Source of the DNA: Streptomyces sp. NBC_01283
GTDB taxonomy: Bacteria > Actinomycetota > Actinomycetes > Streptomycetales > Streptomycetaceae
Assembly (NCBI RefSeq): GCF_041435335.1
Contig: NZ_CP108430.1
Coordinates: 6,175,001 to 6,239,000 of the forward strand
DNA length: 64,000 nucleotides
Reading direction: 5' to 3'
The position numbers and the translations under genes are program-made. Shown piece by piece: positions 1 to 64,000 of this stretch; the stretch's first letter is position 1; each line of letters opens with the position of its first letter. The notes beneath the pieces are model-generated. The model had not been told where the DNA came from, searched no databases, and was given only the letters and a program-made list of their open reading frames with translations.

Positions 1-655
1 TCACCTTGAACGAGCGGGTGATCTGCTGGGCCGCGGCCACCGGCACCACCATCAGCGCGCTCACCAGGAGCAGCCCGACGACGCGCATCGCGACGGTGAC
101 CGTGACGGCGGCCGTGACCGCGATCAGGAGGTTCAGCGCCCGCACCGGCAGCCCCGTGACCCGTGCGAACTCCTCGTCCTGGCTCACCGCGAACAACTGC
201 TTGCGCAGACCGACCGTGACGAGCACCACAAAGGCCGCGAGCAGGCAGATCGCCGTGACGTCGGAGTCCGAGACCGTCGAGAGCGAGCCGAAGAGGTACG
301 AGGAGAGGTTCGCGTTGGAGCCGGTGTCCGAGAGGTTGATCAGCAGGACACCGCCCGCCATGCCGCCGTAGAAGAGCATCGCGAGGGCGATGTCGCCGCG
401 CGTCTTCCCGTACGCCCTGATCAGCTCCATCGTCACCGCGCCGACGACCGAGATCAGCGTGGCCATCCACACCGGGCTCGAATTGAGCAGGAAGCCGAGG
501 CCGACGCCCGTCATGGCGATGTGGCCGATGCCGTCGCCCATCAGGGCCTGGCGGCGCTGGACGAGGTAGATGCCGATGGCGGGGGCCGTGATGCCGACGA
601 GGACGGCGGCGATCAGCGCCCGCTGCATGAATTCGGTCTGGAAGATTTCCATCAT
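1..655 (-). CDS. znuB: Zinc/manganese ABC transporter permease, ZnuB-like (partial, C-terminus beyond left edge)
   Basis: Integral membrane subunit of the zinc importer whose ATPase and binding protein follow at 655-2477. The reverse-strand translation begins MMEIFQTEFMQRALIAAVLV and continues with several hydrophobic helices typical of the ABC-3 (ZnuB/MntB) permease family, including QRRQALMGDGIGHIAMTGVG and a run reading RVVGLLLVSALMVVPVAAAQ near the left edge. The ATG at 655 shares one base with the TGA of the ATPase gene (TGATG), so translational coupling is likely. A second ATG at 652 is an alternative start. About 218 codons are visible; the family is usually near 290 residues, so the C-terminus lies outside the window. 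Confidence 0.9.
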   Translation of the reverse strand, partial: MMEIFQTEFMQRALIAAVLVGITAPAIGIYLVQRRQALMGDGIGHIAMTGVGLGFLLNSSPVWMATLISVVGAVTMELIRAYGKTRGDIALAMLFYGGMAGGVLLINLSDTGSNANLSSYLFGSLSTVSDSDVTAICLLAAFVVLVTVGLRKQLFAVSQDEEFARVTGLPVRALNLLIAVTAAVTVTVAMRVVGLLLVSALMVVPVAAAQQITRSFKV

Positions 656-1491
656 CAGGTCAGCAGTCCCGTGCGGATCGGCTCGTGCTCGTCGGCCGAG
701 TGCGGATGTACGTGGTCGTGGCCGGGCAGCGCGTGCTGGCCCGTGGCCTTGGGCGGCGGACCGTCGTGGGTCACGCAGCCGTCGCGCAGGACGACCGCGC
801 GGTCGATCAGCGGCTCCAGGGCGCCGAGCTCGTGCAGGACGAGCAGGACCGTCGTACCGGCCGCCACCTGCTCGCGCAGGGTCTGCGCGAGGATCTCCTG
901 GCTGGCCAGGTCGACGCCCGCCATCGGCTCGTCCATGATCAGCAGCTCCGGCTCGGAGGCCAGCGCGCGGGCGATGAGGACGCGCTGGTGCTGGCCGCCG
1001 GAGAGGGCGCTCACGGAGTCCTTGGCGCGGTCGGCGAGACCGACCAGCCCGATGGCCCGGTCGACCGCCGCGCGGTCCGCCTTCGACGTCCAGCCCAGCT
1101 TCGTGAGCTTCGTGCGCGAGAGACGGCCCGACGAGACGACCTCGCGGATCGTCGCGGGGACGCCGCTCGCGGCCGTGGTGCGCTGCGGTACGTAGCCGAT
1201 GCGGGCCCACTGCCTGAAGCGCTTCAGGGGGGTGCCGAAGAGGCTTATGCCGCCGCCGGTGAGGGGGACTTGGCCGATCACGGAGCGGACGGCGGTCGAC
1301 TTGCCCGAGCCGTTCGCGCCGAGCAGGGCGACGACCTCGCCGGGCCTGACGGTGAGGTCGATGCCGCGCAGCACCGGGCGCGCGCCGAGGGTGGCCGTGG
1401 CCGCCCGTACGGATATGACGGGCGGGGCGGGCTCAGTCGCTTCCATGGCTTCCATGGCGGGCGCCTCCGATGCTGCTAGCGGTTCTTTCAC
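655..1491 (-). CDS. znuC: Zinc ABC transporter ATP-binding protein, ZnuC-like
   Basis: Cytoplasmic ATPase that powers zinc import through the ZnuB permease. The 278-residue protein has Walker A GANGSGKST (about residue 58), the ABC signature LSGGQHQR, Walker B ELLIMDEP followed by the D-loop, and the switch histidine in VLHELG. The first 25 residues are an alanine/glutamate-rich extension outside the conserved domain, so the true start could be a little internal. The ATG overlaps the znuA stop by four bases (ATGA) and the stop overlaps the znuB start, so the three genes form one tightly coupled operon, probably under Zur control from the znuA promoter. Confidence 0.93.
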   Translation of the reverse strand: MKEPLAASEAPAMEAMEATEPAPPVISVRAATATLGARPVLRGIDLTVRPGEVVALLGANGSGKSTAVRSVIGQVPLTGGGISLFGTPLKRFRQWARIGYVPQRTTAASGVPATIREVVSSGRLSRTKLTKLGWTSKADRAAVDRAIGLVGLADRAKDSVSALSGGQHQRVLIARALASEPELLIMDEPMAGVDLASQEILAQTLREQVAAGTTVLLVLHELGALEPLIDRAVVLRDGCVTHDGPPPKATGQHALPGHDHVHPHSADEHEPIRTGLLT

Positions 1492-2477
1492 TTCGCGCCG
1501 AGGGACTTCTGCAGCGCGGCGAGGTTGGACTCCATGACCCCCATGTAGTCATCGCCCTTGGACTTGTCCGTGATTCCCTCCAGGGGGTCCAGGACGTCCG
1601 TCTTGAGGCCCGCGTCGTCCGCGAGGGTCTTCGCGGTCCTGTCGCTGGCGAGGGTCTCGAAGAACACCGTGGAGACCTTGTCCTTCTTGGCGATGTCCTG
1701 GAGCTCCTTGATGCGGGCGGGGCTCGGGTCCGACTCGGGGTCGACGCCGGAGATGCCCTCCTGGTCCAGGCCGTAGCGCTCGGCGAGGTAGCCGAAGGCG
1801 GAGTGCGTCGTGATGAAGGTCTTGGACTTGGTGTTCCTCAGGCCGTCCTCGAACTTCGTGTTCAGGGCGTCCAGCTTCTTGACCAGGGCCTTGGTGTTCT
1901 TCTTGTACGCCGCCGCGTGGTCGGGGTCGGCCTTCTCCATCGCCTTGCCGACGCCCTCGGCGACCTCGGCGTACTTCACCGGGTCGAGCCAGATGTGCGG
2001 GTCGGTACCGGCTTCGCCCTCACCCCCGTGCTCGTGTGCGTCTTCCTCGGCGTGCTCTTCGCCCTCGTCGTGGCCGTGGTCGTGGCCGACGCCGGTGCCG
2101 TGCTTCTCCAGCGTGGTGAGCTTCGCGGCATCCACGGTGTTCTTCACGCCGGACTGGCCGATGGCGTCGTCGACGGCGGGCTGGATGCCCTTGAGGTAGA
2201 GGATGAAGTCCGATTCGCCCAGGAAGGCGGTCTGCTTCGGGGTGAGCTCCAGGTCGTGCGGCTCTACGCCCGGCTTGGTCAGGGTGTCCACGGAGACGTG
2301 GTCGCCGCCGATCTCCTGGGCCAGGTACTGCATGGGATAGAACGACGCCGTCACGTTCAGCTTGCCGTCACCGTTCTTGTCCGCGGCGCTGGAGGACGAG
2401 CAGGCGGTCAGGGCCGTGAGGCCGAGAACCGTGGCGGAGGCGACGGCTGCGGTGGGTATGAGGCGACGTACGTTCAT
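1488..2477 (-). CDS. znuA: Zinc ABC transporter substrate-binding lipoprotein, ZnuA-like
   Basis: Extracytoplasmic zinc-binding lipoprotein delivering Zn(II) to ZnuBC. From the ATG at 2477 the product is 329 residues with a signal peptide ending in the lipobox LTAC. It has the cluster A-I binding-protein fold: conserved FYPMQYLAQEIGG, the metal ligand region PHDLELTPKQ, and a long His/Asp/Glu-rich loop (HDHGHDEGEEHAEEDAHEH) that is the hallmark of zinc-type members. DPHIWLDP and THSAFGYLAERYG supply further ligand histidines. Other in-frame starts lie at 2486 (ATG) and 2495 (TTG), but these lie inside or against the Zur-like box, so 2477 is preferred; the ribosome site is weak. Confidence 0.92.
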   Translation of the reverse strand: MNVRRLIPTAAVASATVLGLTALTACSSSSAADKNGDGKLNVTASFYPMQYLAQEIGGDHVSVDTLTKPGVEPHDLELTPKQTAFLGESDFILYLKGIQPAVDDAIGQSGVKNTVDAAKLTTLEKHGTGVGHDHGHDEGEEHAEEDAHEHGGEGEAGTDPHIWLDPVKYAEVAEGVGKAMEKADPDHAAAYKKNTKALVKKLDALNTKFEDGLRNTKSKTFITTHSAFGYLAERYGLDQEGISGVDPESDPSPARIKELQDIAKKDKVSTVFFETLASDRTAKTLADDAGLKTDVLDPLEGITDKSKGDDYMGVMESNLAALQKSLGAK

Positions 2478-2513
2478 GACACTCATTTTCAACAAATCTG
2501 GAAACGATTGTCA
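2477..2513. promoter_or_regulatory. Two Zur-like boxes overlapping the znuA start
   Basis: Two 15-bp near-palindromes lie 22 bp apart: TGACACTCATTTTCA at 2477-2491 and TGGAAACGATTGTCA at 2499-2513. Compared with the actinobacterial Zur consensus TGAAAATGATTTTCA (from memory), box 1 read on the minus strand differs at two positions and box 2 at three. The proximal box abuts the chosen ATG, so zinc-loaded Zur would block both transcription and the start region. The G+C content falls sharply here relative to the genes on either side. Confidence 0.75.
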
Positions 2514-2542
2514 ACTAGCTCTCGCCGCGGACCCCGGCGAGA

Positions 2543-2611
2543 GGCCGCTCCGGGCCCCGATCGGAGGCCGCTCCGGGCTCTGATCAGAGGTCGCTCCGGG
2601 CTCCGATCCGG
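2543..2611. repeat. Three tandem 23-bp repeats between znuA and glyS
   Basis: Three head-to-tail units at 2543-2565, 2566-2588 and 2589-2611 share the core GGCCGCTCCGGGCTC followed by GATC, with a few substitutions per unit. They sit in the divergent promoter region between znuA and glyS, upstream of both genes. Each unit contains a GATC flanked by partly self-complementary bases. Function unknown. Confidence 0.8.
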
Positions 2612-2690
2612 AACCGATTTGATTAGGGGGGTAAGGCCGCCGGTAACCTGAAGCATTCGCTTCGCCCACCGTCGTAATGAAGAGAGCACC

Positions 2691-4070
2691 GTGGCCGCCG
2701 ACAAGATCGACAGCATCGTCAGCCTGAGCAAGCGCCGTGGCTTTGTTTACCCGTGCAGTGAGATCTACGGCGGCCAGCGTGCCGCCTGGGATTACGGGCC
2801 GCTCGGCGTCGAGCTCAAGGAGAACCTCAAGCGCCAGTGGTGGCGCTACATGGTCACTTCGCGTGAGGACGTCGTCGGCATCGACTCGTCGGTGATCCTG
2901 GCCACGGAGGTCTGGCAGGCCTCGGGTCACGTCGCCACGTTCTCGGACCCGTTGACCGAGTGCCTCTCCTGTCACAAGCGCCACCGCGCCGACCACCTGG
3001 AAGAGGCGTACGAGGCCAAGCACGGCCGTCCGCCCGAGTCGCTCGCCGACGTCAACTGCCCCAACTGCGGCACCAAGGGCCAGTTCACCGAGCCCAAGCA
3101 GTTCTCCGGCATGCTCTCCACGCACCTCGGCCCCACGCAGGACAGCGGCTCCGTCGCCTACCTGCGCCCCGAGACCGCACAGGGCATCTTCACCAACTTC
3201 GGCCAGGTCCAGCAGACTTCGCGCAAGAAGCCGCCGTTCGGCATCGCGCAGATGGGCAAGTCCTTCCGCAACGAGATCACGCCCGGCAACTTCATCTTCC
3301 GGACCCGCGAGTTCGAGCAGATGGAGATGGAGTTCTTCGTCAAGCCGGGCGAGGACGAGAAGTGGCAGGAGTACTGGATGGAGCAGCGCTGGAACTGGTA
3401 CACCGGCCTGGGCCTGCGCGAGGAGAACATGCGGTGGTTCGAGCACCCGAAGGAGAAGCTCTCCCACTACTCGAAGCGCACCGCTGACATCGAGTACCGC
3501 TTCCGCTTCGGCGGCAGCGAGTGGGGCGAGCTGGAAGGCGTCGCCAACCGCACGGACTACGACCTCTCCGCGCACTCCAAGGCGTCGGGCCAGGACCTGT
3601 CCTACTTCGACCAGGAGGCCGGCGAGCGCTGGACCCCGTACGTCATCGAGCCCGCGGCGGGCGTCGGCCGCACCATGCTGGCGTTCCTCCTCGACTCGTA
3701 CATCGAGGACGAGGCCCCCAACGCCAAGGGCAAGCTGGAGAAGCGGACCGTCATGCGCTTCGACCACCGCATCGCGCCGGTGAAGGTCGCGGTCCTGCCG
3801 CTCTCCCGCAACCCGGAGCTCTCGCCGAAGGCCAAGGGCCTGGCGACGGCCCTGCGGCAGAACTGGAACATCGACTTCGACGACGCGGGCGCCATCGGCC
3901 GCCGCTACCGCCGCCAGGACGAGATCGGCACGCCGTACTGCGTGACGGTCGACTTCGACACCCTGGACGACAACGCGGTGACGGTGCGCGAGCGTGACTC
4001 GATGAAGCAGGAGCGGGTCTCCCTCGACCAGATCGAGGGCTACCTCGCCTCGCGCCTGGTGGGCTGCTGA
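2691..4070 (+). CDS. glyS: Glycyl-tRNA synthetase (alpha2, class II)
   Basis: Charges tRNA-Gly with glycine in the cytoplasm. The 459-residue protein is the single-chain dimeric type: it begins [26 protein letters not shown] (split by family landmarks), carries a four-cysteine zinc-binding insert ([12 protein letters not shown] ... CPNCGTKG), class II motif 2 ([25 protein letters not shown] region) and motif 3 [14 protein letters not shown], then an anticodon-binding domain ending IEGYLASRL. The GTG start at 2691 is preceded by GAAGAGAG. A perfect hairpin terminator follows 42 bp after the stop, so the gene is probably monocistronic. Confidence 0.96.
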
Positions 4071-4112
4071 CGCGTGGCTTCCACTCGGCCGCCCGCTGAG
4101 TGAAGCTTGAAA

Positions 4113-4148
4113 GAAGCCCCCGGTTCCGTGCACGGAACCGGGGGCTTC
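4113..4148. terminator. Perfect palindromic terminator after glyS
   Basis: The 36 bases form a perfect palindrome, with arms GAAGCCCCCGGTTCCGTG and their complement. In RNA this gives a very stable G+C-rich hairpin. There is no long T run, as is common for Streptomyces terminators. It lies 42 bp past the glyS stop and 18 bp before the start of the next small gene. Confidence 0.85.
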
Positions 4149-4166
4149 TGCTGCACACTGTTCGCC

Positions 4167-4388
4167 ATGCCTTCGATGACCACGAGCAAGGTCAGCAGAT
4201 GGGACCAGCACGGGCGCGAGCATGTGGTGCACCTGCAAAAGGCGGGAGTGCAGCGGCAGTTGAGCTGCGACACATGCGGATGGGGGAAACGGGTCCAGTT
4301 CCTGCCGTGGCTGAAGGCGGAGGAACACCTCGCGGAGGAACACCTCGCGGAGGAACATCAGGCGACGGTGGACCCGTCGGTGCCGTAG
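4167..4388 (+). CDS. Small hypothetical protein with a CxxC pair and EEHLA repeats
   Basis: A 73-residue protein of unknown function, MPSMTTSKVSRWDQHGREH at the N-terminus, with one CDTCGWGK cysteine pair in the middle and then three pentad repeats (EEHLA, EEHLA, EEHQA) near the C-terminus. The pentads are encoded by three exact or near-exact 15-bp DNA repeats at 4317-4361. The cysteine pair and nearby histidines could bind a metal. Another ATG at 4176 is an alternative start. The preceding terminator separates it from glyS, so it needs its own promoter. Real coding is likely but not proven. Confidence 0.6.
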   Translation: MPSMTTSKVSRWDQHGREHVVHLQKAGVQRQLSCDTCGWGKRVQFLPWLKAEEHLAEEHLAEEHQATVDPSVP

Positions 4389-4438
4389 GACTCCTGGGGC
4401 GGCGCTGACACGGTGGCCTTCAGCCTCCTTCAGCGTCT

Positions 4439-5056
4439 TCAGCCGTCCTCTACGGTTCGGTCGCCCTGAAGGCCGCGCAGGGTCCACAGCCCGTACAGGG
4501 CCAGCAGCGGTTTGGCGACCAGCCACTCACCGGGTCGGTAGTCATCCGCACACACGAGCCTCTCGGCAAGATCAGGGCGCTGCCGCCGCAGGTACGCGCG
4601 GGCCTTGAGCGCGTGAGCGGGCTGGGAGGCGATCTTGATGCGGTCTGCGTCCTCCAGCAGGGGGATCACGTTCGTGATGTTCTCCCACGTCGTCGCGCTC
4701 TTGTCCTCGAGAAGCACCGGCCCGTCGTACGCGAGCACTCCCTGTGCGTAGTCAGCCATCAACTGGGCCTCCGTAGCACCGCCGCTGGTCGCACCGCCAC
4801 TGAAGATCAGGCGGGTGTCACACGCGGGGTCGGCGGCGATGGAACGAATCCCGGCACGGACCCGCCAGCGATTGATGAAGTTCGCCGTCGCCCGAGGGTT
4901 TCGGAACCCCAGCACGACCACGGCCTCGGACCCGGCTTCGGAGCCACCCCCGCCGCTTCCCGTGAGAGCCCGGGACCAGCGCCAGTTCACCCACTCGCCC
5001 CAGGCCAAGGCCACAGCCCCGGCCGCGGTGATCGCCAGCCCCGTCCTCCGTCGCAT
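4439..5056 (-). CDS. YdcF/SanA-like DUF218 membrane protein
   Basis: A 205-residue DUF218 family protein. An N-terminal membrane segment (LAITAAGAVALAWGEW) is followed by the conserved family motifs VVVLGFRNP, LIFSGGATSGGATEAQLM, VLLEDKSATTWENI and KIASQPAHALKARAYLRR. Members (YdcF, ElyC, SanA) are linked to envelope maintenance and may bind nucleotide or sugar ligands; the exact reaction is unsettled. The domain should face the outside if the N-terminal helix acts as a signal anchor. The gene is isolated on the minus strand. Confidence 0.85.
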   Translation of the reverse strand: MRRRTGLAITAAGAVALAWGEWVNWRWSRALTGSGGGGSEAGSEAVVVLGFRNPRATANFINRWRVRAGIRSIAADPACDTRLIFSGGATSGGATEAQLMADYAQGVLAYDGPVLLEDKSATTWENITNVIPLLEDADRIKIASQPAHALKARAYLRRQRPDLAERLVCADDYRPGEWLVAKPLLALYGLWTLRGLQGDRTVEDG

Positions 5057-5192
5057 GCGGCGACTCTAGGACATCTCGATACAACTGGCGTCATGGCACT
5101 GGCCAGGGACAACTTGTCCGCGGTTCGAACCACCCTTCATCAGGTTCCCGGTTCGCGTCAGGATTGGCCTGTCGAACAGAGGAGGCCCGACG

Positions 5193-5570
5193 ATGGACCG
5201 GGCGTTGCTGGCGGATTTTCTCCGTACGCGTCGTGAGGCGTCGCAGCCGGAGGACCTCGGACTTCCCCGCGGGCGGCGGCGCCGTACCGGCGGGCTGCGG
5301 CGCGAGGAAGTGGCGGCGCTGGCCGGGATGTCGGCCGACTACTACAGCCGGATCGAGCAGCAGCGAGGTCCGGCACCGTCGGAGCAGATACTCGTCGGGC
5401 TCGCCCGGGGACGTGGAACTCCCGGTCCCCGCGGCCGGGGAGGTCCGGATCCGCGTCGCCGCGACGTCGTTCAACCCGGTCGACGGCAACATCCGCGCGG
5501 GCTTCATGCAGGACCCCATCCCGGTGACGCTGCCGCGCACCCCCTTGATCGGGTGCGGGTGATCTCCGTT
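5193..5570 (+). pseudogene. Fused remnants: truncated XRE regulator joined to a quinone-oxidoreductase fragment
   Basis: From the ATG at 5193 (preceded by GAGGAGG) the reading frame gives the N-terminus of an MmyB-type XRE regulator: LLADFLRTRREASQPEDLGLP, GLRREEVAALAGMSADYYSRIEQQRG and SEQILVGLARG. There the similarity stops abruptly at about 5407. The sequence that follows, read in another frame, is VELPVPAAGEVRIRVAATSF then NPVDGNIRAGF, which is the N-terminal region of a zinc-free medium-chain dehydrogenase/quinone oxidoreductase, itself ending at a TGA near 5562. A deletion has joined two genes, and neither half can be functional as a full protein. Confidence 0.75.
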
Positions 5571-5674
5571 AGGCGGACGTTAGCGGGACGGCAACTGGGC
5601 AGTAGCGGCCTCCAACAGAGTGGGTGCTGTTCCCGAGGAGGGAGCACCACCCACTACTCACCGGAGGATCCGCC

Positions 5675-6373
5675 ATGCGCTCCACCACCACCATCCGTGG
5701 AAACCGCCGCCGCAACCTGCGCTTCGCCGCCGCGGCCCTGACCGTGGCCGCGGGCCTCTCCCTCACCGCCTGCGGCAACGGCGACTCCGGAAACGACTCA
5801 TCCGCGAAGGGCTCCTCGTCCTCGTCCTCGTCTGCGGAGGGCGGCGCGAAGGCGGAGGGCGGCTCGGGCTCCGGCGGCTCGACGGCCGGCAACGCCGCCA
5901 AGGCGGGCTCCGGGAAGGACACCACGGCAGAGGCAGCCGCCAACAACGCGAAGCAGACCAGCACCAAGGTCACCTTCTGCAAGACCGAGGACCTGGCCAT
6001 CGACGCAGTCGACGCCGCGCCCGACGAGACCTCCGGCAGGATCAACATCACCATGATCAACCGGGGTTCGACCACCTGCTCGGCGACCGGCTTCGCGGGC
6101 GTCGACATCAAGGACGCCGACCACACCTCCAACCCCATCGAGCGCGGCCCCGCCCAGCCCCGCGTCACCACCCTCAAGCCCGGCGACGCCGCCGTCTTCA
6201 ACCTCGCCTACACCATCGACAACAGCGGCAACAGCCTCACGTCCCCGACCAACATCCTGGTGACGCCCCCCAACGAGACCCACACCGTGACCCTGGACTG
6301 GCCCGCGGCCGCAGGAGACATCAAGGGCGCCTACACCGACGTCCAGGTCTACCCCACCCACACCACCAACTAG
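5675..6373 (+). CDS. DUF4232-type secreted lipoprotein
   Basis: A 232-residue predicted lipoprotein. The ATG at 5675 follows GGAGG at 5663 and opens a signal peptide ending in the lipobox LTAC. A low-complexity linker rich in Ser, Gly, Ala and Lys (about residues 30-95) tethers a C-terminal beta-rich domain beginning VTFCKTEDLAIDAVDAAPD, with the paired cysteines and terminal pattern typical of DUF4232 (RINITMINRGSTTCSATGFA, PGDAAVFNLAY). The role of the family is unknown; it is abundant on actinobacterial envelopes. No operon partner is evident. Confidence 0.85.
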   Translation: MRSTTTIRGNRRRNLRFAAAALTVAAGLSLTACGNGDSGNDSSAKGSSSSSSSAEGGAKAEGGSGSGGSTAGNAAKAGSGKDTTAEAAANNAKQTSTKVTFCKTEDLAIDAVDAAPDETSGRINITMINRGSTTCSATGFAGVDIKDADHTSNPIERGPAQPRVTTLKPGDAAVFNLAYTIDNSGNSLTSPTNILVTPPNETHTVTLDWPAAAGDIKGAYTDVQVYPTHTTN

Positions 6374-6660
6374 AGCCGGTGCCCGGGCCAAGTAGAGCCG
6401 GTGCCCGCGGCCGGCCCCACCGGCCCCACCGGCCCCTCAGGCCGCGAGTGGCTGGCGACCGGCTGGTCAGTTGCAGCGAAATCCCACGATCGAACCCCAG
6501 GCAAGAAGATGAGCGAGCGGCGAAGTACGCGTTCGTCGCGGGCAGCTCGGCAGCTCGGCAGCTCGGCAGGTCGGCAGGTCAGCGGGCCCACTGCCGGGCG
6601 GCGGTGAGGCTGGTCAGGCTGACGCCCCAAGCGCCCGGCGGGAAGAACCTGCAATTCGCT
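6374..6660. other. Intergenic region with short direct repeats, no gene seen
   Basis: It holds two copies of the 15-mer TAGAGCCGGTGCCCG (6371-6385, whose first base-triplet is the lipoprotein stop, and 6393-6407), a CCCACCGG run, and five 8-bp units of GGCAGCTC/GGCAGGTC at 6541-6580. No credible coding region or tRNA is present. Confidence 0.6.
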
Positions 6661-7251
6661 TCAGGGGCGTAGGCCGCGTACCACCAGGTCGAGCACTGCC
6701 GTGAAGGCGGATTCGATGTCGGGCTTCGACCATTCCCCCGCGTAGGCCGGGTCGTGGAAGCGGTTGGTGGCGTCGAAGACCGCTCGGGCGGCCATCGCCG
6801 GATCCGGGTGCGCGGGCGTCAACTCGCCCCGCTGCACGCCCTCCACGATGATCACCTCAAGCTGGCCGACCAGCTCCCCGATGTGTGTCGCGACCACGGT
6901 GCTGCTCTCGCCGAGCAGCACCGAGTACGTGGCGAACAGCTCTGGATCGTCACCAGCCTTGCGACGCTTGGCCGCGAAGAGTGCCGACATCCACCGGCGC
7001 AACCGGACGTCCGCGGACACCGACCGGTCCTCGACGATCAGCACCAACTCGCCCGTCGTACGGTCGAGCCACCGCTTCGTGACCGCCTCGCGCAGCTCCG
7101 CCTTCGTACGGAAGTGGCGGTACACCGTGCCGTGGCTGACCCCCAGCGCGCGGGCCACGTCCACCACCGTGGCCTTCGCCGCGCCATGGCGGCGCAGCAT
7201 GTCCTCCGTGGCTTCGAGGATGCGCTCGGGTGTCAGGGTGCCGGTTGCCAT
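6661..7251 (-). CDS. TetR family transcriptional regulator
   Basis: A 196-residue repressor-type protein. The N-terminal helix-turn-helix reads ILEATEDMLRRHGAAKATVV then DVARALGVSHGTVYRHFRTK, the canonical TetR signature. The C-terminal all-helical ligand domain is of the SbtR/TetR_C type seen in small multidrug or oxidoreductase regulators. It lies 24 bp downstream of an aldo/keto reductase gene on the same strand, so the two are probably co-transcribed. The 38-bp palindrome at 8307-8344, in front of that reductase, is a good candidate for its operator. Confidence 0.9.
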   Translation of the reverse strand: MATGTLTPERILEATEDMLRRHGAAKATVVDVARALGVSHGTVYRHFRTKAELREAVTKRWLDRTTGELVLIVEDRSVSADVRLRRWMSALFAAKRRKAGDDPELFATYSVLLGESSTVVATHIGELVGQLEVIIVEGVQRGELTPAHPDPAMAARAVFDATNRFHDPAYAGEWSKPDIESAFTAVLDLVVRGLRP

Positions 7252-7275
7252 GAAGGTGACCGTACCCGGACGAGA

Positions 7276-8292
7276 TCAGTGCTCGCTGTCGAGGTGTGCC
7301 ATCTGTGCGGCCGGGTAGCGCGCGCCGGCTGCCGCGCCCGCGGGGACCGCCTGCTCGATAGCGGCGAGGTCGGCGTCGTCGAGGGTCACGTCGAGCGCAC
7401 CGAGTGCCTCGGAGAGGCGGTCGCGGCGGCGGGCGCCGATCAGGGGCACGATGGTCGCGTCGTGCCGCGGGGCCTGCGCGAGCACCCAGGCGATCGCGGT
7501 CTGCGCGACGCTGACGCCCTTCTGCTCGGCGATCTTGCGGAGGGCGTCGACGAGGTCGAGGTTCCGGTCTAGGTTCTCGCCCTGGAAGCGGGGGCTCATG
7601 GAGCGGAAGTCGTTCGCGGCGAGCTTGCGGTCACGGGAGAAGTGGCCGGAGATGAGGCCGCGGGACAGGACTCCGTACGCCGTGATCGCGATGCCCAGCT
7701 CGCTGACGGTCGGCAGGATCTGCTCCTCGATGCCGCGGGAGATGAGCGAGTACTCGATCTGCACGTCGGAGATCGGGGCCGTGGCGGCGGCGCGGCGGAT
7801 CGTGTCGGCGCCGACCTCCGAGAGCCCGATGTGGCGCACGTGCCCCTTCTCGACGAGCTCGGCGATCGCGCCGACGGTCTCCTCGATGGGTACGTCCGGG
7901 TCGATGCGGGCGATGCGGTAGACGTCGATGTGGTCGACGCCGAGCCGCTGGAGGGAGTACGCGGCGAAGTTCTTGACCGCCGAGGGCCGCCCGTCGTACC
8001 CGGACCAGCCGCCGTCCGGGTCGCGGAGGGCGCCGAACTTGACGCTGGTCTGCGCCTGTTCGCGGCGCGCGGCGGGGGCGGAGCGGAGGGCCTCGCCGAT
8101 CAGCATCTCGTTGTGACCCATGGCGTAGAAGTCGCCGGTGTCGATGAGGGTGACGCCCGCTTCGAGGGCGGCGTGGATGGTCGCGATGGACTCCGCGCGG
8201 TCGGCGTCGCCGTAGAGCGCGGACATGCCCATGGCGCCGAGGCCGAGGGCGGAGGTGTGGGGGCCGGTGGTTCCGAGGGTGAGAGTACGCAT
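7276..8292 (-). CDS. Aldo/keto reductase
   Basis: A 338-residue NADPH-dependent aldo/keto reductase of the TIM-barrel superfamily. Recognisable elements are LGLGAMGMSALYG, the catalytic Asp in TLIDTGDFY with the adjacent Tyr, the Lys in TSVKFGALRDPDGG, SEVGADTIRRA, and the cofactor-binding IPLIGAR-like stretch IVPLIGARRRDRLSEAL. The usual catalytic-pocket histidine region reads YRIARIDPDVPIEE, as in several YghZ/IolS-like members. The ATG at 8292 (after GGTGA) is preferred over the extended frame that starts inside the palindrome. Likely an operon with the TetR gene. Confidence 0.9.
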   Translation of the reverse strand: MRTLTLGTTGPHTSALGLGAMGMSALYGDADRAESIATIHAALEAGVTLIDTGDFYAMGHNEMLIGEALRSAPAARREQAQTSVKFGALRDPDGGWSGYDGRPSAVKNFAAYSLQRLGVDHIDVYRIARIDPDVPIEETVGAIAELVEKGHVRHIGLSEVGADTIRRAAATAPISDVQIEYSLISRGIEEQILPTVSELGIAITAYGVLSRGLISGHFSRDRKLAANDFRSMSPRFQGENLDRNLDLVDALRKIAEQKGVSVAQTAIAWVLAQAPRHDATIVPLIGARRRDRLSEALGALDVTLDDADLAAIEQAVPAGAAAGARYPAAQMAHLDSEH

Positions 8293-8306
8293 GCATTCAC
8301 CATGCC

Positions 8307-8344
8307 ATGACAGATGACAGATTTCAATATCTGTCATCTGTCAT
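8307..8344. promoter_or_regulatory. 38-bp perfect palindrome upstream of the aldo/keto reductase (probable operator)
   Basis: Arms ATGACAGATGACAGAT (8307-8322) and ATCTGTCATCTGTCAT (8329-8344) are exact inverse complements around a 6-bp TTCAAT centre. Each arm is itself a double ATGACAG repeat, so there are two nested operators. The A+T-rich arms and lack of a T run argue against a terminator. It lies 14 bp upstream of the aldo/keto reductase start, where a repressor would block transcription; the TetR protein encoded next to the reductase is the natural candidate. Confidence 0.75.
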
Positions 8345-8347
8345 GGG

Positions 8348-9259
8348 CTATCTGCCAGCAGAGGCCCGTCCGAGCAGGAGGTCGGTGACCAAGGCAAGCG
8401 GCGCCCAGTTCAAGCGCCCATGCCCCGCGACCGCGTACGCGCGCAGCTCGACGTCGGGGCCCGCCAGTGGGAGGAACCGCACAGCCGGGAAAGTCGCCGT
8501 TCCGACAGGTAGGAGGCCTACGCCGAGGTTGGCGGTGATCATGCCCTGCACGAGGTCGAGGCTGTCGGCCTGGTGGGTGATGCGCGGCGTGAAGCCCGCC
8601 ATCGAGGCGAGGGTGCGGATCACGGTCTCGTCCGCCGTATTGCGGGAATTGACGATCCAGTCGTGCTCGGCGAACTGCGCGAAGACCTCCAGAGTGCTCC
8701 CCTCCCGGACGCCCTTCGTGGCCGGGACCCCCAGGCCCCAGCGTGCGGTCCACAGGGCGGTGGTGTGCAGGGCGGGGTCCTCGGCCGCCGGTGCCAGGTT
8801 GTAGTCGTAGGTCAGGGCCAGATCCGTGCCGTCCTCGGTGAGGAGCCGCAGCGCCTCGGCGGGTTCGTGTTCGCGGATCAGGACGCGGAGGCGCGGATGG
8901 CTCTCGGCGAGGCCGGTGATGACGGGCAGCAGCTGCTCGCGGATGGCGGTGGCGAATCCGGCGACGCGCAAGGTGCCGTTGGGTTCGGCCTCCGGGGCGA
9001 GGTCGTGGCGCGCGGCCTCGACGGCGGCGAGGATCGTTCCCGCGTGCTCGGCGAGACGGCGGCCCTGGGGCGTCAGCCGTACGCGGCGTCCGCTCGGCTC
9101 GATCAGCGCGGTGCCCATCTCCTGGGCCAGGGCGGCGACCTGCTGCGAAACCGTCGAGGTGGTCGTGCCCAGCGTGTCGGCCACCGCTCGCATGGAACCG
9201 AGCCGGGACAGTTCCACCAGCATCCGCAGACGTCGTGTCTCCATCACCGTATTGTCCAT
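8348..9259 (-). CDS. LysR family transcriptional regulator
   Basis: A 303-residue LysR regulator. The N-terminal winged helix-turn-helix is METRRLRMLVELSRLGSMRA followed by VADTLGTTTSTVSQQVAAL, and the effector domain runs from GTLRVAGFATAI through the type-2 periplasmic-binding fold to GVGLLPVGTA. An internal ATG at 9244 is an alternative start and would leave a more normal leader. It is divergent from an EamA exporter, the usual arrangement for LysR control of an efflux gene, and a 15-bp palindrome sits between them. Confidence 0.9.
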   Translation of the reverse strand: MDNTVMETRRLRMLVELSRLGSMRAVADTLGTTTSTVSQQVAALAQEMGTALIEPSGRRVRLTPQGRRLAEHAGTILAAVEAARHDLAPEAEPNGTLRVAGFATAIREQLLPVITGLAESHPRLRVLIREHEPAEALRLLTEDGTDLALTYDYNLAPAAEDPALHTTALWTARWGLGVPATKGVREGSTLEVFAQFAEHDWIVNSRNTADETVIRTLASMAGFTPRITHQADSLDLVQGMITANLGVGLLPVGTATFPAVRFLPLAGPDVELRAYAVAGHGRLNWAPLALVTDLLLGRASAGR

Positions 9260-9265
9260 GATTCA

Positions 9266-9280
9266 CGAACGGATCGTTCG
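9266..9280. promoter_or_regulatory. Palindrome CGAACG-GAT-CGTTCG in the LysR/EamA divergent promoter
   Basis: A perfect 6-bp inverted repeat with a 3-bp centre, extended by ATTC and GAAT on its outer sides, lies 7 bp upstream of the LysR ATG at 9259 and 21 bp upstream of the exporter start. The position and size suit a LysR-type binding site for autoregulation and activation of the exporter. Confidence 0.55.
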
Positions 9281-9300
9281 GAATCGGCACGTGGACGCGA

Positions 9301-10293
9301 ATGGTTCGACTCACGTCTACTGCGACCATGAACCTGCCGGGACCTCGCATACCTGTACGCCTGCCCGTACGCCTGCCCACCTCCGCGACCGGAGGGCTGA
9401 TGGCCGTGACGTCCATGTCCGCCATCCAGCTCGGTCTGGCCCTGTCGATCCCGCTGACGGAACAGCTCGGCGCCCTGGGCGCGACGGGGCTGCGCCTGGG
9501 GTGGGCGGGCCTTCTCCTCCTGATCCTGGTCCGTCCCCGGCTGCGGGACTTCGCCGCCCGCAATCTGGGGGCGTGCGCCCTGCTGGGCGCGGTGAGCGCG
9601 GGCATGATGCTGTTCTTCATGCTGGCCGTGACGCGCCTGCCGCTCGGCACCGCAAGCGCCCTGGAGTTCCTCGGTCCGCTCGCGGTGTCCTTGTACGGCC
9701 CGGGCAGGGGGCGCAAGTACTGGACCGTCCTCGCCGCCCTCGGGGTCCTGGCGCTGACCGAACCCTGGCACGGCGGCATCGACCCCGTCGGCGCGGGCTT
9801 CGCCCTGGCCGCCGCGGGGTGCTGGGCGGCCTACATCCTGCTGACCCAGCACGTGGGAGACACGGTCACCGGCCTGAACGGTCTTGCGATCTCGATGCCC
9901 GTCGCGGGCATCATCGGTCTGCTCGTCGCGGCCCCCTCCGAGCTGGCCCGCGTCACCTGGCCGCTGCTGGCCGCCATGCTGGGCCTGGCTCTCCTGGGCG
10001 CCGTCCTGCCCTTCGTCCTCGAATTCCTCGCCCTGCGCCGGCTGACCACTTCGGCGTTCGGCACTTTGATGAGCGTGGAGCCCGCCATCGCGCTCCTCGC
10101 CGGCCTGTTCGTGCTCGGCCAGATGCCCGGGCTCGCGCCCGCGGTCGGCGTGCTGCTCGTGGTGAGCGCGGGCGTCGGCGCCGTGCGGAGCGGGGTCCGC
10201 CCCGCTGCTGACCCCGCTGACCCCGCCGACCCCGCCGAGTCCGACGGCCCCGCTGCCGTCCCGCGGGAGCCCTCTGCCGGGCAATTCGTGTAG
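9301..10293 (+). CDS. EamA/RhtA-type DMT family exporter
   Basis: A 330-residue inner-membrane transporter of the drug/metabolite superfamily, with about ten hydrophobic helices arranged as two EamA halves. Features include SIPLTEQLGALGATGLRLGW, the internal LGTASALEFLGPLAV motif and the second-half LRRLTTSAFGTLMSVEPAIA, which resembles the threonine/homoserine exporter RhtA group. The C-terminal tail has an ADP-rich repeat (PAADPADPADPAES). The start is uncertain: ATG 9301 or ATG 9328, neither with a strong SD, so leaderless translation is possible. It is divergent from a LysR gene that probably controls it. Confidence 0.85.
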   Translation: MVRLTSTATMNLPGPRIPVRLPVRLPTSATGGLMAVTSMSAIQLGLALSIPLTEQLGALGATGLRLGWAGLLLLILVRPRLRDFAARNLGACALLGAVSAGMMLFFMLAVTRLPLGTASALEFLGPLAVSLYGPGRGRKYWTVLAALGVLALTEPWHGGIDPVGAGFALAAAGCWAAYILLTQHVGDTVTGLNGLAISMPVAGIIGLLVAAPSELARVTWPLLAAMLGLALLGAVLPFVLEFLALRRLTTSAFGTLMSVEPAIALLAGLFVLGQMPGLAPAVGVLLVVSAGVGAVRSGVRPAADPADPADPAESDGPAAVPREPSAGQFV

Positions 10294-10347
10294 CGGACTC
10301 GTGTAGTGAACTCGTGCAGCGGAGCCGCCGGGAGGGCGCGGAACGCG

Positions 10348-10776
10348 TCAGCCGAAGCGCTTCACGAATCTCCGCTGCCACGGCGTCTCCACCGCCCGTG
10401 GCGCGTAGTGCTCACGCACGTATGCCACCGCCTCGCCGCTCGGTACGCCGTCCAGGACCGCCATGCATGCCAGCGCCGTGCCCGTACGGCCCTGGCCGCC
10501 ACCGCACGCGACCTCGACCCGTTCGGTCCCCGCTCGCTCCAGTGCCTCGCGCAGGGCGGTGGCCGTCGCCGTGCGGTCGGTGGGGAGGCGGAAGTCGGGC
10601 CAGCGCAGCCAGCGGAACTCCCAGGCCACGGCGGGCGGTTCCTTGCCCAGGAGGTACAGCGCGAAGTCGGGCGTCGGCCCGTCCGGGAGGGGGTGCCGCA
10701 GGCCTCGGCCGCGGACGAGGCGGCCCGAAGGGAGTCGAAGTACGCCTGATGCAGAGGATTCCCACGTCGCAGTCAC
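10348..10776 (-). CDS. Small protein-tyrosine/dual-specificity phosphatase-like protein
   Basis: A 142-residue protein with the phosphatase loop CGGGQGRTGTALACMAVLDG, matching the C(x)5R(S/T) signature of cysteine-based phosphatases, with Cys as nucleophile and Arg binding phosphate. It lacks the usual His before the Cys (reads EVACGGG). WPDFRLP before the loop may supply the general-acid Asp. The GTG at 10776 is the chosen start because the longer frame extends into an unrelated low-complexity region. Substrate unknown. Confidence 0.75.
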   Translation of the reverse strand: MTATWESSASGVLRLPSGRLVRGRGLRHPLPDGPTPDFALYLLGKEPPAVAWEFRWLRWPDFRLPTDRTATATALREALERAGTERVEVACGGGQGRTGTALACMAVLDGVPSGEAVAYVREHYAPRAVETPWQRRFVKRFG

Positions 10777-10825
10777 GGCGCGAGCGTAGTGCTGGGGTGG
10801 AATCGACGTGCTGCCGGCGTTCAGC

Positions 10826-12307
10826 TCACGGCCTGGCCGACTGCTGATCGGGGTGTGCTGTGCCCGCACGTCGTCCCTGGGGCATGGCCTCCAGGCGTTC
10901 CGCCGTGCGGCGTGCTGTTTCCCTCGCCCAGTGGCCGCTGGTCAGCGCGCCGAGGAGCAGGACCGCGAGGCCGCAGCCCGCGATGATCCACCAGGCGGGG
11001 CGGCTCGCTTCCGTGAAGGCGGCCGCGTACGACGAGGATTCCACCCCGGAGGCAAGCACCGCGCCGATGACCGCGACGCCCAGGGTCTGGCCGATCTGGC
11101 GGCTCGTGGAGGCGACGGCGGCGGCGACGCCCGCCTGGGAGCGGGGCATTCCGGAGACGGCGGTATTGGTGATGGGTGCGTTCACGAAGCCGAAGCCGAG
11201 GCCGAAGAGGACGTATCCGAGGAAGAGTGTCGCGTTCGTGGTCTCCGCGTCGAAGGCGGCGAACAGGACCCCCGAAGCCGTCATCGTGACCCCCGCGATC
11301 AGGAGCGGCAGGCGCGGGCCCCGGCTGCCGACGAGTCGGCCGGACAGCGGGGCGCAGATCAGTGTCATGGCGGCCATCGGCAGCATCCATACGCCCGCGT
11401 GCAGGGCATTGAGTCCGCGGACGTTCTGGAGGTAGAGCGTGGAGAGGAAGAGGAATCCGCCCAGTGCCGCGAAGGCGCAGACCGCGATCACGGTGGCCCC
11501 GCTGAACGGCGCGGAGCCGAAGAAGCGCAGGTCGATGAGGGGGTCGGCGCGGCGCGGCTCGTAGGCGACGAGGCCGAGGAGGGCCAAGAGTGACGCGGCT
11601 GCGAACGCGATGATCAGTGGTGATGTCCAGCCCGCCGTGGGCGCCTCGATGATCGCGTACGTCAGGGCGCCGAGCAGCACGATGACCAGGAGCTGGCCGA
11701 TGGGGTCGGGGCGGCGGGCCTTGGGGGCGCGGGACTCGGGGACGTAGCGGATGGTGAGGAGCAGCGCCGCGAGGCCTACCGGCAGGTTGATCCAGAAGAT
11801 GGAGCGCCAGCCGACGGAGTCCACCAGGAGGCCGCCGATGATCGGGCCCGCGGCCATGGAGATGCCGACGACGCCGCCCCAGACACCGATGGCGCGGGCC
11901 CGTTCGCGCGGCTCGGTGAAGGTGTTGGTGATGATCGACATCGCGACCGGGTTGAGCATGGAGCCGCCGACCGCCTGGAGCATGCGGAATGCCACGAGGG
12001 ACGGGAGGTTGGGGGCGAGGGAGCAGGCGACGGAGGCGGCCGTGAAGATCACGAGCCCCACCTTGAAGATCTTCTGGCGGCCCACGCGGTCAGCCGTCGA
12101 CCCCGCCAGCATGAGGAGTGCGGCGAGTACGAGGGTGTAGGCGTCGATCGTCCACTGCATGCCCGAGATGCTGGTGTCGAACTCCCGCGCCATGGTGGGC
12201 AGGGCGACGTTCAGGACGGTGTTGTCGAGGCTGACGATGAGCAGGCTCATGCAGCAGATCGCGAGGACGAGCATGCGTCGGCGGTGCGTGAGCTCTGGCG
12301 CTGGCAT
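10826..12307 (-). CDS. MFS multidrug exporter, DHA2 (EmrB/QacA) family
   Basis: A 493-residue integral membrane proton antiporter with 14 predicted helices. Motif A-like GSTADRVGRQKIFKVGLVIF, the motif C region GVVGISMAAGPIIGGLLVDS, and the first-helix signature VSLDNTVLNVALPTMAREF identify the 14-TM drug:H+ antiporter-2 family. The true start is the ATG at 12307 (MPAPELTHRRRM); an open frame continues upstream through the neighbouring gene but is spurious. It lies about 100 bp downstream of a second, distinct MFS gene on the same strand and may be co-transcribed with it. Confidence 0.92.
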   Translation of the reverse strand: MPAPELTHRRRMLVLAICCMSLLIVSLDNTVLNVALPTMAREFDTSISGMQWTIDAYTLVLAALLMLAGSTADRVGRQKIFKVGLVIFTAASVACSLAPNLPSLVAFRMLQAVGGSMLNPVAMSIITNTFTEPRERARAIGVWGGVVGISMAAGPIIGGLLVDSVGWRSIFWINLPVGLAALLLTIRYVPESRAPKARRPDPIGQLLVIVLLGALTYAIIEAPTAGWTSPLIIAFAAASLLALLGLVAYEPRRADPLIDLRFFGSAPFSGATVIAVCAFAALGGFLFLSTLYLQNVRGLNALHAGVWMLPMAAMTLICAPLSGRLVGSRGPRLPLLIAGVTMTASGVLFAAFDAETTNATLFLGYVLFGLGFGFVNAPITNTAVSGMPRSQAGVAAAVASTSRQIGQTLGVAVIGAVLASGVESSSYAAAFTEASRPAWWIIAGCGLAVLLLGALTSGHWARETARRTAERLEAMPQGRRAGTAHPDQQSARP

Positions 12308-12408
12308 GCACCCGACGGTATCCCGGCGAACTGTGGGCCGCGTCTGCGGGCGGCGCCCTACTGCTTGGGCCTCTGCACCACCCCCGAGCCCCCGCCGCGA
12401 CCGCCCCC

Positions 12409-13875
12409 TCAACCAAGCCTCCGCGGCAGTCGCAAGCTCAGCAGGGCGAGGCCCGCGAGGCCTGCCAGTTGGGTGCCGAGGATGATCGCGAACGCGTGCC
12501 GCATTCCCAGGGCCGGTATCAGGGCGAGGAACAGTGAGCCGAGGGTGGCGACGCCGAGGGCCAGGCAGGACTGCTGGACCGTTGCTGCGAGGCCGCTGCC
12601 CGCGCCCGCGCGTTCGGCCGGTACGGCGGCGAGCACGATGCGGTAGTAGAGGGCGAGCTGTACGCCCTGGCCGACGCCGCACAGCGCGAGGCCGGGGGCG
12701 AGGACGAGCGGGGTCAGTGACGCCCACGGAGTCCACAGCACCGTGAGCGCGAGGATGGCGAGGCCGGTGCCGTGCACCAGCGCGCACACCGTAAGGGCCC
12801 GGCTGCCGAGCCGTGTCACCAGCCGCGGGGCGAGCATCGACGCCGCGAACTGCGCGACGCCCATGGGGATCAGGGTCAGTCCGGCCTTCAGGGGGCTGAA
12901 GCCCAGCCACTGCTGGAGCGTCACCGCGCTGACGAACATCCAGCCCGCGAAGCCGGTGAAGATGGGCAGGCCGATGGCCAGTCCCTTCCGTACTCCCGGC
13001 TCGCGCAGCAGGGACGGGGGCAGCAGTGGACTGCCGCCGGTGCGTTCGGCGCGCAGCTCGACGCGGGCGAACGCCCAGGCGAGGAACGGCGCGGCGATCA
13101 GCGAGAGCAGCGACCACAGGGGCCAGCCCGCGGCCCGTCTCTCGGTCAGGGGCAGCAGCAGCGCGATCAGGGAGGCGGCGAGCAGGAGCGTGCCGGCGAT
13201 GTCGCCGCGGGCGGGCCGCTCGGCGCGGCTGTCCGGCACCGAGCGCACCGCGCACAGCAGGGCGCCGACCGCGACGGGTGCGTTCACCAGGAACACCGCG
13301 CGCCAGCCGGTGCCGGCCAGGTCGGCGGAGACCAGGACCCCGCCGAGCACCTGGCCGAGGATGATGGAGATGCCGCCCACCGAGCCGTAGAGGGCGACCG
13401 ACTTCGACCGCTGCTCGCCCCGCGTCGTCGCGTGGATGGTGGCGAGGACCTGCGGCAGCATCAGCGCGGAGGCGGCGCCCTGGGCGACACGCGCCCCGAC
13501 CAGCCACCAGGCGCCGGGTGCGAGCCCGCAGGCCAGCGAGGTCACGCCGAAGGCGGCGACGCCCCAGAGGAACAGCCTGCGGCGCCCGTACGTGTCGCCG
13601 AGTCGCCCGCCGAGGACGAGCAGCACGGCGTACGCGACGGCGTAGCCCGCGACGACCATCTCCAGGGTGGCGGGGGACGCGCGCAGGTCGTGTTCGATGC
13701 TGGGCAGGGCGACGTTGACGATGAAGAAGTCGATCATCGGGAGCGCGGCGCCGAGCAGGATGGTGACCAGGCCGAGCGGGGTCAGGGCGCCCGGGGGAGT
13801 CTGAGGGCGGCCAGGGGAGGCCGGGGCTGCCGGGGTGGGCTTCAGGACGTGGGCCGTGGAGTTCGTGAGGTTCAC
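12409..13875 (-). CDS. MFS transporter, DHA2-like
   Basis: A roughly 488-residue MFS transporter with about 14 membrane helices. LPMIDFFIVNVALPSIEHDL, LGGRLGDTYGRRRLFLWGV (motif A) and GSVGGISIILGQVLGGVLVS (motif C) place it with drug exporters. The proposed GTG at 13875 (VNLTNSTAHVLKP) has no clear SD, and the region just upstream carries the operator pair shared with the divergent XRE regulator, so a short or leaderless transcript is likely. Export of a compound sensed by the XRE protein is a reasonable inference. Confidence 0.88.
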   Translation of the reverse strand: MNLTNSTAHVLKPTPAAPASPGRPQTPPGALTPLGLVTILLGAALPMIDFFIVNVALPSIEHDLRASPATLEMVVAGYAVAYAVLLVLGGRLGDTYGRRRLFLWGVAAFGVTSLACGLAPGAWWLVGARVAQGAASALMLPQVLATIHATTRGEQRSKSVALYGSVGGISIILGQVLGGVLVSADLAGTGWRAVFLVNAPVAVGALLCAVRSVPDSRAERPARGDIAGTLLLAASLIALLLPLTERRAAGWPLWSLLSLIAAPFLAWAFARVELRAERTGGSPLLPPSLLREPGVRKGLAIGLPIFTGFAGWMFVSAVTLQQWLGFSPLKAGLTLIPMGVAQFAASMLAPRLVTRLGSRALTVCALVHGTGLAILALTVLWTPWASLTPLVLAPGLALCGVGQGVQLALYYRIVLAAVPAERAGAGSGLAATVQQSCLALGVATLGSLFLALIPALGMRHAFAIILGTQLAGLAGLALLSLRLPRRLG

Positions 13876-13901
13876 GAGTACGACGGTCGTCGCATCGTCA
13901 G

Positions 13902-13933
13902 CCTGGTACCAGAGTCTCTTTATCCTGGTACCT
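13902..13933. promoter_or_regulatory. Direct repeats CCTGGTACC, 22 bp apart, in the MFS/XRE divergent promoter
   Basis: CCTGGTACC occurs at 13902-13910 and again at 13924-13932, exactly 22 bp apart, so both lie on the same face of the helix. Each copy contains the near-palindrome TGGTACC(A/T). They lie between the divergent MFS start at 13875 and the XRE ATG at 13977, with a possible minus-strand -10 (GATAAA) between them. They probably bind the XRE protein. Confidence 0.6.
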
Positions 13934-13976
13934 GTACTACCTGGAAACAGGGTCGCCGGGCAGGCAAGCTGTTCCC

Positions 13977-14912
13977 ATGGACACCGCACAAGCCGGCACC
14001 GCGGACACCGGGGCGCCGGCGCAGCCCGACCGCATCCGCCGCAGCGAGCTCGCCGACTTCCTGCGCAGCCGCCGCGAGCGCATCACGCCCGAGCAGGCGG
14101 GCCTGCCCCGCGGCCCGCGCCGCCGTACGCCGGGCCTGCGCCGCGAGGAGGTCGCGCACCTCTCCACGGTGGGCGTCACCTGGTACACGTGGCTGGAGCA
14201 GGGCCGCGCCATCCACGTCTCGGCGCAGGTGCTCGACGCGCTGTCCCGCGCCCTGATGCTGGACGCCGGTGAGCGCGCCCACCTCTTCCAGCTCGCGGGC
14301 ACCGCGGACCCTTCCCCGGCCGCCGAGACCGCGTCGGTCCCACCGGGCCTCCTGCGGATCGTCACCCAGCTGGAGCCGTATCCGGCCTGCGTGCAGAACT
14401 CCCGCTACGACGTCCTCGCCTACAACGCCACGTACGGGCATCTCCTCACCGACCTCGACGTGCTGCCGCCCGAGGACCGCAACTGCATGTGGCTGACCTT
14501 CACGCACCCCGCCTGGCAGGCCGCCATGGAGGACCGGGACGAGACGATGCGCCGGATGGTCGCGAGGTTCCGGGCGCGGATGGCCGGGCATCTCGCGGAC
14601 CCGGCGTGGAAGACGCTGCTCAGGAGGCTGAGCAAGGCCTCGCCGGAGTTCTGCGAGCTGTGGGAGCGGCATGAGGTGATGCAGGCCGTGGACAAGTCCA
14701 AGCGGTTCAACAACCCGCTCGTGGGGCCGCTGCATTTCACGTACCACGGGCTGTGGCTCGGCCCGGCCGAGGGCCCGCGCCTGGGGACGTACGTCCCGGC
14801 GGACGCGCGCTCGCAGGCGGCCACGGAGGAGCTGCTCCGGTTGGTGAAGGCGGGCCGTACGGGCACTCCTATGGCCGGTCGCAGGGGCACTCCCGCGGAT
14901 GAGGGACAATAA
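13977..14912 (+). CDS. XRE family regulator with MmyB-like ligand-binding domain
   Basis: A 311-residue regulator. Residues about 20-95 form the XRE helix-turn-helix (ELADFLRSRRERITPEQAGL, then GLRREEVAHLSTVGVTWYTW), and the rest is the MmyB-like PAS-type domain with VQNSRYDVLAYNATYGHLLT and MWLTFTHPAW landmarks. This fold, very common in Streptomyces, often binds fatty acids or controls efflux and oxidoreductase genes transcribed divergently. Here the divergent partner is an MFS exporter, and two spaced CCTGGTACC repeats lie in the shared promoter. Confidence 0.92.
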   Translation: MDTAQAGTADTGAPAQPDRIRRSELADFLRSRRERITPEQAGLPRGPRRRTPGLRREEVAHLSTVGVTWYTWLEQGRAIHVSAQVLDALSRALMLDAGERAHLFQLAGTADPSPAAETASVPPGLLRIVTQLEPYPACVQNSRYDVLAYNATYGHLLTDLDVLPPEDRNCMWLTFTHPAWQAAMEDRDETMRRMVARFRARMAGHLADPAWKTLLRRLSKASPEFCELWERHEVMQAVDKSKRFNNPLVGPLHFTYHGLWLGPAEGPRLGTYVPADARSQAATEELLRLVKAGRTGTPMAGRRGTPADEGQ

Positions 14913-14973
14913 GAGGTCTGCCCCGGCTTTCCCGCATCGCACCGACACAGCTCGCCCCGGAGGATCCCGCGCC

Positions 14974-16104
14974 ATGGAGCCCCAGCTTCAGATCGGCCCG
15001 CACGCCGTGCGGCCGCCCGTCGTGCTCGCCCCCATGGCGGGCATCACGAACGCGCCGTTCCGGACGCTGTGCCGGGAGTTCAGCGGGGGCAAGGGCCTCT
15101 TCGTCAGCGAGATGATCACGACGCGCGCCCTGGTCGAGCGCAACGAGAAGACCATGCAGCTGATCCACTTCGACGAGACCGAGAAGCCCCGGTCCATCCA
15201 GCTGTACGGCGTCGACCCCGCGACGGTCGGCAAGGCGGTCCGCATGATCGCCGAGGAGAACCTCGCCGACCACATCGACCTGAACTTCGGCTGTCCCGTC
15301 CCCAAGGTCACCCGCAAGGGCGGTGGCTCCGCGCTCCCGTACAAGAGGCCCTTGCTGCGGGCGATCCTGCGGGAGGCCGTCAGCGGTGCCGGGGACCTGC
15401 CCGTCACCATGAAGATGCGCAAGGGCATCAACGACGAGCACATCACCTTCCTCGACGCGGGCCGCATCGCCGTCGAGGAGGGCGTCACGGCGATCGCCCT
15501 GCACGGCCGCACGGCCGCCCAGCACTACGGCGGCACCGCCGACTGGGACGCCATCGCCCGCCTCAAGGAGCACGTCCCCGAGATCCCCGTCCTCGGCAAC
15601 GGCGACATCTGGTCGGCGGCCGACGCGGTGCGGATGATGGCCGAGACCGGCTGCGACGGAGTCGTCGTGGGCCGCGGTTGCCTCGGCCGCCCCTGGCTCT
15701 TCGCGGACCTGGTGGCCGCCTTCGAGGGCACGGGCGCGCCCAAGGCCCCGGACCTGCGCGAGGTCTCGAAGGTCATGCTCCGCCACGCGACCCTGCTCGG
15801 CGAGTGGATCGGCGACGAGGCGCGCGGCGTCATCGACTTCCGCAAGCACGTGGCCTGGTACCTGAAGGGTTTCGCGGTCGGCTCGGAGATGCGCAAGCGC
15901 CTCGCGATCACCTCGTCCCTCGCCGAACTGGAGGACGGGCTCGGCGAGTTGGACCTCGACCAGGGGTGGCCGACGGGCGCGGACGGTCCGCGCGGCCGTA
16001 CGTCGGGCAACAACCGCGTCGTCCTGCCGGACGGCTGGCTGAAGGACCCCTACGACTGTGCGGGCATCAGCGAGGACGCGGAGCTGGACACGTCCGGCGG
16101 CTGA
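14974..16104 (+). CDS. dusB: tRNA-dihydrouridine synthase, DusB-like
   Basis: FMN-dependent enzyme reducing uridines in the D-loop of tRNA with NADPH. The 376-residue protein shows VLAPMAGITNAPFRTLCREF, the catalytic cysteine in LNFGCPVPKVTRKGGGSAL, the FMN/phosphate-binding IALHGRTAAQHYGG and VLGNGDIWSAADAVRMM, and GVVVGRGCLGRPWLF. The C-terminal helical tRNA-binding domain contains FRKHVAWYLKGF. The ATG at 14974 follows CCGGAGG at optimal distance; the longer frame from 14899 is not used. Confidence 0.95.
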   Translation: MEPQLQIGPHAVRPPVVLAPMAGITNAPFRTLCREFSGGKGLFVSEMITTRALVERNEKTMQLIHFDETEKPRSIQLYGVDPATVGKAVRMIAEENLADHIDLNFGCPVPKVTRKGGGSALPYKRPLLRAILREAVSGAGDLPVTMKMRKGINDEHITFLDAGRIAVEEGVTAIALHGRTAAQHYGGTADWDAIARLKEHVPEIPVLGNGDIWSAADAVRMMAETGCDGVVVGRGCLGRPWLFADLVAAFEGTGAPKAPDLREVSKVMLRHATLLGEWIGDEARGVIDFRKHVAWYLKGFAVGSEMRKRLAITSSLAELEDGLGELDLDQGWPTGADGPRGRTSGNNRVVLPDGWLKDPYDCAGISEDAELDTSGG

Positions 16105-16143
16105 TTCTCACCCGAGAGCTCGCCTCAGCTTTTACCTCGGAGC

Positions 16144-17418
16144 TCACCTGAGAGTCACCGTGACCGGCAGCTCCTTGATGCCGTTCACGAAGTTCGACCG
16201 GACCCGCCGCACCTCGCCGGTCACCCTGACATCGGCGAGCCGCGGCAGCAGCTCCTCGAACATGATCCGCATCTCCAGGCGGGCCAGGGAGTTGCCCAGG
16301 CAGAAGTGCGGGCTGCCCTTGCCGAAGGTGACGTGGTCGATGTTCTCGCGCGTCACGTCGAAGCGGTACGGGTCCGGGAAGACGTCGGCGTCACGGTTGC
16401 CCGAGGCGAACCACAGCACCACCTTGTCGCCCTCCCTGATCAGTTTGCCGCCCAGCTCGACGTCACGGGTCGCCGTCCGCCGGAAGTGGTAGACGGGCGA
16501 GGCCCAGCGCAGGCACTCCTCGACGCCGCCCGGGATGAGCGAGGGGTCGGCGGTGAGCTTGGCGTGCTCCGCCGGGTGGTCGATCAGCGCGAGCATGGAG
16601 TGCGAGATGGCGTGCCGCGTCGTCTCGTTGCCCGCGACGACGAGCAGCAGGAAGTAGTTGTCGAAGTCGGTGGGGGAGAGCGGGACACCGTCCTTGGGTG
16701 AGTTGTTCACCAGCGTGCTCACCAGATCCGTGCCGTCGCCGCCCCGCCGTTTCGCCGCCAGCTTCCGCCCGTACTCGAAGACTTCGAGTGCGGCGGGGGA
16801 GCGGAAGGGCAGATTGCGGTACTGCTCGCTCTCCGCGCTCCCCAGAAGCACGTCGGCGTAATCAGGATCCGTGTTGCCGATGATGCGGTTGCCCCAGTCG
16901 ATGAGCTGCTGGGTGTCCTCCTCCGGCACGTCGAGCATCCGCGCGAGGACATTGATCGGGAAGTCGGCGGAGACCTCCTTCACGAAGTCGAACGAGCCCT
17001 TGGGGAGCGCCGCGTCGAGGGTGCGGGCCGTCAGGCCGCGCAGGAACGTCTCGTACGTGGCGACCGCGCGCGGCGTGAACTGCTTCTGCAGGATCAGCCG
17101 CATCGCGCGGTGCCGCATGCCGTCGGTCTCCAGAAGGGAACGACGCAACGCGATGTAGTCCTCCTCGACCTCTTCGAGGTTGGTGAACCGCATCGAGGTG
17201 AAGGTGTCCGGGTCGCGGTCCACGCGCACGATGTCCTCGTGCCGGGTGACCGCCCAGAAGCCGGAGTTGGGCGCGGGTTCGGGCTGCCAGTGGACGGGGT
17301 CCTCCCGGCGCAGCACGTCGAACATCCGCCAGGGCAGGGCGCCGTCGGTGAACTTGTCGTTGTCGGCGAGGTCGACGTCGGACAGGGCCAGGGGTGGCGG
17401 CTCCGTGACCGTACTCAT
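16144..17418 (-). CDS. Cytochrome P450 (CYP124/125-like bacterial class)
   Basis: A 424-residue soluble heme monooxygenase. It has the I-helix oxygen-activation motif VVAGNETTRHAISH, the K-helix ExxR in EECLRW, and the heme-cysteine loop FGKGSPHFCLGNSLARLE. The overall style (METD GMRHRAMRLILQKQFTPRA and ASPVYHFRRTATRDVELGG) resembles CYP124/125/142-like enzymes that hydroxylate terminal carbons of lipids, terpenes or steroids, but the substrate cannot be read from sequence. The ATG at 17418 follows GGAGT. It lies 101 bp downstream of the glutamine-synthetase-like gene on the same strand and probably shares its operator. A ferredoxin and reductase at 26950-28380 are its likely electron donors. 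Confidence 0.9.
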   Translation of the reverse strand: MSTVTEPPPLALSDVDLADNDKFTDGALPWRMFDVLRREDPVHWQPEPAPNSGFWAVTRHEDIVRVDRDPDTFTSMRFTNLEEVEEDYIALRRSLLETDGMRHRAMRLILQKQFTPRAVATYETFLRGLTARTLDAALPKGSFDFVKEVSADFPINVLARMLDVPEEDTQQLIDWGNRIIGNTDPDYADVLLGSAESEQYRNLPFRSPAALEVFEYGRKLAAKRRGGDGTDLVSTLVNNSPKDGVPLSPTDFDNYFLLLVVAGNETTRHAISHSMLALIDHPAEHAKLTADPSLIPGGVEECLRWASPVYHFRRTATRDVELGGKLIREGDKVVLWFASGNRDADVFPDPYRFDVTRENIDHVTFGKGSPHFCLGNSLARLEMRIMFEELLPRLADVRVTGEVRRVRSNFVNGIKELPVTVTLR

Positions 17419-17519
17419 GGACGTACTCCTTCGGATCTCGGTTCGGGTGTCGCGGTCGGACGATGTCGGCTGAGGCCATCCGCGGCCATCCGAGGTCGTC
17501 CAGAACCTTCCCTCCGGGA

Positions 17520-18881
17520 TCAGATGAGGAAGGCGTACTCCGTGAACTCCCATTCGGTGACGTGCTGTTGGAAGCGTTCGATCTCATTGCGCTTGTACGT
17601 GAGGAAGGCTTCGGTGAACTCCGCGCCCAGGAGCCCGGTCAGCGCTTCGTCGGCCTCCAGGGCGTCGAGCGCGGCGCCGAGCGTGCCGGGGAGACGGGGC
17701 GCGGAGTCCTCCTGGTAGCCGTGGCCCTCCAGCGGGGCGGGCGGCTCCGCCTTGTCGCGGATGCCGAGGAGCAGGGCGGCGACGGTGCCCGCCATGACGA
17801 GGTAGGGGTTGGCGGAGGCGTCGCCGAGCCGCAGCTCCAGCCTGGTCCCCGATCCCCTCTCCGGCGGTATCCGCAGCATGGCGCTGCGGTTGTCCAGGCC
17901 CCAGTCGATCAGCCAGGGGGCGAGGGTGTCGGGGCCGAAGCGCTTGTAGGAGTTGATGGTCGGGTTGAGCAGGGCGCTGAGGGCGGGCGCGTGGCGGAGG
18001 AGCCCGGCGATGGAGTGCCGGGCCGTCGTGGAGAGCCCGTCGGGGGCTTCCGCGTCCTCGAACACGTTGCGTCCGGCGCCGTCGACCAGGGAGACGTGCA
18101 GGTGGAAGCCGGAGCCGCCGAGTCCGTTGAACGGCTTGGCCATGAAGGTCGCGAGCCGTCCCTCGCGGCGGGCCGTCTCCTTGACGGCGGCCTTGAAGCG
18201 GAAGGCTCGGTCGGCCGCGTCCAGGGCGTCGGAGTGCCCGAGGTTGATCTCGAACTGCCCGCCGTCGAATTCGTGGTTGCCCGCGATGACGCCGACGCCG
18301 AGGGCGTCGAGTGAGCGCAGGGTCCGCAGGAGGTGGCCGTCCGGGTCGCCGCGGCGGCCGGCGCTGTAGACGTTGCCGGTGGCGCCCCCGTACACGGCCC
18401 ATCCGGAGGGGGCGGCGGGGTCGGCGTCGCACAGGAAGTACTCGAGCTCGGGCCCGACGACCGGGGTCACGGCGCCGCCGGCGTGCTCCTCCGCACGCTC
18501 AAGTACCCGCCGCAGCAGGGCGCGTGGTGATTCCGGGGTGGGTTCACCGGTGGCGGGATCGAAGGTGTCCCCGAGGCACCAGGCGACGCCGGGTTCCCAG
18601 GGCAGAGCCTGGAGGGTACTCAGATCAGGCCGTACGGAGACGTCCGGCAGCCCTGCGTCGAGCCCGCCGGGGACGGGGACGACGTCGCCCCGGGGGGTGG
18701 TGTGGTAGACGGCTCGGCAGAAGGAGAGCCCGTGTCCGCAGGCCGTCGGCAGATGTCCTATGAGGATGTCCCGGCCGCGGTCGGCGCCGAGGAGGTCCGG
18801 GTAGATCACGCGGACCACGTCCGTGCCCTGCGCTTGCAGCGCTTCCATTGCTGCTGTTGCGGCTGCGCTCGTTTCACTCAC
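17520..18881 (-). CDS. Glutamine synthetase-like gamma-glutamylamide ligase (GlnA3/GlnA4 type)
   Basis: A 453-residue GS-fold ligase. It keeps the key GS motifs VVGPELEYFLCD, GGQFEINLGHSDALDAAD, GSGFHLHVSLVDG, NSYKRFGPDTLAPW and RLELRLGDASANPYL, but it diverges from GlnA1/GlnA2, as do the Streptomyces amine ligases GlnA3 and GlnA4 that gamma-glutamylate polyamines or ethanolamine. It is therefore expected to join glutamate to an amine at the cost of ATP. The GTG at 18881 follows AAAGG. A perfect copy of the island operator lies 36 bp upstream. Amine permease, MarR and amidotransferase genes nearby support an amine-catabolism role. Confidence 0.88.
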   Translation of the reverse strand: MSETSAAATAAMEALQAQGTDVVRVIYPDLLGADRGRDILIGHLPTACGHGLSFCRAVYHTTPRGDVVPVPGGLDAGLPDVSVRPDLSTLQALPWEPGVAWCLGDTFDPATGEPTPESPRALLRRVLERAEEHAGGAVTPVVGPELEYFLCDADPAAPSGWAVYGGATGNVYSAGRRGDPDGHLLRTLRSLDALGVGVIAGNHEFDGGQFEINLGHSDALDAADRAFRFKAAVKETARREGRLATFMAKPFNGLGGSGFHLHVSLVDGAGRNVFEDAEAPDGLSTTARHSIAGLLRHAPALSALLNPTINSYKRFGPDTLAPWLIDWGLDNRSAMLRIPPERGSGTRLELRLGDASANPYLVMAGTVAALLLGIRDKAEPPAPLEGHGYQEDSAPRLPGTLGAALDALEADEALTGLLGAEFTEAFLTYKRNEIERFQQHVTEWEFTEYAFLI

Positions 18882-18916
18882 CCGTGGTCCAGCCTTTCTG
18901 CGAGGTGGATCGGGCT

Positions 18917-18938
18917 TATCGTTTGAGACCAAACGATA
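18917..18938. promoter_or_regulatory. Island operator 1 (perfect), upstream of the GS-like gene
   Basis: TATCGTTTG-AGAC-CAAACGATA: perfect 9-bp arms with a 4-bp centre. This is the best of five related sites in the island and defines the consensus TATCGTTTG-N4-CAAACGATA. Confidence 0.85.
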
Positions 18939-19076
18939 GAAACCCCCGGGGGTCCGCGCAAGCCCCTTCGGGGGGATCGGGGGGTAACTGGACGCGACCT
19001 GCGGGGCGTTGCCCCACGCGGGGGTCCCTGTATCGGCGGACAACGGCACCCCGTGGCGCTCAAACCGGCGGAGGCA

Positions 19077-19098
19077 TATCGTACGGATCCAAACGACG
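19077..19098. promoter_or_regulatory. Island operator 2, upstream of the acetoacetate-decarboxylase-like gene
   Basis: TATCGTACG-GATC-CAAACGACG has the same register as operator 1, with two mismatches in each arm. It lies 18 bp before the ATG at 19116, with the SD GAAGGAG immediately following it. Confidence 0.7.
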
Positions 19099-19115
19099 AG
19101 CGAAGGAGTCTGGCC

Positions 19116-19907
19116 ATGGCCCGAGTTCAGGGATTCTTTCCGCCCAAGTCCGCCACGGGCCGCTCCTCGATCATCCCGTCACCGCCCTGGCACTACTCGG
19201 GCGACCTGCTCACCGTCGAGTACCGCACCGACCCCGCCCGCGTCCGCGAACTCCTCCCCGCGCCCCTCGATCTGGCTGCCGACGACCCCGGCGCCGTCGC
19301 CCTCATCTGGGCCGACTGGCAGTCCTGCGGGGACTCCAGGGAGGAGCTGCTCGACCCGGTGCGGTCCCAGTACAAGGAGTGCTTCGCCGTCGTGCGCTGC
19401 GAGTACCGTGGCCGTACCTACTCGCGCTGCGTCTACATCTGGGTCGACAAGGACTTCGCCATCGCCCGCGGCAACCACCAGGGCTACCCGAAGAAGCTCG
19501 GCTCGATCCATCTCACGCGCCCGCACCCCTTCGGTCCCGCGCCCCGCATAGAGGGGGGCGCCACCTTCGGTGCGACGCTCGCCGCCGCCGACCGGCGCCT
19601 CGCCCAGGCCGTCGTGACCCTGCGCGAACCCTCCGAGTCGAACGGATTCGTCAACGCCCACCCCATGGCCCACCACCGCCAGCTCCCCTCCATAGAGGGG
19701 AAAGGGATGGCGCTCGATGAGTTGATCGCATCCGGTGCGGCTTCCTTCGAGGGGGGTCGGGCCTGGTCGGGTGAGGCGGACCTCGACCTCTTCGACGTGC
19801 CCACCGAAGAGCTGGCCGCGCTGACGATCGAGGAGCCCATCGGCGCGTACTACCGTCAGGTCGGCGTCACTTGGAACGGCGGGACCCTCCTGGAGACGAG
19901 CCTGTGA
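19116..19907 (+). CDS. Acetoacetate decarboxylase family protein
   Basis: A 263-residue member of the ADC fold. The conserved Lys-containing motif HQGYPKKLGSIHL corresponds to the Schiff-base lysine region of acetoacetate decarboxylase, and WHYSGDLLTVEYRTDPARVR, YKECFAVVRCEY and YIWVDKDFAIARGN are family landmarks. Related proteins decarboxylate, hydrate or cyclise keto acids, so the actual reaction is open; a keto-acid step in the ring-cleavage branch would fit. The ATG at 19116 follows GAAGGAG. It is divergent from the GS-like gene, each with its own copy of the island operator. Confidence 0.82.
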   Translation: MARVQGFFPPKSATGRSSIIPSPPWHYSGDLLTVEYRTDPARVRELLPAPLDLAADDPGAVALIWADWQSCGDSREELLDPVRSQYKECFAVVRCEYRGRTYSRCVYIWVDKDFAIARGNHQGYPKKLGSIHLTRPHPFGPAPRIEGGATFGATLAAADRRLAQAVVTLREPSESNGFVNAHPMAHHRQLPSIEGKGMALDELIASGAASFEGGRAWSGEADLDLFDVPTEELAALTIEEPIGAYYRQVGVTWNGGTLLETSL

Positions 19908-19916
19908 ACCGCAGGC

Positions 19917-21410
19917 CTACTGCCCCGCCCCCGTACCGATCCCCGCGTACGTCTCCGGTCGCACCCTCCGCAGCCAAAGCCCCCACACCACCCCCGCCGC
20001 ACCAGTGGCGAGGATCAGGCACGGCAATATCCACCGCAGCGGATTCCCGGGCGAAACCCCCAGCTGCACGCTGAAGTTGGTCAGCGCCAGCCAGAAGAAG
20101 ACGGCGAGGGCGACGCCCGAGAGGAGCGGGGCGGCGAGCCGGTTCCACAGGGGCTCGCTCAGTTCGCGGTGGCGGACGAAGTAGGCGATGACCGAGGCCG
20201 ACGTGGCGAGCAGGAGGAGGATCACGCCGAGGGCGCCGAGATTGGTCAGCCAGGTGAAGACATCCATCACCGGGTCACGCCCCGCCAGCGCGAAGACACC
20301 GATGACGACGACACTGAGGGCGGTCTGGAGCAGGGAACCCCGGTGCGGTGACTTGTGCCGGGGGTGGAGCGCCCCGAGCCCGCGCGGCAGCACACCCTCC
20401 CGGCCCAGCGAACGGACGTACCGGGCAACGGCGTTGTGGAAGGAGAGCAGCGCGGCGAGCAGGCTGGTGATGAGGAAGAGCTGTGCGAAGTCGGAGAAGG
20501 CGGAGTTGAGCCCGCTGCTGCGGTCGCTGAGGAAGAACAGCATCTCCGGGCCCTGCTCCGCCGCGACCTTCGTGGCCTGCCCGGTGCCGGCCCCGCTGAT
20601 CATCGCCCACGCGGTGGCGGCGTAGAAGACACCGATGAGGCCCACGGCGATGTACGTGGCGCGCGCCACCGTGCGGCGCGGATCACGGCACTCCTCGCTG
20701 TAGAGCGCCGCCGACTCGAAGCCCATGTACGCGGCGAACACGCAGCACAGCGCGACCCCGAGCGCGCCGTCCGTCGCGGCGGCCCGCGTGAACGGGGTGG
20801 CGGAGATCCCCTGCGGGGCGTCGGCGAACATCCCGATGTCGAAGACCAGCACGGTGCCGAATTCGAGTACGAGCAGTACGGCGAGCACCTTCACGCCCAG
20901 GTCCACGCGCCGGTAGCCGAGCGCACCCACGACGACCGTGCAGGCGAGGACGAGCGCCCACCACGGGATGTCGGCGCCGGTCTTGGATTCGATGAACTGC
21001 GAGGTCGTCGCCCCGAAGAGCCCCGCGATACCGATCTGCATCGCGTTGTACGCGAGCAGCGCCACGAAGGCCGCACCGACACCGGCGGTACGCCCGAGCC
21101 CCTGCGCGGTGTACGCGTAGAACGCCCCCGCACCCGTGATGCGGCGGCTCATCGCCGCGTATCCCGCACTGAAGAGCGCGAGGACGACGCCGACGAGGAG
21201 GTAGAGCAGGGGTATGCCGAGGATCCCGGTGACGCCGAGGGACTGCGGTATGCCGCCCGCGGCCACGGTGAGCGGGGCCGATGCCGCCACGACGGCGAAG
21301 ACGATGCCGGTGACGCCGATACGGCGCTCGGGCGCGAGGGCGGGTGCGGAGGCGGGGGGAGGCGGCGGTGCGGGAGCGGGCATGGGCGTGCCGGGGTGAT
21401 CGATGGTCAT
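19917..21410 (-). CDS. APC family amino acid/amine permease
   Basis: A 497-residue transporter with about 12 helices. Characteristic stretches are GVTGIVFAVVAASAPLTVAA, MSRRITGAGAFYAYTAQGLG, CCVFAAYMGFESAALYSEEC and SFHNAVARYVRSLGREGVLP, as in the APC permeases that accompany polyamine or amine catabolism genes. The ATG at 21410 follows GGAGG. Its stop converges with the ADC-like gene with only 9 bp between. It is divergent from the MarR gene over a region holding island operator 3, so substrate import is likely induced with the rest of the cluster. Confidence 0.9.
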   Translation of the reverse strand: MTIDHPGTPMPAPAPPPPPASAPALAPERRIGVTGIVFAVVAASAPLTVAAGGIPQSLGVTGILGIPLLYLLVGVVLALFSAGYAAMSRRITGAGAFYAYTAQGLGRTAGVGAAFVALLAYNAMQIGIAGLFGATTSQFIESKTGADIPWWALVLACTVVVGALGYRRVDLGVKVLAVLLVLEFGTVLVFDIGMFADAPQGISATPFTRAAATDGALGVALCCVFAAYMGFESAALYSEECRDPRRTVARATYIAVGLIGVFYAATAWAMISGAGTGQATKVAAEQGPEMLFFLSDRSSGLNSAFSDFAQLFLITSLLAALLSFHNAVARYVRSLGREGVLPRGLGALHPRHKSPHRGSLLQTALSVVVIGVFALAGRDPVMDVFTWLTNLGALGVILLLLATSASVIAYFVRHRELSEPLWNRLAAPLLSGVALAVFFWLALTNFSVQLGVSPGNPLRWILPCLILATGAAGVVWGLWLRRVRPETYAGIGTGAGQ

Positions 21411-21495
21411 GCCGGGCCTCCGGGGAGGGGAGGAGAGGAGAGGAGAGGGAGGGGAGAGGGGTGGGAAGAGAAACGCGTATCCGCTGGATGCGCGT

Positions 21496-21517
21496 TATCG
21501 TTTGAACCCGTACGAAA
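21496..21517. promoter_or_regulatory. Island operator 3, between the permease and marR
   Basis: TATCGTTTG-AACC-CGTACGAAA: the left arm is perfect and the right arm is degenerate. It lies 86 bp upstream of the permease ATG and 108 bp upstream of the MarR GTG. A polypurine tract (21421-21476) separates it from the permease. The site could mediate MarR autoregulation. Confidence 0.65.
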
Positions 21518-21624
21518 TTCGAGTGGCGCTGATGGTACGGACGCGCATACGCCCCGGCAAGAGGTCTTGGGAGACTGGAGGCGTGCAGGCGCCACCGGCA
21601 CCACAGGGACGAGGAGATACGGAC

Positions 21625-22224
21625 GTGACGGGCTACCGCTCCATCCGCGAGACCGAGAAGGCGGTCCGGGCCAAGCTCGGCGGCACCCCCCTCAAGTACG
21701 AGCAGATGGCCGCCGTCTCGAACATCTACCGCGCGGCTTCGGCCGTCCGGCAGCACTTCGAGAACTCCGTGCTGCGCGGGGCCGAGCTGACGTGGACGTC
21801 GTTCGTTGTCCTGTACGTGGTCTGGATCTGGGGGGAGATGGAGACGCGGTACGTCGCCGAGGAGGCGGGCATCTCCAAGGGCACGCTGACCGGGGTCGCC
21901 CGCACCCTCGCGGGGCGGGGCCTGCTGGAACGGCGCGGCCACCCCGGCGACGGGCGGCTCGCGCTGCTGCGGCTCACGGAGGAGGGGGAGCGGCTGATGG
22001 AGAAGGTGTTCCCCGCCTTCAACGCGGAGGAGGCGTTCGTCGCCGACGGGCTGACGGACGAGGAGTGCAGGACCCTGGCGGATCTGCTGCGGAAGATCGT
22101 GGTGCAGACGGAGGAGAAGGGGGAGGAGCGAAGGCTGGAACTCCTCGACGGAGCGGAGCCGGCTCCTCGCCGGAGCGGCAGGCGGGCCAAGGGGCCGCTG
22201 GGCGAGGGTCTTGAGCAGCGTTGA
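21625..22224 (+). CDS. MarR family transcriptional regulator (candidate master regulator of the island)
   Basis: A 199-residue MarR protein. The winged-helix core is LTWTSFVVLYVVWIWGEMET, VAEEAGISKGTLTGVARTLA and the wing RRGHPGDGRLALLRLTEEGE, flanked by dimerisation helices. The N-terminal extension (TGYRSIRETEKAVRAKLGG) and C-terminal basic tail (PRRSGRRAKG) are longer than the minimal family. The GTG at 21625 follows GAGGAG with 8-bp spacing; upstream in-frame codons lie in the operator region. Its central position among five identical-register operators makes it the leading candidate to bind them, with an amine or aromatic intermediate as inducer. Confidence 0.88.
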   Translation: MTGYRSIRETEKAVRAKLGGTPLKYEQMAAVSNIYRAASAVRQHFENSVLRGAELTWTSFVVLYVVWIWGEMETRYVAEEAGISKGTLTGVARTLAGRGLLERRGHPGDGRLALLRLTEEGERLMEKVFPAFNAEEAFVADGLTDEECRTLADLLRKIVVQTEEKGEERRLELLDGAEPAPRRSGRRAKGPLGEGLEQR

Positions 22225-22341
22225 TCACGGGCTCCGCCCGGCGTTGACCACTGGCTTCGCCCGGCTTTGCGCGCACGGCGGTTGACCACCGGCTCCGCCC
22301 GGCGTTGACCACCGGCTCCGCTCGGCTTTGCGCGCACGGCG
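22220..22341. repeat. Higher-order tandem repeat (23 + 23 + 15 bp) downstream of marR
   Basis: Two 61-bp composite units lie at 22220-22280 and 22281-22341. Each consists of two 23-bp units of the type GTTGACCACCGGCTCCGCC plus CGGC, followed by a 15-bp TTTGCGCGCACGGCG. Further degraded GGTCACCGGCTCCG copies run to about 22510. The first unit overlaps the last codons of marR. No gene is seen from 22225 to 22554. Confidence 0.85.
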
Positions 22342-22380
22342 GCAGGTCACCGGCTCCGTCCCGCTCCGGGCGTCGGAAGC

Positions 22381-22424
22381 TCACCGGCTGCGCCGAGTTC
22401 GTCCTCAAGCGCCGGACGGGCTGG
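22381..22424 (-). repeat. 44-bp dispersed intergenic element, copy A
   Basis: Read on the minus strand it contains GTCCGGCGCTTGAGGACGAA and then CTCGGCGCAGCCGGTGA. It matches copy B at 28361-28404 in the opposite orientation with only scattered substitutions. From memory, sequences of this GCTTGAGGACGAACTCGGC type recur in many Streptomyces intergenic regions. Confidence 0.75.
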
Positions 22425-22554
22425 GGTGGGTGGCCCCCCCCGGGCCCCGCCCGGCGTTGCACGGCGGCAGGTCACCGGCTCCGCCCCGCCCCGCCCGCCG
22501 CAAGGTCACCAGCCCGCCAAGTCCCGTCTGTCCTTCAGCCTCAGACCGGCCGAG

Positions 22555-23361
22555 TTACTCCCGCTGCGCCGCATGCACCAGCGCCCCGAACAGCCTCTGC
22601 TGCGCCACGTCCGAGCCAGCGGTGTCCTCCGGATGCCACTGAACAGCCGCGAACCAACCCTCCCCATACGGGAGTTCCAGTGCCTCCACCGTCCCGTCCG
22701 CCGCCCGGCCCGTAGCGACGAGCCCGCGTCCCAGCGCCTCCACGCACTGATGGTGGAAGCAGGAAGCCTCCACCTTCTCGGCGCCCATGGCCCGGGCCAC
22801 CACCGAACCGGAAGTCATCCGCACCGGATGCACCACGTGCCGGTGCTCCGACTCCGGCCCGCCCATGTCCTGCCGCAGTGAACCGCCCAGCGCGACGTTC
22901 ACCACCTGCAGCCCCCGGCAGACGGCCAGCAGAGGCAGGCCGCAGGCCACCGCGCACTCCGCGAGCGCGAGGTCGAACGCATCCTGGGCGTCATCCACGT
23001 CGTATACGGAACCGTGCACCTCGCCCCCGGCGCTCGCGTCCTCGTACCGCCACGGCGCCACATCCCCGCCCCCCGGCAGCAGCAGCCCGTCGCACCGGGC
23101 CAGTCTCGCCGCCGCCTCGCCGGGCGGGCCGGGCAGCATCATGAACGGCTCACCGCCCGCGCGGAACACCGCCTCCGCCAACGCCCGCGCCGTCACAACG
23201 GCTTCGTACCGAAGTGCCGACGTCGACGCCGCGTACCGCTGCGGCAGAGCGATCAGCGGGCGGCGGCCCCCTGAGTGGCCTCCCGGGTGGCTCCCCGGGA
23301 GGCCCCCCGAGCGGCCCCCCGCACGGTTCCCCCCGCCGGGAGGCGTCAAAGCTGGATCCAC
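22555..23361 (-). CDS. Class I glutamine amidotransferase/peptidase C26 (PuuD-like gamma-glutamyl hydrolase)
   Basis: A roughly 268-residue gamma-glutamyl hydrolase candidate. The nucleophile elbow is LAVCRGLQVVNVALGGSL, and the catalytic His-Glu pair is in VQWHPEDTA. LLLPGGGDVAPWRYEDAS and HRHVVHPVRM match the PuuD family that removes glutamate from gamma-glutamyl-GABA. It would release the processed amine product from its gamma-glutamyl carrier. The start is unclear: the GTG at 23361 gives a Gly/Pro-rich leader before LIALPQRY and overlaps the stop of a decayed aldehyde dehydrogenase remnant. Island operator 4 lies 76 bp upstream. Confidence 0.85.
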   Translation of the reverse strand: MDPALTPPGGGNRAGGRSGGLPGSHPGGHSGGRRPLIALPQRYAASTSALRYEAVVTARALAEAVFRAGGEPFMMLPGPPGEAAARLARCDGLLLPGGGDVAPWRYEDASAGGEVHGSVYDVDDAQDAFDLALAECAVACGLPLLAVCRGLQVVNVALGGSLRQDMGGPESEHRHVVHPVRMTSGSVVARAMGAEKVEASCFHHQCVEALGRGLVATGRAADGTVEALELPYGEGWFAAVQWHPEDTAGSDVAQQRLFGALVHAAQRE

Positions 23362-23426
23362 GTCGTCTTCAGCTCCGTGTACTTCTCCATCGCGTGCACC
23401 GACTTGTCCCACCCGCTGCGATACTC
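23346..23426 (-). pseudogene. C-terminal remnant of a PuuC-like aldehyde dehydrogenase
   Basis: The reverse strand reads EYRSGWDKSVHAMEKYTELK then TTWIQL and a TGA at 23348-23346. This is the canonical C-terminus of gamma-glutamyl-aminobutyraldehyde dehydrogenases (GxDKSxHAxxKYTELKTxWI). Nothing further upstream matches the family: the island operator begins 11 bp away, and no start codon or body of the enzyme is present. An aldehyde dehydrogenase gene has been deleted down to about 25 codons, leaving the amidotransferase next to the operator. Confidence 0.8.
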
Positions 23427-23436
23427 GGTGTGCGGT

Positions 23437-23458
23437 ATTCGTTTGAGCCCAAACAATA
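23437..23458. promoter_or_regulatory. Island operator 4, upstream of the amidotransferase
   Basis: ATTCGTTTG-AGCC-CAAACAATA matches the operator consensus in register, with CGTTTG and CAAAC intact. It is 54 bp from operator 5; the two serve the divergent amidotransferase and hpaE promoters. Confidence 0.75.
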
Positions 23459-23511
23459 GCCGAACAGGGCTGCCCTATCGAGGGGTTGACCGGTCGCCAC
23501 GCCGCTCCTAA

Positions 23512-23533
23512 TGTTGTTTGGGTTCAAACGAAC
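23512..23533. promoter_or_regulatory. Island operator 5, upstream of hpaE
   Basis: TGTTGTTTG-GGTT-CAAACGAAC has core arms GTTTG and CAAAC(G). It ends 1 bp before the SD GGAGGA and 11 bp before the hpaE ATG, so an occupied site would block the hpa transcript directly. Confidence 0.75.
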
Positions 23534-23544
23534 TGGAGGACCTC

Positions 23545-25098
23545 ATGGCTCCCCCCGCCCCCGAGGCACCGGAGAACTCCTCGCACACCGCGACCGTCGC
23601 CGGTGTCCCCGTCGACACCCGGCACTGGATCGGCGGGCGGCGCGTCGCCTCCGCGTCCGGCGCCACCTTCACCGATGACTCGCCACTCGACGGCACCCCG
23701 CTCGCCGAGATCGCCCGCGGCGGAGCCGAAGAGGCGCGGGCAGCCGTGGCCGCGGCCCGCGAGGCCTTTCCCGGCTGGGCCGCCACCCCGCCCACCGAAC
23801 GCGCCCGGCTCCTGCACGCCGTCGCCGACGGGGTCGAGGCCCGCACCGAGGACCTCGCAGCCGTCGAGACCGCCGACAACGGCGCGCTCCTGCGCTCCCA
23901 CCGCCGCGGTGTCATGCCCCGCGTCGCCCACAACCTCCGCTACTTCGCCGACCGCCTGCTCGCCCTCGCCCACGACGACTTCGAGACCCGGGGGCACACG
24001 AACCACGTGAGCTGGGACCCGGCAGGACCGGCCGTCCTCATCACGCCGTGGAACGCCCCGCTGATGCTGGCCAGCTGGAAGACCGGGCCCGCGCTCGCCG
24101 CCGGGAGCACCGTCGTCCTCAAGCCCTCCGAGTGGACCCCGCTGACCGCGTCGCTCTTCGCGGACATCGCCCACGAGGCGGGCCTCCCGGCCGGGGTGTT
24201 CAACGTGGTGCAGGGGTACGGGGCGGAGGCCGGGGCGCCGCTCGTCGCCGATCCCGGCGTGCGCCGCATCAGCTTCACCGGGTCCGTTCCCACCGCGCGG
24301 CGGATCGCTGCGACCGCGGCCGAACGCCTCGTGCCGTGCAGCTTCGAACTGGGCGGCAAATCCCCGCTGCTCGTCTTCGCCGACGCCGATCCGGAGCTCG
24401 CCGCCGACCTCGCCGTAGAGCAGTTCGACAATGCCGGGCAGGTCTGTCTGGCCGCCACTCGCATCCTGGTCGAGGAGTCCGCCCGGGACGCCTTCCTCGG
24501 GCACATTCTTGACCGGGTAACGAAGTTGACCCAGGGAGATCCGCGCGACGAGGCAACCGACGTCGGGCCCAACATCCACCCCCGGCACGTCGAGCGCGTC
24601 GACGGATTCGTCCGGCGCGCCCTGGACGCGGGCGCGAAGGCCGTCATCGGCGGCGGCCCCAACACCGCACTCGGCGGCAACTACTACCTCCCCACCCTCC
24701 TCACCGACGTCGACCAGGACTCCGAGATCGTCCAGGAAGAGGTCTTCGGACCCGTCCTCACCCTCCAGACCTTCCCCGACGGCGACGAGGACGAGGCCGT
24801 GCGCCTCGCCAACGGCACCCGCTTCGGCCTCGCCGCGACCCTCGCCACCGGCGACCGCGAGCGTGCCGCCCGGGTCTCCGCACGGCTCGTCGCCGGCACG
24901 GTCTGGGTCAACTGCTTCTTCGTGCGCGACCTCTCCGCACCCTTCGGCGGCTCCCGCGACTCGGGGATCGGGCGCGAGGGCGGCGACTGGTCCTTCGACT
25001 TCTACTGCGACCTGAAGAACACCGTGACCGCGCCAATGGGGCCTCCCCTGCTCGAGCGGAGCCGAGAGCTTGGGGAAGGACGGGCCCGCCATGGGTGA
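23545..25098 (+). CDS. hpaE: Aldehyde dehydrogenase, 5-carboxymethyl-2-hydroxymuconate semialdehyde dehydrogenase-like
   Basis: A 517-residue NAD-dependent aldehyde dehydrogenase. It has the Rossmann and catalytic elements PWNAPLMLASWKTGPALAAG, VLKPSEWTPLTA, FTGSVPTARRIAATAAE, the general-base Glu in FELGGKSPLLVF, the nucleophile Cys in FDNAGQVCLAATR, and EEVFGPVLTLQTF. Next to an HpaD-type dioxygenase it most likely oxidises the ring-cleavage semialdehyde of homoprotocatechuate (HpaE role). The ATG at 23545 follows GGAGGA. It leads a five-gene unit ending with the ferredoxin reductase and overlaps hpaD by 8 bp. Confidence 0.88.
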   Translation: MAPPAPEAPENSSHTATVAGVPVDTRHWIGGRRVASASGATFTDDSPLDGTPLAEIARGGAEEARAAVAAAREAFPGWAATPPTERARLLHAVADGVEARTEDLAAVETADNGALLRSHRRGVMPRVAHNLRYFADRLLALAHDDFETRGHTNHVSWDPAGPAVLITPWNAPLMLASWKTGPALAAGSTVVLKPSEWTPLTASLFADIAHEAGLPAGVFNVVQGYGAEAGAPLVADPGVRRISFTGSVPTARRIAATAAERLVPCSFELGGKSPLLVFADADPELAADLAVEQFDNAGQVCLAATRILVEESARDAFLGHILDRVTKLTQGDPRDEATDVGPNIHPRHVERVDGFVRRALDAGAKAVIGGGPNTALGGNYYLPTLLTDVDQDSEIVQEEVFGPVLTLQTFPDGDEDEAVRLANGTRFGLAATLATGDRERAARVSARLVAGTVWVNCFFVRDLSAPFGGSRDSGIGREGGDWSFDFYCDLKNTVTAPMGPPLLERSRELGEGRARHG

Positions 25099-26014
25099 GA
25101 TCGTCGGGGCGGGCCTCCTCGCCCACGTGCCCACCATCGTGCTCCCCGAAGAGTCCCGCAAAGAGCTCAACGAAGGCCGCGAGATCAGCCTCGTCCCCGG
25201 ACTGCGACGGCTGCGCGAAGAGGTCTTCGAGACCCTCGACCACGACACCGTCGTCGTCCTCGACTCGCACTGGGCCACCACCGTCGAGTTCGTCGTCTCC
25301 GCGCACGCGCGCCGCGCCGGGCTCTTCACCTCCGAGGAGCTGCCGCGCGGGATGTGCCGGATGCCGTACGACTACCCCGGTGACCCCGAACTGGCGGCCT
25401 CCATAAGCGAGTTCGACGAGCGGCACGGGACGTGGATCACGCCGATCGACGACCCGTACCTGCCGGTCCACTACGCCACGATCAACCTCTGGAAGTACCT
25501 GGGTGAAGGCCTCCCCGACAAGAAGTGGCTCTCGATCGGCGTCTGCCAGACCGGCGACACCGAGGACCATCTCCGCCTCGGCCGCGCACTCGCCGACGGC
25601 ATCGCGGCGCTGCCCGACCGCAAGGTCCTCCTCATCGCGTCCGGCGCGCTCTCGCATTCCTTCTGGCCGCTGCGGCAACTGCGCGCCCACGAGTCGAGCG
25701 AACCGTCCCACATCCGTACGCCCGAGGCGCGGGCCGCCGACGAGCAGTGCATCGAACGCCTCGCACGCGGCGACCACGCCGAAGTCCTGCGCACGATGCC
25801 CGAGTTTTTGACCCACAAGCCCGAGGCGCGCTTCGGCCACTACCTGATGATGATCGGTGCTCTCGGAGAAGAGCGGTGCTCCGCGGCCGGTCGCGCCTTC
25901 AGCGACTACGAGAACTCGGTGGGCACCGGACAGATGCACCTGTGGTTCGACCGCCCCGCCGAAGGCTGGACCGGCGCCCCCGACCAGACCCGGAGTGAGG
26001 TCTCCCTCGCATGA
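25091..26014 (+). CDS. hpaD: Homoprotocatechuate (3,4-dihydroxyphenylacetate) 2,3-dioxygenase, class III extradiol
   Basis: A 307-residue LigB-superfamily extradiol dioxygenase using Fe(II). The N-terminal GEIVGAGLLAHVPTIVLPEE supplies the first iron-ligand histidine, and VVVLDSHWATTVEFVVSAH the second. LPVHYATINLWKYLGEGLPD and LLIASGALSHSFWPL are further family landmarks. The sequence resembles the class III HpaD/HpcB enzymes that open the ring of 3,4-dihydroxyphenylacetate between C2 and C3. It overlaps hpaE by 8 bp and hpaG by 4 bp (ATGA), so the three enzymes are translationally coupled. Confidence 0.9.
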   Translation: MGEIVGAGLLAHVPTIVLPEESRKELNEGREISLVPGLRRLREEVFETLDHDTVVVLDSHWATTVEFVVSAHARRAGLFTSEELPRGMCRMPYDYPGDPELAASISEFDERHGTWITPIDDPYLPVHYATINLWKYLGEGLPDKKWLSIGVCQTGDTEDHLRLGRALADGIAALPDRKVLLIASGALSHSFWPLRQLRAHESSEPSHIRTPEARAADEQCIERLARGDHAEVLRTMPEFLTHKPEARFGHYLMMIGALGEERCSAAGRAFSDYENSVGTGQMHLWFDRPAEGWTGAPDQTRSEVSLA

Positions 26015-26901
26015 CGCCCACGACGCCCACGACTACTTCGACCCGTAAGGCGACCACCGTCGAGTACCGCCGCGTCCTCCTCGAAGGCGCCGCAGTCCAG
26101 GTCGTGCGCGAAGGGGACGAGCTGGTCGCCGCCGACGGCCGCCGCGTGAAGACCGCCGAGGCCCACCACCTGCCGCCCGTACGCCCCTCCAAGGTGATCG
26201 CCGTCCACCTCAACCACCGCAGCCGGGTGGAGGAGTTCGGCGTCGGGCTGCCGCCCGCACCCACCTACTTCCACAAGCCGGTCTCGGCGCTGAACGCGCA
26301 CGGCGGTGCCGTCGTCCGACCCGAGCGCTGCAAGTACCTCAACTACGAGGGCGAGATCGGCATCGTCATCGGCCGCACCTGCCGCAACATCGCCCCGGCC
26401 GACGCGGACACGTACATCGCGGGCTACACCGTCGCCAACGACTACGGCCTGCACGACTTCCGCGACACCGACGCCGGTTCGATGCTCCGGGTCAAGGGCT
26501 CCGACACGCTCTGCCCGCTGGGCCCGGGCCTCGTCACCGGGTGGGACTTCCACTCCAAGTACCTGCGGACGTACGTCAACGGCGAGCTCGTACAGGACGG
26601 TTCGACGGACGAGATGGAGTGGGACATGCGCTATCTGGTCTCCGACATCGCCCGCACGATCACCATGGAGCCGGGTGACGTGATCCTGTCCGGCACCCCC
26701 GCCAACTCCCGGCCCGTCCGGCCGGGAGACGTCGTCGAGGTCGAGGCCGAGGGCCTCGGACGCCTCACCAACCACATCGTCACCGGCCCGACGGCCGTCC
26801 GCTCCGACGTCGGCGCTCAGCCCACGGAGTCCGAGGAGGTCGTCTCGACGGCCTTCGGGGGCGACTGGGAGTTCCGCGGAATCCGCCCCCCACGCCGCTG
26901 A
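26011..26901 (+). CDS. hpaG: Fumarylacetoacetate hydrolase family protein, HpaG-like isomerase/decarboxylase
   Basis: A 296-residue FAH-fold enzyme. The metal-binding ExE is in NYEGEIGIVIGRTC, with the downstream acidic ligand in ANDYGLHDFRDTD; VKGSDTLCPLGPGLVT and EPGDVILSGTPANSRPV are family signatures. HpaG enzymes decarboxylate and isomerise the C8 diacid formed after ring cleavage and oxidation. Only one FAH domain is present, whereas enterobacterial HpaG has two halves. It is the third gene of the hpa operon and follows hpaD through an ATGA overlap. The hydratase, aldolase and CHM isomerase of the classical pathway are not in the window. Confidence 0.85.
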   Translation: MTPTTPTTTSTRKATTVEYRRVLLEGAAVQVVREGDELVAADGRRVKTAEAHHLPPVRPSKVIAVHLNHRSRVEEFGVGLPPAPTYFHKPVSALNAHGGAVVRPERCKYLNYEGEIGIVIGRTCRNIAPADADTYIAGYTVANDYGLHDFRDTDAGSMLRVKGSDTLCPLGPGLVTGWDFHSKYLRTYVNGELVQDGSTDEMEWDMRYLVSDIARTITMEPGDVILSGTPANSRPVRPGDVVEVEAEGLGRLTNHIVTGPTAVRSDVGAQPTESEEVVSTAFGGDWEFRGIRPPRR

Positions 26902-26949
26902 ACGCATGCGGTCGCACCGCCATATCCCCTCACCGCACCGGGAGTTCAC

Positions 26950-27141
26950 ATGCTCAAGGTCACCGTCGACCTGGACGTCTGCCAGGACCACGGGCAGTGC
27001 GTCTTCGCGGCGCCGGAGGTCTTCACGCTCGACGAGGACGGCCACCTCGCGTACGTCGAATCGCCCGACGAAGCCCTGCGCGCCGACGCGGAGGACGCCG
27101 CCGACGTCTGCCCGCTGCAGGCCATCCGGGTCGAGGGCTGA
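26950..27141 (+). CDS. P450-type [3Fe-4S] ferredoxin
   Basis: A 63-residue ferredoxin. The cluster motif CQDHGQC ... CPLQAI matches the CxxHxxC-(x)n-CP pattern typical of actinobacterial [3Fe-4S] or [4Fe-4S] ferredoxins that donate electrons to P450s. VFAAPEVFTLDEDGHLAYVE is the conserved middle. It is 48 bp after hpaG and 6 bp before the ferredoxin reductase, so reductase and ferredoxin form a P450 redox chain, probably for the P450 at 16144-17418. Confidence 0.93.
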   Translation: MLKVTVDLDVCQDHGQCVFAAPEVFTLDEDGHLAYVESPDEALRADAEDAADVCPLQAIRVEG

Positions 27142-27147
27142 CCCGCC

Positions 27148-28380
27148 GTGGCCTCCCCGGGGGGAATCGCCGTCGTCGGCGCGTCGCTCGGCGGGCTGCG
27201 GGCGGCCGAGCAGCTGCGGGCGGCGGGGTGGGAAAGGGCGATCACGGTGTACGGGGACGAGCCCCATCTCCCGTACAACCGCCCCCCGTTGTCCAAGGAG
27301 GTCCTCGCGGGGGAGGCACCCGCCGCCACCACGGCGCTGCGCCATCGCCCCAGCATCGCCGACGTCGAATGGCGGCTCGGTACGGCGGTCGAATCCGCCG
27401 ACCTGGCCGCGCGCACACTCACGCTGGCCGATGGTTCGGTCCATGCGTACGAGGGTCTGGTGGCCGCGACGGGGGTGCGGCCACGCAGGCTTCCTCTGCC
27501 CGGGGGTCCGCCACGGCATGTCGTACGGACACTGGAGGACGCGGCGGCACTGCGTGCCGAACTTGCCGAGGGCGTACGGGTGTTGGTGATCGGGTCGGGC
27601 TTCATCGGCTGCGAGGTGGCGGCCACGGCGCGCAGGGCGGGGTGCGAGGTGACGGTCGTCGCGCCGGAGACCGAGCCGATGATGCTGGCGGTGGGGGAGA
27701 GGCTCGGGCGGGTGCTGCGACGACGGCACGAGGCGCGCGGGGTGCGGTTCCGAATGGGGCGGCTGGTCTCCCAACACGCCGCTGATTACGTGGCGTTGGA
27801 CGACGGGAGCGAGTGCGGGGCCGATGTGGTGGTCGAGGCGGTCGGTTCGCTGCCGAACGTGGAGTGGCTGGGGGCGAGTGCGGGGGTCGACCTGACGGAC
27901 GGCATCCTCTGCGACGCGCAGCTACGGATCGGGGGGCTTGCGCACGCGGTCGCCGTGGGGGATGTGGCGCGCTTCCCGAACCCCCGGTACGGGGCGCTCG
28001 CGCGGCGGGTCGAGCACTGGTCGATGCCGGCGGACTGCGCGAAGCATGCGGCGCGGGTGCTGGTGGCGGGGCTGTCGGGGGACGGGGCCGCGTCACCGCA
28101 CGACGCGACGCCGTTCGCGCCGCTGCCGTCGTTCTGGAGCGATCAGGTCGATGTGCGGGTGCAGTCGTTCGGGCTTCCGGGGGTGGGGGACGGAGTGCGG
28201 CTGCTGGGGGGCGATCCGGACTCCGAGGACGGGGACGTGGTGTACGGCTACTACCTGGGGGAGCGGATGATCGGGGTCGTCGCGCTGGGCGGGGCCAGGG
28301 CCGTGGGGATGGCGGGGCGTTATCGGGCGGAGCTGATGGCGTTGCCGGAGGCGGAACCCTCCAGCCGGTCCGGCGTCTGA
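27148..28380 (+). CDS. NAD(P)H:ferredoxin reductase (FAD-dependent, BenA/ThcD type)
   Basis: A 410-residue pyridine-nucleotide-disulfide oxidoreductase-fold reductase: FAD motif IAVVGASLGGLRAAEQLRAA, the signature PYNRPPLSKEVLAGE, NAD motif VLVIGSGFIGCEVAATARRA, AVAVGDVARFPNP and a C-terminal reductase domain (FWSDQVDVRVQSFGLPGVG). Such proteins reduce the ferredoxins of P450s or ring oxygenases. The GTG start at 27148 is 6 bp from the ferredoxin stop. The last codons (SSRSGV and the TGA) are encoded by copy B of the dispersed 44-bp element, so the natural C-terminus has been replaced or trimmed. Confidence 0.92.
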   Translation: MASPGGIAVVGASLGGLRAAEQLRAAGWERAITVYGDEPHLPYNRPPLSKEVLAGEAPAATTALRHRPSIADVEWRLGTAVESADLAARTLTLADGSVHAYEGLVAATGVRPRRLPLPGGPPRHVVRTLEDAAALRAELAEGVRVLVIGSGFIGCEVAATARRAGCEVTVVAPETEPMMLAVGERLGRVLRRRHEARGVRFRMGRLVSQHAADYVALDDGSECGADVVVEAVGSLPNVEWLGASAGVDLTDGILCDAQLRIGGLAHAVAVGDVARFPNPRYGALARRVEHWSMPADCAKHAARVLVAGLSGDGAASPHDATPFAPLPSFWSDQVDVRVQSFGLPGVGDGVRLLGGDPDSEDGDVVYGYYLGERMIGVVALGGARAVGMAGRYRAELMALPEAEPSSRSGV

Positions 28381-28404
28381 GGACGAACTCGGCGGAGGCG
28401 GTGA
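28361..28404 (+). repeat. 44-bp dispersed intergenic element, copy B (supplies the reductase stop codon)
   Basis: It reads CCAGCCGGTCCGGCGTCTGA then GGACGAACTCGGCGGAGGCG on the plus strand. The element spans the final seven codons and stop of the ferredoxin reductase. Copy A lies inverted at 22381-22424, so the pair brackets the amidotransferase and hpa-ferredoxin genes. Confidence 0.75.
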
Positions 28405-28435
28405 TCGACGGCGCGCGGAGCCGTGAAGCACGTAA

Positions 28436-28695
28436 GGCCCCGGAGCGCCGGCGTCCAAGGCTCCGGAGTCCCGGCGCGCAGGGCTCCGGAGCCCGGGCAC
28501 CCAGGGCCCAGGAGCCCCGGCACGCAGAGCCCTGGAGCGCGGGCGCGCAAGGCCCCGGGAGCCCGGCGCGCAGACCCCCGGAACCCGCAAGGTCCCAGCA
28601 CCCCGGCACCCCGGCACCCGGCCTCCGGCCTCCGGCACCCCGGCACCCGGCCTCCGGCACCCGGCCTCCGGCACCCGGCCTCCGGCCCCCGGCCC
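28436..28695. repeat. 23-bp and 14-bp tandem repeats between the reductase and glycosidase genes
   Basis: Six consecutive 23-bp units from 28436 to 28573 follow the pattern GGCTCCGGAGCCCGGGCACGCAG with substitutions. From about 28619 to 28695 a second array repeats GGCCTCCGGCACCC roughly five times. Both genes on either side end here (convergent). No coding region is seen. Confidence 0.85.
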
Positions 28696-28730
28696 CAAAG
28701 CCCAGAGCGAGCGCCTCGCCCCGCGATCCC

Positions 28731-30692
28731 CTATCCCCCCACCGCACTCAACAGCGCAAGCGGCGCCGCCGCCGAGCGGGATTCCCGTACGCACGCGTGG
28801 GGGTAAGGGACCGGGCCCGGGTGGGCGTCCCTGTCGTAGCCCGCGAGTACCTCCGGCAGCCGGTTGCCGCCCCGGGTCGCCGCCGCCACCAGGCCCCGCG
28901 CCACCGCCCGCGCCTCGTCGTGCAGGCCGTAGCGTGCCAGGCCCAAGGTGATCAGGGCGTTGTCGTGCGGCCACACCGAACCCCGGTGGTAGGAGAGCGG
29001 GTGGTACGCAGGCTGGCCGGCGGCCAGGGTGCGTACTCCCCAGCCCGAGAAGAAGTCCGGTTCGAGGAGGCGGTGGCCCACCGCCTCCCCGTACTCCTTG
29101 TCCAGGAGGCCCGACCACAGCAGGTGCCCGGCGTCCGACGCGAGCGCGTCGACCTGGTGTCCTTCGCCGTCCAGGGCGAGCGCGGGAAAGCCCGCCTCCG
29201 GCATCCAGAAGTCCCGCTGGAAGCGGTCCCGCAGGTCGGCCGCCGCCTGCGTCAGGAGGTCCGCGTACACCGTGTCGCCCCAGACCGTGCGCGCCAGCCA
29301 CGCCGTACGGCCAAGGGCGTCGTACGCGTAGCCCTGCGCGCCCGCCGCCATCACGGGGCCCGTGGCGCGGCTGCCGTCGGCGGAGCAGATCGCGCCGGGG
29401 GAGTCCTTCCAGTTCTGGTTGGCGAGGCCGCCCTCGTCGGCGCGGTAGACGAGATAGCCGCGCGAGGTGAGGCCTCCGTGGTCGAGGATCCAGCCGATGG
29501 CGGCCCGCGCGTGCGGCTCCAGGCGGCGGGCAAGCGCGGTGTCGCCCGTCCGTTCCGTGTAGGCGCCGAGCAGGACGAGGAAGAGCGGGGTCGCGTCGAC
29601 GGAGCCGTAGTAGCACCCGAACGGCACCTGCCCGAAGTGGGCCAGCTCCCCGTGCCGTACCTCGTGCACGATCTTGCCGGGCTGGGCGACCGCACCTTCG
29701 GTGGCCTCCGTCGCCTGGGTGGCGGCGAGCGCGGGGAGCGTCGCCGCGGCCAGGCGCGGCAGATAGGGGAGGGCGAAGAGCGAGGTCAGGAGGGCGTCGC
29801 GGCCCAGGAGCGTCATGAACCACGGGACCCCCGCCGCCGGTACGCTCAGCGGCTCGCCGTCCGGGCCCGACGCGGGCACCTGGAGTACGGCGAGGTCCGC
29901 GAGGCCCCGTCGGCACGCCGCCGCGAGCTCCGGCCAGCCATCGGGGATCTCGACGCCCGACGCGAACTCGGCCTCCAAGCTGGTGAGTTGGGCGGATGCT
30001 TCCGTGGGGCCCGTCGGCATGCTCGGCTCGGGCGCCCCGTGCGGATGCGCCGCGACGCGCAGTGTCATCTCCGCCGTGCCGTGCGCGTCGAGGCCTAAGG
30101 TCCAGACGAGCCGCCGCGCACCGGTGCCGGTCTCCTCGACCGCGTCCGGCGCGGGGTCCGCGGTGACCTTCGTGCGGGAGCACCACTCGCGGCGCCGGTA
30201 GGCGAACTCGATGCCCCGGGCCTCCTCGTCGTCGCCGGTGATGACCGTGCGCGACCTGACGGCGCCGGTCTTCGCGTACGTACGGTGGTCGGAGCGCAGC
30301 TCGAACTGGTCGGTGAAGTCGGCGTCCACGGTCAGCGCGATCCGCACGGTCGTCGGCACCGCGCGATTGCTGGTGAGGCGCAGCGACTCCACGAACGTGC
30401 CCTCCGTCACGGCCTGTTCGCGGAAGAGCGTGCAGGACGCGGGCTCCTGCCTGCCGCCGCGCGGGACGAGGACGCATCGCGCGATGCCCGCGTCCGCGTC
30501 GGTGTCCGACACCGGTGCGAGGACCTCGGGGACGGCCCCGTCGACCGTCAGCTGCCAGCGGCTCAGGTGCCGGGCGTCACGCACGAAGAGCCCGTCCGGG
30601 GCCGTGCCGCCGGGCACCCCGCTGATGTCGCCGCCCGCGCCGAGCGCCGCGAACGTACCGCCCCGCACCAGTGGTTGACGCCGATCAGTCAT
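28731..30692 (-). CDS. Glycogen-debranching-enzyme-like glycoside hydrolase (amylo-alpha-1,6-glucosidase N-terminal domain)
   Basis: A 653-residue protein. The N-terminal beta-domain (GGTFAALGAGGDISGVPGGT, then DGLFVRDARHLSRWQLTVDG) is the glycogen debranching N-terminal family. The C-terminal (alpha/alpha)6 barrel holds WFMTLLGRDALLTSLFALPY, YYGSVDATPLFLVLLGAYTE, NQNWKDSPGAICSADG and HRGSVWPHDNALITLGLARY, in which acidic residues near RDALL, WKDS and SVWPHDN are likely catalytic. Substrate unknown; an oligosaccharide or trehalose/glycogen-type glucan is plausible. It overlaps the upstream GH gene by 8 bp. Confidence 0.85.
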   Translation of the reverse strand: MTDRRQPLVRGGTFAALGAGGDISGVPGGTAPDGLFVRDARHLSRWQLTVDGAVPEVLAPVSDTDADAGIARCVLVPRGGRQEPASCTLFREQAVTEGTFVESLRLTSNRAVPTTVRIALTVDADFTDQFELRSDHRTYAKTGAVRSRTVITGDDEEARGIEFAYRRREWCSRTKVTADPAPDAVEETGTGARRLVWTLGLDAHGTAEMTLRVAAHPHGAPEPSMPTGPTEASAQLTSLEAEFASGVEIPDGWPELAAACRRGLADLAVLQVPASGPDGEPLSVPAAGVPWFMTLLGRDALLTSLFALPYLPRLAAATLPALAATQATEATEGAVAQPGKIVHEVRHGELAHFGQVPFGCYYGSVDATPLFLVLLGAYTERTGDTALARRLEPHARAAIGWILDHGGLTSRGYLVYRADEGGLANQNWKDSPGAICSADGSRATGPVMAAGAQGYAYDALGRTAWLARTVWGDTVYADLLTQAAADLRDRFQRDFWMPEAGFPALALDGEGHQVDALASDAGHLLWSGLLDKEYGEAVGHRLLEPDFFSGWGVRTLAAGQPAYHPLSYHRGSVWPHDNALITLGLARYGLHDEARAVARGLVAAATRGGNRLPEVLAGYDRDAHPGPVPYPHACVRESRSAAAPLALLSAVGG

Positions 30693-32172
30693 CCCTGAAC
30701 CTCTTCCTCGTCACCGCGACGGAAGGCGCCTCGGCGGGCCTCGTGTGCGGCTCCTCGTCACGCCCGGCGGGATCGTCGAGCAGCAGATCCAGGGCGAGCG
30801 CGGCGCTCCAGCCGAAGCCGCGCGCACCGCAGCCCCGCCCTGTGTACGGGTCCACGTACTCCGCGAACCCGGACTCCCCGGCCACTTCGAGCAGCGCACG
30901 CCGCAGACCGTCGGCCCGTGTGCGCTCGCCGTGCAGCCGAAGCCCCCGCTCAAGAAGCCAGTTGGTGTTGAACCATGCGGGTCCGCGCCAGTACCGCCGT
31001 GGGTCGAAGGCGCTTCCCGTGAGGTCGTAGCTCGGCACGAGCCGCGCGGGCCCGCCGAGCCCGAAGTGCGGTCCGCACGCGGTCCGTACGAGCGCGGCGG
31101 CGACGGGGGCGGGCAGCGCGGGCAGGATCAGCGGGACGAGCCCGCCGACCCCGAGCTCCGGCACCAGCTCCCCGGAGGGCAGCTCGCGGCGGTCCCCGGA
31201 GCGCAGGTCGCGGCAGAGGAAGAGGCCGTCCGCCGGGTCCCAGAGGCGCTCGACGAGGGTGCCCGTGAGCGCTCGCGCACGCGCCTCCCGTACGACGGAC
31301 GCGTCCCGCAGGCCCAGCTCGGCCTCGATACGGGCCAGTGCGTGCTCGGAGGCGATCAGGAGCGCGTTGAACGAGGGTTCCTCGACGGCGAACTCGCCCG
31401 CCCCGTCCGCGTACTCCCCGCCCACGCATCCGCCGTCCGCGTAGCCGCGATCGCGGTAGTCGGCCGCGAGCCGCACGTACCTGCCGTAGTCGAGGTCGGT
31501 CGGCCGGTCCTCCGCGGCGCCGTGGTCCAGGTCGGCGCGCCGGTAGGCGGACGGATCGGCCGGGGTCACCCGGCTCAACGGGGCGTCCCAGCAGGGGCTG
31601 TTGTCCATGCCCTGCTCCCAGGGGTGGAGCACGGAGGCGAGCCCCGCGCCACCCGCGTCCCTGCGGCAGCGCAGGTAGCGGTGCCAGGCGGCGAGCCGGG
31701 GGTGGGTGCGGGCCAGGAACGAACGGGCGCGGGAGAGCCCCGGGTCGGCGCGGTGCACCAGCCAGACGGCGAGTGCGTGGACCGGCGGCTGGACGATGCC
31801 GGAGGTGTGGATGGCACCGGGTGCCCCGGCAGTGCGCCCGGCCGTGGTGGAGCGCCAGAAGTCGGGGCTGGGGAAGTAGGCGTCCAGGGGGACGGCAGGA
31901 TTGAACACGATGTGCGGGACGCGGCCGTCGCCCCACTGGGCGGAGAGCAGCGTCTCCAGCTCCAACTGCGCCCGTAAGGGGGACAGATGACGCAGGCCGA
32001 TCGCGATGAAAGCGGAGTCCCAGGACCATTGGTGGGGATAGAGCTGCCGGGAGGGGACCGTCGACGTGCCCGTCCAGTTGGCCCACAGCACCTCGGCGGC
32101 GCGCTCGCGCAGGGACGTCGTGGCTCGGCGGGTGGTGAGCTGGGCTGTGCGGCCCACGTTCGTGCGGTCCAC
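30685..32172 (-). CDS. GH63/MGH1-like glycoside hydrolase
   Basis: A 495-residue (alpha/alpha)6-barrel glycosidase of the mannosylglycerate/glucosylglycerate hydrolase (GH63-like) type. Diagnostic strings are PSRQLYPHQWSWDSAFIAIG, PHIVFNPAVPLDAYFPSPDF, HPWEQGMDNSPCWDAPLSRV and YWRGPAWFNTNWLLERGLRL; the Asp and Glu in WDSAF, QGMDNS and the C-terminal TGRGCGARGFGWSAALALDL region are candidate catalytic residues. It is the first gene of a two-gene operon with the debranching-like enzyme and divergent from a ROK regulator, so induction by a released sugar is likely. Confidence 0.83.
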   Translation of the reverse strand: MDRTNVGRTAQLTTRRATTSLRERAAEVLWANWTGTSTVPSRQLYPHQWSWDSAFIAIGLRHLSPLRAQLELETLLSAQWGDGRVPHIVFNPAVPLDAYFPSPDFWRSTTAGRTAGAPGAIHTSGIVQPPVHALAVWLVHRADPGLSRARSFLARTHPRLAAWHRYLRCRRDAGGAGLASVLHPWEQGMDNSPCWDAPLSRVTPADPSAYRRADLDHGAAEDRPTDLDYGRYVRLAADYRDRGYADGGCVGGEYADGAGEFAVEEPSFNALLIASEHALARIEAELGLRDASVVREARARALTGTLVERLWDPADGLFLCRDLRSGDRRELPSGELVPELGVGGLVPLILPALPAPVAAALVRTACGPHFGLGGPARLVPSYDLTGSAFDPRRYWRGPAWFNTNWLLERGLRLHGERTRADGLRRALLEVAGESGFAEYVDPYTGRGCGARGFGWSAALALDLLLDDPAGRDEEPHTRPAEAPSVAVTRKRFRDD

Positions 32173-32294
32173 GCGGTTCTCCCCGAGGGGCTCGACGCCC
32201 TGTCAGTTTCGTGTTGGCCACCTTAGAGTTACGTCTACTCAACACGCAAAACCCAATATGTAACGCGGAGTTGACGAGCACAAGGGGAGAGCGG

Positions 32295-33617
32295 ATGCCG
32301 GACCGAGCGGAGTACGAGGGGCAGGCGGCGGGTGGACGCGCGGCCGGCCGGCATGCGGGGGCCGGGGACCTGCTCCACCTGGTGCGCAGCGGACGGGCCA
32401 CCACGCGCGGCGCCCTGCAGCAGGCCACCGGGCTCTCCCGGGCCACGGTCGGTCAGCGTCTCGACCGGCTCTTCCGCGCGGGCTGGCTGCGGGAGGGCGC
32501 GGGCGGCCCCCCTGACAAGGCGGGCTCGTCGCTCGGCGGGCGCCCCGCCGTCCGTCTGGAGTTCGACGACGCCCACGCGGTGGTTCTCGCCGCCGACCTG
32601 GAGACCCGGCACGTCCGCACCGCCCTGCTCGGCCTCACCGGCGAGATCGTCGCCGAGCAGGCGGGCCCCCTGGCGATCGATGACGGCCCGGACGCGGTCC
32701 TCGGCGAGCTGGGCATCCGCTTCGCCGAGCTGCTGCGCAAGGCCGACCGCTCCCCGGCCTCGGTCTGCGGCATCGGACTCGCGGTGCCGGGGCCCGTGGA
32801 CAGCGAGACGGGCCGCGTCGTCCAGCCGCCGATCATGCCGGGCTGGGACGGCTACGACATAAGAGGCCGCCTGCGCCGCGCCTTCACCGAGCAGACGGGC
32901 GGCCCCGCCGACCTCCCGGTCCTCGTCGACAACGACGCGAACCTCATGGCGTACGGCGAACAGCGCGCCTCGTACGCGGAGTGCTCGGCCTTCGCCCTGG
33001 TCAAGGTCTCCACCGGCATCGGCGCGGGCGTCGTCGTGGACGGCGCGGTCTACCGGGGCATCGACGGGGGAGCCGGGGACATCGGGCACATCAGGGTGCC
33101 GGGGGGCCAAGGGAGCTCGACGGGCACGGCAGGCACGGCGGGCTCAGGAGGGACGGACGGCCCCGGAAGCGCGGCCGCCGCCCTGTGCAAGTGCGGTTCG
33201 TACGGCTGTCTGGCCGCGGTGGCCAGCGGCCGTGCGGTGGCCCGCCGGCTGAGGGAGGCGGGTGTCCCCGCGGCGTCGGGGGCTGATGTGCGGGAGCTCC
33301 TGGAGGCGGGGAATCCGGTGGCGGTCGGCTTCGCGCGCGAGGCGGGGCGGCAGGTCGGCGAGGTGCTCGCCACCGTCGTCACGCTCCTGAACCCCGGAGT
33401 TCTCATGATCGCTGGAGATCTGGCCGGAACACCGTTTCTGACCGGGGTGCGCGAACTGCTCTACCAGCGTGCCCTGCCCCGCTCCACCGCTCATCTGGAG
33501 GTCGTCACCTCGCGTCTCGGCGACCGCGCGGCCCTCATCGGTGCGGGAACGCTGGTGGTGGAGCACCTGTACGCCCCGCGCCGGGCGGAGGAACGGCTGG
33601 CCGCGCTCGGCGTGTGA
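32295..33617 (+). CDS. ROK family transcriptional regulator
   Basis: A 440-residue repressor. An N-terminal winged helix (GDLLHLVRSGRATTRGALQQ, ATGLSRATVGQRLDRLFRAG) precedes a ROK sugar-kinase-like domain with VLVDNDANLMAYGEQRAS, KVSTGIGAGVVVDGAVYRGI and the zinc-binding CKCGSYGCLAAVASGRA. A Gly/Thr/Ser-rich insertion (about residues 275-295) interrupts the usual GHIxV...CxCG spacing. The ATG at 32295 follows AAGGGGA. It is divergent from the glycosidase pair, with a 122-bp promoter region containing GTTAC/GTAAC inverted sequences (about 32228-32264), so it probably represses those genes until a sugar binds. Confidence 0.9.
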   Translation: MPDRAEYEGQAAGGRAAGRHAGAGDLLHLVRSGRATTRGALQQATGLSRATVGQRLDRLFRAGWLREGAGGPPDKAGSSLGGRPAVRLEFDDAHAVVLAADLETRHVRTALLGLTGEIVAEQAGPLAIDDGPDAVLGELGIRFAELLRKADRSPASVCGIGLAVPGPVDSETGRVVQPPIMPGWDGYDIRGRLRRAFTEQTGGPADLPVLVDNDANLMAYGEQRASYAECSAFALVKVSTGIGAGVVVDGAVYRGIDGGAGDIGHIRVPGGQGSSTGTAGTAGSGGTDGPGSAAAALCKCGSYGCLAAVASGRAVARRLREAGVPAASGADVRELLEAGNPVAVGFAREAGRQVGEVLATVVTLLNPGVLMIAGDLAGTPFLTGVRELLYQRALPRSTAHLEVVTSRLGDRAALIGAGTLVVEHLYAPRRAEERLAALGV

Positions 33618-34022
33618 AGGGCGCGCGACCGTCTCGTTCCGCGTCCGGATGCTGACATCCGGAGGCTTCAAACGGCGTGATTCTCGCCACCCCTGATAGG
33701 CCTTGCGCTCAGATGAGCGCTTTAAGACCGACTGCACTTCTGGAAGGGGTGGCACTCAGTGCCACTGCTCGATCATTCATGAGGTGAACTCACATCTGAG
33801 TATGGGCCGCTCATTCGAGCGAATCACTGGGTCTACAGGAGTTGAGTGTTCAAGACTTGAATACATGATGGCCGATCGGGCTACCGCTGAGTCACTTTCG
33901 ATCTACTGGCGGACGGGTGGTTACGGCCGCATGACGCACAAGTGGACGTACCCATGCGCCTTCGATCTGGGTATGTTCCTCGCCGTCAGGGCAGCCACCG
34001 AGTCCTCGAGGAGTCGAGACCC
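33618..34022 (+). promoter_or_regulatory. 405-bp structured, lower-G+C leader of ppdK (no convincing gene)
   Basis: The region is clearly less G+C-rich than its surroundings. It contains successive small palindromes: CCGGATG-CTGA-CATCCGG (33645-33662), GCGCTCAGATGAGCGC (33705-33720, followed by TTTAAG), GTGGCAC-TCA-GTGCCAC (33749-33765) and TTCAAG-A-CTTGAA (33849-33861). The first two could end the ROK transcript. The downstream part, ending in GAGGAG at 34008-34013, should carry the ppdK promoter and 5' leader. Confidence 0.55.
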
Positions 34023-36779
<2,757 letters not shown>

Positions 36780-36863
36780 GTCTCTCCTGGCCACCGGTCG
36801 GACTCCGGGGCCGACGCCGTGTCCCCGACCCTCACCGATGCGGCATCGGCTCCGGTTCACCAA

Positions 36864-36900
36864 GAAGGGGCAGCTCCCTGTGCGGGGGAGCTGCCCCTTC
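36864..36900 (+). terminator. Hairpin terminator after ppdK
   Basis: The 15-bp arms GAAGGGGCAGCTCCC (36864-36878) and GGGAGCTGCCCCTTC (36886-36900) surround a 7-base loop. The stem also stops transcription arriving from the minus-strand immunity-like gene at 36950. Confidence 0.85.
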
Positions 36901-36949
36901 GGGCGTTCTCCGCGGGGGCCGCCCACGGCCCCTGCCGACCCCTACCGGC

Positions 36950-37510
36950 TCATTCCGCTCTCAGCTCGCGGCTTCCGGCCCGGTTCTTCGCGATGTTGCG
37001 TGTCTTCTTGGTGCGGGCCGACTCGGCGACCACGGCGAGTACCGCCGGCGACGTCGACCACTCGGCGAGGTGGCGCTGCATCCAGTCCGTGACCTCCGCC
37101 AACTCGGCCGGTGTCGGCACGTGACCGTCCTTGACGGACAGGTAGAACAGCCAGTCGTGGATACGGCGGCGGATGAACTCGCGGACCCCCTCCGCCTTGA
37201 GCCGGTCGATCTCCGGCAGCAGTCCGTCCGACCACTGCCGGAACTCGTCAGGGCCGTTCACTTCATACGCGACCTCGTCCACGAGGGCGACCACCGCCGT
37301 CTTGGCCCCCATGTCGTTGGGGTCGCGCAGGATCGTGGCCACGATCGCGCGGTCCCGGTCGCGGTCGCGGCTCGGCGAGGCGGCGATCACCGAGACGACG
37401 CGCAGGTACGCGGATGTCCGGGCGTGCTCGTCCGCGACGGCTTCGTCGACGTCCACGTCGACGATGCCGGCCTCCGCCAGCAACGCGGCCACATCGGAAT
37501 GCAATGTCAT
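36950..37510 (-). CDS. Candidate immunity protein for the adjacent Rhs toxin
   Basis: A 186-residue acidic, largely helical cytoplasmic protein of no family I recognise. It starts MTLHSDVAALLAEAGIVDVD and contains DPNDMGAKTAVVALVDEVAY, a Lys/Arg-rich C-terminus (SARTKKTRNIAKNRAG) and no signal peptide or membrane helix. The ATG at 37510 lies 10 bp after the stop of the Rhs gene, with AGGGA overlapping the stop, so the two are co-transcribed. In polymorphic toxin loci the first small gene after the toxin is nearly always its immunity gene; that positional logic is the basis for the call. Confidence 0.55.
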   Translation of the reverse strand: MTLHSDVAALLAEAGIVDVDVDEAVADEHARTSAYLRVVSVIAASPSRDRDRDRAIVATILRDPNDMGAKTAVVALVDEVAYEVNGPDEFRQWSDGLLPEIDRLKAEGVREFIRRRIHDWLFYLSVKDGHVPTPAELAEVTDWMQRHLAEWSTSPAVLAVVAESARTKKTRNIAKNRAGSRELRAE

Positions 37511-37520
37511 CGCTTCATCC

Positions 37521-40500
37521 CTACTTGCAGGGTTTCTTGGCGGCGTCGGCGGCCTCGCGCTGCTCCTTCGCAGCCCGCTCCTCCGCCTGACTCCGCTTGC
37601 CGAGCTTCCTGACGGCGGTCCTGATCTGCGGCTTGAAGTGCTCCACCGCCTGTCGTTGCTTGCTCGAAAGCTCCGGTTGGTTGTGGAGGGGTTTGCCGTT
37701 CGGTCCGATTCTGACCTCGCGACCCCCGCCACCGGTGACATGGGCGTGCGCCGGCTTGTCGACGTCGTACTCGTGCACGACGATCTTCACGCCGTTCTTG
37801 CTGACGTCGAGGAGGGAAAGGCCGAGCGGGTCGATCCACGTGAACGGGTTGGGCACGTAACTGTGCGGCGCGAAGCCACCGGCGAGACCGATCGGGTCCG
37901 AGGAGAGGTAGCGGGCGGTCTCGGGGTCGTAATGCCGGAAGTAGTTGTAGTGCAGCCCCGTCTCGGGGTCGTAGTACTGGCCGGGGAAACGCAGGGGGGT
38001 GTAGGCGGTGGCGCCCCGGTTCCAGACCGTGGTGCCCCAGAGGGTGGTTCTGCTGCGCCAGGCGATGTCGCCGTGCTCGTCGAGGAGTTCGGTCGGGGTG
38101 CCGACGAGGTCGGTGACGATGGCGTAGAAGCGGGCGTCCACCTCTTCGTCGGTGAGGTGTTTGCGCTCTGTCTGGGCCAGGGGGAGCAGGCCGTCGTGGT
38201 CCCAGGTGAGGGTCACTGATTCCGGTGCGCCCGGGGTGTGGCTCGTCTGTTCGCAGAGGGTCATGTCGTCCCAGGTGAAGTGGACCTGTTCCGCCACCCC
38301 CTGCTCCGTCAGGCGCTCCTTGGACACGCGGCGGCCCAGGGGGTCGTAGACGTAGCGCCACCTCGTGCCATCGGGGGTCACCACGGAGGTGAGGCGGTCC
38401 TCCGCGTCCCACGTGTAGTGCCAGGTGTCGGGCTTGCGGGACAGGCGGGCCTTCTGGCGCAGGGTGGTGCGGCCCGCCGTGTCGTGTTCGTAGCGGACGC
38501 TGCCTGCCGCGGTGATACGGGTGCCGGTGTAGGTGCGGGGGCCCGTCGCCTCTTGGCCCGGCATGGGGGCCGGCCAGGAGGCGTCGGTCTGGTTGCCCGC
38601 GTCGTCGTAGGCGTAGGTCTCCGTCCAGCCTGCCGCGCGGACCGCCGTGACGCGTCCCGCCGCGTCGAGGTCGAAGCGGCGCGCGCCGTTGAGCTGGTCC
38701 TCCATGCCGGTCAGGTGGTCGTCGGCACGGTAGGTGTACGCCCGGTGCTGGATACGCGTGCGGGCCGGGCCCGTCAGCTCCTGTTCCGCCAGGCGCCCCA
38801 CGACGTCGTACGCGTTCGTCAGCGTCAGGGCCCCGCCGACCGTGCGGGTGAGTTCCCGGCCCACCCCGTCGTGCGTGAATGCCAGCCTCTGCCCGGCCGT
38901 GGCGAGTTCCGTGACGTGGCCTGCCGCGTCGTACGTCCAGGTGCTCGTCGCGCCGGACGGCGTGGTGCGGCTGGTGCGGCGGCCCAGTGCGTCGTAAGTG
39001 TGGGTCAGGGTGCGGCCGTTGACCGTTTCGGACATCAGACGGCCTGCCCTGTCCCTCGCCAGGGTCAGTGTCACGTCCGGGCTCACCGCCTCGGTGAGGG
39101 CGCCTGTCGCGTCGTAGGTGTAGCGCGTGATCGCGGAGCCTGCCACGTTCTGCGTGACCGTCCGGCCCAGCACGTCCCGTTCGAAGGTGATCACGTCGCC
39201 CATGGCCGTCGTACGGGCCGCCAACTGGCCCGCCGCGTCGAGGGTGTACGTCAGTGTGTGGTCGTCGAAGTCCGTCTCCGCCACCAGGCGGCCCGCCGGG
39301 TCGTACTCGTAACTCCAGGTCAGTCCCTGTGGGTTGGTGACCTTGCGGAGCTTGAGCTGGGTGTCGTGGTCGAACTCGTAGCGGGCGCCGTCGGGGTCCG
39401 TGCGGGCCGCGATCAGGTCGAAGTGCGTGTACTCGTGTGTCGTGGTCGCGCCCATCGCGTCCGTGTGCGAGACGCAGTTGCCCTCGATGTCGTACGTCCA
39501 CGACTCCGACGAACCGTCCGCCTCCGTGCGCCGCGCCAGCTGACCCTCCGCCGTCCACTCAAGGCGCGTGGTCGCGCCCGTCGGGTCCGTGATCGTGTGC
39601 GGGCGGCCGAAAGCGTCGAGGTCGTAGCGGGTCACCGCGCCCAGCGGGTCCGTGACCTCCAGCGGCAGGCCCGCCGCGTTGCAGCGCAGCTCGGTGGTGT
39701 GGCCGAGGGGGTCCGTGATGGTGGACACGGCTCCGGTGGCGTCGTGGGTGAAGTGGTGCGTCGTGCCGTCGGGGGCGGTCACGCTGGTGCGGTTGCCGTG
39801 CTCGTCCCATGTCTGGCGCTGGACGGCGCCGTCCGGGCCGACGAGCTCGACCAGCAGGTTCAGGTCGTTGTACTCCGCGCTGGCGCGGGTGCCGTCCGGA
39901 CCGCGTGTGGCGGTCAGATTGCCTTGCTCGTCCCAGGTGTTCTCGGTGCGGTGCCCCAGCGCGTCGGTGCGGGCGAGCAGGTTGTTCCACCTGTCCCACT
40001 CGGTGTGGACGGTGCCGCCCAGCGGGTCCGCCTCGGAGAGGAGCTGGTCGAGGTCGTTGTAGCGGTAGACGGTGGTCTGGCCTAGGGCGTCGGTGTAGCG
40101 GGTTTCCTGCTCGTCCGGGCGGTACTCGATGGTGCAGGACAGGTGACCGGCGGTGCTCTGGCCACGGACGCAGCGGTCTTCGTCGTCGTAGGTGAAGCGG
40201 TACCAGGTGCGGTTGCTGTCGGTCCAGGACGTGATGCGGGCGCGGTCGTCGTAGTCCAGGTGCAGCTTCGGTCCGGCTGAGTTGTGGACTTCGGTGAGAT
40301 TGCCGAGGCCGTCGTAGCTGTAGGCGGCTACGAGGGTGGTGGCGGGGGCGTCCTCGACGGTGGTTTCGGTGGCGGGGGAGAGCAGGCGCAGGGCGGTGAT
40401 GCGGTGGTCGTCGGTGTCCACGTTCAGGTGGTAGCCGCCGGTGTGGCGTATCGCCGTAGGGACGCCGGTGGGGTCGTGGTCGATGTCGATGCGGTTGCCG

Positions 40501-41996
40501 TTGCGGTCGGTGATGGCTCGCAGGGGCAGGGTCTCTGGCCCCTCTACGGCACCGGCAGGGGCAGGAGCGGGGAGGAAGTGGCGGGTGTGGCCGGTGTGCG
40601 GGTCGGTGATGCGGAGGGGAGTACCGGGGGTGCCGTCCCAGTCCAACGGCCAGCGCGGGCCTGCCACCGGCAGCACCGAGGCGCCGGGCGTGGGCGCCGG
40701 ATAGAGCAGGATCATGCCGTCCTCGGTGGCGAACGCGACGCCCTCGTGGTCGAGTTCGAGGCGCTCGTCGAGCGTGGAGGCCCAGGACGGGCCGAACCAC
40801 CGGCCCGACTCGTACGTGGAAAGATGTGTGCGCCGCAGGATCAGCGGGAGCAGGCCCGGCAGTTCGACGTCGGTCTTCTCCATGATCATCTCGCCGGAGA
40901 TCATGTCGATGGGGTCGCCGTTCTTGCAGCGGCTCTTGGCGGGCTTGCTGGTGGCCAGATCGTCCCCGCCGCGCCGCAGACCGTTCTTGAGGCCCTTGCC
41001 AAGCCCCTTCATCCCGGCCTTGAGGCCCTTCATGCCCTTGGCGAGCTTGCCCAGGGAGGTCAGTCCCTTCATGCCGGGTATGCAGTCGAGCGCGGCGAAG
41101 GCGACGTCGAGTAGGCCTGCTTCCCCGTTGGCGTATTTGTTGAGGGTGTCGGCGAGGACGACGAGGGCGGCGATGAGGACGATGGCGCCGAGGATGGGCC
41201 CGCCGATGATCATCGCGATGACGCCGAGGACGGCGACGACGACTTTGCAGACGGCGACGATGGTGTCCCAGTTGTCGGTGACCCAGTCCCCGACTTCCTC
41301 CCACCACTTGCGGTTCTGGATCCCGGCGTCGGAGGCGTCCTCGAGCTTCTTCTTCGCCGTCCCGGCCGCGTCCTGACGCATCTTGCGGGCGTCTTCGGCC
41401 ATTTTCTTCGCCGCGTCCAGACTGCTTTGGGCGGCGGAGACGTCCGACTTCGCCGCCGTCTGGGCTTTCTCGGCGGAGTTGGCGTTGCGGGTGGCGGCCT
41501 TGACCTTGTCCGGGTCGGGCTTCGGGACGTCCTTGCCGGCCTTGGAACCGCCGTCGTCGTCCTTGTACTTGTCGGCTTCCTTGCCCGCCCTGTCCACCCA
41601 GGAGTCGGCTGAGGTGAGGCGGGACTGGGCGGCGGAGAGGCTGGTCTGAGCCTCACGGCCCTTGGCCAGGGCCTTGTCGGCGAGAGCCTGGGAGCGTTCG
41701 AGTTCGGGCCAGTAGGTGGAGAGGGCGTCGCCGGCCATCTCGTAGCTCTTCTTGAGCTTCTTCAGCTTGCCCGGCGCGTCCTCGAACTCGGAGGTGAAGG
41801 ACTCTGCCGTCTTGCCCGCCCAGGTCAGGATGGCGTCCTCGCCCGCCATCCCCTTGATGTCACGGAGGACCTTCGACACGTCGTCGGCGAAGTCGTGCAG
41901 ATTCTTGGCGAGGTTCCGGACGCGGTCCGGGTCCCCGGGCGTCGGGTCCTTGTCCAAGTCAAGGACATGCCAATCCGCCGGACGATTCCCCGCCAT
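37521..41996 (-). CDS. Rhs-repeat polymorphic toxin with WXG100/T7SS-like N-terminus and short C-terminal toxin domain
   Basis: A 1,491-residue protein. Residues 1-240 are helical and coiled-coil-rich (LKKLKKSYEMAGDALSTYWP), like WXG100/type VII secretion leaders. Residues about 245-285 are strongly hydrophobic. A DUF6531 domain begins near 358 (KNGDPIDMISGEMIMEKTDV). Some twenty YD/Rhs repeats follow to the core motif PLRFPGQYYDPETGLHYNYF and RYLSSDPIGLAGG at about 1350-1374, then a FTWIDPLGLS cleavage-type boundary near 1385-1394. The last roughly 98 residues differ in character and read VHEYDVDKPAHAHVTGGGG, REVRIGPNGKPLHNQPELSS, then a Lys/Ala-rich helix ending KKPCK; this is the putative toxin tip, of unassigned activity. 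Confidence 0.9.
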   Translation of the reverse strand: MAGNRPADWHVLDLDKDPTPGDPDRVRNLAKNLHDFADDVSKVLRDIKGMAGEDAILTWAGKTAESFTSEFEDAPGKLKKLKKSYEMAGDALSTYWPELERSQALADKALAKGREAQTSLSAAQSRLTSADSWVDRAGKEADKYKDDDGGSKAGKDVPKPDPDKVKAATRNANSAEKAQTAAKSDVSAAQSSLDAAKKMAEDARKMRQDAAGTAKKKLEDASDAGIQNRKWWEEVGDWVTDNWDTIVAVCKVVVAVLGVIAMIIGGPILGAIVLIAALVVLADTLNKYANGEAGLLDVAFAALDCIPGMKGLTSLGKLAKGMKGLKAGMKGLGKGLKNGLRRGGDDLATSKPAKSRCKNGDPIDMISGEMIMEKTDVELPGLLPLILRRTHLSTYESGRWFGPSWASTLDERLELDHEGVAFATEDGMILLYPAPTPGASVLPVAGPRWPLDWDGTPGTPLRITDPHTGHTRHFLPAPAPAGAVEGPETLPLRAITDRNGNRIDIDHDPTGVPTAIRHTGGYHLNVDTDDHRITALRLLSPATETTVEDAPATTLVAAYSYDGLGNLTEVHNSAGPKLHLDYDDRARITSWTDSNRTWYRFTYDDEDRCVRGQSTAGHLSCTIEYRPDEQETRYTDALGQTTVYRYNDLDQLLSEADPLGGTVHTEWDRWNNLLARTDALGHRTENTWDEQGNLTATRGPDGTRASAEYNDLNLLVELVGPDGAVQRQTWDEHGNRTSVTAPDGTTHHFTHDATGAVSTITDPLGHTTELRCNAAGLPLEVTDPLGAVTRYDLDAFGRPHTITDPTGATTRLEWTAEGQLARRTEADGSSESWTYDIEGNCVSHTDAMGATTTHEYTHFDLIAARTDPDGARYEFDHDTQLKLRKVTNPQGLTWSYEYDPAGRLVAETDFDDHTLTYTLDAAGQLAARTTAMGDVITFERDVLGRTVTQNVAGSAITRYTYDATGALTEAVSPDVTLTLARDRAGRLMSETVNGRTLTHTYDALGRRTSRTTPSGATSTWTYDAAGHVTELATAGQRLAFTHDGVGRELTRTVGGALTLTNAYDVVGRLAEQELTGPARTRIQHRAYTYRADDHLTGMEDQLNGARRFDLDAAGRVTAVRAAGWTETYAYDDAGNQTDASWPAPMPGQEATGPRTYTGTRITAAGSVRYEHDTAGRTTLRQKARLSRKPDTWHYTWDAEDRLTSVVTPDGTRWRYVYDPLGRRVSKERLTEQGVAEQVHFTWDDMTLCEQTSHTPGAPESVTLTWDHDGLLPLAQTERKHLTDEEVDARFYAIVTDLVGTPTELLDEHGDIAWRSRTTLWGTTVWNRGATAYTPLRFPGQYYDPETGLHYNYFRHYDPETARYLSSDPIGLAGGFAPHSYVPNPFTWIDPLGLSLLDVSKNGVKIVVHEYDVDKPAHAHVTGGGGREVRIGPNGKPLHNQPELSSKQRQAVEHFKPQIRTAVRKLGKRSQAEERAAKEQREAADAAKKPCK

Positions 41997-42444
41997 GTTG
42001 CAACCCCCGTCGCGCGTACATCACCATCAGCCTTGTGCGCAGATGAAAGTACAAGGCGCAGCTGTTCAGCGGAAACATACCGCGGGCAGCGATCGCGCCC
42101 GGCCCGTGGCAGCCGTTGCCGGCTGGCCCGATTGCGTCGGTTGTGACGAATCCCGACGACGTGGCCGATTGGGGGGCACCTGCGAGGGCGCTGCCCCTTC
42201 GGGCCTCGTCAGCGGGGACTGTCGACCAACGTCGTAGGCGAACCATCCGGCGGAAGCCGCCGGGTCGGTCCCCCTTCGGTGACCGCCTGCAAGGCGTTCC
42301 TGCCGAGCGCGTGGTCGTGCTCGTACAGGGCCGGGACGATCCTGCGATTCCGCTCGGCGTCACAGGTATCGAGCCGTCCCGCGGAGGGGATGGCGTCCAG
42401 GCCGATGGCGGCGGGCAGGGGCGACTGCGATGAAATCCCGTCCC
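41997..42444. other. Intergenic region upstream of the Rhs gene, possible gene remnant
   Basis: About 450 bp without a confident gene. The 5' part, next to the Rhs start, is lower in G+C and probably carries its promoter. Between 42209 and 42370 the minus strand encodes AERNRRIVPALYEHDHALGR then NALQAVTEGGPTRRLPPDGS, which has a protein-like composition but no start codon of its own and no family I recognise; it may be the end of a decayed gene. Confidence 0.4.
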
Positions 42445-43077
42445 TCAGGGCTGGTCGGTGCTTTCCAGCAGGGCCTTGAGCTTCGACAAGCGTTCGTGCC
42501 AGAACTTCTTGTACGTTGCCACCTCCGCCGCGTCCCGCAGTTTCTCGTGGCCGATGGCCACCGTTGTCTTCTCCGGGGTCTTGACCGTGATGCCCACGGA
42601 GATGCGCGTGGTGGTGCCCGTTGTGTCCTTGAAGTCGGCCGTCACCGACTTGGCGGGGCGGTGCGTGCGGAGGGTGAGGTCGATGCCGGGGAGCCAGCGG
42701 GCGCGTACGGTCTCGTCCGTGAAGGCCTCGATGGCTCGGGCCGCCGACGTGGCTATCGTCTTGCTGCCGCTGGTCCGCCAGGCGCCCGTGCTGCTCTGGC
42801 CCACCTCGCGCAGGCCGCGCTCCTGTTCGTAGCCGACGGCCACGGACTGGGCGTACCAGCCGTCGGTGCCGTGCTCCTCGCGGATGTGGCGGGCGATCTC
42901 CGTGTGGGTGTGGGAGGTGCCGTCCCAGGCGTCCAGCAGCGCGAACCACTGCGTCCAGGTCTTGCCCGTCGCCTCGCGCAGGGCCTCCGCCGACAGCTTC
43001 TCCGTGATCCGCCGTCCCGCAGCGCCCGCAGCCCCCGCAGCGCCCCCACTGCCCGCGTCGCCCCTGCTTCCGCTCAT
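42445..43077 (-). CDS. DUF4287 domain protein
   Basis: A 210-residue protein. Residues about 35-95 hold the DUF4287 motif set, TWTQWFALLDAWDGTSHTHT, EIARHIREEHGTDGWYAQSV and AVGYEQERGLREVGQ. The remainder resembles a START/SRPBCC-like half (TDETVRARWLPGIDLTLRTH, FKDTTGTTTRISVGITVKTP, KFWHERLSKLKALLES). The ATG at 43077 is preferred to the extended frame. The N-terminus has a Gly/Ala repeat (GGAAGAAGAAG). Function unknown; the family is common in actinobacteria and is often annotated as an antidote-like or activator-of-Hsp90-like protein. Confidence 0.8.
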   Translation of the reverse strand: MSGSRGDAGSGGAAGAAGAAGRRITEKLSAEALREATGKTWTQWFALLDAWDGTSHTHTEIARHIREEHGTDGWYAQSVAVGYEQERGLREVGQSSTGAWRTSGSKTIATSAARAIEAFTDETVRARWLPGIDLTLRTHRPAKSVTADFKDTTGTTTRISVGITVKTPEKTTVAIGHEKLRDAAEVATYKKFWHERLSKLKALLESTDQP

Positions 43078-43087
43078 GGCGCCGACG

Positions 43088-44935
43088 CTAGGACCGCGTC
43101 CGCCCCCTCGCAAGGCGGAACCGCAGGCGGCAGATCACCGCGTCCGTGTCCCTGCGGACCGCGTGGGCGAGGACCGTGCCGCGTTGGTTCTGGAGCAGGC
43201 GCTGCCAGACGTGGGCCGGTTCGACCTCGGGGATCAGGACGGTGACGCGGGTGGTGGGGTGGTAGGTGTAGATCCTCTGTACGTACGCCGACACCGGGCG
43301 GCCGACCGAACGTGTCAGGGACGACAGCTCCACCAGGTCGACGCCCGGGTTCCACAGCTCCCAGTCGCGGCGCAGCGCCTCCGTGGCGCGGCGGTCCTCG
43401 GGGTCGGTGTGGGTGACCGTGACCGCGCGCACTTCGTCGCCGAGGGACACCGCCGCGTTCAGGGCCTCACCGGTGAGGCGGGACAGGTTCGAGACGGGGA
43501 CGATGACCAGGGAGTGGTCGCGGTGCGGGGGCGCCGGGACGCGGCCCAGGCCCAGATCGTCGCCGATCCGGCCGTAGGCGCGGTGCACGGCCTCGAAGCA
43601 GAGCACGATGGCGGGCAGCGCGAGCACGATCAGCCAGGCGCCCTCGGTGAACTTGGTGGCCGTGACAACCACCGCCGAGACGCCGGTCAGGACCGCCCCG
43701 AAGCCGTTGAGCAGGGCCTTGGCGGGCCTGCCGGCCTTGCGCCAGTGGAGCACCATCCCGGTCTGGCAGAGCGTGAAGCCGATGAAGACACCGATCGCGA
43801 AGAGCGGTACGAGCGTGTTGGTGTCGCCGCCGGAGAAGACCAGCAGCCCGGCCGACACGGCGGCAAGCGCGAGGACGCCGTGCCGGTGGACCTGACGGTC
43901 GGCCTTCAGCCCGAAGACGTGCGGGAGGTAGTTGTCCCGGGCGAGCAGACCCATCAGGACCGGCAGGCCGCCGAAGGAGGTGTTGGCGGAGAGGGCGAGC
44001 AGGATCATCGTCGCGAACTGAACCACGTAGAAAGCCCAGTTGTGGCCCAGTGACGCGTCCGCCAGCTGTGCCAGGACCGTGACGCCCTCCACCGGCTGCA
44101 GCCCGAAGCGGGAGATGGGGACGGACAGGCCGATCAGCATCACGCCAAGGAGCGCGCCGAGCGCCACCTCCGCGTGCTGGGCGCGCCTGACGCGCGGGGC
44201 GCGGAAGGACGGTACGGCGTTGGCGATGGCCTCCACTCCGGTGAGGGCCGAGCAGCCCGAGGCGAACGCCTTGAGCAGGAGCAGTGCGCCGACGGTCGTG
44301 GCGTTGTCGGCGAGGACGGAGGCGTGGCCATCGGCGGCGGCCGTGCTGACCGGTCCTTCGCGGAACAGGCCGACGGCGACCATGGTCAGGATCGCGCCGA
44401 CGAATATCGCGGTCGGGACGATGAAGACGCGCGCCGAGTCGACGATGCCGCGCAGATTGACGCCCGTGACGACGACGAGGACGGCCAGGCACAGCGCCAC
44501 CCGGTCGCCGTACAGCTCCGGGAACGCCGAGGTGAGCGCCGCGACGCCCGCGGTGACGGCGACGGCGACGTTCAGGACGTAGTCGAGGACGAGTGAGGCC
44601 GCGGCGACCAGGCCCGCGCGGCGGCCCAGGTGGGCCTTGGCCGCCGCGTAGCTGCCTCCGCCGTCGGGGAAGGCGGCGATCACCTGACGGTAGGAGGCGA
44701 CGAGCACGGCGAGCAGCGCGGCGATCCCCAGGGTCACCGGCAGCGTGAAGCCGAGCCCGTGGGCGCCGGCCGCCGCGAGGACCAGGACGATGGCCTCGGG
44801 TCCGTAGGCGACCGAGGCCATCGCGTCCAGGGATAGCGCGGCGAGGCCCTGGAGGGCGGTCAGGCGGTGGCGGTCGCCGGGACTTCCCGGGTCCGGGGTC
44901 CTGAGGGCTTCCGGGGTCTCGGAGACAGTGGTCAT
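43088..44935 (-). CDS. APC superfamily transporter with C-terminal cytosolic domain (KimA-like)
   Basis: A 615-residue transporter. About 12 helices are visible, starting LSLDAMASVAYGPEAIVLVL and including FPDGGGSYAAAKAHLGRRAG, SGCSALTGVEAIANAVPSFR and SANTSFGGLPVLMGLLARDN. A C-terminal soluble domain (DHSLVIVPVSNLSRLTGEAL, ATEALRRDWELWNPGVDLVE) resembles the universal-stress-like tail of KimA-type potassium importers. Its length fits KimA (about 600 residues). Substrate potassium is therefore plausible, but an amino acid cannot be excluded. The ATG at 44935 lacks a strong SD in view. I see no clear ydaO-type riboswitch upstream. Confidence 0.85.
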   Translation of the reverse strand: MTTVSETPEALRTPDPGSPGDRHRLTALQGLAALSLDAMASVAYGPEAIVLVLAAAGAHGLGFTLPVTLGIAALLAVLVASYRQVIAAFPDGGGSYAAAKAHLGRRAGLVAAASLVLDYVLNVAVAVTAGVAALTSAFPELYGDRVALCLAVLVVVTGVNLRGIVDSARVFIVPTAIFVGAILTMVAVGLFREGPVSTAAADGHASVLADNATTVGALLLLKAFASGCSALTGVEAIANAVPSFRAPRVRRAQHAEVALGALLGVMLIGLSVPISRFGLQPVEGVTVLAQLADASLGHNWAFYVVQFATMILLALSANTSFGGLPVLMGLLARDNYLPHVFGLKADRQVHRHGVLALAAVSAGLLVFSGGDTNTLVPLFAIGVFIGFTLCQTGMVLHWRKAGRPAKALLNGFGAVLTGVSAVVVTATKFTEGAWLIVLALPAIVLCFEAVHRAYGRIGDDLGLGRVPAPPHRDHSLVIVPVSNLSRLTGEALNAAVSLGDEVRAVTVTHTDPEDRRATEALRRDWELWNPGVDLVELSSLTRSVGRPVSAYVQRIYTYHPTTRVTVLIPEVEPAHVWQRLLQNQRGTVLAHAVRRDTDAVICRLRFRLARGRTRS

Positions 44936-45168
44936 GGGCGGGCCCCTCCAGGCGGGTTCGTTCGCGTGAGCGATGCCCAGCCTGGGCGGGCCCCGGACGG
45001 ACCGCGCGCCCTATTGGCGGCTCCTTGGCGCGTACGGCGTGGATCTTCACGCCCCTTTGACGGGGGCGCCAACCGAGGCGTCAGCGGTTCGTCAAGGGGG
45101 GCGGGGGAGGAGTATGCGGGCCGTCAACGCCGGTGACTCCGCGCGCAGTCCGTCCTACGGTGCCGCAC

Positions 45169-45738
45169 ATGCGACATGAGATGTACGGGGACCGGGGCGG
45201 GGACGGGGATGTGCGCGCCGGGGGTGTACGGGACGGGGACGGTGTCGTGGCCGACCGGCGCTGGGCGGCCGATGTGCGGGCCGCCGTCTTCTGCGCCCTC
45301 GCGCTCTTCGTGCTCATCGTCCTCGTCGACTGGGCGAACGGCACGCTGAGTGCGCTGCGTGGCGTGCTGTGGGCGGGGCTCTCGGCGCTGCTCTATCTGA
45401 TCCTGCACCCGGCGCGGGTGACCGCGGGGCCGGGGTGGCTCGCCGTGCGGGGTCTGCTGCGGCACCGGCATGTCTGTACGGGGCTGTTGACCGCCGTACG
45501 GCACAGCGAGGGGGTCGCCGCGCGGCTCGTGCTGTGCGACTCGCTCGGGAACCGGGTGGAGGTGGATCCCCAGGTGCTCGCGGAGAATCCACTGCTGCTG
45601 CATCGGCTGGACGCGGGGGCGCGGGATGCGCGGGCGTGCGGACTGCTGCGGACCGGGGCGGAGGTTCTCGGGCGGCTGGTGGCCCGGCTCGACGGGGATG
45701 GGGCGAAGGGGGTTTTTGAGGTGTCGGGGCTGCGGTGA
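45169..45738 (+). CDS. Hypothetical membrane protein (two-helix, PH-like)
   Basis: A 189-residue protein of unknown function. Residues about 38-80 form two adjacent membrane helices (VFCALALFVLIVLVDWA and VLWAGLSALLYLILHPA). After them, TAGPGWLAVRGLLRHRHVCT, LTAVRHSEGVAARLVLCDSL and GNRVEVDPQVLAENPLLLHR recall the bacterial PH-like domain that follows paired helices in many actinobacterial envelope proteins. It is divergent from the APC transporter; there is no operon partner. Confidence 0.7.
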   Translation: MRHEMYGDRGGDGDVRAGGVRDGDGVVADRRWAADVRAAVFCALALFVLIVLVDWANGTLSALRGVLWAGLSALLYLILHPARVTAGPGWLAVRGLLRHRHVCTGLLTAVRHSEGVAARLVLCDSLGNRVEVDPQVLAENPLLLHRLDAGARDARACGLLRTGAEVLGRLVARLDGDGAKGVFEVSGLR

Positions 45739-45860
45739 GGGGCGGCGCCACCGGGGCGTGCGTTTACCTTCCGGTGCGCGATCTGGTCGTGGGCGTCCGG
45801 TGCGTAATCCGGCCAAGGGTCATGCTTTTGGCGTTCTCCGGAGCCGGTGTGCAGTTCGCC

Positions 45861-45906
45861 TTTTCCGGCAGGGATTTCCCGTCTCTTCCGGCAGGGATTT
45901 CCGGTC
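45861..45906. repeat. Two tandem 23-bp repeats at the 3' end of an SDR gene
   Basis: Units TTTTCCGGCAGGGATTTCCC+GTC (45861-45883) and TCTTCCGGCAGGGATTTCCG+GTC (45884-45906) differ at three bases. They lie 2 bp past the stop of the minus-strand SDR at 45909, between convergent genes. Confidence 0.75.
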
Positions 45907-45908
45907 GC

Positions 45909-46847
45909 TCACCCCTTCAGTGACGGATACCGCACCCCCGTCAACCCCTCCGAAGCCACCCACAGCCGCTCCGCCGCCGTGTCGTTCAGGGTCCACTTGG
46001 CCCGCCAGGATCGTCCCGGCGCCCCCTGCCACCCCAGCACCCGAGGCCCGGTGAACGAGTCGGGGCGGACGCCCGGCGCCGTGGCCGCGTACAGCGTCGG
46101 CAGTGCGCCGGACGTCGCGGGCTGGGCCAGGACGCGGTTGCCGAGACCCATCACGCGCTCGGCGATCTTGCGCCCCTCCATCTTGGGTCCGGCGGCCTGG
46201 AGGTTCGTCTCCGCGTAGCCGGGATGCGCCGCGGCGGCCACGACGTCCGAGCCGGCCGCCGCGAGGTGCCGCGCCAGCTCGTGGACGAAGAGGAGGTTCG
46301 CCGTCTTGGAGCGGCCGTAGGCGATCCAACGCCGGTAGTTCCGCTCGCTGTTGAGGTCGCCCATGTCGATGTTGCCCAGGGCGTGGAAGGCGCTGGAGAC
46401 CGTGACGATCCTGGCCCCCGGCGTCCTGAGGAGCCGGGGCAGCAGCAGCCCGGTGAGCGCGAAGTGGCCCAGGTGGTTGACGCCGAACTGCGTCTCGAAG
46501 CCGTCCGCCGTCTGCCGGTAGGGCAGCGCCATCACGCCCGCGTTGTTGACGAGGAGATCGAGGCCGCCGCCCTCGTCGTCACGGTCGTACGCCTCCGCGA
46601 ACAGCCGCACCGACCCCAGATCCGCCAGGTCGAGCCGCCTGAACTCCGCCTCCGCCGAAGGTACTTCGGAACGCAACTGCTCCAGCGCCCGCGTCCCCCG
46701 CTCCTCGCTGCGGCAGGCGAGGACCACGCGCGCGCCACGGCGGGCGAGTTCGCGTGCGGTGACATAGCCGATGCCGCTGTTGGCGCCGGTGACCACGGCG
46801 CTGCGGCCGCTCTGGTCGGGGATGTCGCTCGCGTTCCAGCCCGTCAT
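45909..46847 (-). CDS. Short-chain dehydrogenase/reductase (retinol-dehydrogenase-like)
   Basis: A 312-residue SDR. The cofactor loop is AVVTGANSGIGYVTARELAR, NNAGV occurs in LLVNNAGVMALPYRQTADGF, and the catalytic Ser and Tyr-Lys are in IVTVSSAFHALGNID and WIAYGRSKTANLLFVHELAR. The long C-terminus and GVNHLGHFALTGLLLP match the classical retinol-dehydrogenase/WW-oxidoreductase-like group. It uses NADP(H); substrate unknown. The stop is separated from a two-unit 23-bp repeat by 2 bp. Confidence 0.9.
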   Translation of the reverse strand: MTGWNASDIPDQSGRSAVVTGANSGIGYVTARELARRGARVVLACRSEERGTRALEQLRSEVPSAEAEFRRLDLADLGSVRLFAEAYDRDDEGGGLDLLVNNAGVMALPYRQTADGFETQFGVNHLGHFALTGLLLPRLLRTPGARIVTVSSAFHALGNIDMGDLNSERNYRRWIAYGRSKTANLLFVHELARHLAAAGSDVVAAAAHPGYAETNLQAAGPKMEGRKIAERVMGLGNRVLAQPATSGALPTLYAATAPGVRPDSFTGPRVLGWQGAPGRSWRAKWTLNDTAAERLWVASEGLTGVRYPSLKG

Positions 46848-46927
46848 GACACAGCTCCTTCTGCTCCCTCTGCCTGGGCACGCCTGTTCCTACTCAAGAG
46901 TAGGCAGTGCGAGCCCAGGGCGGGGCG

Positions 46928-47713
46928 TCAGGCTGCGGCACCCCCGTCGATCACCAGATCCGCACCGACCACCGACGCCGATTCGTCCGAGGCGAGGTAG
47001 AGCACGGCCGCCGCGACCTCTTCGGTCGACGAGACGCGGCCGAGCGGCGTCGCGCTCCTCATCCGCTCGGCGCGCTCGGCCTCGCTCTCGCCCGGGCGCA
47101 GGGACATGGTGGTGTCCGAGGATCCGGGGCTCACCGCGTTGATCCGTATGCCGTCCCCGATGTACTCGATCGCGGCGCCCTTGGTCAGTGCGGATACGGC
47201 TGCCTTGGTGGCGCCGTATCCGATGGTGCCCGGAAGGCTGGTGTGGGCGCCCAGGTTGGAGGAGATGTTGACGATCGCCCCGCCGTTCGGCTGCGTGCGC
47301 ATCTGCTTCACCTCGGCCTGGAGGGCGAGCAGGACGCCGGTGACGTTGATGTCGAGCATCGTCCGCCAGTCCTCCTCGGGCAGCTCGGCGACGAGCTGCC
47401 CGGCGCGCAGGACGCCCGCGTTGTTGACGGCCACGTCCAGGGAGCCGAACCGCTCGACGGTGGCGTCGACGAGCGCCGCGAGGTCTTCGGAGCGCGAGAC
47501 GTCGGCGGTGACGGCGAGCGCTGTGCCGCCCGCCTCCTCGATGAGCCCCACGGTCTCCTTGAGCGGGACCTCGGTACGTCCGGCGACGACGACGTTCGCG
47601 CCCTCGGCGGCGAAGGCGAGCGCCATGGCACGGCCGAGGCCGGAGCCGCCGCCGGTGACGAGGGCCGTGCGGCCGGCGAAACGGGTACGCGCCGCTGAAG
47701 TCGCTGCAGTCAT
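46928..47713 (-). CDS. Short-chain dehydrogenase/reductase (glucose-1-dehydrogenase-like)
   Basis: A 261-residue classical SDR: TALVTGGGSGLGRAMALAFA (cofactor), DVAVNNAGVLRAGQLVAELP, IVNISSNLGAHTSLPGTIGY with the YGATK catalytic pair, and INAVSPGSSDTTMSLRPGES. The ATG at 47713 follows AAAGGA. A 20-bp operator in its promoter matches the one before the upstream TetR gene, so it is almost certainly under that repressor. Such enzymes reduce small carbonyl compounds. Confidence 0.92.
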   Translation of the reverse strand: MTAATSAARTRFAGRTALVTGGGSGLGRAMALAFAAEGANVVVAGRTEVPLKETVGLIEEAGGTALAVTADVSRSEDLAALVDATVERFGSLDVAVNNAGVLRAGQLVAELPEEDWRTMLDINVTGVLLALQAEVKQMRTQPNGGAIVNISSNLGAHTSLPGTIGYGATKAAVSALTKGAAIEYIGDGIRINAVSPGSSDTTMSLRPGESEAERAERMRSATPLGRVSSTEEVAAAVLYLASDESASVVGADLVIDGGAAA

Positions 47714-47727
47714 GGCAGAATCCTTTT

Positions 47728-47747
47728 CTTGAACGATCGGTTCAGTA
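47728..47747. promoter_or_regulatory. TetR operator upstream of the SDR gene
   Basis: CTTGAACGATCGGTTCAGTA contains the near-palindrome TGAACGATCGGTTCA. It matches the site at 48417-48436 (read in reverse) at 16 of 20 positions. It lies 14 bp upstream of the SDR ATG. Confidence 0.8.
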
Positions 47748-47814
47748 TGAGGGCATGAAAAAAGAAGGCCAGCGGAGGGGCTGAGCGGAAAGGCCGGTCG
47801 GGCAGGCTCAGTGC

Positions 47815-48399
47815 TCAGTCGAGCAGGCTCAGCGCCTGTTCCGTGGCGTCCCGCACCCGTGCCGGGTCCTTCGACGCCTTGCCGATCACGCGCAGCCCCT
47901 GCATCAGGGTCAGCAGCATGCGCGCGAGGGCGAGCGGGTCGCGGTCCTCCGGGAGCTCGCCCTGCGCCTGCGCGCGGACGAGCGCCGAGTGCAGCAGCGT
48001 CTCCATGTACTCCCAGTTGCGCTCGACGCAACGGGTGGCGGCCTCGTCGTGCGGGCCCAGTTCGGCTGCCGTGTTGGTGATGAAGCAGCCGTTCAGACGC
48101 CCCTCGTCGGAGGCCGCCTCGCCGCCGAAGCGGCGCACCACCGAGCGGACGGCGGGCAGCGCGGGCCCCGGCTGCGAGAGCTCGCCGAGCAGGCGGGGGT
48201 TCTGGAGTGCGGCGTACCGGTCCAGTGCCTTCAGGTACAGCTCGTGCTTGTTGCCGAACGTCGCGTAGATGCTGGCGCGTCCGATGCCCAGCTCCTCGAC
48301 GAGGTCCGCCATCGACGTCGCCTCGTAGCCGCGCCGCCAGAACAGCTCTAGGGCCGACTGGAGCGCGGCGTCCGGATCGAATTCCTTGGTCCTGGCCAC
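47815..48399 (-). CDS. TetR family repressor (AcrR-like)
   Basis: A 194-residue TetR protein. The DNA-binding domain reads DPDAALQSALELFWRRGYEA, TSMADLVEELGIGRASIYAT and FGNKHELYLKALDRYAALQN. The ligand domain includes GCFITNTAAELGPHDEAATR and MQGLRVIGKASKDPARV, typical of the YxaF/AcrR-like group. The GTG at 48399 is chosen because the longer frame runs through the operator. The SDR lies downstream on the same strand with its own operator copy, so this repressor probably controls itself and the SDR. Confidence 0.9.
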   Translation of the reverse strand: MARTKEFDPDAALQSALELFWRRGYEATSMADLVEELGIGRASIYATFGNKHELYLKALDRYAALQNPRLLGELSQPGPALPAVRSVVRRFGGEAASDEGRLNGCFITNTAAELGPHDEAATRCVERNWEYMETLLHSALVRAQAQGELPEDRDPLALARMLLTLMQGLRVIGKASKDPARVRDATEQALSLLD

Positions 48400-48416
48400 G
48401 AGGAGAGAGTAAGCAA

Positions 48417-48436
48417 TACTGGAACGGTCGGTCAAG
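48417..48436. promoter_or_regulatory. TetR operator upstream of tetR
   Basis: TACTGGAACGGTCGGTCAAG; the reverse complement CTTGACCGACCGTTCCAGTA aligns with the site at 47728-47747. It lies 17 bp upstream of the tetR start, suited to autoregulation. Confidence 0.78.
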
Positions 48437-48448
48437 TAATGTTTCTGG

Positions 48449-48772
48449 TCAGGCGAGCCGGACCCTGTGCGTCTCCACCGTCACCGAGTCGTCGTCCAGG
48501 CACCGGCCCGTCTCCAGGTCGAACCGCTGCTTCAGGAGCGGTGAGGCGACGAACGGCCGGCCCGCCGCCGCGCCGAGCAGCCCGCGCGAGAGCACCGCCG
48601 CGCCCGTGAAAGGGTCGCGGTTGTCGATCGCGTACGCGCGGCCCGCGCGGTCGATGAAGAGTGCGGCCTGGCGGCCGTCGGGGAGCAGTGCGGCGATGCC
48701 GCGGCCCGGCGTCAGGTGCGCGCGGTCGCAGACCTCGAACCAGTTGTCTTCCAGGCGGAGTTGAATGCTCAT
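48449..48772 (-). CDS. nirD: Nitrite reductase (NADH) small subunit, Rieske-like NirD
   Basis: A 107-residue NirD. It has the Rieske fold without the cluster ligands, as in the family: VCDRAHLTPGRGIAALLPDG, RAYAIDNRDPFTGAAVLSRG and FVASPLLKQRFDLETGRCL. The ATG at 48772 shares a base with the nirB TGA. It stabilises or assists NirB in six-electron reduction of nitrite to ammonium for assimilation. Confidence 0.95.
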   Translation of the reverse strand: MSIQLRLEDNWFEVCDRAHLTPGRGIAALLPDGRQAALFIDRAGRAYAIDNRDPFTGAAVLSRGLLGAAAGRPFVASPLLKQRFDLETGRCLDDDSVTVETHRVRLA

Positions 48773-51378
48773 CAGGATGCAGCACCTTCCAGGTCGCGAG
48801 GGCGGGAGCCGATGGAGAGCAGCGGCAGGTCCGGCTTGATCTGGTCCCGTTCCGGGACGAAGCTCACGGTCGGGTCCGGGACGTCCGGCGCGTTCACGAA
48901 GGACACGAACCGCGCCAGGCGCTCGGGGTCGTTGATGGTCTCGGACCACTCGTCGCGGTAGTGCGCGACATGGTCGGCCATCAGGGCCTCCAGCTCGTCG
49001 CAGAGCCCGAGCGAGTCATGGACGACCACGTCCCGTACGTGGTCGAGGCCGCCCTCGATCCGCTCCAGCCACGTCGAGGTGCGCTCGAGGCGGTCCGCCG
49101 TACGGATGTAGAACATCAGGAACCGGTCGATGAGGCGCACCAGTTCGGCGTCGGACAGGTCCTGCGCGAGCAGATCCGCGTGGCGCGGGGTGGCGCCGCC
49201 GTTGCCGCCCACGTAGAGGTTCCAGCCGCTCGACGTGGCGATGACGCCGAAGTCCTTGGACTGGGCCTCCGCGCACTCGCGGGCGCAGCCCGACACGGCC
49301 GACTTCAGCTTGTGCGGGGAGCGCAGGCCCCGGTAGCGCAGCTCCAGGTCGATCGCCATCCGGACCGAGTCCTGGACGCCGTAGCGGCACCAGGTCTGCC
49401 CGACGCACGACTTCACCGTCCGCAGCGACTTCCCGTACGCGTGACCAGACTCGAACCCCGCGTCCACCAACCGCGTCCAGATCAGCGGCAGTTGTTCGAC
49501 GCGCGCGCCGAACATGTCGATGCGCTGGCCGCCGGTGATCTTGGTGTAGAGGCCGAAGTCCCTTGCCACCTCGCCGATCACGATCAGCTTGTCCGGGGTG
49601 ATCTCGCCGCCGGGGATGCGCGGCACGACCGAATAGGAGCCGTTCTTCTGGAGGTTGGCGAGGAAGTGGTCGTTCGTGTCCTGGAGTGAGGCCTGCTCGC
49701 CTTCGAGCACGTAGCCGTCGGCGCCGATCGTCGGGGCCAGCGAGGCGATGATCGAACCGACCGTCGGCTTGCAGGTCTCGCAGCCCTCCGTGCCACGGGC
49801 GGACTCGCGGCCGTGGGAGTCCAGGAGCCGCCGGTAGGAGGTGATCCCCAGGGTGTGGACGATCTCGTACAGCTCCTGGCGGGTCTGGGCGAAGCAGCCG
49901 CACAGGCCCTTGTCGACCTCGACGCCCGACGCCTCCAGCTCGTCGTTGACCAGCTGGCCGAGCACCTTCACGCAGCTGCCGCAGCCCGTACCGGCCTTGG
50001 TGCACTTCTTGACCTCGGGCACGGTGGTGCAGCTGTGCTCGGTGACGGCGCCGCGGATCGAGCCCTTGGTGACGTTGTGGCAGGAGCAGATGACCGCGGA
50101 GTCCGGCAGCGAGGACGGGCCGAGCGCCACCGGGCCGCCCGCGCCCGCGGGGAGCACCAGCTGCTCGGGCGAGACCGGCGGGACGCTGCCGGTCATCGGC
50201 CGCAGCACGCCGTACGCCTCCGCGTCGCCGACCAGGACGCCGCCGAGCAGCTCGCCGCCCGAGCCGATGACCAGCTTCTTGTACGTGCCCGAGCGCGAGT
50301 CCGAGTAGACGACGTCCAGGCAGTCCGGGGTCGCGCCGTGCGCGTCGCCGAAGGAGGCGACATCCACACCGAGGAGCTTCAGCTTCGTCGACAGGTCGGC
50401 GCCGGTGAAGCTCGACTCCTCCGTGGCGATCGCGGCGGCGACGGTCTCGGCCATCTCGTAGCCGGGCGCGACGAGTCCGTAGACCCGGCCGTCCGACGCC
50501 TGGGCGCACTCGCCGATCGCGTACACGGCGGGGTCGCTGGTGCGGCACTGCTCGTCGACGATGATGCCGCCGCGCTCGCCCACGGAAAGCCCGCTGTCGC
50601 GGGCGAGTTGGTCGCGGGGCCGGACACCGGCGGAGAACACGACCAGATCGGTGGTGAGTTCACTGCCGTCCGACAGCTTCATTCCGCTGACGGCACCTTC
50701 CGTGCTGACGATCTCCTGGGTGCCGACGCCGGTGTGCACGGTCAGGCCCATGCCGGTGATGGTGCGCAGGAGGGCCGCGCCGCCGCCCTCGTCGACCTGT
50801 ACGGGCATCAGTCGCGGAGCGAACTCCACGACGTGCGTGTCGAGTCCGAGGCCGCGCAGCGCGCCCGCCGCCTCAAGTCCGAGCAGTCCGCCGCCGACGA
50901 CGGCGCCGGTCGTGGCGTACGTCTTGGCGTACTCCTCGATGGCGAGCAGGTCCTCGATGGTGCGGTAGACGAAACACCCGGTGGTGTCCTTGCCCGGCAC
51001 CGGTGGCACGAAGGGGAAGGAGCCGGTCGCGAGGACGAGGGTGTCGTACGCGAAGGTCTGCCCCGAACGCGCGGTGACGGTCCTCGCGTCACGGTCGAGG
51101 GTCTCGGCCGGGTCGCCGACGTACAGCTCGATGCCGTGCTTCTCGATGAACTCCGGGTCCGTGAGGGAGAGTTCGTCGGGCGTGCGGCCCGCGAAGTACG
51201 AGGTGAGCTGTACGCGGTCGTAGGCGGGCCGCGGCTCCTCGCACAGGACGACCACGCGGTGCGTGTCGGTGAGTCCGCGGGCGGCGAGGGCCTCCAGGAA
51301 GCGCTGGCCGACCATGCCGTGCCCGACCAGCACGATGGTGTGGTCGCGCGCGCCGTGGCGGGGGGTGTCCGTGGGCAT
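48772..51378 (-). CDS. nirB: Nitrite reductase (NADH) large subunit, NirB
   Basis: An 868-residue siroheme enzyme. An N-terminal FAD/NAD reductase (IVLVGHGMVGQRFLEALAAR, TGAVVGGGLLGLEAAGALRG) is followed by BFD-like [2Fe-2S] segments (CSCHNVTKGSIRGAV ... CTKAGTGCGSCVKVL) and the sulfite/nitrite reductase half with the [4Fe-4S]-siroheme cysteines in CVGQTWCRYGVQD and VSGCARECAEAQSKDFGVIA. The ATG at 51378 is 1 bp from the stop of the upstream FAD gene. Together with NirD it reduces nitrite to ammonium with NADH. Confidence 0.96.
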   Translation of the reverse strand: MPTDTPRHGARDHTIVLVGHGMVGQRFLEALAARGLTDTHRVVVLCEEPRPAYDRVQLTSYFAGRTPDELSLTDPEFIEKHGIELYVGDPAETLDRDARTVTARSGQTFAYDTLVLATGSFPFVPPVPGKDTTGCFVYRTIEDLLAIEEYAKTYATTGAVVGGGLLGLEAAGALRGLGLDTHVVEFAPRLMPVQVDEGGGAALLRTITGMGLTVHTGVGTQEIVSTEGAVSGMKLSDGSELTTDLVVFSAGVRPRDQLARDSGLSVGERGGIIVDEQCRTSDPAVYAIGECAQASDGRVYGLVAPGYEMAETVAAAIATEESSFTGADLSTKLKLLGVDVASFGDAHGATPDCLDVVYSDSRSGTYKKLVIGSGGELLGGVLVGDAEAYGVLRPMTGSVPPVSPEQLVLPAGAGGPVALGPSSLPDSAVICSCHNVTKGSIRGAVTEHSCTTVPEVKKCTKAGTGCGSCVKVLGQLVNDELEASGVEVDKGLCGCFAQTRQELYEIVHTLGITSYRRLLDSHGRESARGTEGCETCKPTVGSIIASLAPTIGADGYVLEGEQASLQDTNDHFLANLQKNGSYSVVPRIPGGEITPDKLIVIGEVARDFGLYTKITGGQRIDMFGARVEQLPLIWTRLVDAGFESGHAYGKSLRTVKSCVGQTWCRYGVQDSVRMAIDLELRYRGLRSPHKLKSAVSGCARECAEAQSKDFGVIATSSGWNLYVGGNGGATPRHADLLAQDLSDAELVRLIDRFLMFYIRTADRLERTSTWLERIEGGLDHVRDVVVHDSLGLCDELEALMADHVAHYRDEWSETINDPERLARFVSFVNAPDVPDPTVSFVPERDQIKPDLPLLSIGSRPRDLEGAAS

Positions 51379-51379
51379 C

Positions 51380-52636
51380 TCAGAGGCCTCCGTCGTTGGT
51401 GAGCAGGTGGAGCAGGGGGCTGCCGTCGTCGGGCAGCAGGTCGTCGGCCTCCCAGGCGCGGGCGAGCGCGCCGACGGCGGTGAGCTCGCCGAGCAGTACG
51501 CCGCCGACGAGCCGGTCGCCGCGCACGACGACCTTGCGGTACGTGCCACGGGTGGCGTCCGCGAGCTGGACGACGTCGTCGTCGGGCCGGTGCTCGGGGT
51601 CGCCGAAGGCCGCCAGGTCCAGGGGAGCGGATCCGGGGTGTCCGTTGTGCAGGGTGAGGCGGGTGAGGGCGCGGGTGCCGGAGTAGGGGCGTGCGTCCCG
51701 CGGGGAGATCAGGGCGTCCGCGAGGGCGTCGGCCTGTTCGAGCGCGGGCGCCGCCAGGCAGCGGGCCTCGCCGGAGTGCTCGGCGCAGTCGCCGATGGCG
51801 CGGATGTACGGGTCGGAGGTGCGCAGCTCGTCGTCGACGACGATGCCGCGGCGCACGTCGAGGCCCGCGGCCTGGGCGAGTCCCGTGCGGGGGCGGACGC
51901 CGCAGGCCAGGACGGTGAGGTCGGTGCCGAGTACGTAGCCGTCGGCGAGCTCCACCGACCGCACGGCCCCGTCGGCCTGCCGCACCCCGCGCACGCGGCA
52001 CTCGGTGTGCACCTCCACCCCGAGCTCGGTGAGATGCCGGTGGACCAGCGCGCTCGCGGCCGGGTCGAGCTGCCGCTCCATGAGCCGGTCGCCCTGCTGG
52101 GTGAGGACGACCTGGGCGCCACGGACGGCGAGCGCGCGGGCCGCCGATACGCCGAGGAGGCCGCCGCCGATGACGACGACGCGGGTGCCAGGACCCACTG
52201 CCTCGGACAGGGCGAGGCAGTCGTCCATGGTCCGGAACGGGTGCACGCCGCGCGGAAGCTCGGCGGCACCTGGCTCGAAGAGTCCGCGCAGGGGCGGGAG
52301 CACCGGGTTCGAGCCGGTCGCGAGGACGAGGGTGCCGTACGGGACGACGCTGCCGTCCGCGCAGTGCACGAGCCGGTCCGCGGGGTCCACGCGGACGGCG
52401 CGGGTGCGGAGGAAGTCGCCGGTGGCGGGCGGGAGTCCGATGACCTCGGGGCCGAGTCGTCCGGAGAGGACGTCGGCGAGGAGCACGCGGTTGTACGGGG
52501 CGTGGGGCTCCTCCCCGATGAGGGTGAGGGCGGTGTCGCCGGACGCCCCGAGCCGCTGGGCCAGGCGGACACCGGCCAGTCCGCTGCCGATGACCACCAC
52601 GGGGGCGGTGCTGGGGCTCGGGGTGGAAGAGGTCAT
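51380..52636 (-). CDS. FAD-dependent oxidoreductase of the nitrite/nitrate assimilation operon
   Basis: A 418-residue NAD(P)/FAD reductase similar to the N-terminal half of NirB/NasB: VVVIGSGLAGVRLAQRLGAS, the signature PYNRVLLADVLSGR, VVVIGGGLLGVSAARALAVR and AIGDCAEHSG. It lacks the [2Fe-2S] and siroheme domains. It is the first gene of the FAD-nirB-nirD operon and may pass electrons to NirB or to the assimilatory nitrate reductase encoded at the right edge. A GlnR-like box and a minisatellite lie upstream. Confidence 0.88.
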   Translation of the reverse strand: MTSSTPSPSTAPVVVIGSGLAGVRLAQRLGASGDTALTLIGEEPHAPYNRVLLADVLSGRLGPEVIGLPPATGDFLRTRAVRVDPADRLVHCADGSVVPYGTLVLATGSNPVLPPLRGLFEPGAAELPRGVHPFRTMDDCLALSEAVGPGTRVVVIGGGLLGVSAARALAVRGAQVVLTQQGDRLMERQLDPAASALVHRHLTELGVEVHTECRVRGVRQADGAVRSVELADGYVLGTDLTVLACGVRPRTGLAQAAGLDVRRGIVVDDELRTSDPYIRAIGDCAEHSGEARCLAAPALEQADALADALISPRDARPYSGTRALTRLTLHNGHPGSAPLDLAAFGDPEHRPDDDVVQLADATRGTYRKVVVRGDRLVGGVLLGELTAVGALARAWEADDLLPDDGSPLLHLLTNDGGL

Positions 52637-52659
52637 GTACGGCAGAGTGCGGGGGCGGT

Positions 52660-52686
52660 GTTACCCGGCGGCATCTTGACTGTTTC
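52660..52686. promoter_or_regulatory. GlnR-like box upstream of the nir operon
   Basis: On the minus strand GAAAC, GATGC and GTAAC occur with exactly 11-bp spacing (52686-52682, 52675-52671, 52664-52660). Actinobacterial GlnR sites are built from GTnAC and GAAAC half-sites at 11-bp spacing (from memory). The middle half-site is poor. Its position 24 bp before the operon start is close for an activator. Confidence 0.5.
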
Positions 52687-52773
52687 CCAGGAGGAACGCT
52701 GCCCTCAGCGGGCGCCGGGGCGGGGTGTGAGGGGGCCGGGGGCGGCCCCTGGGTGCCGCTTGCCCCCCCCCGC

Positions 52774-53274
52774 AGCCATCTGCCGGCGACGGGGCCTCTC
52801 CCGCGGGTTGCCCCGCAGCCACCCGGTGCTGACCGGGCCTCTCCCGCCCCTTGCCCCGCAGCTACCTCTGCCCGAGCAGGCCTTCCCGCCCACCGCCCGA
52901 TCACCCCGCAGCGCCACCTGCCCGAACAGGCCTTTCCCGCCCACCCGCCCGTTTGCCCCGCATCCGACCGTTGCCGAACAGGCCTTTCCCGCCCAGCCGC
53001 CCGTTTGCCGCGCATCCGACCGTTGCTGAACTGGCCTTCCCGCCCAGCCGCCCGTTTGCCGCGCATCCGACCGTTGCTGAACTGGCCTTCCCGCCCACTC
53101 GCCCGTTTGCCGCGCATCCGACCGTTGCTGAACTGGCCTTCCCGCCCAGCCGCCCGTTTGCCGCGCATCTGACCGTTGCTGAACTGGCCTTCCCGCCCAG
53201 CCGCCCGTTTGCCGCGCATCTGACCGTTGCTGAACTGGCCTTTCCCGCCCAGCCGCCCGTTTGCCCCGCAGCGT
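52774..53274. repeat. 51-bp-period minisatellite upstream of the nir operon
   Basis: Units with the core CCGTTGCTGAACTGGCCTTC then CCGCCCAGCCGCCCGTTTGC start at 52968, 53020, 53071, 53122, 53173 and 53224 and are nearly identical (51 or 52 bp). Four progressively degenerate and shorter units extend back to about 52774. The array fills most of the 763-bp gap between the nir operon and the divergent flavocytochrome. The period is a multiple of three, so the array has long open frames in several registers, none with a family match. No spacer-like unique segments exist, so it is not a CRISPR. Confidence 0.92.
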
Positions 53275-53399
53275 CATCGATCAGCCAAATGCCGCCCGGA
53301 CTTAACCCCCGTTGAGCCGATCCTCAAGTCCGCCTTAAGGATCAGCGGTAACTCGCTGACCAGCCACTTCCACCGGCGCCCCGCGCCTAGTCTGCGGCG

Positions 53400-54842
53400 G
53401 TGACCACCGAGGCAGCCGAATCCCGACTCGACGCGTACCCCGCACTGTCCGCATACCTGCGGCAGACGGAGGGGCCGCTGATTCCGCCGATGCCGCAGAC
53501 GTCCCCGCGCCCCCGGGCCGGCACCCCCGTCCCCCCGATCCGCATCACCCCCACCGCCCTGCGCAACGGCATCCTCGCCGTAGGCATCGCCGTCACCGCG
53601 CTCTGGGCCGTGCAGGCCGAACCCTCGGCCCGGCTGGACGTGCTCTTCGCGACCGGCGCCCATCTCAGCGGGCTGCTCGCCGGGTACGGCGTCCTCGTCA
53701 TGCTCTTCCTGATGGCCCGCTTGCCCGCGGTGGAGCACGGCGTCGGCGCCGACCGGCTCGCCCGGCTGCACGCGCTCGGCGGCCGCTACGTGCTCACTCT
53801 CTGCCTCGGCCACGCCCTGCTCGCCCTGTGCGGCTACGCCGCCCACGCCGGCACCGACCTCCTCAGCGCCACCCTCGACCTGCTCGGCTACCCGGGCCTC
53901 GCCCTGGCCGCCGTCGGCACGTCCCTGCTGATGGCCGTCGGCGTCACATCGGCGCGCGCGATGCGGCGCCGCGTCCCGCACGAGACGTGGCGGGCCGTTC
54001 ACCTGCTGACGTACCTCGGCGCCGCGCTCGCGTTCGTGCACCAGCTCGCGGGGCCCGACGTGGCGGGCAGCATCCTGACGGTGTGGGTGTGGTCGATGCT
54101 GCACGCCACGGTGGCGGTGCTGCTCGCCTGGTACCGCGTCGTCGTACCCGTGCGGCAGGCGCTGAAGCACAGCCTGCGTGTCATCGGCGTACGCGACGAA
54201 GGACCCGGTGTCGTGTCGGTCGTGATGCAGGGCATCGGGCTCGACGAGCTGCGCGCCGAACCCGGACAGTTCTTCCGCTGGCGCTTCCTGCGGCGCAGGC
54301 TCTGGCGCACCGCGCTGCCCTTCTCGCTCTCCGCGCCCGTGCGCGACGACACCCTCCGGATCACCGTGAAGGCCATCGGCGACCACACGCGGCGGATGCG
54401 GCGCCTGAAGCCGGGGACGCGGGTGCTCGCCACCGGGCCCTTCGGGGCGCTGACCGCTCACCGGCGTACGAGGCGGAAGGTGCTGCTGCTCGCGGGCGGC
54501 GTGGGCATCACCCCGATGCGGGCGCTGTTCGAGACGCTGCCGGGCGGGCCCGGGGACATCACGCTCCTCTACCGGGCGGGCAGCGCGGAGCAGCTCGTGC
54601 TGCGGGAGGAGCTGGAGGAGATCGCCCGGAGCCGGGGAGCGGGGCTGCACTATCTGCTCGGACGGTCCGACGCCTCCTTCGACCCGCTCGCCCCGCAGGC
54701 CCTGCGCAACCTCGTCCCCGACCTCGCCGAGCACGACGTGTACCTGTGCGGGCCGCCCGGGATGGCCGCTTCGGCCACCACCGCGCTCGTACGGGCCGGG
54801 GTGCCCCAGGAGCGCATCCACGCCGAGTGCTTCACCTTCTGA
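53400..54842 (+). CDS. Ferric-reductase-like transmembrane flavocytochrome (FAD/NAD ferredoxin-reductase domain)
   Basis: A 480-residue membrane oxidoreductase. After an N-terminal cytoplasmic segment, about six helices carry candidate heme-ligand histidines in RLHALGG, LCLGHALLALCGYAAHAG and HETWRAVHLLTYLGAALAFVHQ. The C-terminal half is a ferredoxin-NADP reductase module: PFSLSAPVRDDTLRITVKAI (FAD), GTRVLATGPFGALT, VLLLAGGVGITPMRALFETL (NAD) and LCGPPGMAASA. It moves electrons from NAD(P)H across the membrane. The GTG at 53400 lacks a strong SD. A small membrane protein follows at 12 bp. Confidence 0.88.
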   Translation: MTTEAAESRLDAYPALSAYLRQTEGPLIPPMPQTSPRPRAGTPVPPIRITPTALRNGILAVGIAVTALWAVQAEPSARLDVLFATGAHLSGLLAGYGVLVMLFLMARLPAVEHGVGADRLARLHALGGRYVLTLCLGHALLALCGYAAHAGTDLLSATLDLLGYPGLALAAVGTSLLMAVGVTSARAMRRRVPHETWRAVHLLTYLGAALAFVHQLAGPDVAGSILTVWVWSMLHATVAVLLAWYRVVVPVRQALKHSLRVIGVRDEGPGVVSVVMQGIGLDELRAEPGQFFRWRFLRRRLWRTALPFSLSAPVRDDTLRITVKAIGDHTRRMRRLKPGTRVLATGPFGALTAHRRTRRKVLLLAGGVGITPMRALFETLPGGPGDITLLYRAGSAEQLVLREELEEIARSRGAGLHYLLGRSDASFDPLAPQALRNLVPDLAEHDVYLCGPPGMAASATTALVRAGVPQERIHAECFTF

Positions 54843-54853
54843 GAGGGGCTGAC

Positions 54854-55045
54854 ATGGGACGTCACCGCAGACCCGTGGGCCCGGTCCTCGGCCCGACCCT
54901 GCAGGCGCGCCGCAAGCTGGCGACGGGCCTCGCCGGTGCGAGCGCGCTGGTCGCCACCGTCCTCGCCCTCACGGTCGACCCCGCGGCACCGCCCGCGCCC
55001 GACCGCGCCCCGGCCGGGGTCCCGGCACCTCAGGCGGCGCCGTAG
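54854..55045 (+). CDS. Small membrane protein downstream of the flavocytochrome
   Basis: A 63-residue protein with one membrane segment (LATGLAGASALVATVLALTV), a basic N-terminus (GRHRRP) and a short Pro/Ala-rich tail. The ATG at 54854 follows GAGAGGGG. In similar loci the flavocytochrome gene is followed by an FMN-binding protein that begins with a comparable helix, so this may be a truncated version lacking its flavin domain; that is an inference from context only. Confidence 0.6.
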   Translation: MGRHRRPVGPVLGPTLQARRKLATGLAGASALVATVLALTVDPAAPPAPDRAPAGVPAPQAAP

Positions 55046-55152
55046 GGGCGACGGAGACCTCCGCCGGAAACCGGAAACCGGAACCTCTGAAGACCCTCAA
55101 CTCTCCCCGAATTCGTGGACGGCGTGATCGCCCGCTCCATAAGGTCACGATC

Positions 55153-55935
55153 ATGCCCGACATATCTCTGACCACCGTCGTCGTCCTCTGCGTGGCCGCC
55201 CTCGCGGCCGGCTGGATCGACGCCGTGGTCGGCGGGGGCGGCCTCCTGCTGCTGCCCGCGCTGCTGCTCGGGTTGCCGGGTTCGACCCCGGCGGCTCATG
55301 CCCTGGGGACGAACAAGGCCGTCGCCATCGTCGGGACGACCGGCGCCGCGGTGACGTACGTCAGGAAGACACCCGTCGACGTGCCCACCGCCGTACGGAT
55401 CGGGCTCGCCGCGCTCGCCGGGTCCATGGGCGGCGCCTTCTTCGCCGCCGGGATGAGCACCGAGGTGCTCAAGCCCGTGATCATGGTGGTGCTGCTCGGC
55501 GTCGGTGCCTTCGTCATCTTCAGGCCCGCGTTCGGCACCGCGCCCTCCGCCCGGCCGGCGTCGCCGAAGCGCATCCTCGCCGCCATCGGCCTCGCGGGCC
55601 TCGGCATCGGGTTCTACGACGGGCTCATCGGGCCCGGCACCGGCACCTTCCTGGTGCTCGCGCTGACCGCCGTGCTCCATCTCGACCTGGTGTCCGCCTC
55701 CGCCACCGCCAAGATCGTCAACTGCTGCACCAACGCGGGCGCCCTCGCGATGTTCGCCTGGCAGGGCGCGGTCCTGTGGCAACTGGCCGCACTGATGGCC
55801 GTCTTCAACCTCGCGGGCGGCATGCTCGGCGCGCACACCGCACTGAAGAAGGGCAGCGGCTTCGTCCGGATCGTGCTGCTCACCACCGTGTTCGGGCTCG
55901 TGGCGAAGATGGCGTACGAGCAGTGGATCGCCTAG
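55153..55935 (+). CDS. TSUP family (TauE/SafE) anion exporter
   Basis: A 260-residue permease with about eight helices. AGWIDAVVGGGGLLLLPALL, ALGTNKAVAIVGTTGAAVTY, GFYDGLIGPGTGTFLVLALT and ATAKIVNCCTNAGALAMF are the duplicated TauE/SafE signatures. Members export sulfite, sulfoacetate or other organic anions. The ATG at 55153 has only a weak upstream AAGG. No partner gene points to a specific substrate. Confidence 0.9.
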   Translation: MPDISLTTVVVLCVAALAAGWIDAVVGGGGLLLLPALLLGLPGSTPAAHALGTNKAVAIVGTTGAAVTYVRKTPVDVPTAVRIGLAALAGSMGGAFFAAGMSTEVLKPVIMVVLLGVGAFVIFRPAFGTAPSARPASPKRILAAIGLAGLGIGFYDGLIGPGTGTFLVLALTAVLHLDLVSASATAKIVNCCTNAGALAMFAWQGAVLWQLAALMAVFNLAGGMLGAHTALKKGSGFVRIVLLTTVFGLVAKMAYEQWIA

Positions 55936-55973
55936 GTCAGCGCCTCGCCCAGGACAGCGCCTCGGCGGAGGCG

Positions 55974-56678
55974 TCAGCGCACGCTCGTCAGGTGGGCGAA
56001 CACCACGACGTTGCCCTGATAGCCCGTCTTGCGTGAATAGGTGCCGCCGCAGGTGATCACCCGCAGCTCCGGCCGGTCCGCGGCCCCGTACACCTTGTCG
56101 TCCGGGAAGTTCTTCGCGTCGTAGACCTCGTTCGCGTCGACCGTGAACACCGCGACGCTGCCGTCCCTGCGCTCGACCTCGATGGTGCGGCCCCTGGTCA
56201 GGCGCCCCAGGTCGTAGAAGACGGAAGGCCCTTCGGCATTGTCGACGTGCCCCGCCACGATGGCCGTGCCGCTCTCGCCGGGCGTCGTCCCCGACTCGTA
56301 CCAGCCCGCCAGGTTCGTCTTCTTCGGCGGCGGTACGTCGAGGCTGCCCTGCCGCGTGAGGCCGAGCCCCATGAGGGGCGCGTCGACCCGGATCGCGGGG
56401 ATGCGGATGCGGTCGGGCGGGGACGGCGGGAGCGCGGCGGAGGTCTGCGCGCGGCCGGACGGGGGGTGCGCCGACGCGGCCTGCTCGGCGGCCGGCTGGG
56501 GCGGCGGGTGGGACTCGGTGCCGTTGTGCAGCAGCCAGGCCCCCGAGCACAGGGCCAGGACGGTGACCGCGCCTATGACGGAGTTGAGGATCCGTCGGCC
56601 GGGCCTCTTTCCGCCCGGCCTCTTCCCGCCCGGCTTCTTCTCCCCGGGGTTCGTCTGCCCGGTGTTCTTCCTGCGCAT
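55974..56678 (-). CDS. Class F sortase
   Basis: A 234-residue membrane-anchored transpeptidase. A basic N-terminal tail (KKPGGKRPGGKRPGRR), one membrane helix and a Pro-rich stalk precede the catalytic domain. The active-site His is in TAIVAGHVDNAEGPSVFYDL, the Cys in LRVITCGGTYSRKTGYQGNV, and the Arg or equivalent basic residue at the end of that stretch. Class F enzymes are common in actinobacteria. The adjacent gene at 56805-57356 encodes a likely substrate. An ATG at 56678 is preferred over the GTG immediately before it. Confidence 0.9.
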   Translation of the reverse strand: MRRKNTGQTNPGEKKPGGKRPGGKRPGRRILNSVIGAVTVLALCSGAWLLHNGTESHPPPQPAAEQAASAHPPSGRAQTSAALPPSPPDRIRIPAIRVDAPLMGLGLTRQGSLDVPPPKKTNLAGWYESGTTPGESGTAIVAGHVDNAEGPSVFYDLGRLTRGRTIEVERRDGSVAVFTVDANEVYDAKNFPDDKVYGAADRPELRVITCGGTYSRKTGYQGNVVVFAHLTSVR

Positions 56679-56804
56679 CACTCGACTCGTCCCCCTCAGG
56701 GTTCGGGGAGGCCGGTCCCCGCATCCCTCTCCGGGTCCACGAGGGACAGGCGGACCCGGAGAGGGAGGGGGCTGGCGGTACCGGTGGACAGCGGAGGGTG
56801 TCCG

Positions 56805-57356
56805 TCAGATCCTGTCGCCTCTCGCCCGGCGATGCAGGAGCCAGGTACCGCCCGCGGCGGCGACGGCAAGCGCCGCCACACCCGCCGCGGTCTGCACGGG
56901 GTCGGGGCCGAGAGCGCCGCCGACCCCCGTCTTCACATGTCCCTTCGGGGCCACCTGCTGCTGCTCACGGGCGGTGGCGGTGGAGGTGATCGTGACGACC
57001 AGGTCGCCCGCCACCTGCTTGCCGTCCGCGCCGGAGCCGGAGCACTTGGCGACGATCTCGTACGTGCCGGGCTGGGCCGACGGGGGCACCTTGAACCGAC
57101 CGCTCGCGCTCTCCTCCTCCGCGCCCGGCGCGAGCGTGAAGGTACCGGCGCCGACCGCGCTGGCGTCGCCCGAGGCGGTCCCGTCGCTGCCGCAGGCGGC
57201 GGTGTTCACGGTGACCGTGGAGCCGGGCATGACGGTGGACGGCTGGATCTCCAGGCCTCCTCCGGCGGCGAGGGTCGCGGCGGCGGCCTGGGGTGCCATG
57301 AGACCCGCCGATGCGACGGCGAGCGCGGCGGTGGTCAGCAGGCGGGCTTTGCGCAT
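56805..57356 (-). CDS. Secreted surface protein with C-terminal anchor, probable sortase partner
   Basis: A 183-residue protein. A Sec signal peptide (LLTTAALAVASAGLMAPQAAA) precedes a beta-sandwich region with paired cysteines (TAACGSDG ... VAKCSGSG). The C-terminal sorting-like region reads KGHVKTGVGGALGPDP, a hydrophobic helix (AAGVAALAVAAAGGTWLLH) and a basic tail RRARGDRI. There is no LPxTG; KTGVGG occupies its place. It is 124 bp upstream of the class F sortase on the same strand, so anchoring by that enzyme is likely. Confidence 0.78.
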   Translation of the reverse strand: MRKARLLTTAALAVASAGLMAPQAAAATLAAGGGLEIQPSTVMPGSTVTVNTAACGSDGTASGDASAVGAGTFTLAPGAEEESASGRFKVPPSAQPGTYEIVAKCSGSGADGKQVAGDLVVTITSTATAREQQQVAPKGHVKTGVGGALGPDPVQTAAGVAALAVAAAGGTWLLHRRARGDRI

Positions 57357-57694
57357 CGTGCTTGCTCCTCCGAGGGACCATCAGAGGGCACGGCCCGCGG
57401 CACCTCCAAGTGCCGCTGCGTCGGTCGAACCCCGCTCTACCGAGGTAAGTGGCACTCGGCGGCGCACGCCTCCTGAAGGCCCGTCAGAATCTCTGCGCTG
57501 GAGCGGCTTCTGACACTTCGACGGGAACGTTCCAGCAGGTCACCCGGCGTGTCGCCGAGAAGTGTCCGAAGGGGGCGCGGGGAGCCTGTGAATGGGTGAC
57601 CCCGGGGCCGAGTGGACGTGTCGCGCCCCCCCGTCACGCCCCCCCGCCGGACGGCCCGCCCCGTGCACCTGAGTCCGCCTCACCTGAGTCCGCC
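57357..57694. other. 338-bp intergenic region, promoter of the sortase locus
   Basis: No gene is seen. The end next to 57356 should hold the promoter and SD (GGAGGAGCA read on the minus strand) of the surface protein. A GGGAACGTTCCAG palindrome-like run sits near 57522-57534. The far end is a C-rich convergent spacer. Confidence 0.4.
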
Positions 57695-58480
57695 TCAGAC
57701 GGCGTCCCAGGGGACGTCGGCGTAGAGCCCCGCCAGCGTCGCCATCAGCTTCTCGTCGACGCCGAACTCCGTACCGTCGATCCGCCGCACCGGCGCGATG
57801 CCCCGCGCATTGGTGACGAAGGCAGCCGCGTACGAGGAGAGGTCCGCGAGCGTGACCGGGGCCCGGCGGGTGGGAAGACCGGCGGCCGGGAGCCGCGGTG
57901 CGAGCAGCTGCATGGTGATGCCGTGCAGGCAGGGCGCGGCGGGCCAGATCACCTCCGAGCCGCCGTAGAAGCCGATGTTCGTGACGGCGCCCTCGCTGAT
58001 CGTTCCGTCGGGCGCGGTGAGCAGCGCGTCGTCGAAGCCGGCCCGCCGGGCGAGCTCGCCGTGGCGGGCCTGCCCGAAGCCGCCCAGGTGCTTGATGTGC
58101 GGGAAGGGCCGCTGGTAGGGGACGGACCGCAGGGCCTGCGCACTCTCGGACACCGTGCCGGGCGCCCGGACGGTGACCGTCACGGACGGCTCGCCCTCGG
58201 GTGCGTGGACGTGGACGCGTACGGAGGCGTCGGCGATGTCGTCGCGGAGCACGTGCCGGACGAGCTCGCGGACGTGCTCCCCGTCGAGCTCCCGGCCGAA
58301 GAGCTCGCGGGTGGCGGCGTCGAGCCGGTCCAGATGCAGCCCGAGCCCACGCGTGGCACCGCCTCTGACCTGCATGGCGGTGAAGTGCCCCACGCCACCG
58401 AGCGCGGCCCACAACAGCCGGTCGGCGGTGGCGGCCTGCCCGTCGATCTCAAGGCGCTGCAGAGGCGAGGGAGTTGTCAT
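57695..58480 (-). CDS. Aminotransferase class IV (aminodeoxychorismate lyase/BCAT-like)
   Basis: A 261-residue PLP enzyme of fold type IV. The Schiff-base lysine is in PHIKHLGGFGQARHGELARR, with GRELDGEHVRELVRHVLRDD before it and TAPDGTISEGAVTNIGFYGG (PLP phosphate-binding) after it. The family includes 4-amino-4-deoxychorismate lyase and D-amino or branched-chain aminotransferases; the reaction here cannot be fixed. The ATG is at 58480. It is divergent from the SoxR-box FMN reductase. Confidence 0.85.
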   Translation of the reverse strand: MTTPSPLQRLEIDGQAATADRLLWAALGGVGHFTAMQVRGGATRGLGLHLDRLDAATRELFGRELDGEHVRELVRHVLRDDIADASVRVHVHAPEGEPSVTVTVRAPGTVSESAQALRSVPYQRPFPHIKHLGGFGQARHGELARRAGFDDALLTAPDGTISEGAVTNIGFYGGSEVIWPAAPCLHGITMQLLAPRLPAAGLPTRRAPVTLADLSSYAAAFVTNARGIAPVRRIDGTEFGVDEKLMATLAGLYADVPWDAV

Positions 58481-58591
58481 GGGGATCACGGTACGTCGCG
58501 GGGGGAGAGGCGAGGGAGGGGCGGGCGAGGCCTCCGCGCGCCGACGAGGCCTCCGCGCGCCCCCACCGAACCCGTCGCCGGAGCCGCTTGA

Positions 58592-58609
58592 CCTCAACCA
58601 AGGTTGAGC
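58592..58609. promoter_or_regulatory. SoxR-type box in the FMN reductase promoter
   Basis: CTCAACC-AA-GGTTGAG (58593-58608) is an almost perfect SoxR-like dyad. It lies inside a MerR-type promoter: -35 TTGACC at 58589-58594 and a likely -10 at 58614-58619 are separated by 19 bp. From memory, a homologous FMN reductase gene is a known SoxR target in S. coelicolor. Confidence 0.8.
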
Positions 58610-58624
58610 ATCGAGGCTTCGGTC

Positions 58625-59281
58625 ATGACCCAGAACACGAATGCCGTTGATCCCACGCCCGCCCCTGTCGCCTCTGCCGCCCCTGTCGCCTCTGCCTCCA
58701 CCCCCGCGCCCCTTCGCGTCGCCGTCATCATCGGGAGCAATCGCGAAGGACGCTTCGGGCCGATCGTCGCTGATTGGCTGCTGGGCCGGATCCGGGAGCG
58801 TACGGACTTCGAGGCGGACGTCGTCGACCTTGCCGAGTCCCGGCTGCCGACCTCGCTCTCCTTCAACCCGTCGCCCGAGACCCTCGCCGAGCTCGGCAAG
58901 GTCACCCCGAAGCTGGCCGCCGCCGACGCCTTCGTCGTGCTCACCCCCGAGTACAACCACTCGTACCCCGCGTCCCTCAAGAGCCTCATCGACTGGCACA
59001 ACGCCGAATGGCAGGCCAAGCCCCTCGCCTTCGTCTCCTACGGAGGGCTCTCCGGCGGTCTGCGTGCCGTCGAGCACCTGCGTCCCGTCTTCGCCGAGCT
59101 GCACACCATGACGATTCGCGACACCGTCTCCTTCCACAACGCCGGAGGCCTCTTCGCCGACGACGGCACCCACAAGGACCCGACGGCCGCGAACGCCGCC
59201 GCCAAGTCGATGCTCGACCAGCTCCAGTGGTGGGCGTGGGCACTCCGCAGCGCCAAGGAGGTCCGCCCGTACGGGAGTTGA
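58625..59281 (+). CDS. NADPH-dependent FMN reductase (SoxR-regulon type)
   Basis: A 218-residue flavodoxin-fold reductase. RVAVIIGSNREGRFGPIVAD binds FMN phosphate, and VVLTPEYNHSYPASLKSLID plus FVSYGGLSGGLRAVEHLRPV are the NADPH_dep_FMN_red signatures. The N-terminal 30 residues are a Pro/Ala-rich, repeat-like extension. The ATG at 58625 is only a few bases after the probable -10, so the transcript is likely leaderless. It should help detoxify redox-cycling compounds sensed by SoxR, which is not encoded here. Confidence 0.9.
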   Translation: MTQNTNAVDPTPAPVASAAPVASASTPAPLRVAVIIGSNREGRFGPIVADWLLGRIRERTDFEADVVDLAESRLPTSLSFNPSPETLAELGKVTPKLAAADAFVVLTPEYNHSYPASLKSLIDWHNAEWQAKPLAFVSYGGLSGGLRAVEHLRPVFAELHTMTIRDTVSFHNAGGLFADDGTHKDPTAANAAAKSMLDQLQWWAWALRSAKEVRPYGS

Positions 59282-59301
59282 TGGCACGAACGGTTGCGCG
59301 A

Positions 59302-60588
59302 CTAGGCCTGCGGCAGGTGTACTTCCGCCACCGCGCCGCCGCTCTCCGCGTTGCGCAGCTCCACGCGCGCGCCGATCACCTGCGCCTGGCCGAACGCGAT
59401 CGTCAGGCCGAGGCCCGTGCCGTGGCCGCGCTCGGTGGTGCCGGTCTGGAAGCGCTGCGGGCCGTCCTTCAGGAGATGTTCGGGGAATCCGGGGCCGTGG
59501 TCGCTGACCGTGACCACCGGCCCGGCCACCCGTACGTCGACCGGGTCGGCCCCGTGCCTGCGGGCGTTGGCGACGAGGTTGGCGATGATCCGCTCCAGGC
59601 GGCGTGCGTCAGTGCGTACGAGCGCGTCGTCGTCCGGGCCGCCCGCCGCCACGAACCGGACCGGGCACCCCGACCGCTGCACGATCCCTTCGGCGAGCGA
59701 GCCCAGGGGATGCGCGTCCAGGTCGGGCCGCTCCACCTCCGCGTCCAGCCGGGCCACTTCGAGCAGATCCTCGGTGAGGGTGCGCAGGGCGAGCACCCGG
59801 TCGCGCACGAGTTCCGTGGGGCGGCTCTGCGGCAGCAGCTCGGCCGCGGTGTGCAGACCGGTCAGCGGGGTGCGCAGCTCGTGGGCGACGTCCGCGGTGA
59901 AGCGCTGCTCGGCCTCGATGCGCTGCTGCAGGGACGCCGCCATCGTGTCGACCGCGGTGGCCAGTTCGGCCACCTCGTCCTTGCCGGGCCGGCTGCCCGG
60001 CGGTCGCGGGTGGTCGATACGGGCGTCCAGCTCGCCCTCGCTGATGCGGCGCGCGGTGGCCGCCGCGGTCCGCAGCTCGCGGCTGAGACGGCTGGCCAGC
60101 GCGGCGCCGCCGAGCGCCGCGAGGATGACGACGACGGCGCCCGACGCCAACAGCTGCCGGTCGAACTCCGCCATCTCGGCGGCCTGTTCGGTCAGCGGCT
60201 CGCGAACGGAGAGCACGTGGTCGCCGACCGGGCGCGCCGCCCACACGGCGGGTTTGTCGGCGCTCATGTCGAGGTACGTGGTCCGCCGCCCGTCCAGGGC
60301 CGCCGACCGCAGCGACGCGGGCAGGTCGGGTGCGTCGAGGGCGGCGTCCATGCCCTCGTCGCCGGTGTCGACCTGCCCCGTCAGCTCGTACAGCTGGCGC
60401 ACCCGCACCAACTGCGCGGTGGCCCCCGACCTGGCGCCCGCGGAGACCTGTTCGAGGCGGGCCTGGTGGACGAGGACCCCGATGGCGACGGCGACGACCG
60501 CGCAGCCGAGTGCGAGCAGCGCGGCGATCTTCCAGCGCAGGCCGAGGGAGTTGAGCGTGGCGCGGGCGCGCTCCACGAGGGTCCTCAT
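59302..60588 (-). CDS. Sensor histidine kinase (HAMP type)
   Basis: A 428-residue membrane kinase. Two membrane helices (LRWKIAALLALGCAVVAVAI and LLASGAVVVILAALGGAALA) flank an extracytoplasmic sensor segment of about 110 residues. A HAMP linker (RRISEGELDARIDHPRPPGS) leads to the phosphorylatable His in FTADVAHELRTPLTGLHTAA and the ATPase boxes IANLVANARRHGADPVDVRV and HGTGLGLTIAFGQAQVIGAR. The ATG at 60588 overlaps the lipoprotein stop (TGATG). No response regulator is encoded beside it. Confidence 0.9.
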   Translation of the reverse strand: MRTLVERARATLNSLGLRWKIAALLALGCAVVAVAIGVLVHQARLEQVSAGARSGATAQLVRVRQLYELTGQVDTGDEGMDAALDAPDLPASLRSAALDGRRTTYLDMSADKPAVWAARPVGDHVLSVREPLTEQAAEMAEFDRQLLASGAVVVILAALGGAALASRLSRELRTAAATARRISEGELDARIDHPRPPGSRPGKDEVAELATAVDTMAASLQQRIEAEQRFTADVAHELRTPLTGLHTAAELLPQSRPTELVRDRVLALRTLTEDLLEVARLDAEVERPDLDAHPLGSLAEGIVQRSGCPVRFVAAGGPDDDALVRTDARRLERIIANLVANARRHGADPVDVRVAGPVVTVSDHGPGFPEHLLKDGPQRFQTGTTERGHGTGLGLTIAFGQAQVIGARVELRNAESGGAVAEVHLPQA

Positions 60589-61355
60589 CAGTGCCCGTCC
60601 CGGCCGAGGGAAGGCTCGGCGCCACGCGAAGACTCCATGCCGCCCGAGGGCCTGATGCGGCCCGGCAGTTCCGGAGCCGGCTTCGTCGGCTGGGAGCCGT
60701 CGGAATCCGGCGTCTTCTTGTAGCTCTTGTTGTCGCTCACCGTGGACATCCGTACGCCGTCCCAGTGGTAGCGCACGGCCTGCTGGCCGCCGTCCGTGCA
60801 CGAGCTGCGCACCAGGACGTCCTGGCCGAGCGTCTCGATGTTCACGCGCTTCCCGGACGTGAAAAGGATCGGATAGACCCGGCCGTCGCGCTCCTTGTAG
60901 ACGGCGAGAACGCTCCGGCCGCTCTCCGTGTCGGCGGCCACGAGCAGCTCGGGCCGCCCGTCGCCGGTCAGGTCCGTCAGCAGCGGCGGCCGGATCCCGG
61001 CCATTCCGGGGCGGTCGATCTCGCCGCGGTCGGCCAGCGGCTTCATCCGGGGATCGGCCCGCAGGACCTTGCGGAAGTCCTCCGTGCGGAGTCCGTCCTC
61101 GCCCAGCTTCGGCAGTCCCTCCAGGGCTTCCGGCGGCGGCTGGTGGGTGGCGGTGTCGGCGCCGGGCGCCTCGGACGACGTACCGGACCAGGCGGGCCAG
61201 AGCGGTTCGGGGCGCGGCTGCACGGACACGGACGGCGCGGGCTCACCGGGGCCGAGCCCGTCCACGCTGCCGCATCCGGCCAGCACGACGGCCGCCGTGG
61301 CGGTGAAGAGGGCGGCGCGGCGCAGGGCGCGGCGGCGGGGGCAGGAAAGGTTCAT
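60588..61355 (-). CDS. Lipoprotein paired with the histidine kinase (CseA-like)
   Basis: A 255-residue lipoprotein. The signal peptide ends with the lipobox VLAGC. The mature part has a Pro-rich linker, RTEDFRKVLRADPRMKPLAD, and a beta-propeller-like FG-GAP segment LLTDLTGDGRPELLVAADTE followed by RSVLAVYKERDGRVYPILFT. This is reminiscent of CseA, a lipoprotein acting with the CseC kinase in Streptomyces, but here CseB is missing. It is translated coupled to the kinase by TGATG. Confidence 0.78.
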   Translation of the reverse strand: MNLSCPRRRALRRAALFTATAAVVLAGCGSVDGLGPGEPAPSVSVQPRPEPLWPAWSGTSSEAPGADTATHQPPPEALEGLPKLGEDGLRTEDFRKVLRADPRMKPLADRGEIDRPGMAGIRPPLLTDLTGDGRPELLVAADTESGRSVLAVYKERDGRVYPILFTSGKRVNIETLGQDVLVRSSCTDGGQQAVRYHWDGVRMSTVSDNKSYKKTPDSDGSQPTKPAPELPGRIRPSGGMESSRGAEPSLGRDGH

Positions 61356-61468
61356 GGCCCTACCGACGGTAAGAAGCGTCCATCACGGAAAACGGGAGAT
61401 TGTGTAACAGGAAGGGGTGAACGGGGTGGAAACGCGGAGATCGGGACCTTCGACCAGGGCCGGTGTCC

Positions 61469-61506
61469 CCTGCCGCCCCTGCCGCCCCTGCCGCCCCTGC
61501 CGCCCC
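61469..61506. repeat. 9-bp tandem repeat (CTGCCGCCC) upstream of the GGCT-like gene
   Basis: Four consecutive CTGCCGCCC units occupy the promoter region 33-70 bp before the ATG at 61539. Copy number may vary between strains. Confidence 0.7.
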
Positions 61507-61538
61507 ACCGTGCGGTCGGTCCGGCGAGAATCGGGCGC

Positions 61539-61979
61539 ATGATGACACCGGAGGGGGATCGGCTGCCGTTCTTCGTGTACGGGACGCTGCGGCCGGGGGA
61601 GCGCAACCATGACGTCCACCTGCGCGGCAGGGTCGAGGCGGAGTCGCCCGCCCGGCTCCCGGGGGCGGTCCTCTACGAAGGGCCCGGCTATCCCTACCTC
61701 CTGGAGGACCCCGAAGGCGGCCCGGTGCGCGGCGAGTTGATCACCGCGCTCCCGTCCGCGTACGACCGGCTCCTCGCCGATCTCGACGTACTGGAGGTGT
61801 ACGCGCCGGGCGACCCCCGCAACCTGTACGAGCGCGTCGTGCGCGAGGTGACCCTCCTGGACGGGACGACTTCGCGGGCGTGGGTGTACGTGACGGCGGT
61901 GCGGGTGGCGGCGAGACTGCGGGCTTCGGGGGCGGTGATCGAGGGAGGGGACTGGGGTGCGTTCCGGTCGCGCCGCTGA
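61539..61979 (+). CDS. Gamma-glutamylcyclotransferase family protein
   Basis: A 146-residue GGCT/AIG2-like protein. The substrate pocket motif FFVYGTLRPGERNHDVHLRG is at the N-terminus, GPGYPYLLEDPEGGPVRGEL in the middle, and the likely acidic catalytic residue is in LADLDVLEVYAPGDPRNLYE. Members cyclise gamma-glutamyl amines or amides to pyroglutamate; the actual substrate is unknown. Start ATG 61539 or 61542. It is divergent from the lipoprotein/kinase pair. Confidence 0.87.
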   Translation: MMTPEGDRLPFFVYGTLRPGERNHDVHLRGRVEAESPARLPGAVLYEGPGYPYLLEDPEGGPVRGELITALPSAYDRLLADLDVLEVYAPGDPRNLYERVVREVTLLDGTTSRAWVYVTAVRVAARLRASGAVIEGGDWGAFRSRR

Positions 61980-62186
61980 GAGGCAATGGTGACGCGCGGG
62001 CCGGGTCTCGGCGCGAATCACGCAGCTCAAACGCCTGCGCACTCGATCCGGTGGACTCCGTCACCCGTGCGAGCGACCCCGTGAACCGCCATGATCGCGG
62101 AGGGTCGCGGTTGTGGCACTCTCCGTGTGCACCAGTCGGTGCGCGAGTCGGTGCGTGAGCACCACGTCCTCAGCAGGAGTTGCCCC

Positions 62187-62483
62187 ATGAGCCTTCGCCG
62201 TTCGCTGCCGGTCCTCGTCGGCGCCGTAGCCCTCACCCTCGGCCTCCCCGTGGCGGCCGACGCGTCCGCTCACGCCCCGGCCGCCGTCATGAACCCCTGC
62301 GGGTTCTACGAGACCGGCAGCGACGCGTTCTACAACCACTGCACGGGCGACGGCTCGAACGTCGTCATCAAGGTGGAGGTGGCGATGGCCCCCGATTACG
62401 AGCGCTGTGTGGGCCCGGGCCGGAGCTGGCTGGGTTCGGCGAGCAAGATCCAGGGCGCGCACTACACCGGACGCACCTGCTGA
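62187..62483 (+). CDS. Small secreted protein (DUF6355-like)
   Basis: A 98-residue secreted protein. The signal peptide reads SLRRSLPVLVGAVALTLGLP and ends near AADASA. The mature part has four cysteines (NPCGFYETG, YNHCTGDGS, YERCVGPG, TGRTC) and the pattern IKVEVAMAPDYERCVGPGRS, resembling the DUF6355 family sometimes annotated near natural-product genes. The ATG at 62187 follows CAGGAG. A large bidirectional hairpin follows. Function unknown. Confidence 0.8.
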   Translation: MSLRRSLPVLVGAVALTLGLPVAADASAHAPAAVMNPCGFYETGSDAFYNHCTGDGSNVVIKVEVAMAPDYERCVGPGRSWLGSASKIQGAHYTGRTC

Positions 62484-62491
62484 TTTCCGTA

Positions 62492-62544
62492 CGGGCATGA
62501 CAGCGGGCCGGGAGAGCATGCCTCCCGGCCCGCTGTCATGCCCG
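62492..62544. terminator. Bidirectional hairpin terminator, overlapping the end of the nitrate reductase gene
   Basis: The 23-bp arms (62492-62514, 62522-62544) are exact inverse complements around a 7-base loop. The right arm contains the TGA of the minus-strand nitrate reductase gene (62536-62538), so the stop codon and terminator are fused. It separates convergent transcripts. Confidence 0.88.
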
Positions 62545-64000
62545 GCGCCGCCAGGGCCTCTCGGCCCGCTCCAGTCGCACCGCGCACACCTTGAACTCCG
62601 GCATCCGGGACACCGGGTCAAGTGCCGGATTCGTGAGGGAGTTGGCCCGTCCCTCGCCCGGCCAGTGGAACGGCATGAAGACGGTGTCGGAGCGGATCGT
62701 GCTCGTGATGCGCGCCGGGGCGACGGCCTTGCCGCGCCGTGAGACGACGGTCACCGGCTCGCCCTCCTCGACCTCCAGTCGCGCGGCGAGCCGCGGATGC
62801 AGCTCCACGAAGGGGCCGGGAGCGGCCGAGTTGAGCTCGTCGACACGGCGCGTCTGGGCCCCCGACTGATACTGCGCGAGGACCCGCCCGGTGGTCAGGA
62901 GCACGGGATACTCCGCGTCCGGCTCCTCGGCGGCGGCCCGATGCACCACCGGCACGAACCGGGCCCGCCCGTCCGCGGTGGCGAACCCCCCGAGAAAGAG
63001 CCGCGGGGTCCCGGGATGCACACCATCGGCCCCGCCTGCACCTCCGCTCTCACTCCCGTCCTCGTCCGCGGGGCAAGGCCAGAACACGCCCTCCCCGTTT
63101 CCCTCCTTCAGGCGCGCGTACGTGATCCCCGAGTAGTCCGCCGGGCCGCCCGCGCTCGCCCGGCGCAGTTCCTCGAAGACTTCCTCCGGGTCCGTGGGGA
63201 AGCCCTTCTCGTGGCCGAGATGGGCGGCGAGGCCGTGCAGTACGTCCAGGTCGCTTCGGACGCCGGCGGGGGCGCCTGTCGCCCGGCGGCGCAGGAGGAC
63301 CCGGCCCTCCAGGTTCGTCACCGTTCCCGTCTCCTCGGCCCACTGCGTCACCGGAAGGACCACATCGGCCAGGTGCGCCGTCTCGGAGAGGACGACGTCC
63401 GCCACCGCCAGGAAGTCGAGGGACCGCAGCTTCTCCTCCACGTGCGCGGCACGCGGTGCCGAGACGACCGGATTGGAGCCCATCAGGAGCAGCGCCTTGA
63501 TGTCCCCGCCGAGCGCGTCCAGCAGCTCGTACGCGGACCGGCCGGGGCCGGGGAGCGAGTCGGGGTCGACGCCCCACACCCCCGCCACGTGCGCCCGCGC
63601 CGCGGGGTCCGTCAGCTTGCGGTAGCCGGGCAACTGGTCGGCCTTCTGGCCGTGTTCGCGCCCGCCCTGCCCGTTGCCCTGCCCGGTCAGGCAGCCGTAC
63701 CCGGCCAGCGGGCGGCCCGCGTTGCCCGTCGCGAGGCAGAGGTTGATCCACGCGCCCACCGTGTCCGTCCCCTTGGACTGCTGCTCGGGCCCGCGCGCGG
63801 TGAGCACCATCGCGGCCTCGGCGTCGCAGAACATCCGCACCGCGTCCCGGAGCTGCGGCACGGAGACGCCGCTGATCCGCTCCACGTGCTCCGGCCAGTG
63901 CGCCATCGCCGCCGCCCGCGCCTCCTCCCAGCCGCTGGTCCGCTCCTCGATGAACGCCTCGTCCGTCCGCCCCTCGGCCACCACCAGATGCAGCAGGCCG
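62536..64000 (-). CDS. nasA: Assimilatory nitrate reductase catalytic subunit, molybdopterin type (partial, N-terminus beyond right edge)
   Basis: The C-terminal 487 residues of a molybdopterin oxidoreductase. Landmarks are MVLTARGPEQQSKGTDTVGA, NLCLATGNAGRPLAGYGCLT, GQGNGQGGREHGQKADQLPG, LLLMGSNPVVSAPRAAHVEE, VVLPVTQWAEETGTVTNLEG and the C-terminal dinucleotide-binding domain YPVLLTTGRVLAQYQSGAQT and FMPFHWPGEGRANSLTNPAL. This is the NasA/NarB pattern of cytoplasmic assimilatory nitrate reductases. Its nitrite product would be reduced by nirBD at 48.4-51.4 kb. The stop lies inside a hairpin terminator. The [4Fe-4S] domain is off the window. Confidence 0.9.
   Translation of the reverse strand, partial: GLLHLVVAEGRTDEAFIEERTSGWEEARAAAMAHWPEHVERISGVSVPQLRDAVRMFCDAEAAMVLTARGPEQQSKGTDTVGAWINLCLATGNAGRPLAGYGCLTGQGNGQGGREHGQKADQLPGYRKLTDPAARAHVAGVWGVDPDSLPGPGRSAYELLDALGGDIKALLLMGSNPVVSAPRAAHVEEKLRSLDFLAVADVVLSETAHLADVVLPVTQWAEETGTVTNLEGRVLLRRRATGAPAGVRSDLDVLHGLAAHLGHEKGFPTDPEEVFEELRRASAGGPADYSGITYARLKEGNGEGVFWPCPADEDGSESGGAGGADGVHPGTPRLFLGGFATADGRARFVPVVHRAAAEEPDAEYPVLLTTGRVLAQYQSGAQTRRVDELNSAAPGPFVELHPRLAARLEVEEGEPVTVVSRRGKAVAPARITSTIRSDTVFMPFHWPGEGRANSLTNPALDPVSRMPEFKVCAVRLERAERPWRRRA

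What the first reader, a model, noticed from the sequence alone, without database searches (positions are those of the whole stretch)
18917..23533. Five copies of one inverted-repeat operator define an amine/aromatic catabolic regulon
Seen directly: sites with the same architecture (TATCGTTTG-N4-CAAACGATA or close variants) lie at 18917, 19077, 21496, 23437 and 23512, each in front of a start codon of the GS-like, ADC-like, permease/MarR, amidotransferase and hpaE genes. They share a 4-bp centre and the CGTTTG/CAAACG cores. A MarR gene sits among them. This links otherwise heterogeneous genes into one response and predicts a single repressor and a single inducer.
Basis: partly seen in the sequence, partly recalled or inferred. 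Interest (0 to 1): 0.85.

Follow-up and report, generated by a model that had tools for sequence, protein, structure and literature searches.

The report
MarR-controlled aromatic amine degradation switch
Five copies of one DNA switch in a Streptomyces genome most likely let a single repressor protein turn on, all at once, a set of genes that looks built to break down an aromatic amine.

Summary
The five palindromes exist at the stated places and are not chance: the 22-bp form occurs only here in the 9.59-Mb genome (3 sites with up to 3 mismatches; control 0). Comparative evidence makes them operators of the adjacent MarR. In 246 Streptomyces genomes MarR is in 51 of 53 with the cluster's ADC-like gene and 13 of 193 without. 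Four cluster-bearing genomes without a MarR orthologue have no good site; two distant ones with sites but no MarR nearby have MarR elsewhere. In 56 relatives' loci 128 sites appear, none inside cluster genes. At 83 of 143 enzyme-gene sites a TTG -35 stands where the operator's upstream arm is the -10 box: repression by occlusion. Corrections: the centre is RNNY, not N4; site 23437 belongs to an aldehyde dehydrogenase gene deleted in this strain. The regulon joins gamma-glutamylation, a P450 and homoprotocatechuate-type ring cleavage; the genome has no HpaH or HpaI match, a gap an ADC-fold enzyme may fill (hypothesis). Binding and inducer are untested.

The parts
18917..18938 (-). Operator 1, perfect palindrome; first six bases (18938-18933, minus strand) are the -10 TATCGT of the GS-like/P450 promoter
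18956..18961 (-). -35 TTGCGC of the GS-like promoter, 17-bp spacer
   Evidence: same architecture in relatives
19077..19098 (+). Operator 2 (one degenerate half, CGTACG), in front of the ADC-like gene; the same degenerate half stands before ADC in other genera
21496..21517 (.). Operator 3 (one degenerate half, CGTACG), between permease and marR; probable autoregulatory site
23437..23458 (-). Operator 4; -10 TATTGT inside it, TCGATA 17 bp further up; promoter of the lost ALDH2 gene and now of the C26 hydrolase
23512..23533 (+). Operator 5, overlaps the hpaE-like promoter
23486..23514 (+). hpaE-like promoter TTGACC-N17-TAATGT
21625..22224 (+). MarR-family regulator, proposed repressor of all five operators
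   Evidence: PF01047 E 6e-11; HpaR model 46 bits, under its cut-off of 121; conserved recognition helix
17523..18881 (-). Glutamine-synthetase-like protein, probable gamma-glutamyl ligase
   Evidence: PF00120; GS-III, GlnA and GGputSyn models all under cut-off
16144..17421 (-). Cytochrome P450 (start uncertain), downstream of the GS-like gene
19116..19907 (+). Acetoacetate-decarboxylase-fold enzyme, MppR-like; proposed hydratase-aldolase
19917..21410 (-). APC-type amino acid/amine permease
22555..23412 (-). C26 gamma-glutamyl hydrolase; longest ORF given, homology begins near 23268, so the true start is probably near there
23342..23415 (-). 3' remnant of a deleted PuuC-like aldehyde dehydrogenase gene (ALDH2); about 1.4 kb missing relative to L047
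   Evidence: 90.5% over 74 bp; intact gene L047:10478-12088
23545..25098 (+). HpaE-like aldehyde dehydrogenase
   Evidence: TIGR02299 501 bits, cut-off 638
25091..26014 (+). HpaD-like LigB extradiol dioxygenase
26011..26901 (+). HpaG/HpcE-like FAH-family isomerase/decarboxylase
26950..27138 (+). Small ferredoxin ORF, by homology to an annotated ferredoxin of a relative (no NCBIfam model hit it)
27148..28380 (+). FAD-dependent ferredoxin reductase

Best explanation
The five palindromes are operators of the MarR-family protein encoded at 21625-22224. As a dimer it binds TAnCGTTTGR-NN-YCAAACGnTA and, without inducer, represses the GS/P450, ADC, permease and marR, ALDH2/C26, and hpaE-ligB-FAH-ferredoxin-reductase units. 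At many enzyme promoters the operator's upstream arm is itself the -10 hexamer, about 17 bp below a TTG-type -35, so bound repressor excludes RNA polymerase. A pathway compound, most likely the aromatic amine or a homoprotocatechuate-type intermediate, releases it and opens all units together. Shown: positions, conservation, promoter overlap, association with MarR. Inferred: binding, repression, inducer, substrate.
For: Own-genome uniqueness. MarR in 51 of 53 genomes with the cluster's ADC-like gene against 13 of 193 without; motif anywhere in the genome in 35 of 53 against 13 of 193 (Fisher p 7e-38 and 1e-18, uncorrected for shared ancestry). MarR-less cluster genomes: G147 and G158 have no motif with up to 3 mismatches genome-wide and none of 12/18 or better in the fetched stretches, only generic MarR matches; G431 and G555 have no MarR match at E 1e-5 and no site of 14/18 in their stretches. 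Conversely G288 and G285 have sites, no MarR in the stretch, and a MarR orthologue (49%, 56%) elsewhere. In 56 ADC-bearing loci, none sharing an exact 300-mer: 128 sites of 14/18 or better in 49 loci, 0 inside cluster genes that cover 51% of bases; each other spacer from 0 to 10 gives 0-10 sites, the reversed motif 0. A site of 11/18 or better upstream of marR in 121 of 136 distinct orthologues, control 4 of 136. In 20 further loci, 19 of them outside the genus, 29 four-spacer sites in 16 loci, at most 2 sites for any other spacer from 0 to 8. TTG at -26 to -22 in 83 of 143 enzyme-gene sites, 2-16 in ten other windows of that width; upstream arm T 118, A 103 of 134, downstream T 61, A 60 of 134. 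Window promoters fit at GS, hpaE and ALDH2/C26.
Against: No binding data. The S. canus plasmid copy (L115) has two sites (14 and 13 of 18) but no MarR in the 31 kb fetched, and a TetR gene; its chromosome was not searchable. Of 48 motif-positive genomes 13 have only generic MarR matches; most look like background (reversed control: 10 of 246 genomes), but G081 has two sites beside GS and P450 fragments. 18 of 53 ADC-positive genomes have no match at up to 3 mismatches; 7 of 56 loci have no site of 14/18, and L152 and L153 have cluster and MarR but no site even at 13/18. In G193 the counted motif lies away from cluster genes (L196). Thirteen genomes have MarR without the ADC gene (two only about 33% identical). 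Many relatives carry a TetR gene in the cluster that could co-regulate. Only 1 of 16 ADC sites has the TTG, and the permease/MarR site shows no clear promoter.
Confidence: 0.85

Rival explanations
1. The sites are bound by a TetR-family regulator that sits inside the cluster in many relatives, not by MarR.
For: TetR lies in many clusters, including the S. canus plasmid copy with sites but no MarR in the stretch.
Against: A TetR query finds no match at E 1e-5 in the window or in 17 other stretches that include L047, two Embleya and three Actinomadura loci with MarR and sites. G147 has TetR and the cluster but no MarR orthologue and no site. MarR carries a site upstream in 121 of 136 orthologues.
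Confidence: 0.06
2. MarR is an activator, or a dual regulator, at these sites.
For: HpaR of Yersinia represses hpa but activates T6SS4 from a site at -241 (PMC7180172, passages seen).
Against: Many operators overlap the -10 box rather than lying upstream of -35, where a bound dimer would block polymerase.
Confidence: 0.05
3. Only the stronger sites (18917, 23437, 23512) are functional; 19077 and 21496 are decayed or chance.
For: Each has two mismatches in the 16-bp core, a class near background genome-wide.
Against: The same degenerate half (CGTACG) recurs at the same position before ADC and between permease and marR in other species, at ADC also in other genera, which is conservation of a weak site rather than decay.
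Confidence: 0.15
4. The palindromes are transcription terminators or mRNA hairpins rather than operators.
For: They are inverted repeats between genes.
Against: Many sit at promoters with a -35 at fixed distance, keep a spacer of four over all others tested, and vary with MarR presence. No terminator scan was run.
Confidence: 0.02

Closest known systems
HpaR and the hpa-meta operon (E. coli W, Yersinia pseudotuberculosis; PMC7180172, passages seen)
   Same: MarR-family repressor; palindrome with 4-bp spacer; one operator centred at -8; controls HpaE/D/G-type enzymes
   Different: HpaR operator is TTAA-N4-TTAA; the window protein scores 46 bits on the HpaR model, cut-off 121; hpa has HpaH and HpaI, which have no match in this genome; here GS-like, C26, P450 and ADC genes are in the regulon
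Aniline/1-naphthylamine gamma-glutamylation (PMC11335346, passages seen)
   Same: GS-like ligase plus glutamine-amidotransferase-like enzyme feeding an oxygenase and a catechol pathway
   Different: The aniline system uses a Rieske dioxygenase; here a P450 with ferredoxin and reductase. The GS chain 8wwu (recalled to be NpaA1) is not the closest GS in PDB
Streptomyces ethanolamine cluster with GlnA4 and EpuRI (PMC6529630, passages seen)
   Same: GS-like, aldehyde dehydrogenase, permease, amidotransferase and a local repressor
   Different: No P450, ring-cleavage or ADC gene is named in the passages seen; the word MarR does not occur in the main text
SCO3205 and its operators (PMC3737563, passages seen)
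   Same: Streptomycete MarR with pseudopalindromic operators upstream of its own gene
   Different: Consensus TTnAAnnnTCAA, not met by TTTGRNNYCAAA
PcaV (PDB 4fht/4g9y)
   Same: Best PDB sequence match of the MarR (42 bits); aromatic-catabolism regulator (recalled)
   Different: Remote similarity; ligand site not compared

Membership tests
MarR family | MarR winged-helix domain | tested here: met
   PF01047 42.5 bits, cut-off 24.6
MarR family | Palindromic operator upstream of its own gene | tested here: met
   21496 in the window; 121 of 136 orthologues at 11/18 or better, control 4 of 136
MarR family | Ligand-relieved DNA binding | not testable with these tools
   needs purified protein
HpaR equivalog | Score above curated cut-off of TIGR02337 | tested here: not met
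   46.2 bits against 121.2
HpaR equivalog | TTAA-N4-TTAA operator | tested here: not met
   CGTTTGRNNYCAAACG; HpaR site from PMC7180172
Homoprotocatechuate meta pathway | HpaD-, HpaE-, HpaG-type enzymes | tested here: inconclusive
   Best (HpaE, HpaD) or second-best (HpaG) NCBIfam model, all under their cut-offs: HpaE 501/638, HpaD 122/316, HpaG C-terminal 203/276 bits
Homoprotocatechuate meta pathway | HpaH hydratase and HpaI aldolase | tested here: not met
   no match at E 1e-3 in the own genome
Puu-type gamma-glutamyl amine pathway | Ligase, aldehyde dehydrogenase, C26 hydrolase and permease together | tested here: inconclusive
   Together in a number of relatives; ALDH2 is a remnant in the window; the ligase scores under the GGputSyn cut-off, 261/650; no PuuB-like oxidase was looked for
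Aniline dioxygenase system | Rieske oxygenase in the cluster | not tested
   no Rieske search was run; none of the ten window proteins scanned with Pfam matched one

The most novel reading that the evidence does not exclude
A widespread, undescribed actinomycete pathway: an aromatic amine of the tyramine/dopamine type is gamma-glutamylated, oxidised by a P450, and its homoprotocatechuate-type ring is meta-cleaved. An ADC-fold Schiff-base enzyme replaces the HpaH/HpaI hydratase-aldolase pair. One MarR repressor controls it in trans, in some genomes also at unlinked loci (ABC-type uptake and amidohydrolase operons), through operators that double as -10 boxes.
Probability: 0.3. Interest if true: 0.7.

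Novelty: new variant of a known kind. Interest (0 to 1): 0.52.

Why it matters
It assigns a defined operator and a repressor to a catabolic module found, by its ADC-like gene, in 53 of 246 Streptomyces genomes sampled and in actinomycetes of other families with genomes of 1.3-5.1 Mb. The operator can be used to find unlinked pathway genes in any genome, a direct way to the unknown substrate. It also makes a concrete enzymology question testable: whether an ADC-fold enzyme finishes a meta-cleavage pathway where HpaH and HpaI are missing.

Tried and rejected
Helical phasing of paired operators: divergent pairs are spaced 103-108 bp at GS (23 of 31) and 74-76 bp at ALDH2/HpaE (7 of 12), which suggested looping. 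On distinct spacings the Rayleigh test at 10.5 bp gave p about 0.04 and 0.34. I do not claim it; conserved back-to-back promoters explain it as well.

Own-genome search with the 16-bp core at 2 mismatches does not separate signal from background. One search stopped on a wrong frame for the C26 gene and was redone. Ten literature searches listed no paper on this regulon that I recognised; they cover only open-licence PMC papers, and I saw listings, plus passages of four papers; no paper was read whole. The ADC-like enzyme's proposed activity rests on recalled knowledge of its relatives; two searches found no useful paper.

TetR, activator and terminator readings were weighed and put among the rivals. 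The whole genome was not available as a file, so no genome-wide weight-matrix scan was done. No structure prediction, fold search or protein-database search was run.

Hand counts: the 2x2 tables, the ten control genomes, and the 28 genomes with neither HpaH nor HpaI match were counted by eye from the listings; the MarR/motif table was typed. Rows dropped: L159 and L160 as duplicates (one search found no remaining pair sharing an exact 300-mer); L159, where L050 and its duplicate L160 both remain among the 31; the own locus and five duplicates. The 143 sites include 20 Lentzea-type GS rows and 2 sites counted for two genes.
Full report
Observation. The five inverted repeats are present at 18917, 19077, 21496, 23437 and 23512. 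Scored against TATCGTTTG-N4-CAAACGATA they match 18, 14, 15, 15 and 14 of 18 fixed positions, and all five have a purine-NN-pyrimidine centre. In the window the core with up to two mismatches occurs exactly five times against 1.19 expected, and none of 100 shuffles reached five. In the own genome (9,594,106 bases) the 22-bp form with up to three mismatches occurs three times, all in this cluster, with none for the reversed control. The core at two mismatches is close to background (73 against 57), so the weaker sites need comparative support.

Gene setting. Minus strand: P450, GS-like ligase, permease, C26 hydrolase. Plus strand: ADC-like enzyme, MarR, then HpaE-, HpaD- and HpaG-like enzymes, a small ferredoxin and its reductase. 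The three Hpa-like enzymes have hpa models as best or second-best NCBIfam match but stay under the cut-offs. PDB matches agree: best for the dioxygenase is a 3,4-dihydroxyphenylacetate 2,3-dioxygenase, for the FAH protein the 4-hydroxyphenylacetate isomerase/decarboxylase. The MarR is a PF01047 protein, remote from HpaR (46 bits, cut-off 121) and from PcaV.

Site 23437. Behind it, on the minus strand, lies a 74-bp stretch 90.5% identical to the 3' end of an intact aldehyde dehydrogenase gene of S. longisporoflavus (L047), a PuuC-like protein. In L047 the operator stands in front of the whole gene; here about 1.4 kb is missing between operator and tail. Whether the pathway still works in this strain is open.

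Link to MarR. One draw of 246 Streptomyces genomes was searched for MarR (64 positive at E 1e-20, two of them only about 33% identical), for the ADC-like gene as cluster marker (53 positive at E 1e-60) and for the 22-bp motif with up to three mismatches (48 positive, reversed control 10). MarR is in 51 of 53 ADC-positive and 13 of 193 ADC-negative genomes; the motif, anywhere in the genome, in 35 of 53 and 13 of 193 (Fisher tests; shared ancestry inflates them). The 13 motif-positive, MarR-negative genomes have only generic MarR matches (best E in each 1.9e-14 to 9.6e-8). Against the reading: one of them, G081, has two sites beside GS and P450 fragments on a 5-kb contig; G122 has a site without cluster genes nearby; and in the ADC-positive G193 the counted site is likewise away from cluster genes.

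Natural exceptions. The two ADC-positive genomes without MarR, G147 and G158, carry ADC, HpaE, LigB, FAH, ALDH2 and C26 genes at 63-81% identity, and G147 also GS. Neither has the motif genome-wide, their fetched stretches (L199, L200) have no site even at 12 of 18, and a relaxed search finds only generic MarR proteins. G147 also has the TetR gene seen in many relatives, so TetR alone does not keep the motif. Conversely the TetR query finds nothing in the window, L047, two Embleya and three Actinomadura stretches that have sites and MarR. Among 20 further loci, four have no MarR in the stretch: the two with sites of 14/18 (G288, G285) have a MarR orthologue elsewhere in the genome (49% and 56%), and the two without such a site (G431, G555) have no MarR match at E 1e-5 (G431 has one site of 13/18). 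The S. canus plasmid copy has sites of 14 and 13 of 18 and TetR but no MarR in the stretch fetched; its chromosome could not be searched.

Site statistics. In 56 ADC-bearing loci (1,075 kb), none sharing an exact 300-mer, there are 128 sites of 14/18 or better in 49 loci. Spacers of 0-3 and 5-10 give 0 to 10 sites each and the reversed motif none. None of the 128 lies inside a cluster gene, though these genes cover 51% of the bases. Seven loci have no such site; two of them, L152 and L153, have cluster and MarR but nothing even at 13/18. Among 136 distinct MarR orthologues 121 have a site of 11/18 or better within about 280 bp upstream, control 4. In the 20 further loci (19 outside the genus), 16 have four-spacer sites of 14/18 (29 sites) and 16 have MarR in the stretch, 14 both; other spacers from 0 to 8 give at most 2 sites. 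The motif there drifts toward ATCGTTCGG-NN-CCGAACGAT (64 sites of 14/18 in 16 loci, reversed 1), with MarR at 42-58% identity outside the genus. The recognition helix SKGTLTGVARTL is nearly invariant among the 136 orthologues.

Promoter geometry. With each site turned toward its gene, a TTG stands 22 to 26 bases before the first operator base in 83 of 143 enzyme-gene sites, against 2 to 16 in ten other windows of the same width; the sharpest peak is -23, 41 sites, mean 2.4 per offset. At -23 the operator's first six bases, TATCGT or TATTGT, fall at the -10 with a 17-bp spacer. By gene the fit is GS 33 of 56, ferredoxin 19 of 19, HpaE 10 of 13, ALDH2 14 of 30, LLM 6 of 9, ADC only 1 of 16, where a GTGACA stands instead in several. 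The upstream outer arm keeps T in 118 and A in 103 of 134 sites, the downstream arm T in 61 and A in 60, as expected if the outer arm serves polymerase rather than repressor. In the window the fit holds for GS (TTGCGC-17-TATCGT), ALDH2/C26 (TCGATA-17-TATTGT) and hpaE (TTGACC-17-TAATGT), weakly for ADC, and not for the permease/marR site. Repression by occlusion is the natural reading.

Extent of the regulon. In relatives the motif also precedes a second permease, ALDH2, an F420-type oxidoreductase, and an operon with a periplasmic binding protein, a BPD_transp_2 permease and an amidohydrolase, divergent from a LuxR/GAF gene. In G189 and G007 such sites lie 1.8 Mb and 0.28 Mb from the nearest listed MarR, in G222 on another contig, so the regulator would act in trans.

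Pathway. A tyrosine-decarboxylase-like gene lies near some clusters or marR genes (L103, L116, L152, L153, L154, L179, and many Lentzea loci), which points to an arylethylamine, but this is inference. HpaH and HpaI have no match in the own genome. Of 73 cluster-bearing genomes 40 have some HpaH-family match (1 over cut-off) and 19 some HpaI-family match (0 over cut-off); 28 have neither (counted by eye). The ADC-like protein keeps a PK motif aligned with MppR, which I take from recalled knowledge to hold the Schiff-base lysine. That it finishes the pathway is a hypothesis.

Comparison. HpaR of Yersinia also uses a palindrome with a 4-bp spacer and an operator centred at -8 (PMC7180172, passages), so the way of working is known. 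The operator sequence, the target set and the phylogenetic home differ. I file it as a new variant of a MarR-repressed aromatic catabolic regulon, confidence 0.85 for the repressor-operator pairing and about 0.5 for an arylamine/homoprotocatechuate-type substrate.

Noticed in passing
window 23342-23415: 3' remnant of a PuuC-like aldehyde dehydrogenase gene whose promoter and operator remain; intact in L047.
   Followed up: yes
window 19116-19907: ADC-fold enzyme in a meta-cleavage regulon of a genome with no HpaH or HpaI match; candidate replacement.
   Followed up: partly
L115 (S. canus linear plasmid): A copy of the cluster sits on a plasmid typed as mobilizable, near integrase and transposase-family genes, with TetR but no MarR in the stretch and one-carbon (THF) genes nearby.
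   Followed up: no
L126, L163, L185: Operon with the same operator, unlinked to marR in some genomes: binding protein, BPD_transp_2 permease, amidohydrolase; divergent LuxR/GAF regulator in L126.
   Followed up: partly
L062-L086 (mostly Lentzea): marR orthologue beside GS-like and, in most, PLP-decarboxylase-like genes, with a diverged, conserved palindrome TAACGTTGAGNNNCAAACGCTA between GS and marR in most of them.
   Followed up: partly
window 16144-17421: P450 whose best PDB sequence matches by far are two entries named CYP125MRCA (412 and 407 bits; next 274).
   Followed up: no
window 22224-22540: Stretch behind marR made of near-repeats of a CCGGCTCCGCCCGGCGTTGACCAC-like unit, seen by eye.
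   Followed up: no
own genome, many places: A dispersed identical element CGTTTGAGGACGAACT recurs at many places and makes up part of the 2-mismatch background of the core pattern.
   Followed up: no
GS/ADC and ALDH2/HpaE intergenic regions of relatives: Operator pairs often keep 103-108 bp or 74-76 bp spacing, near whole helical turns; statistics too weak to claim.
   Followed up: partly
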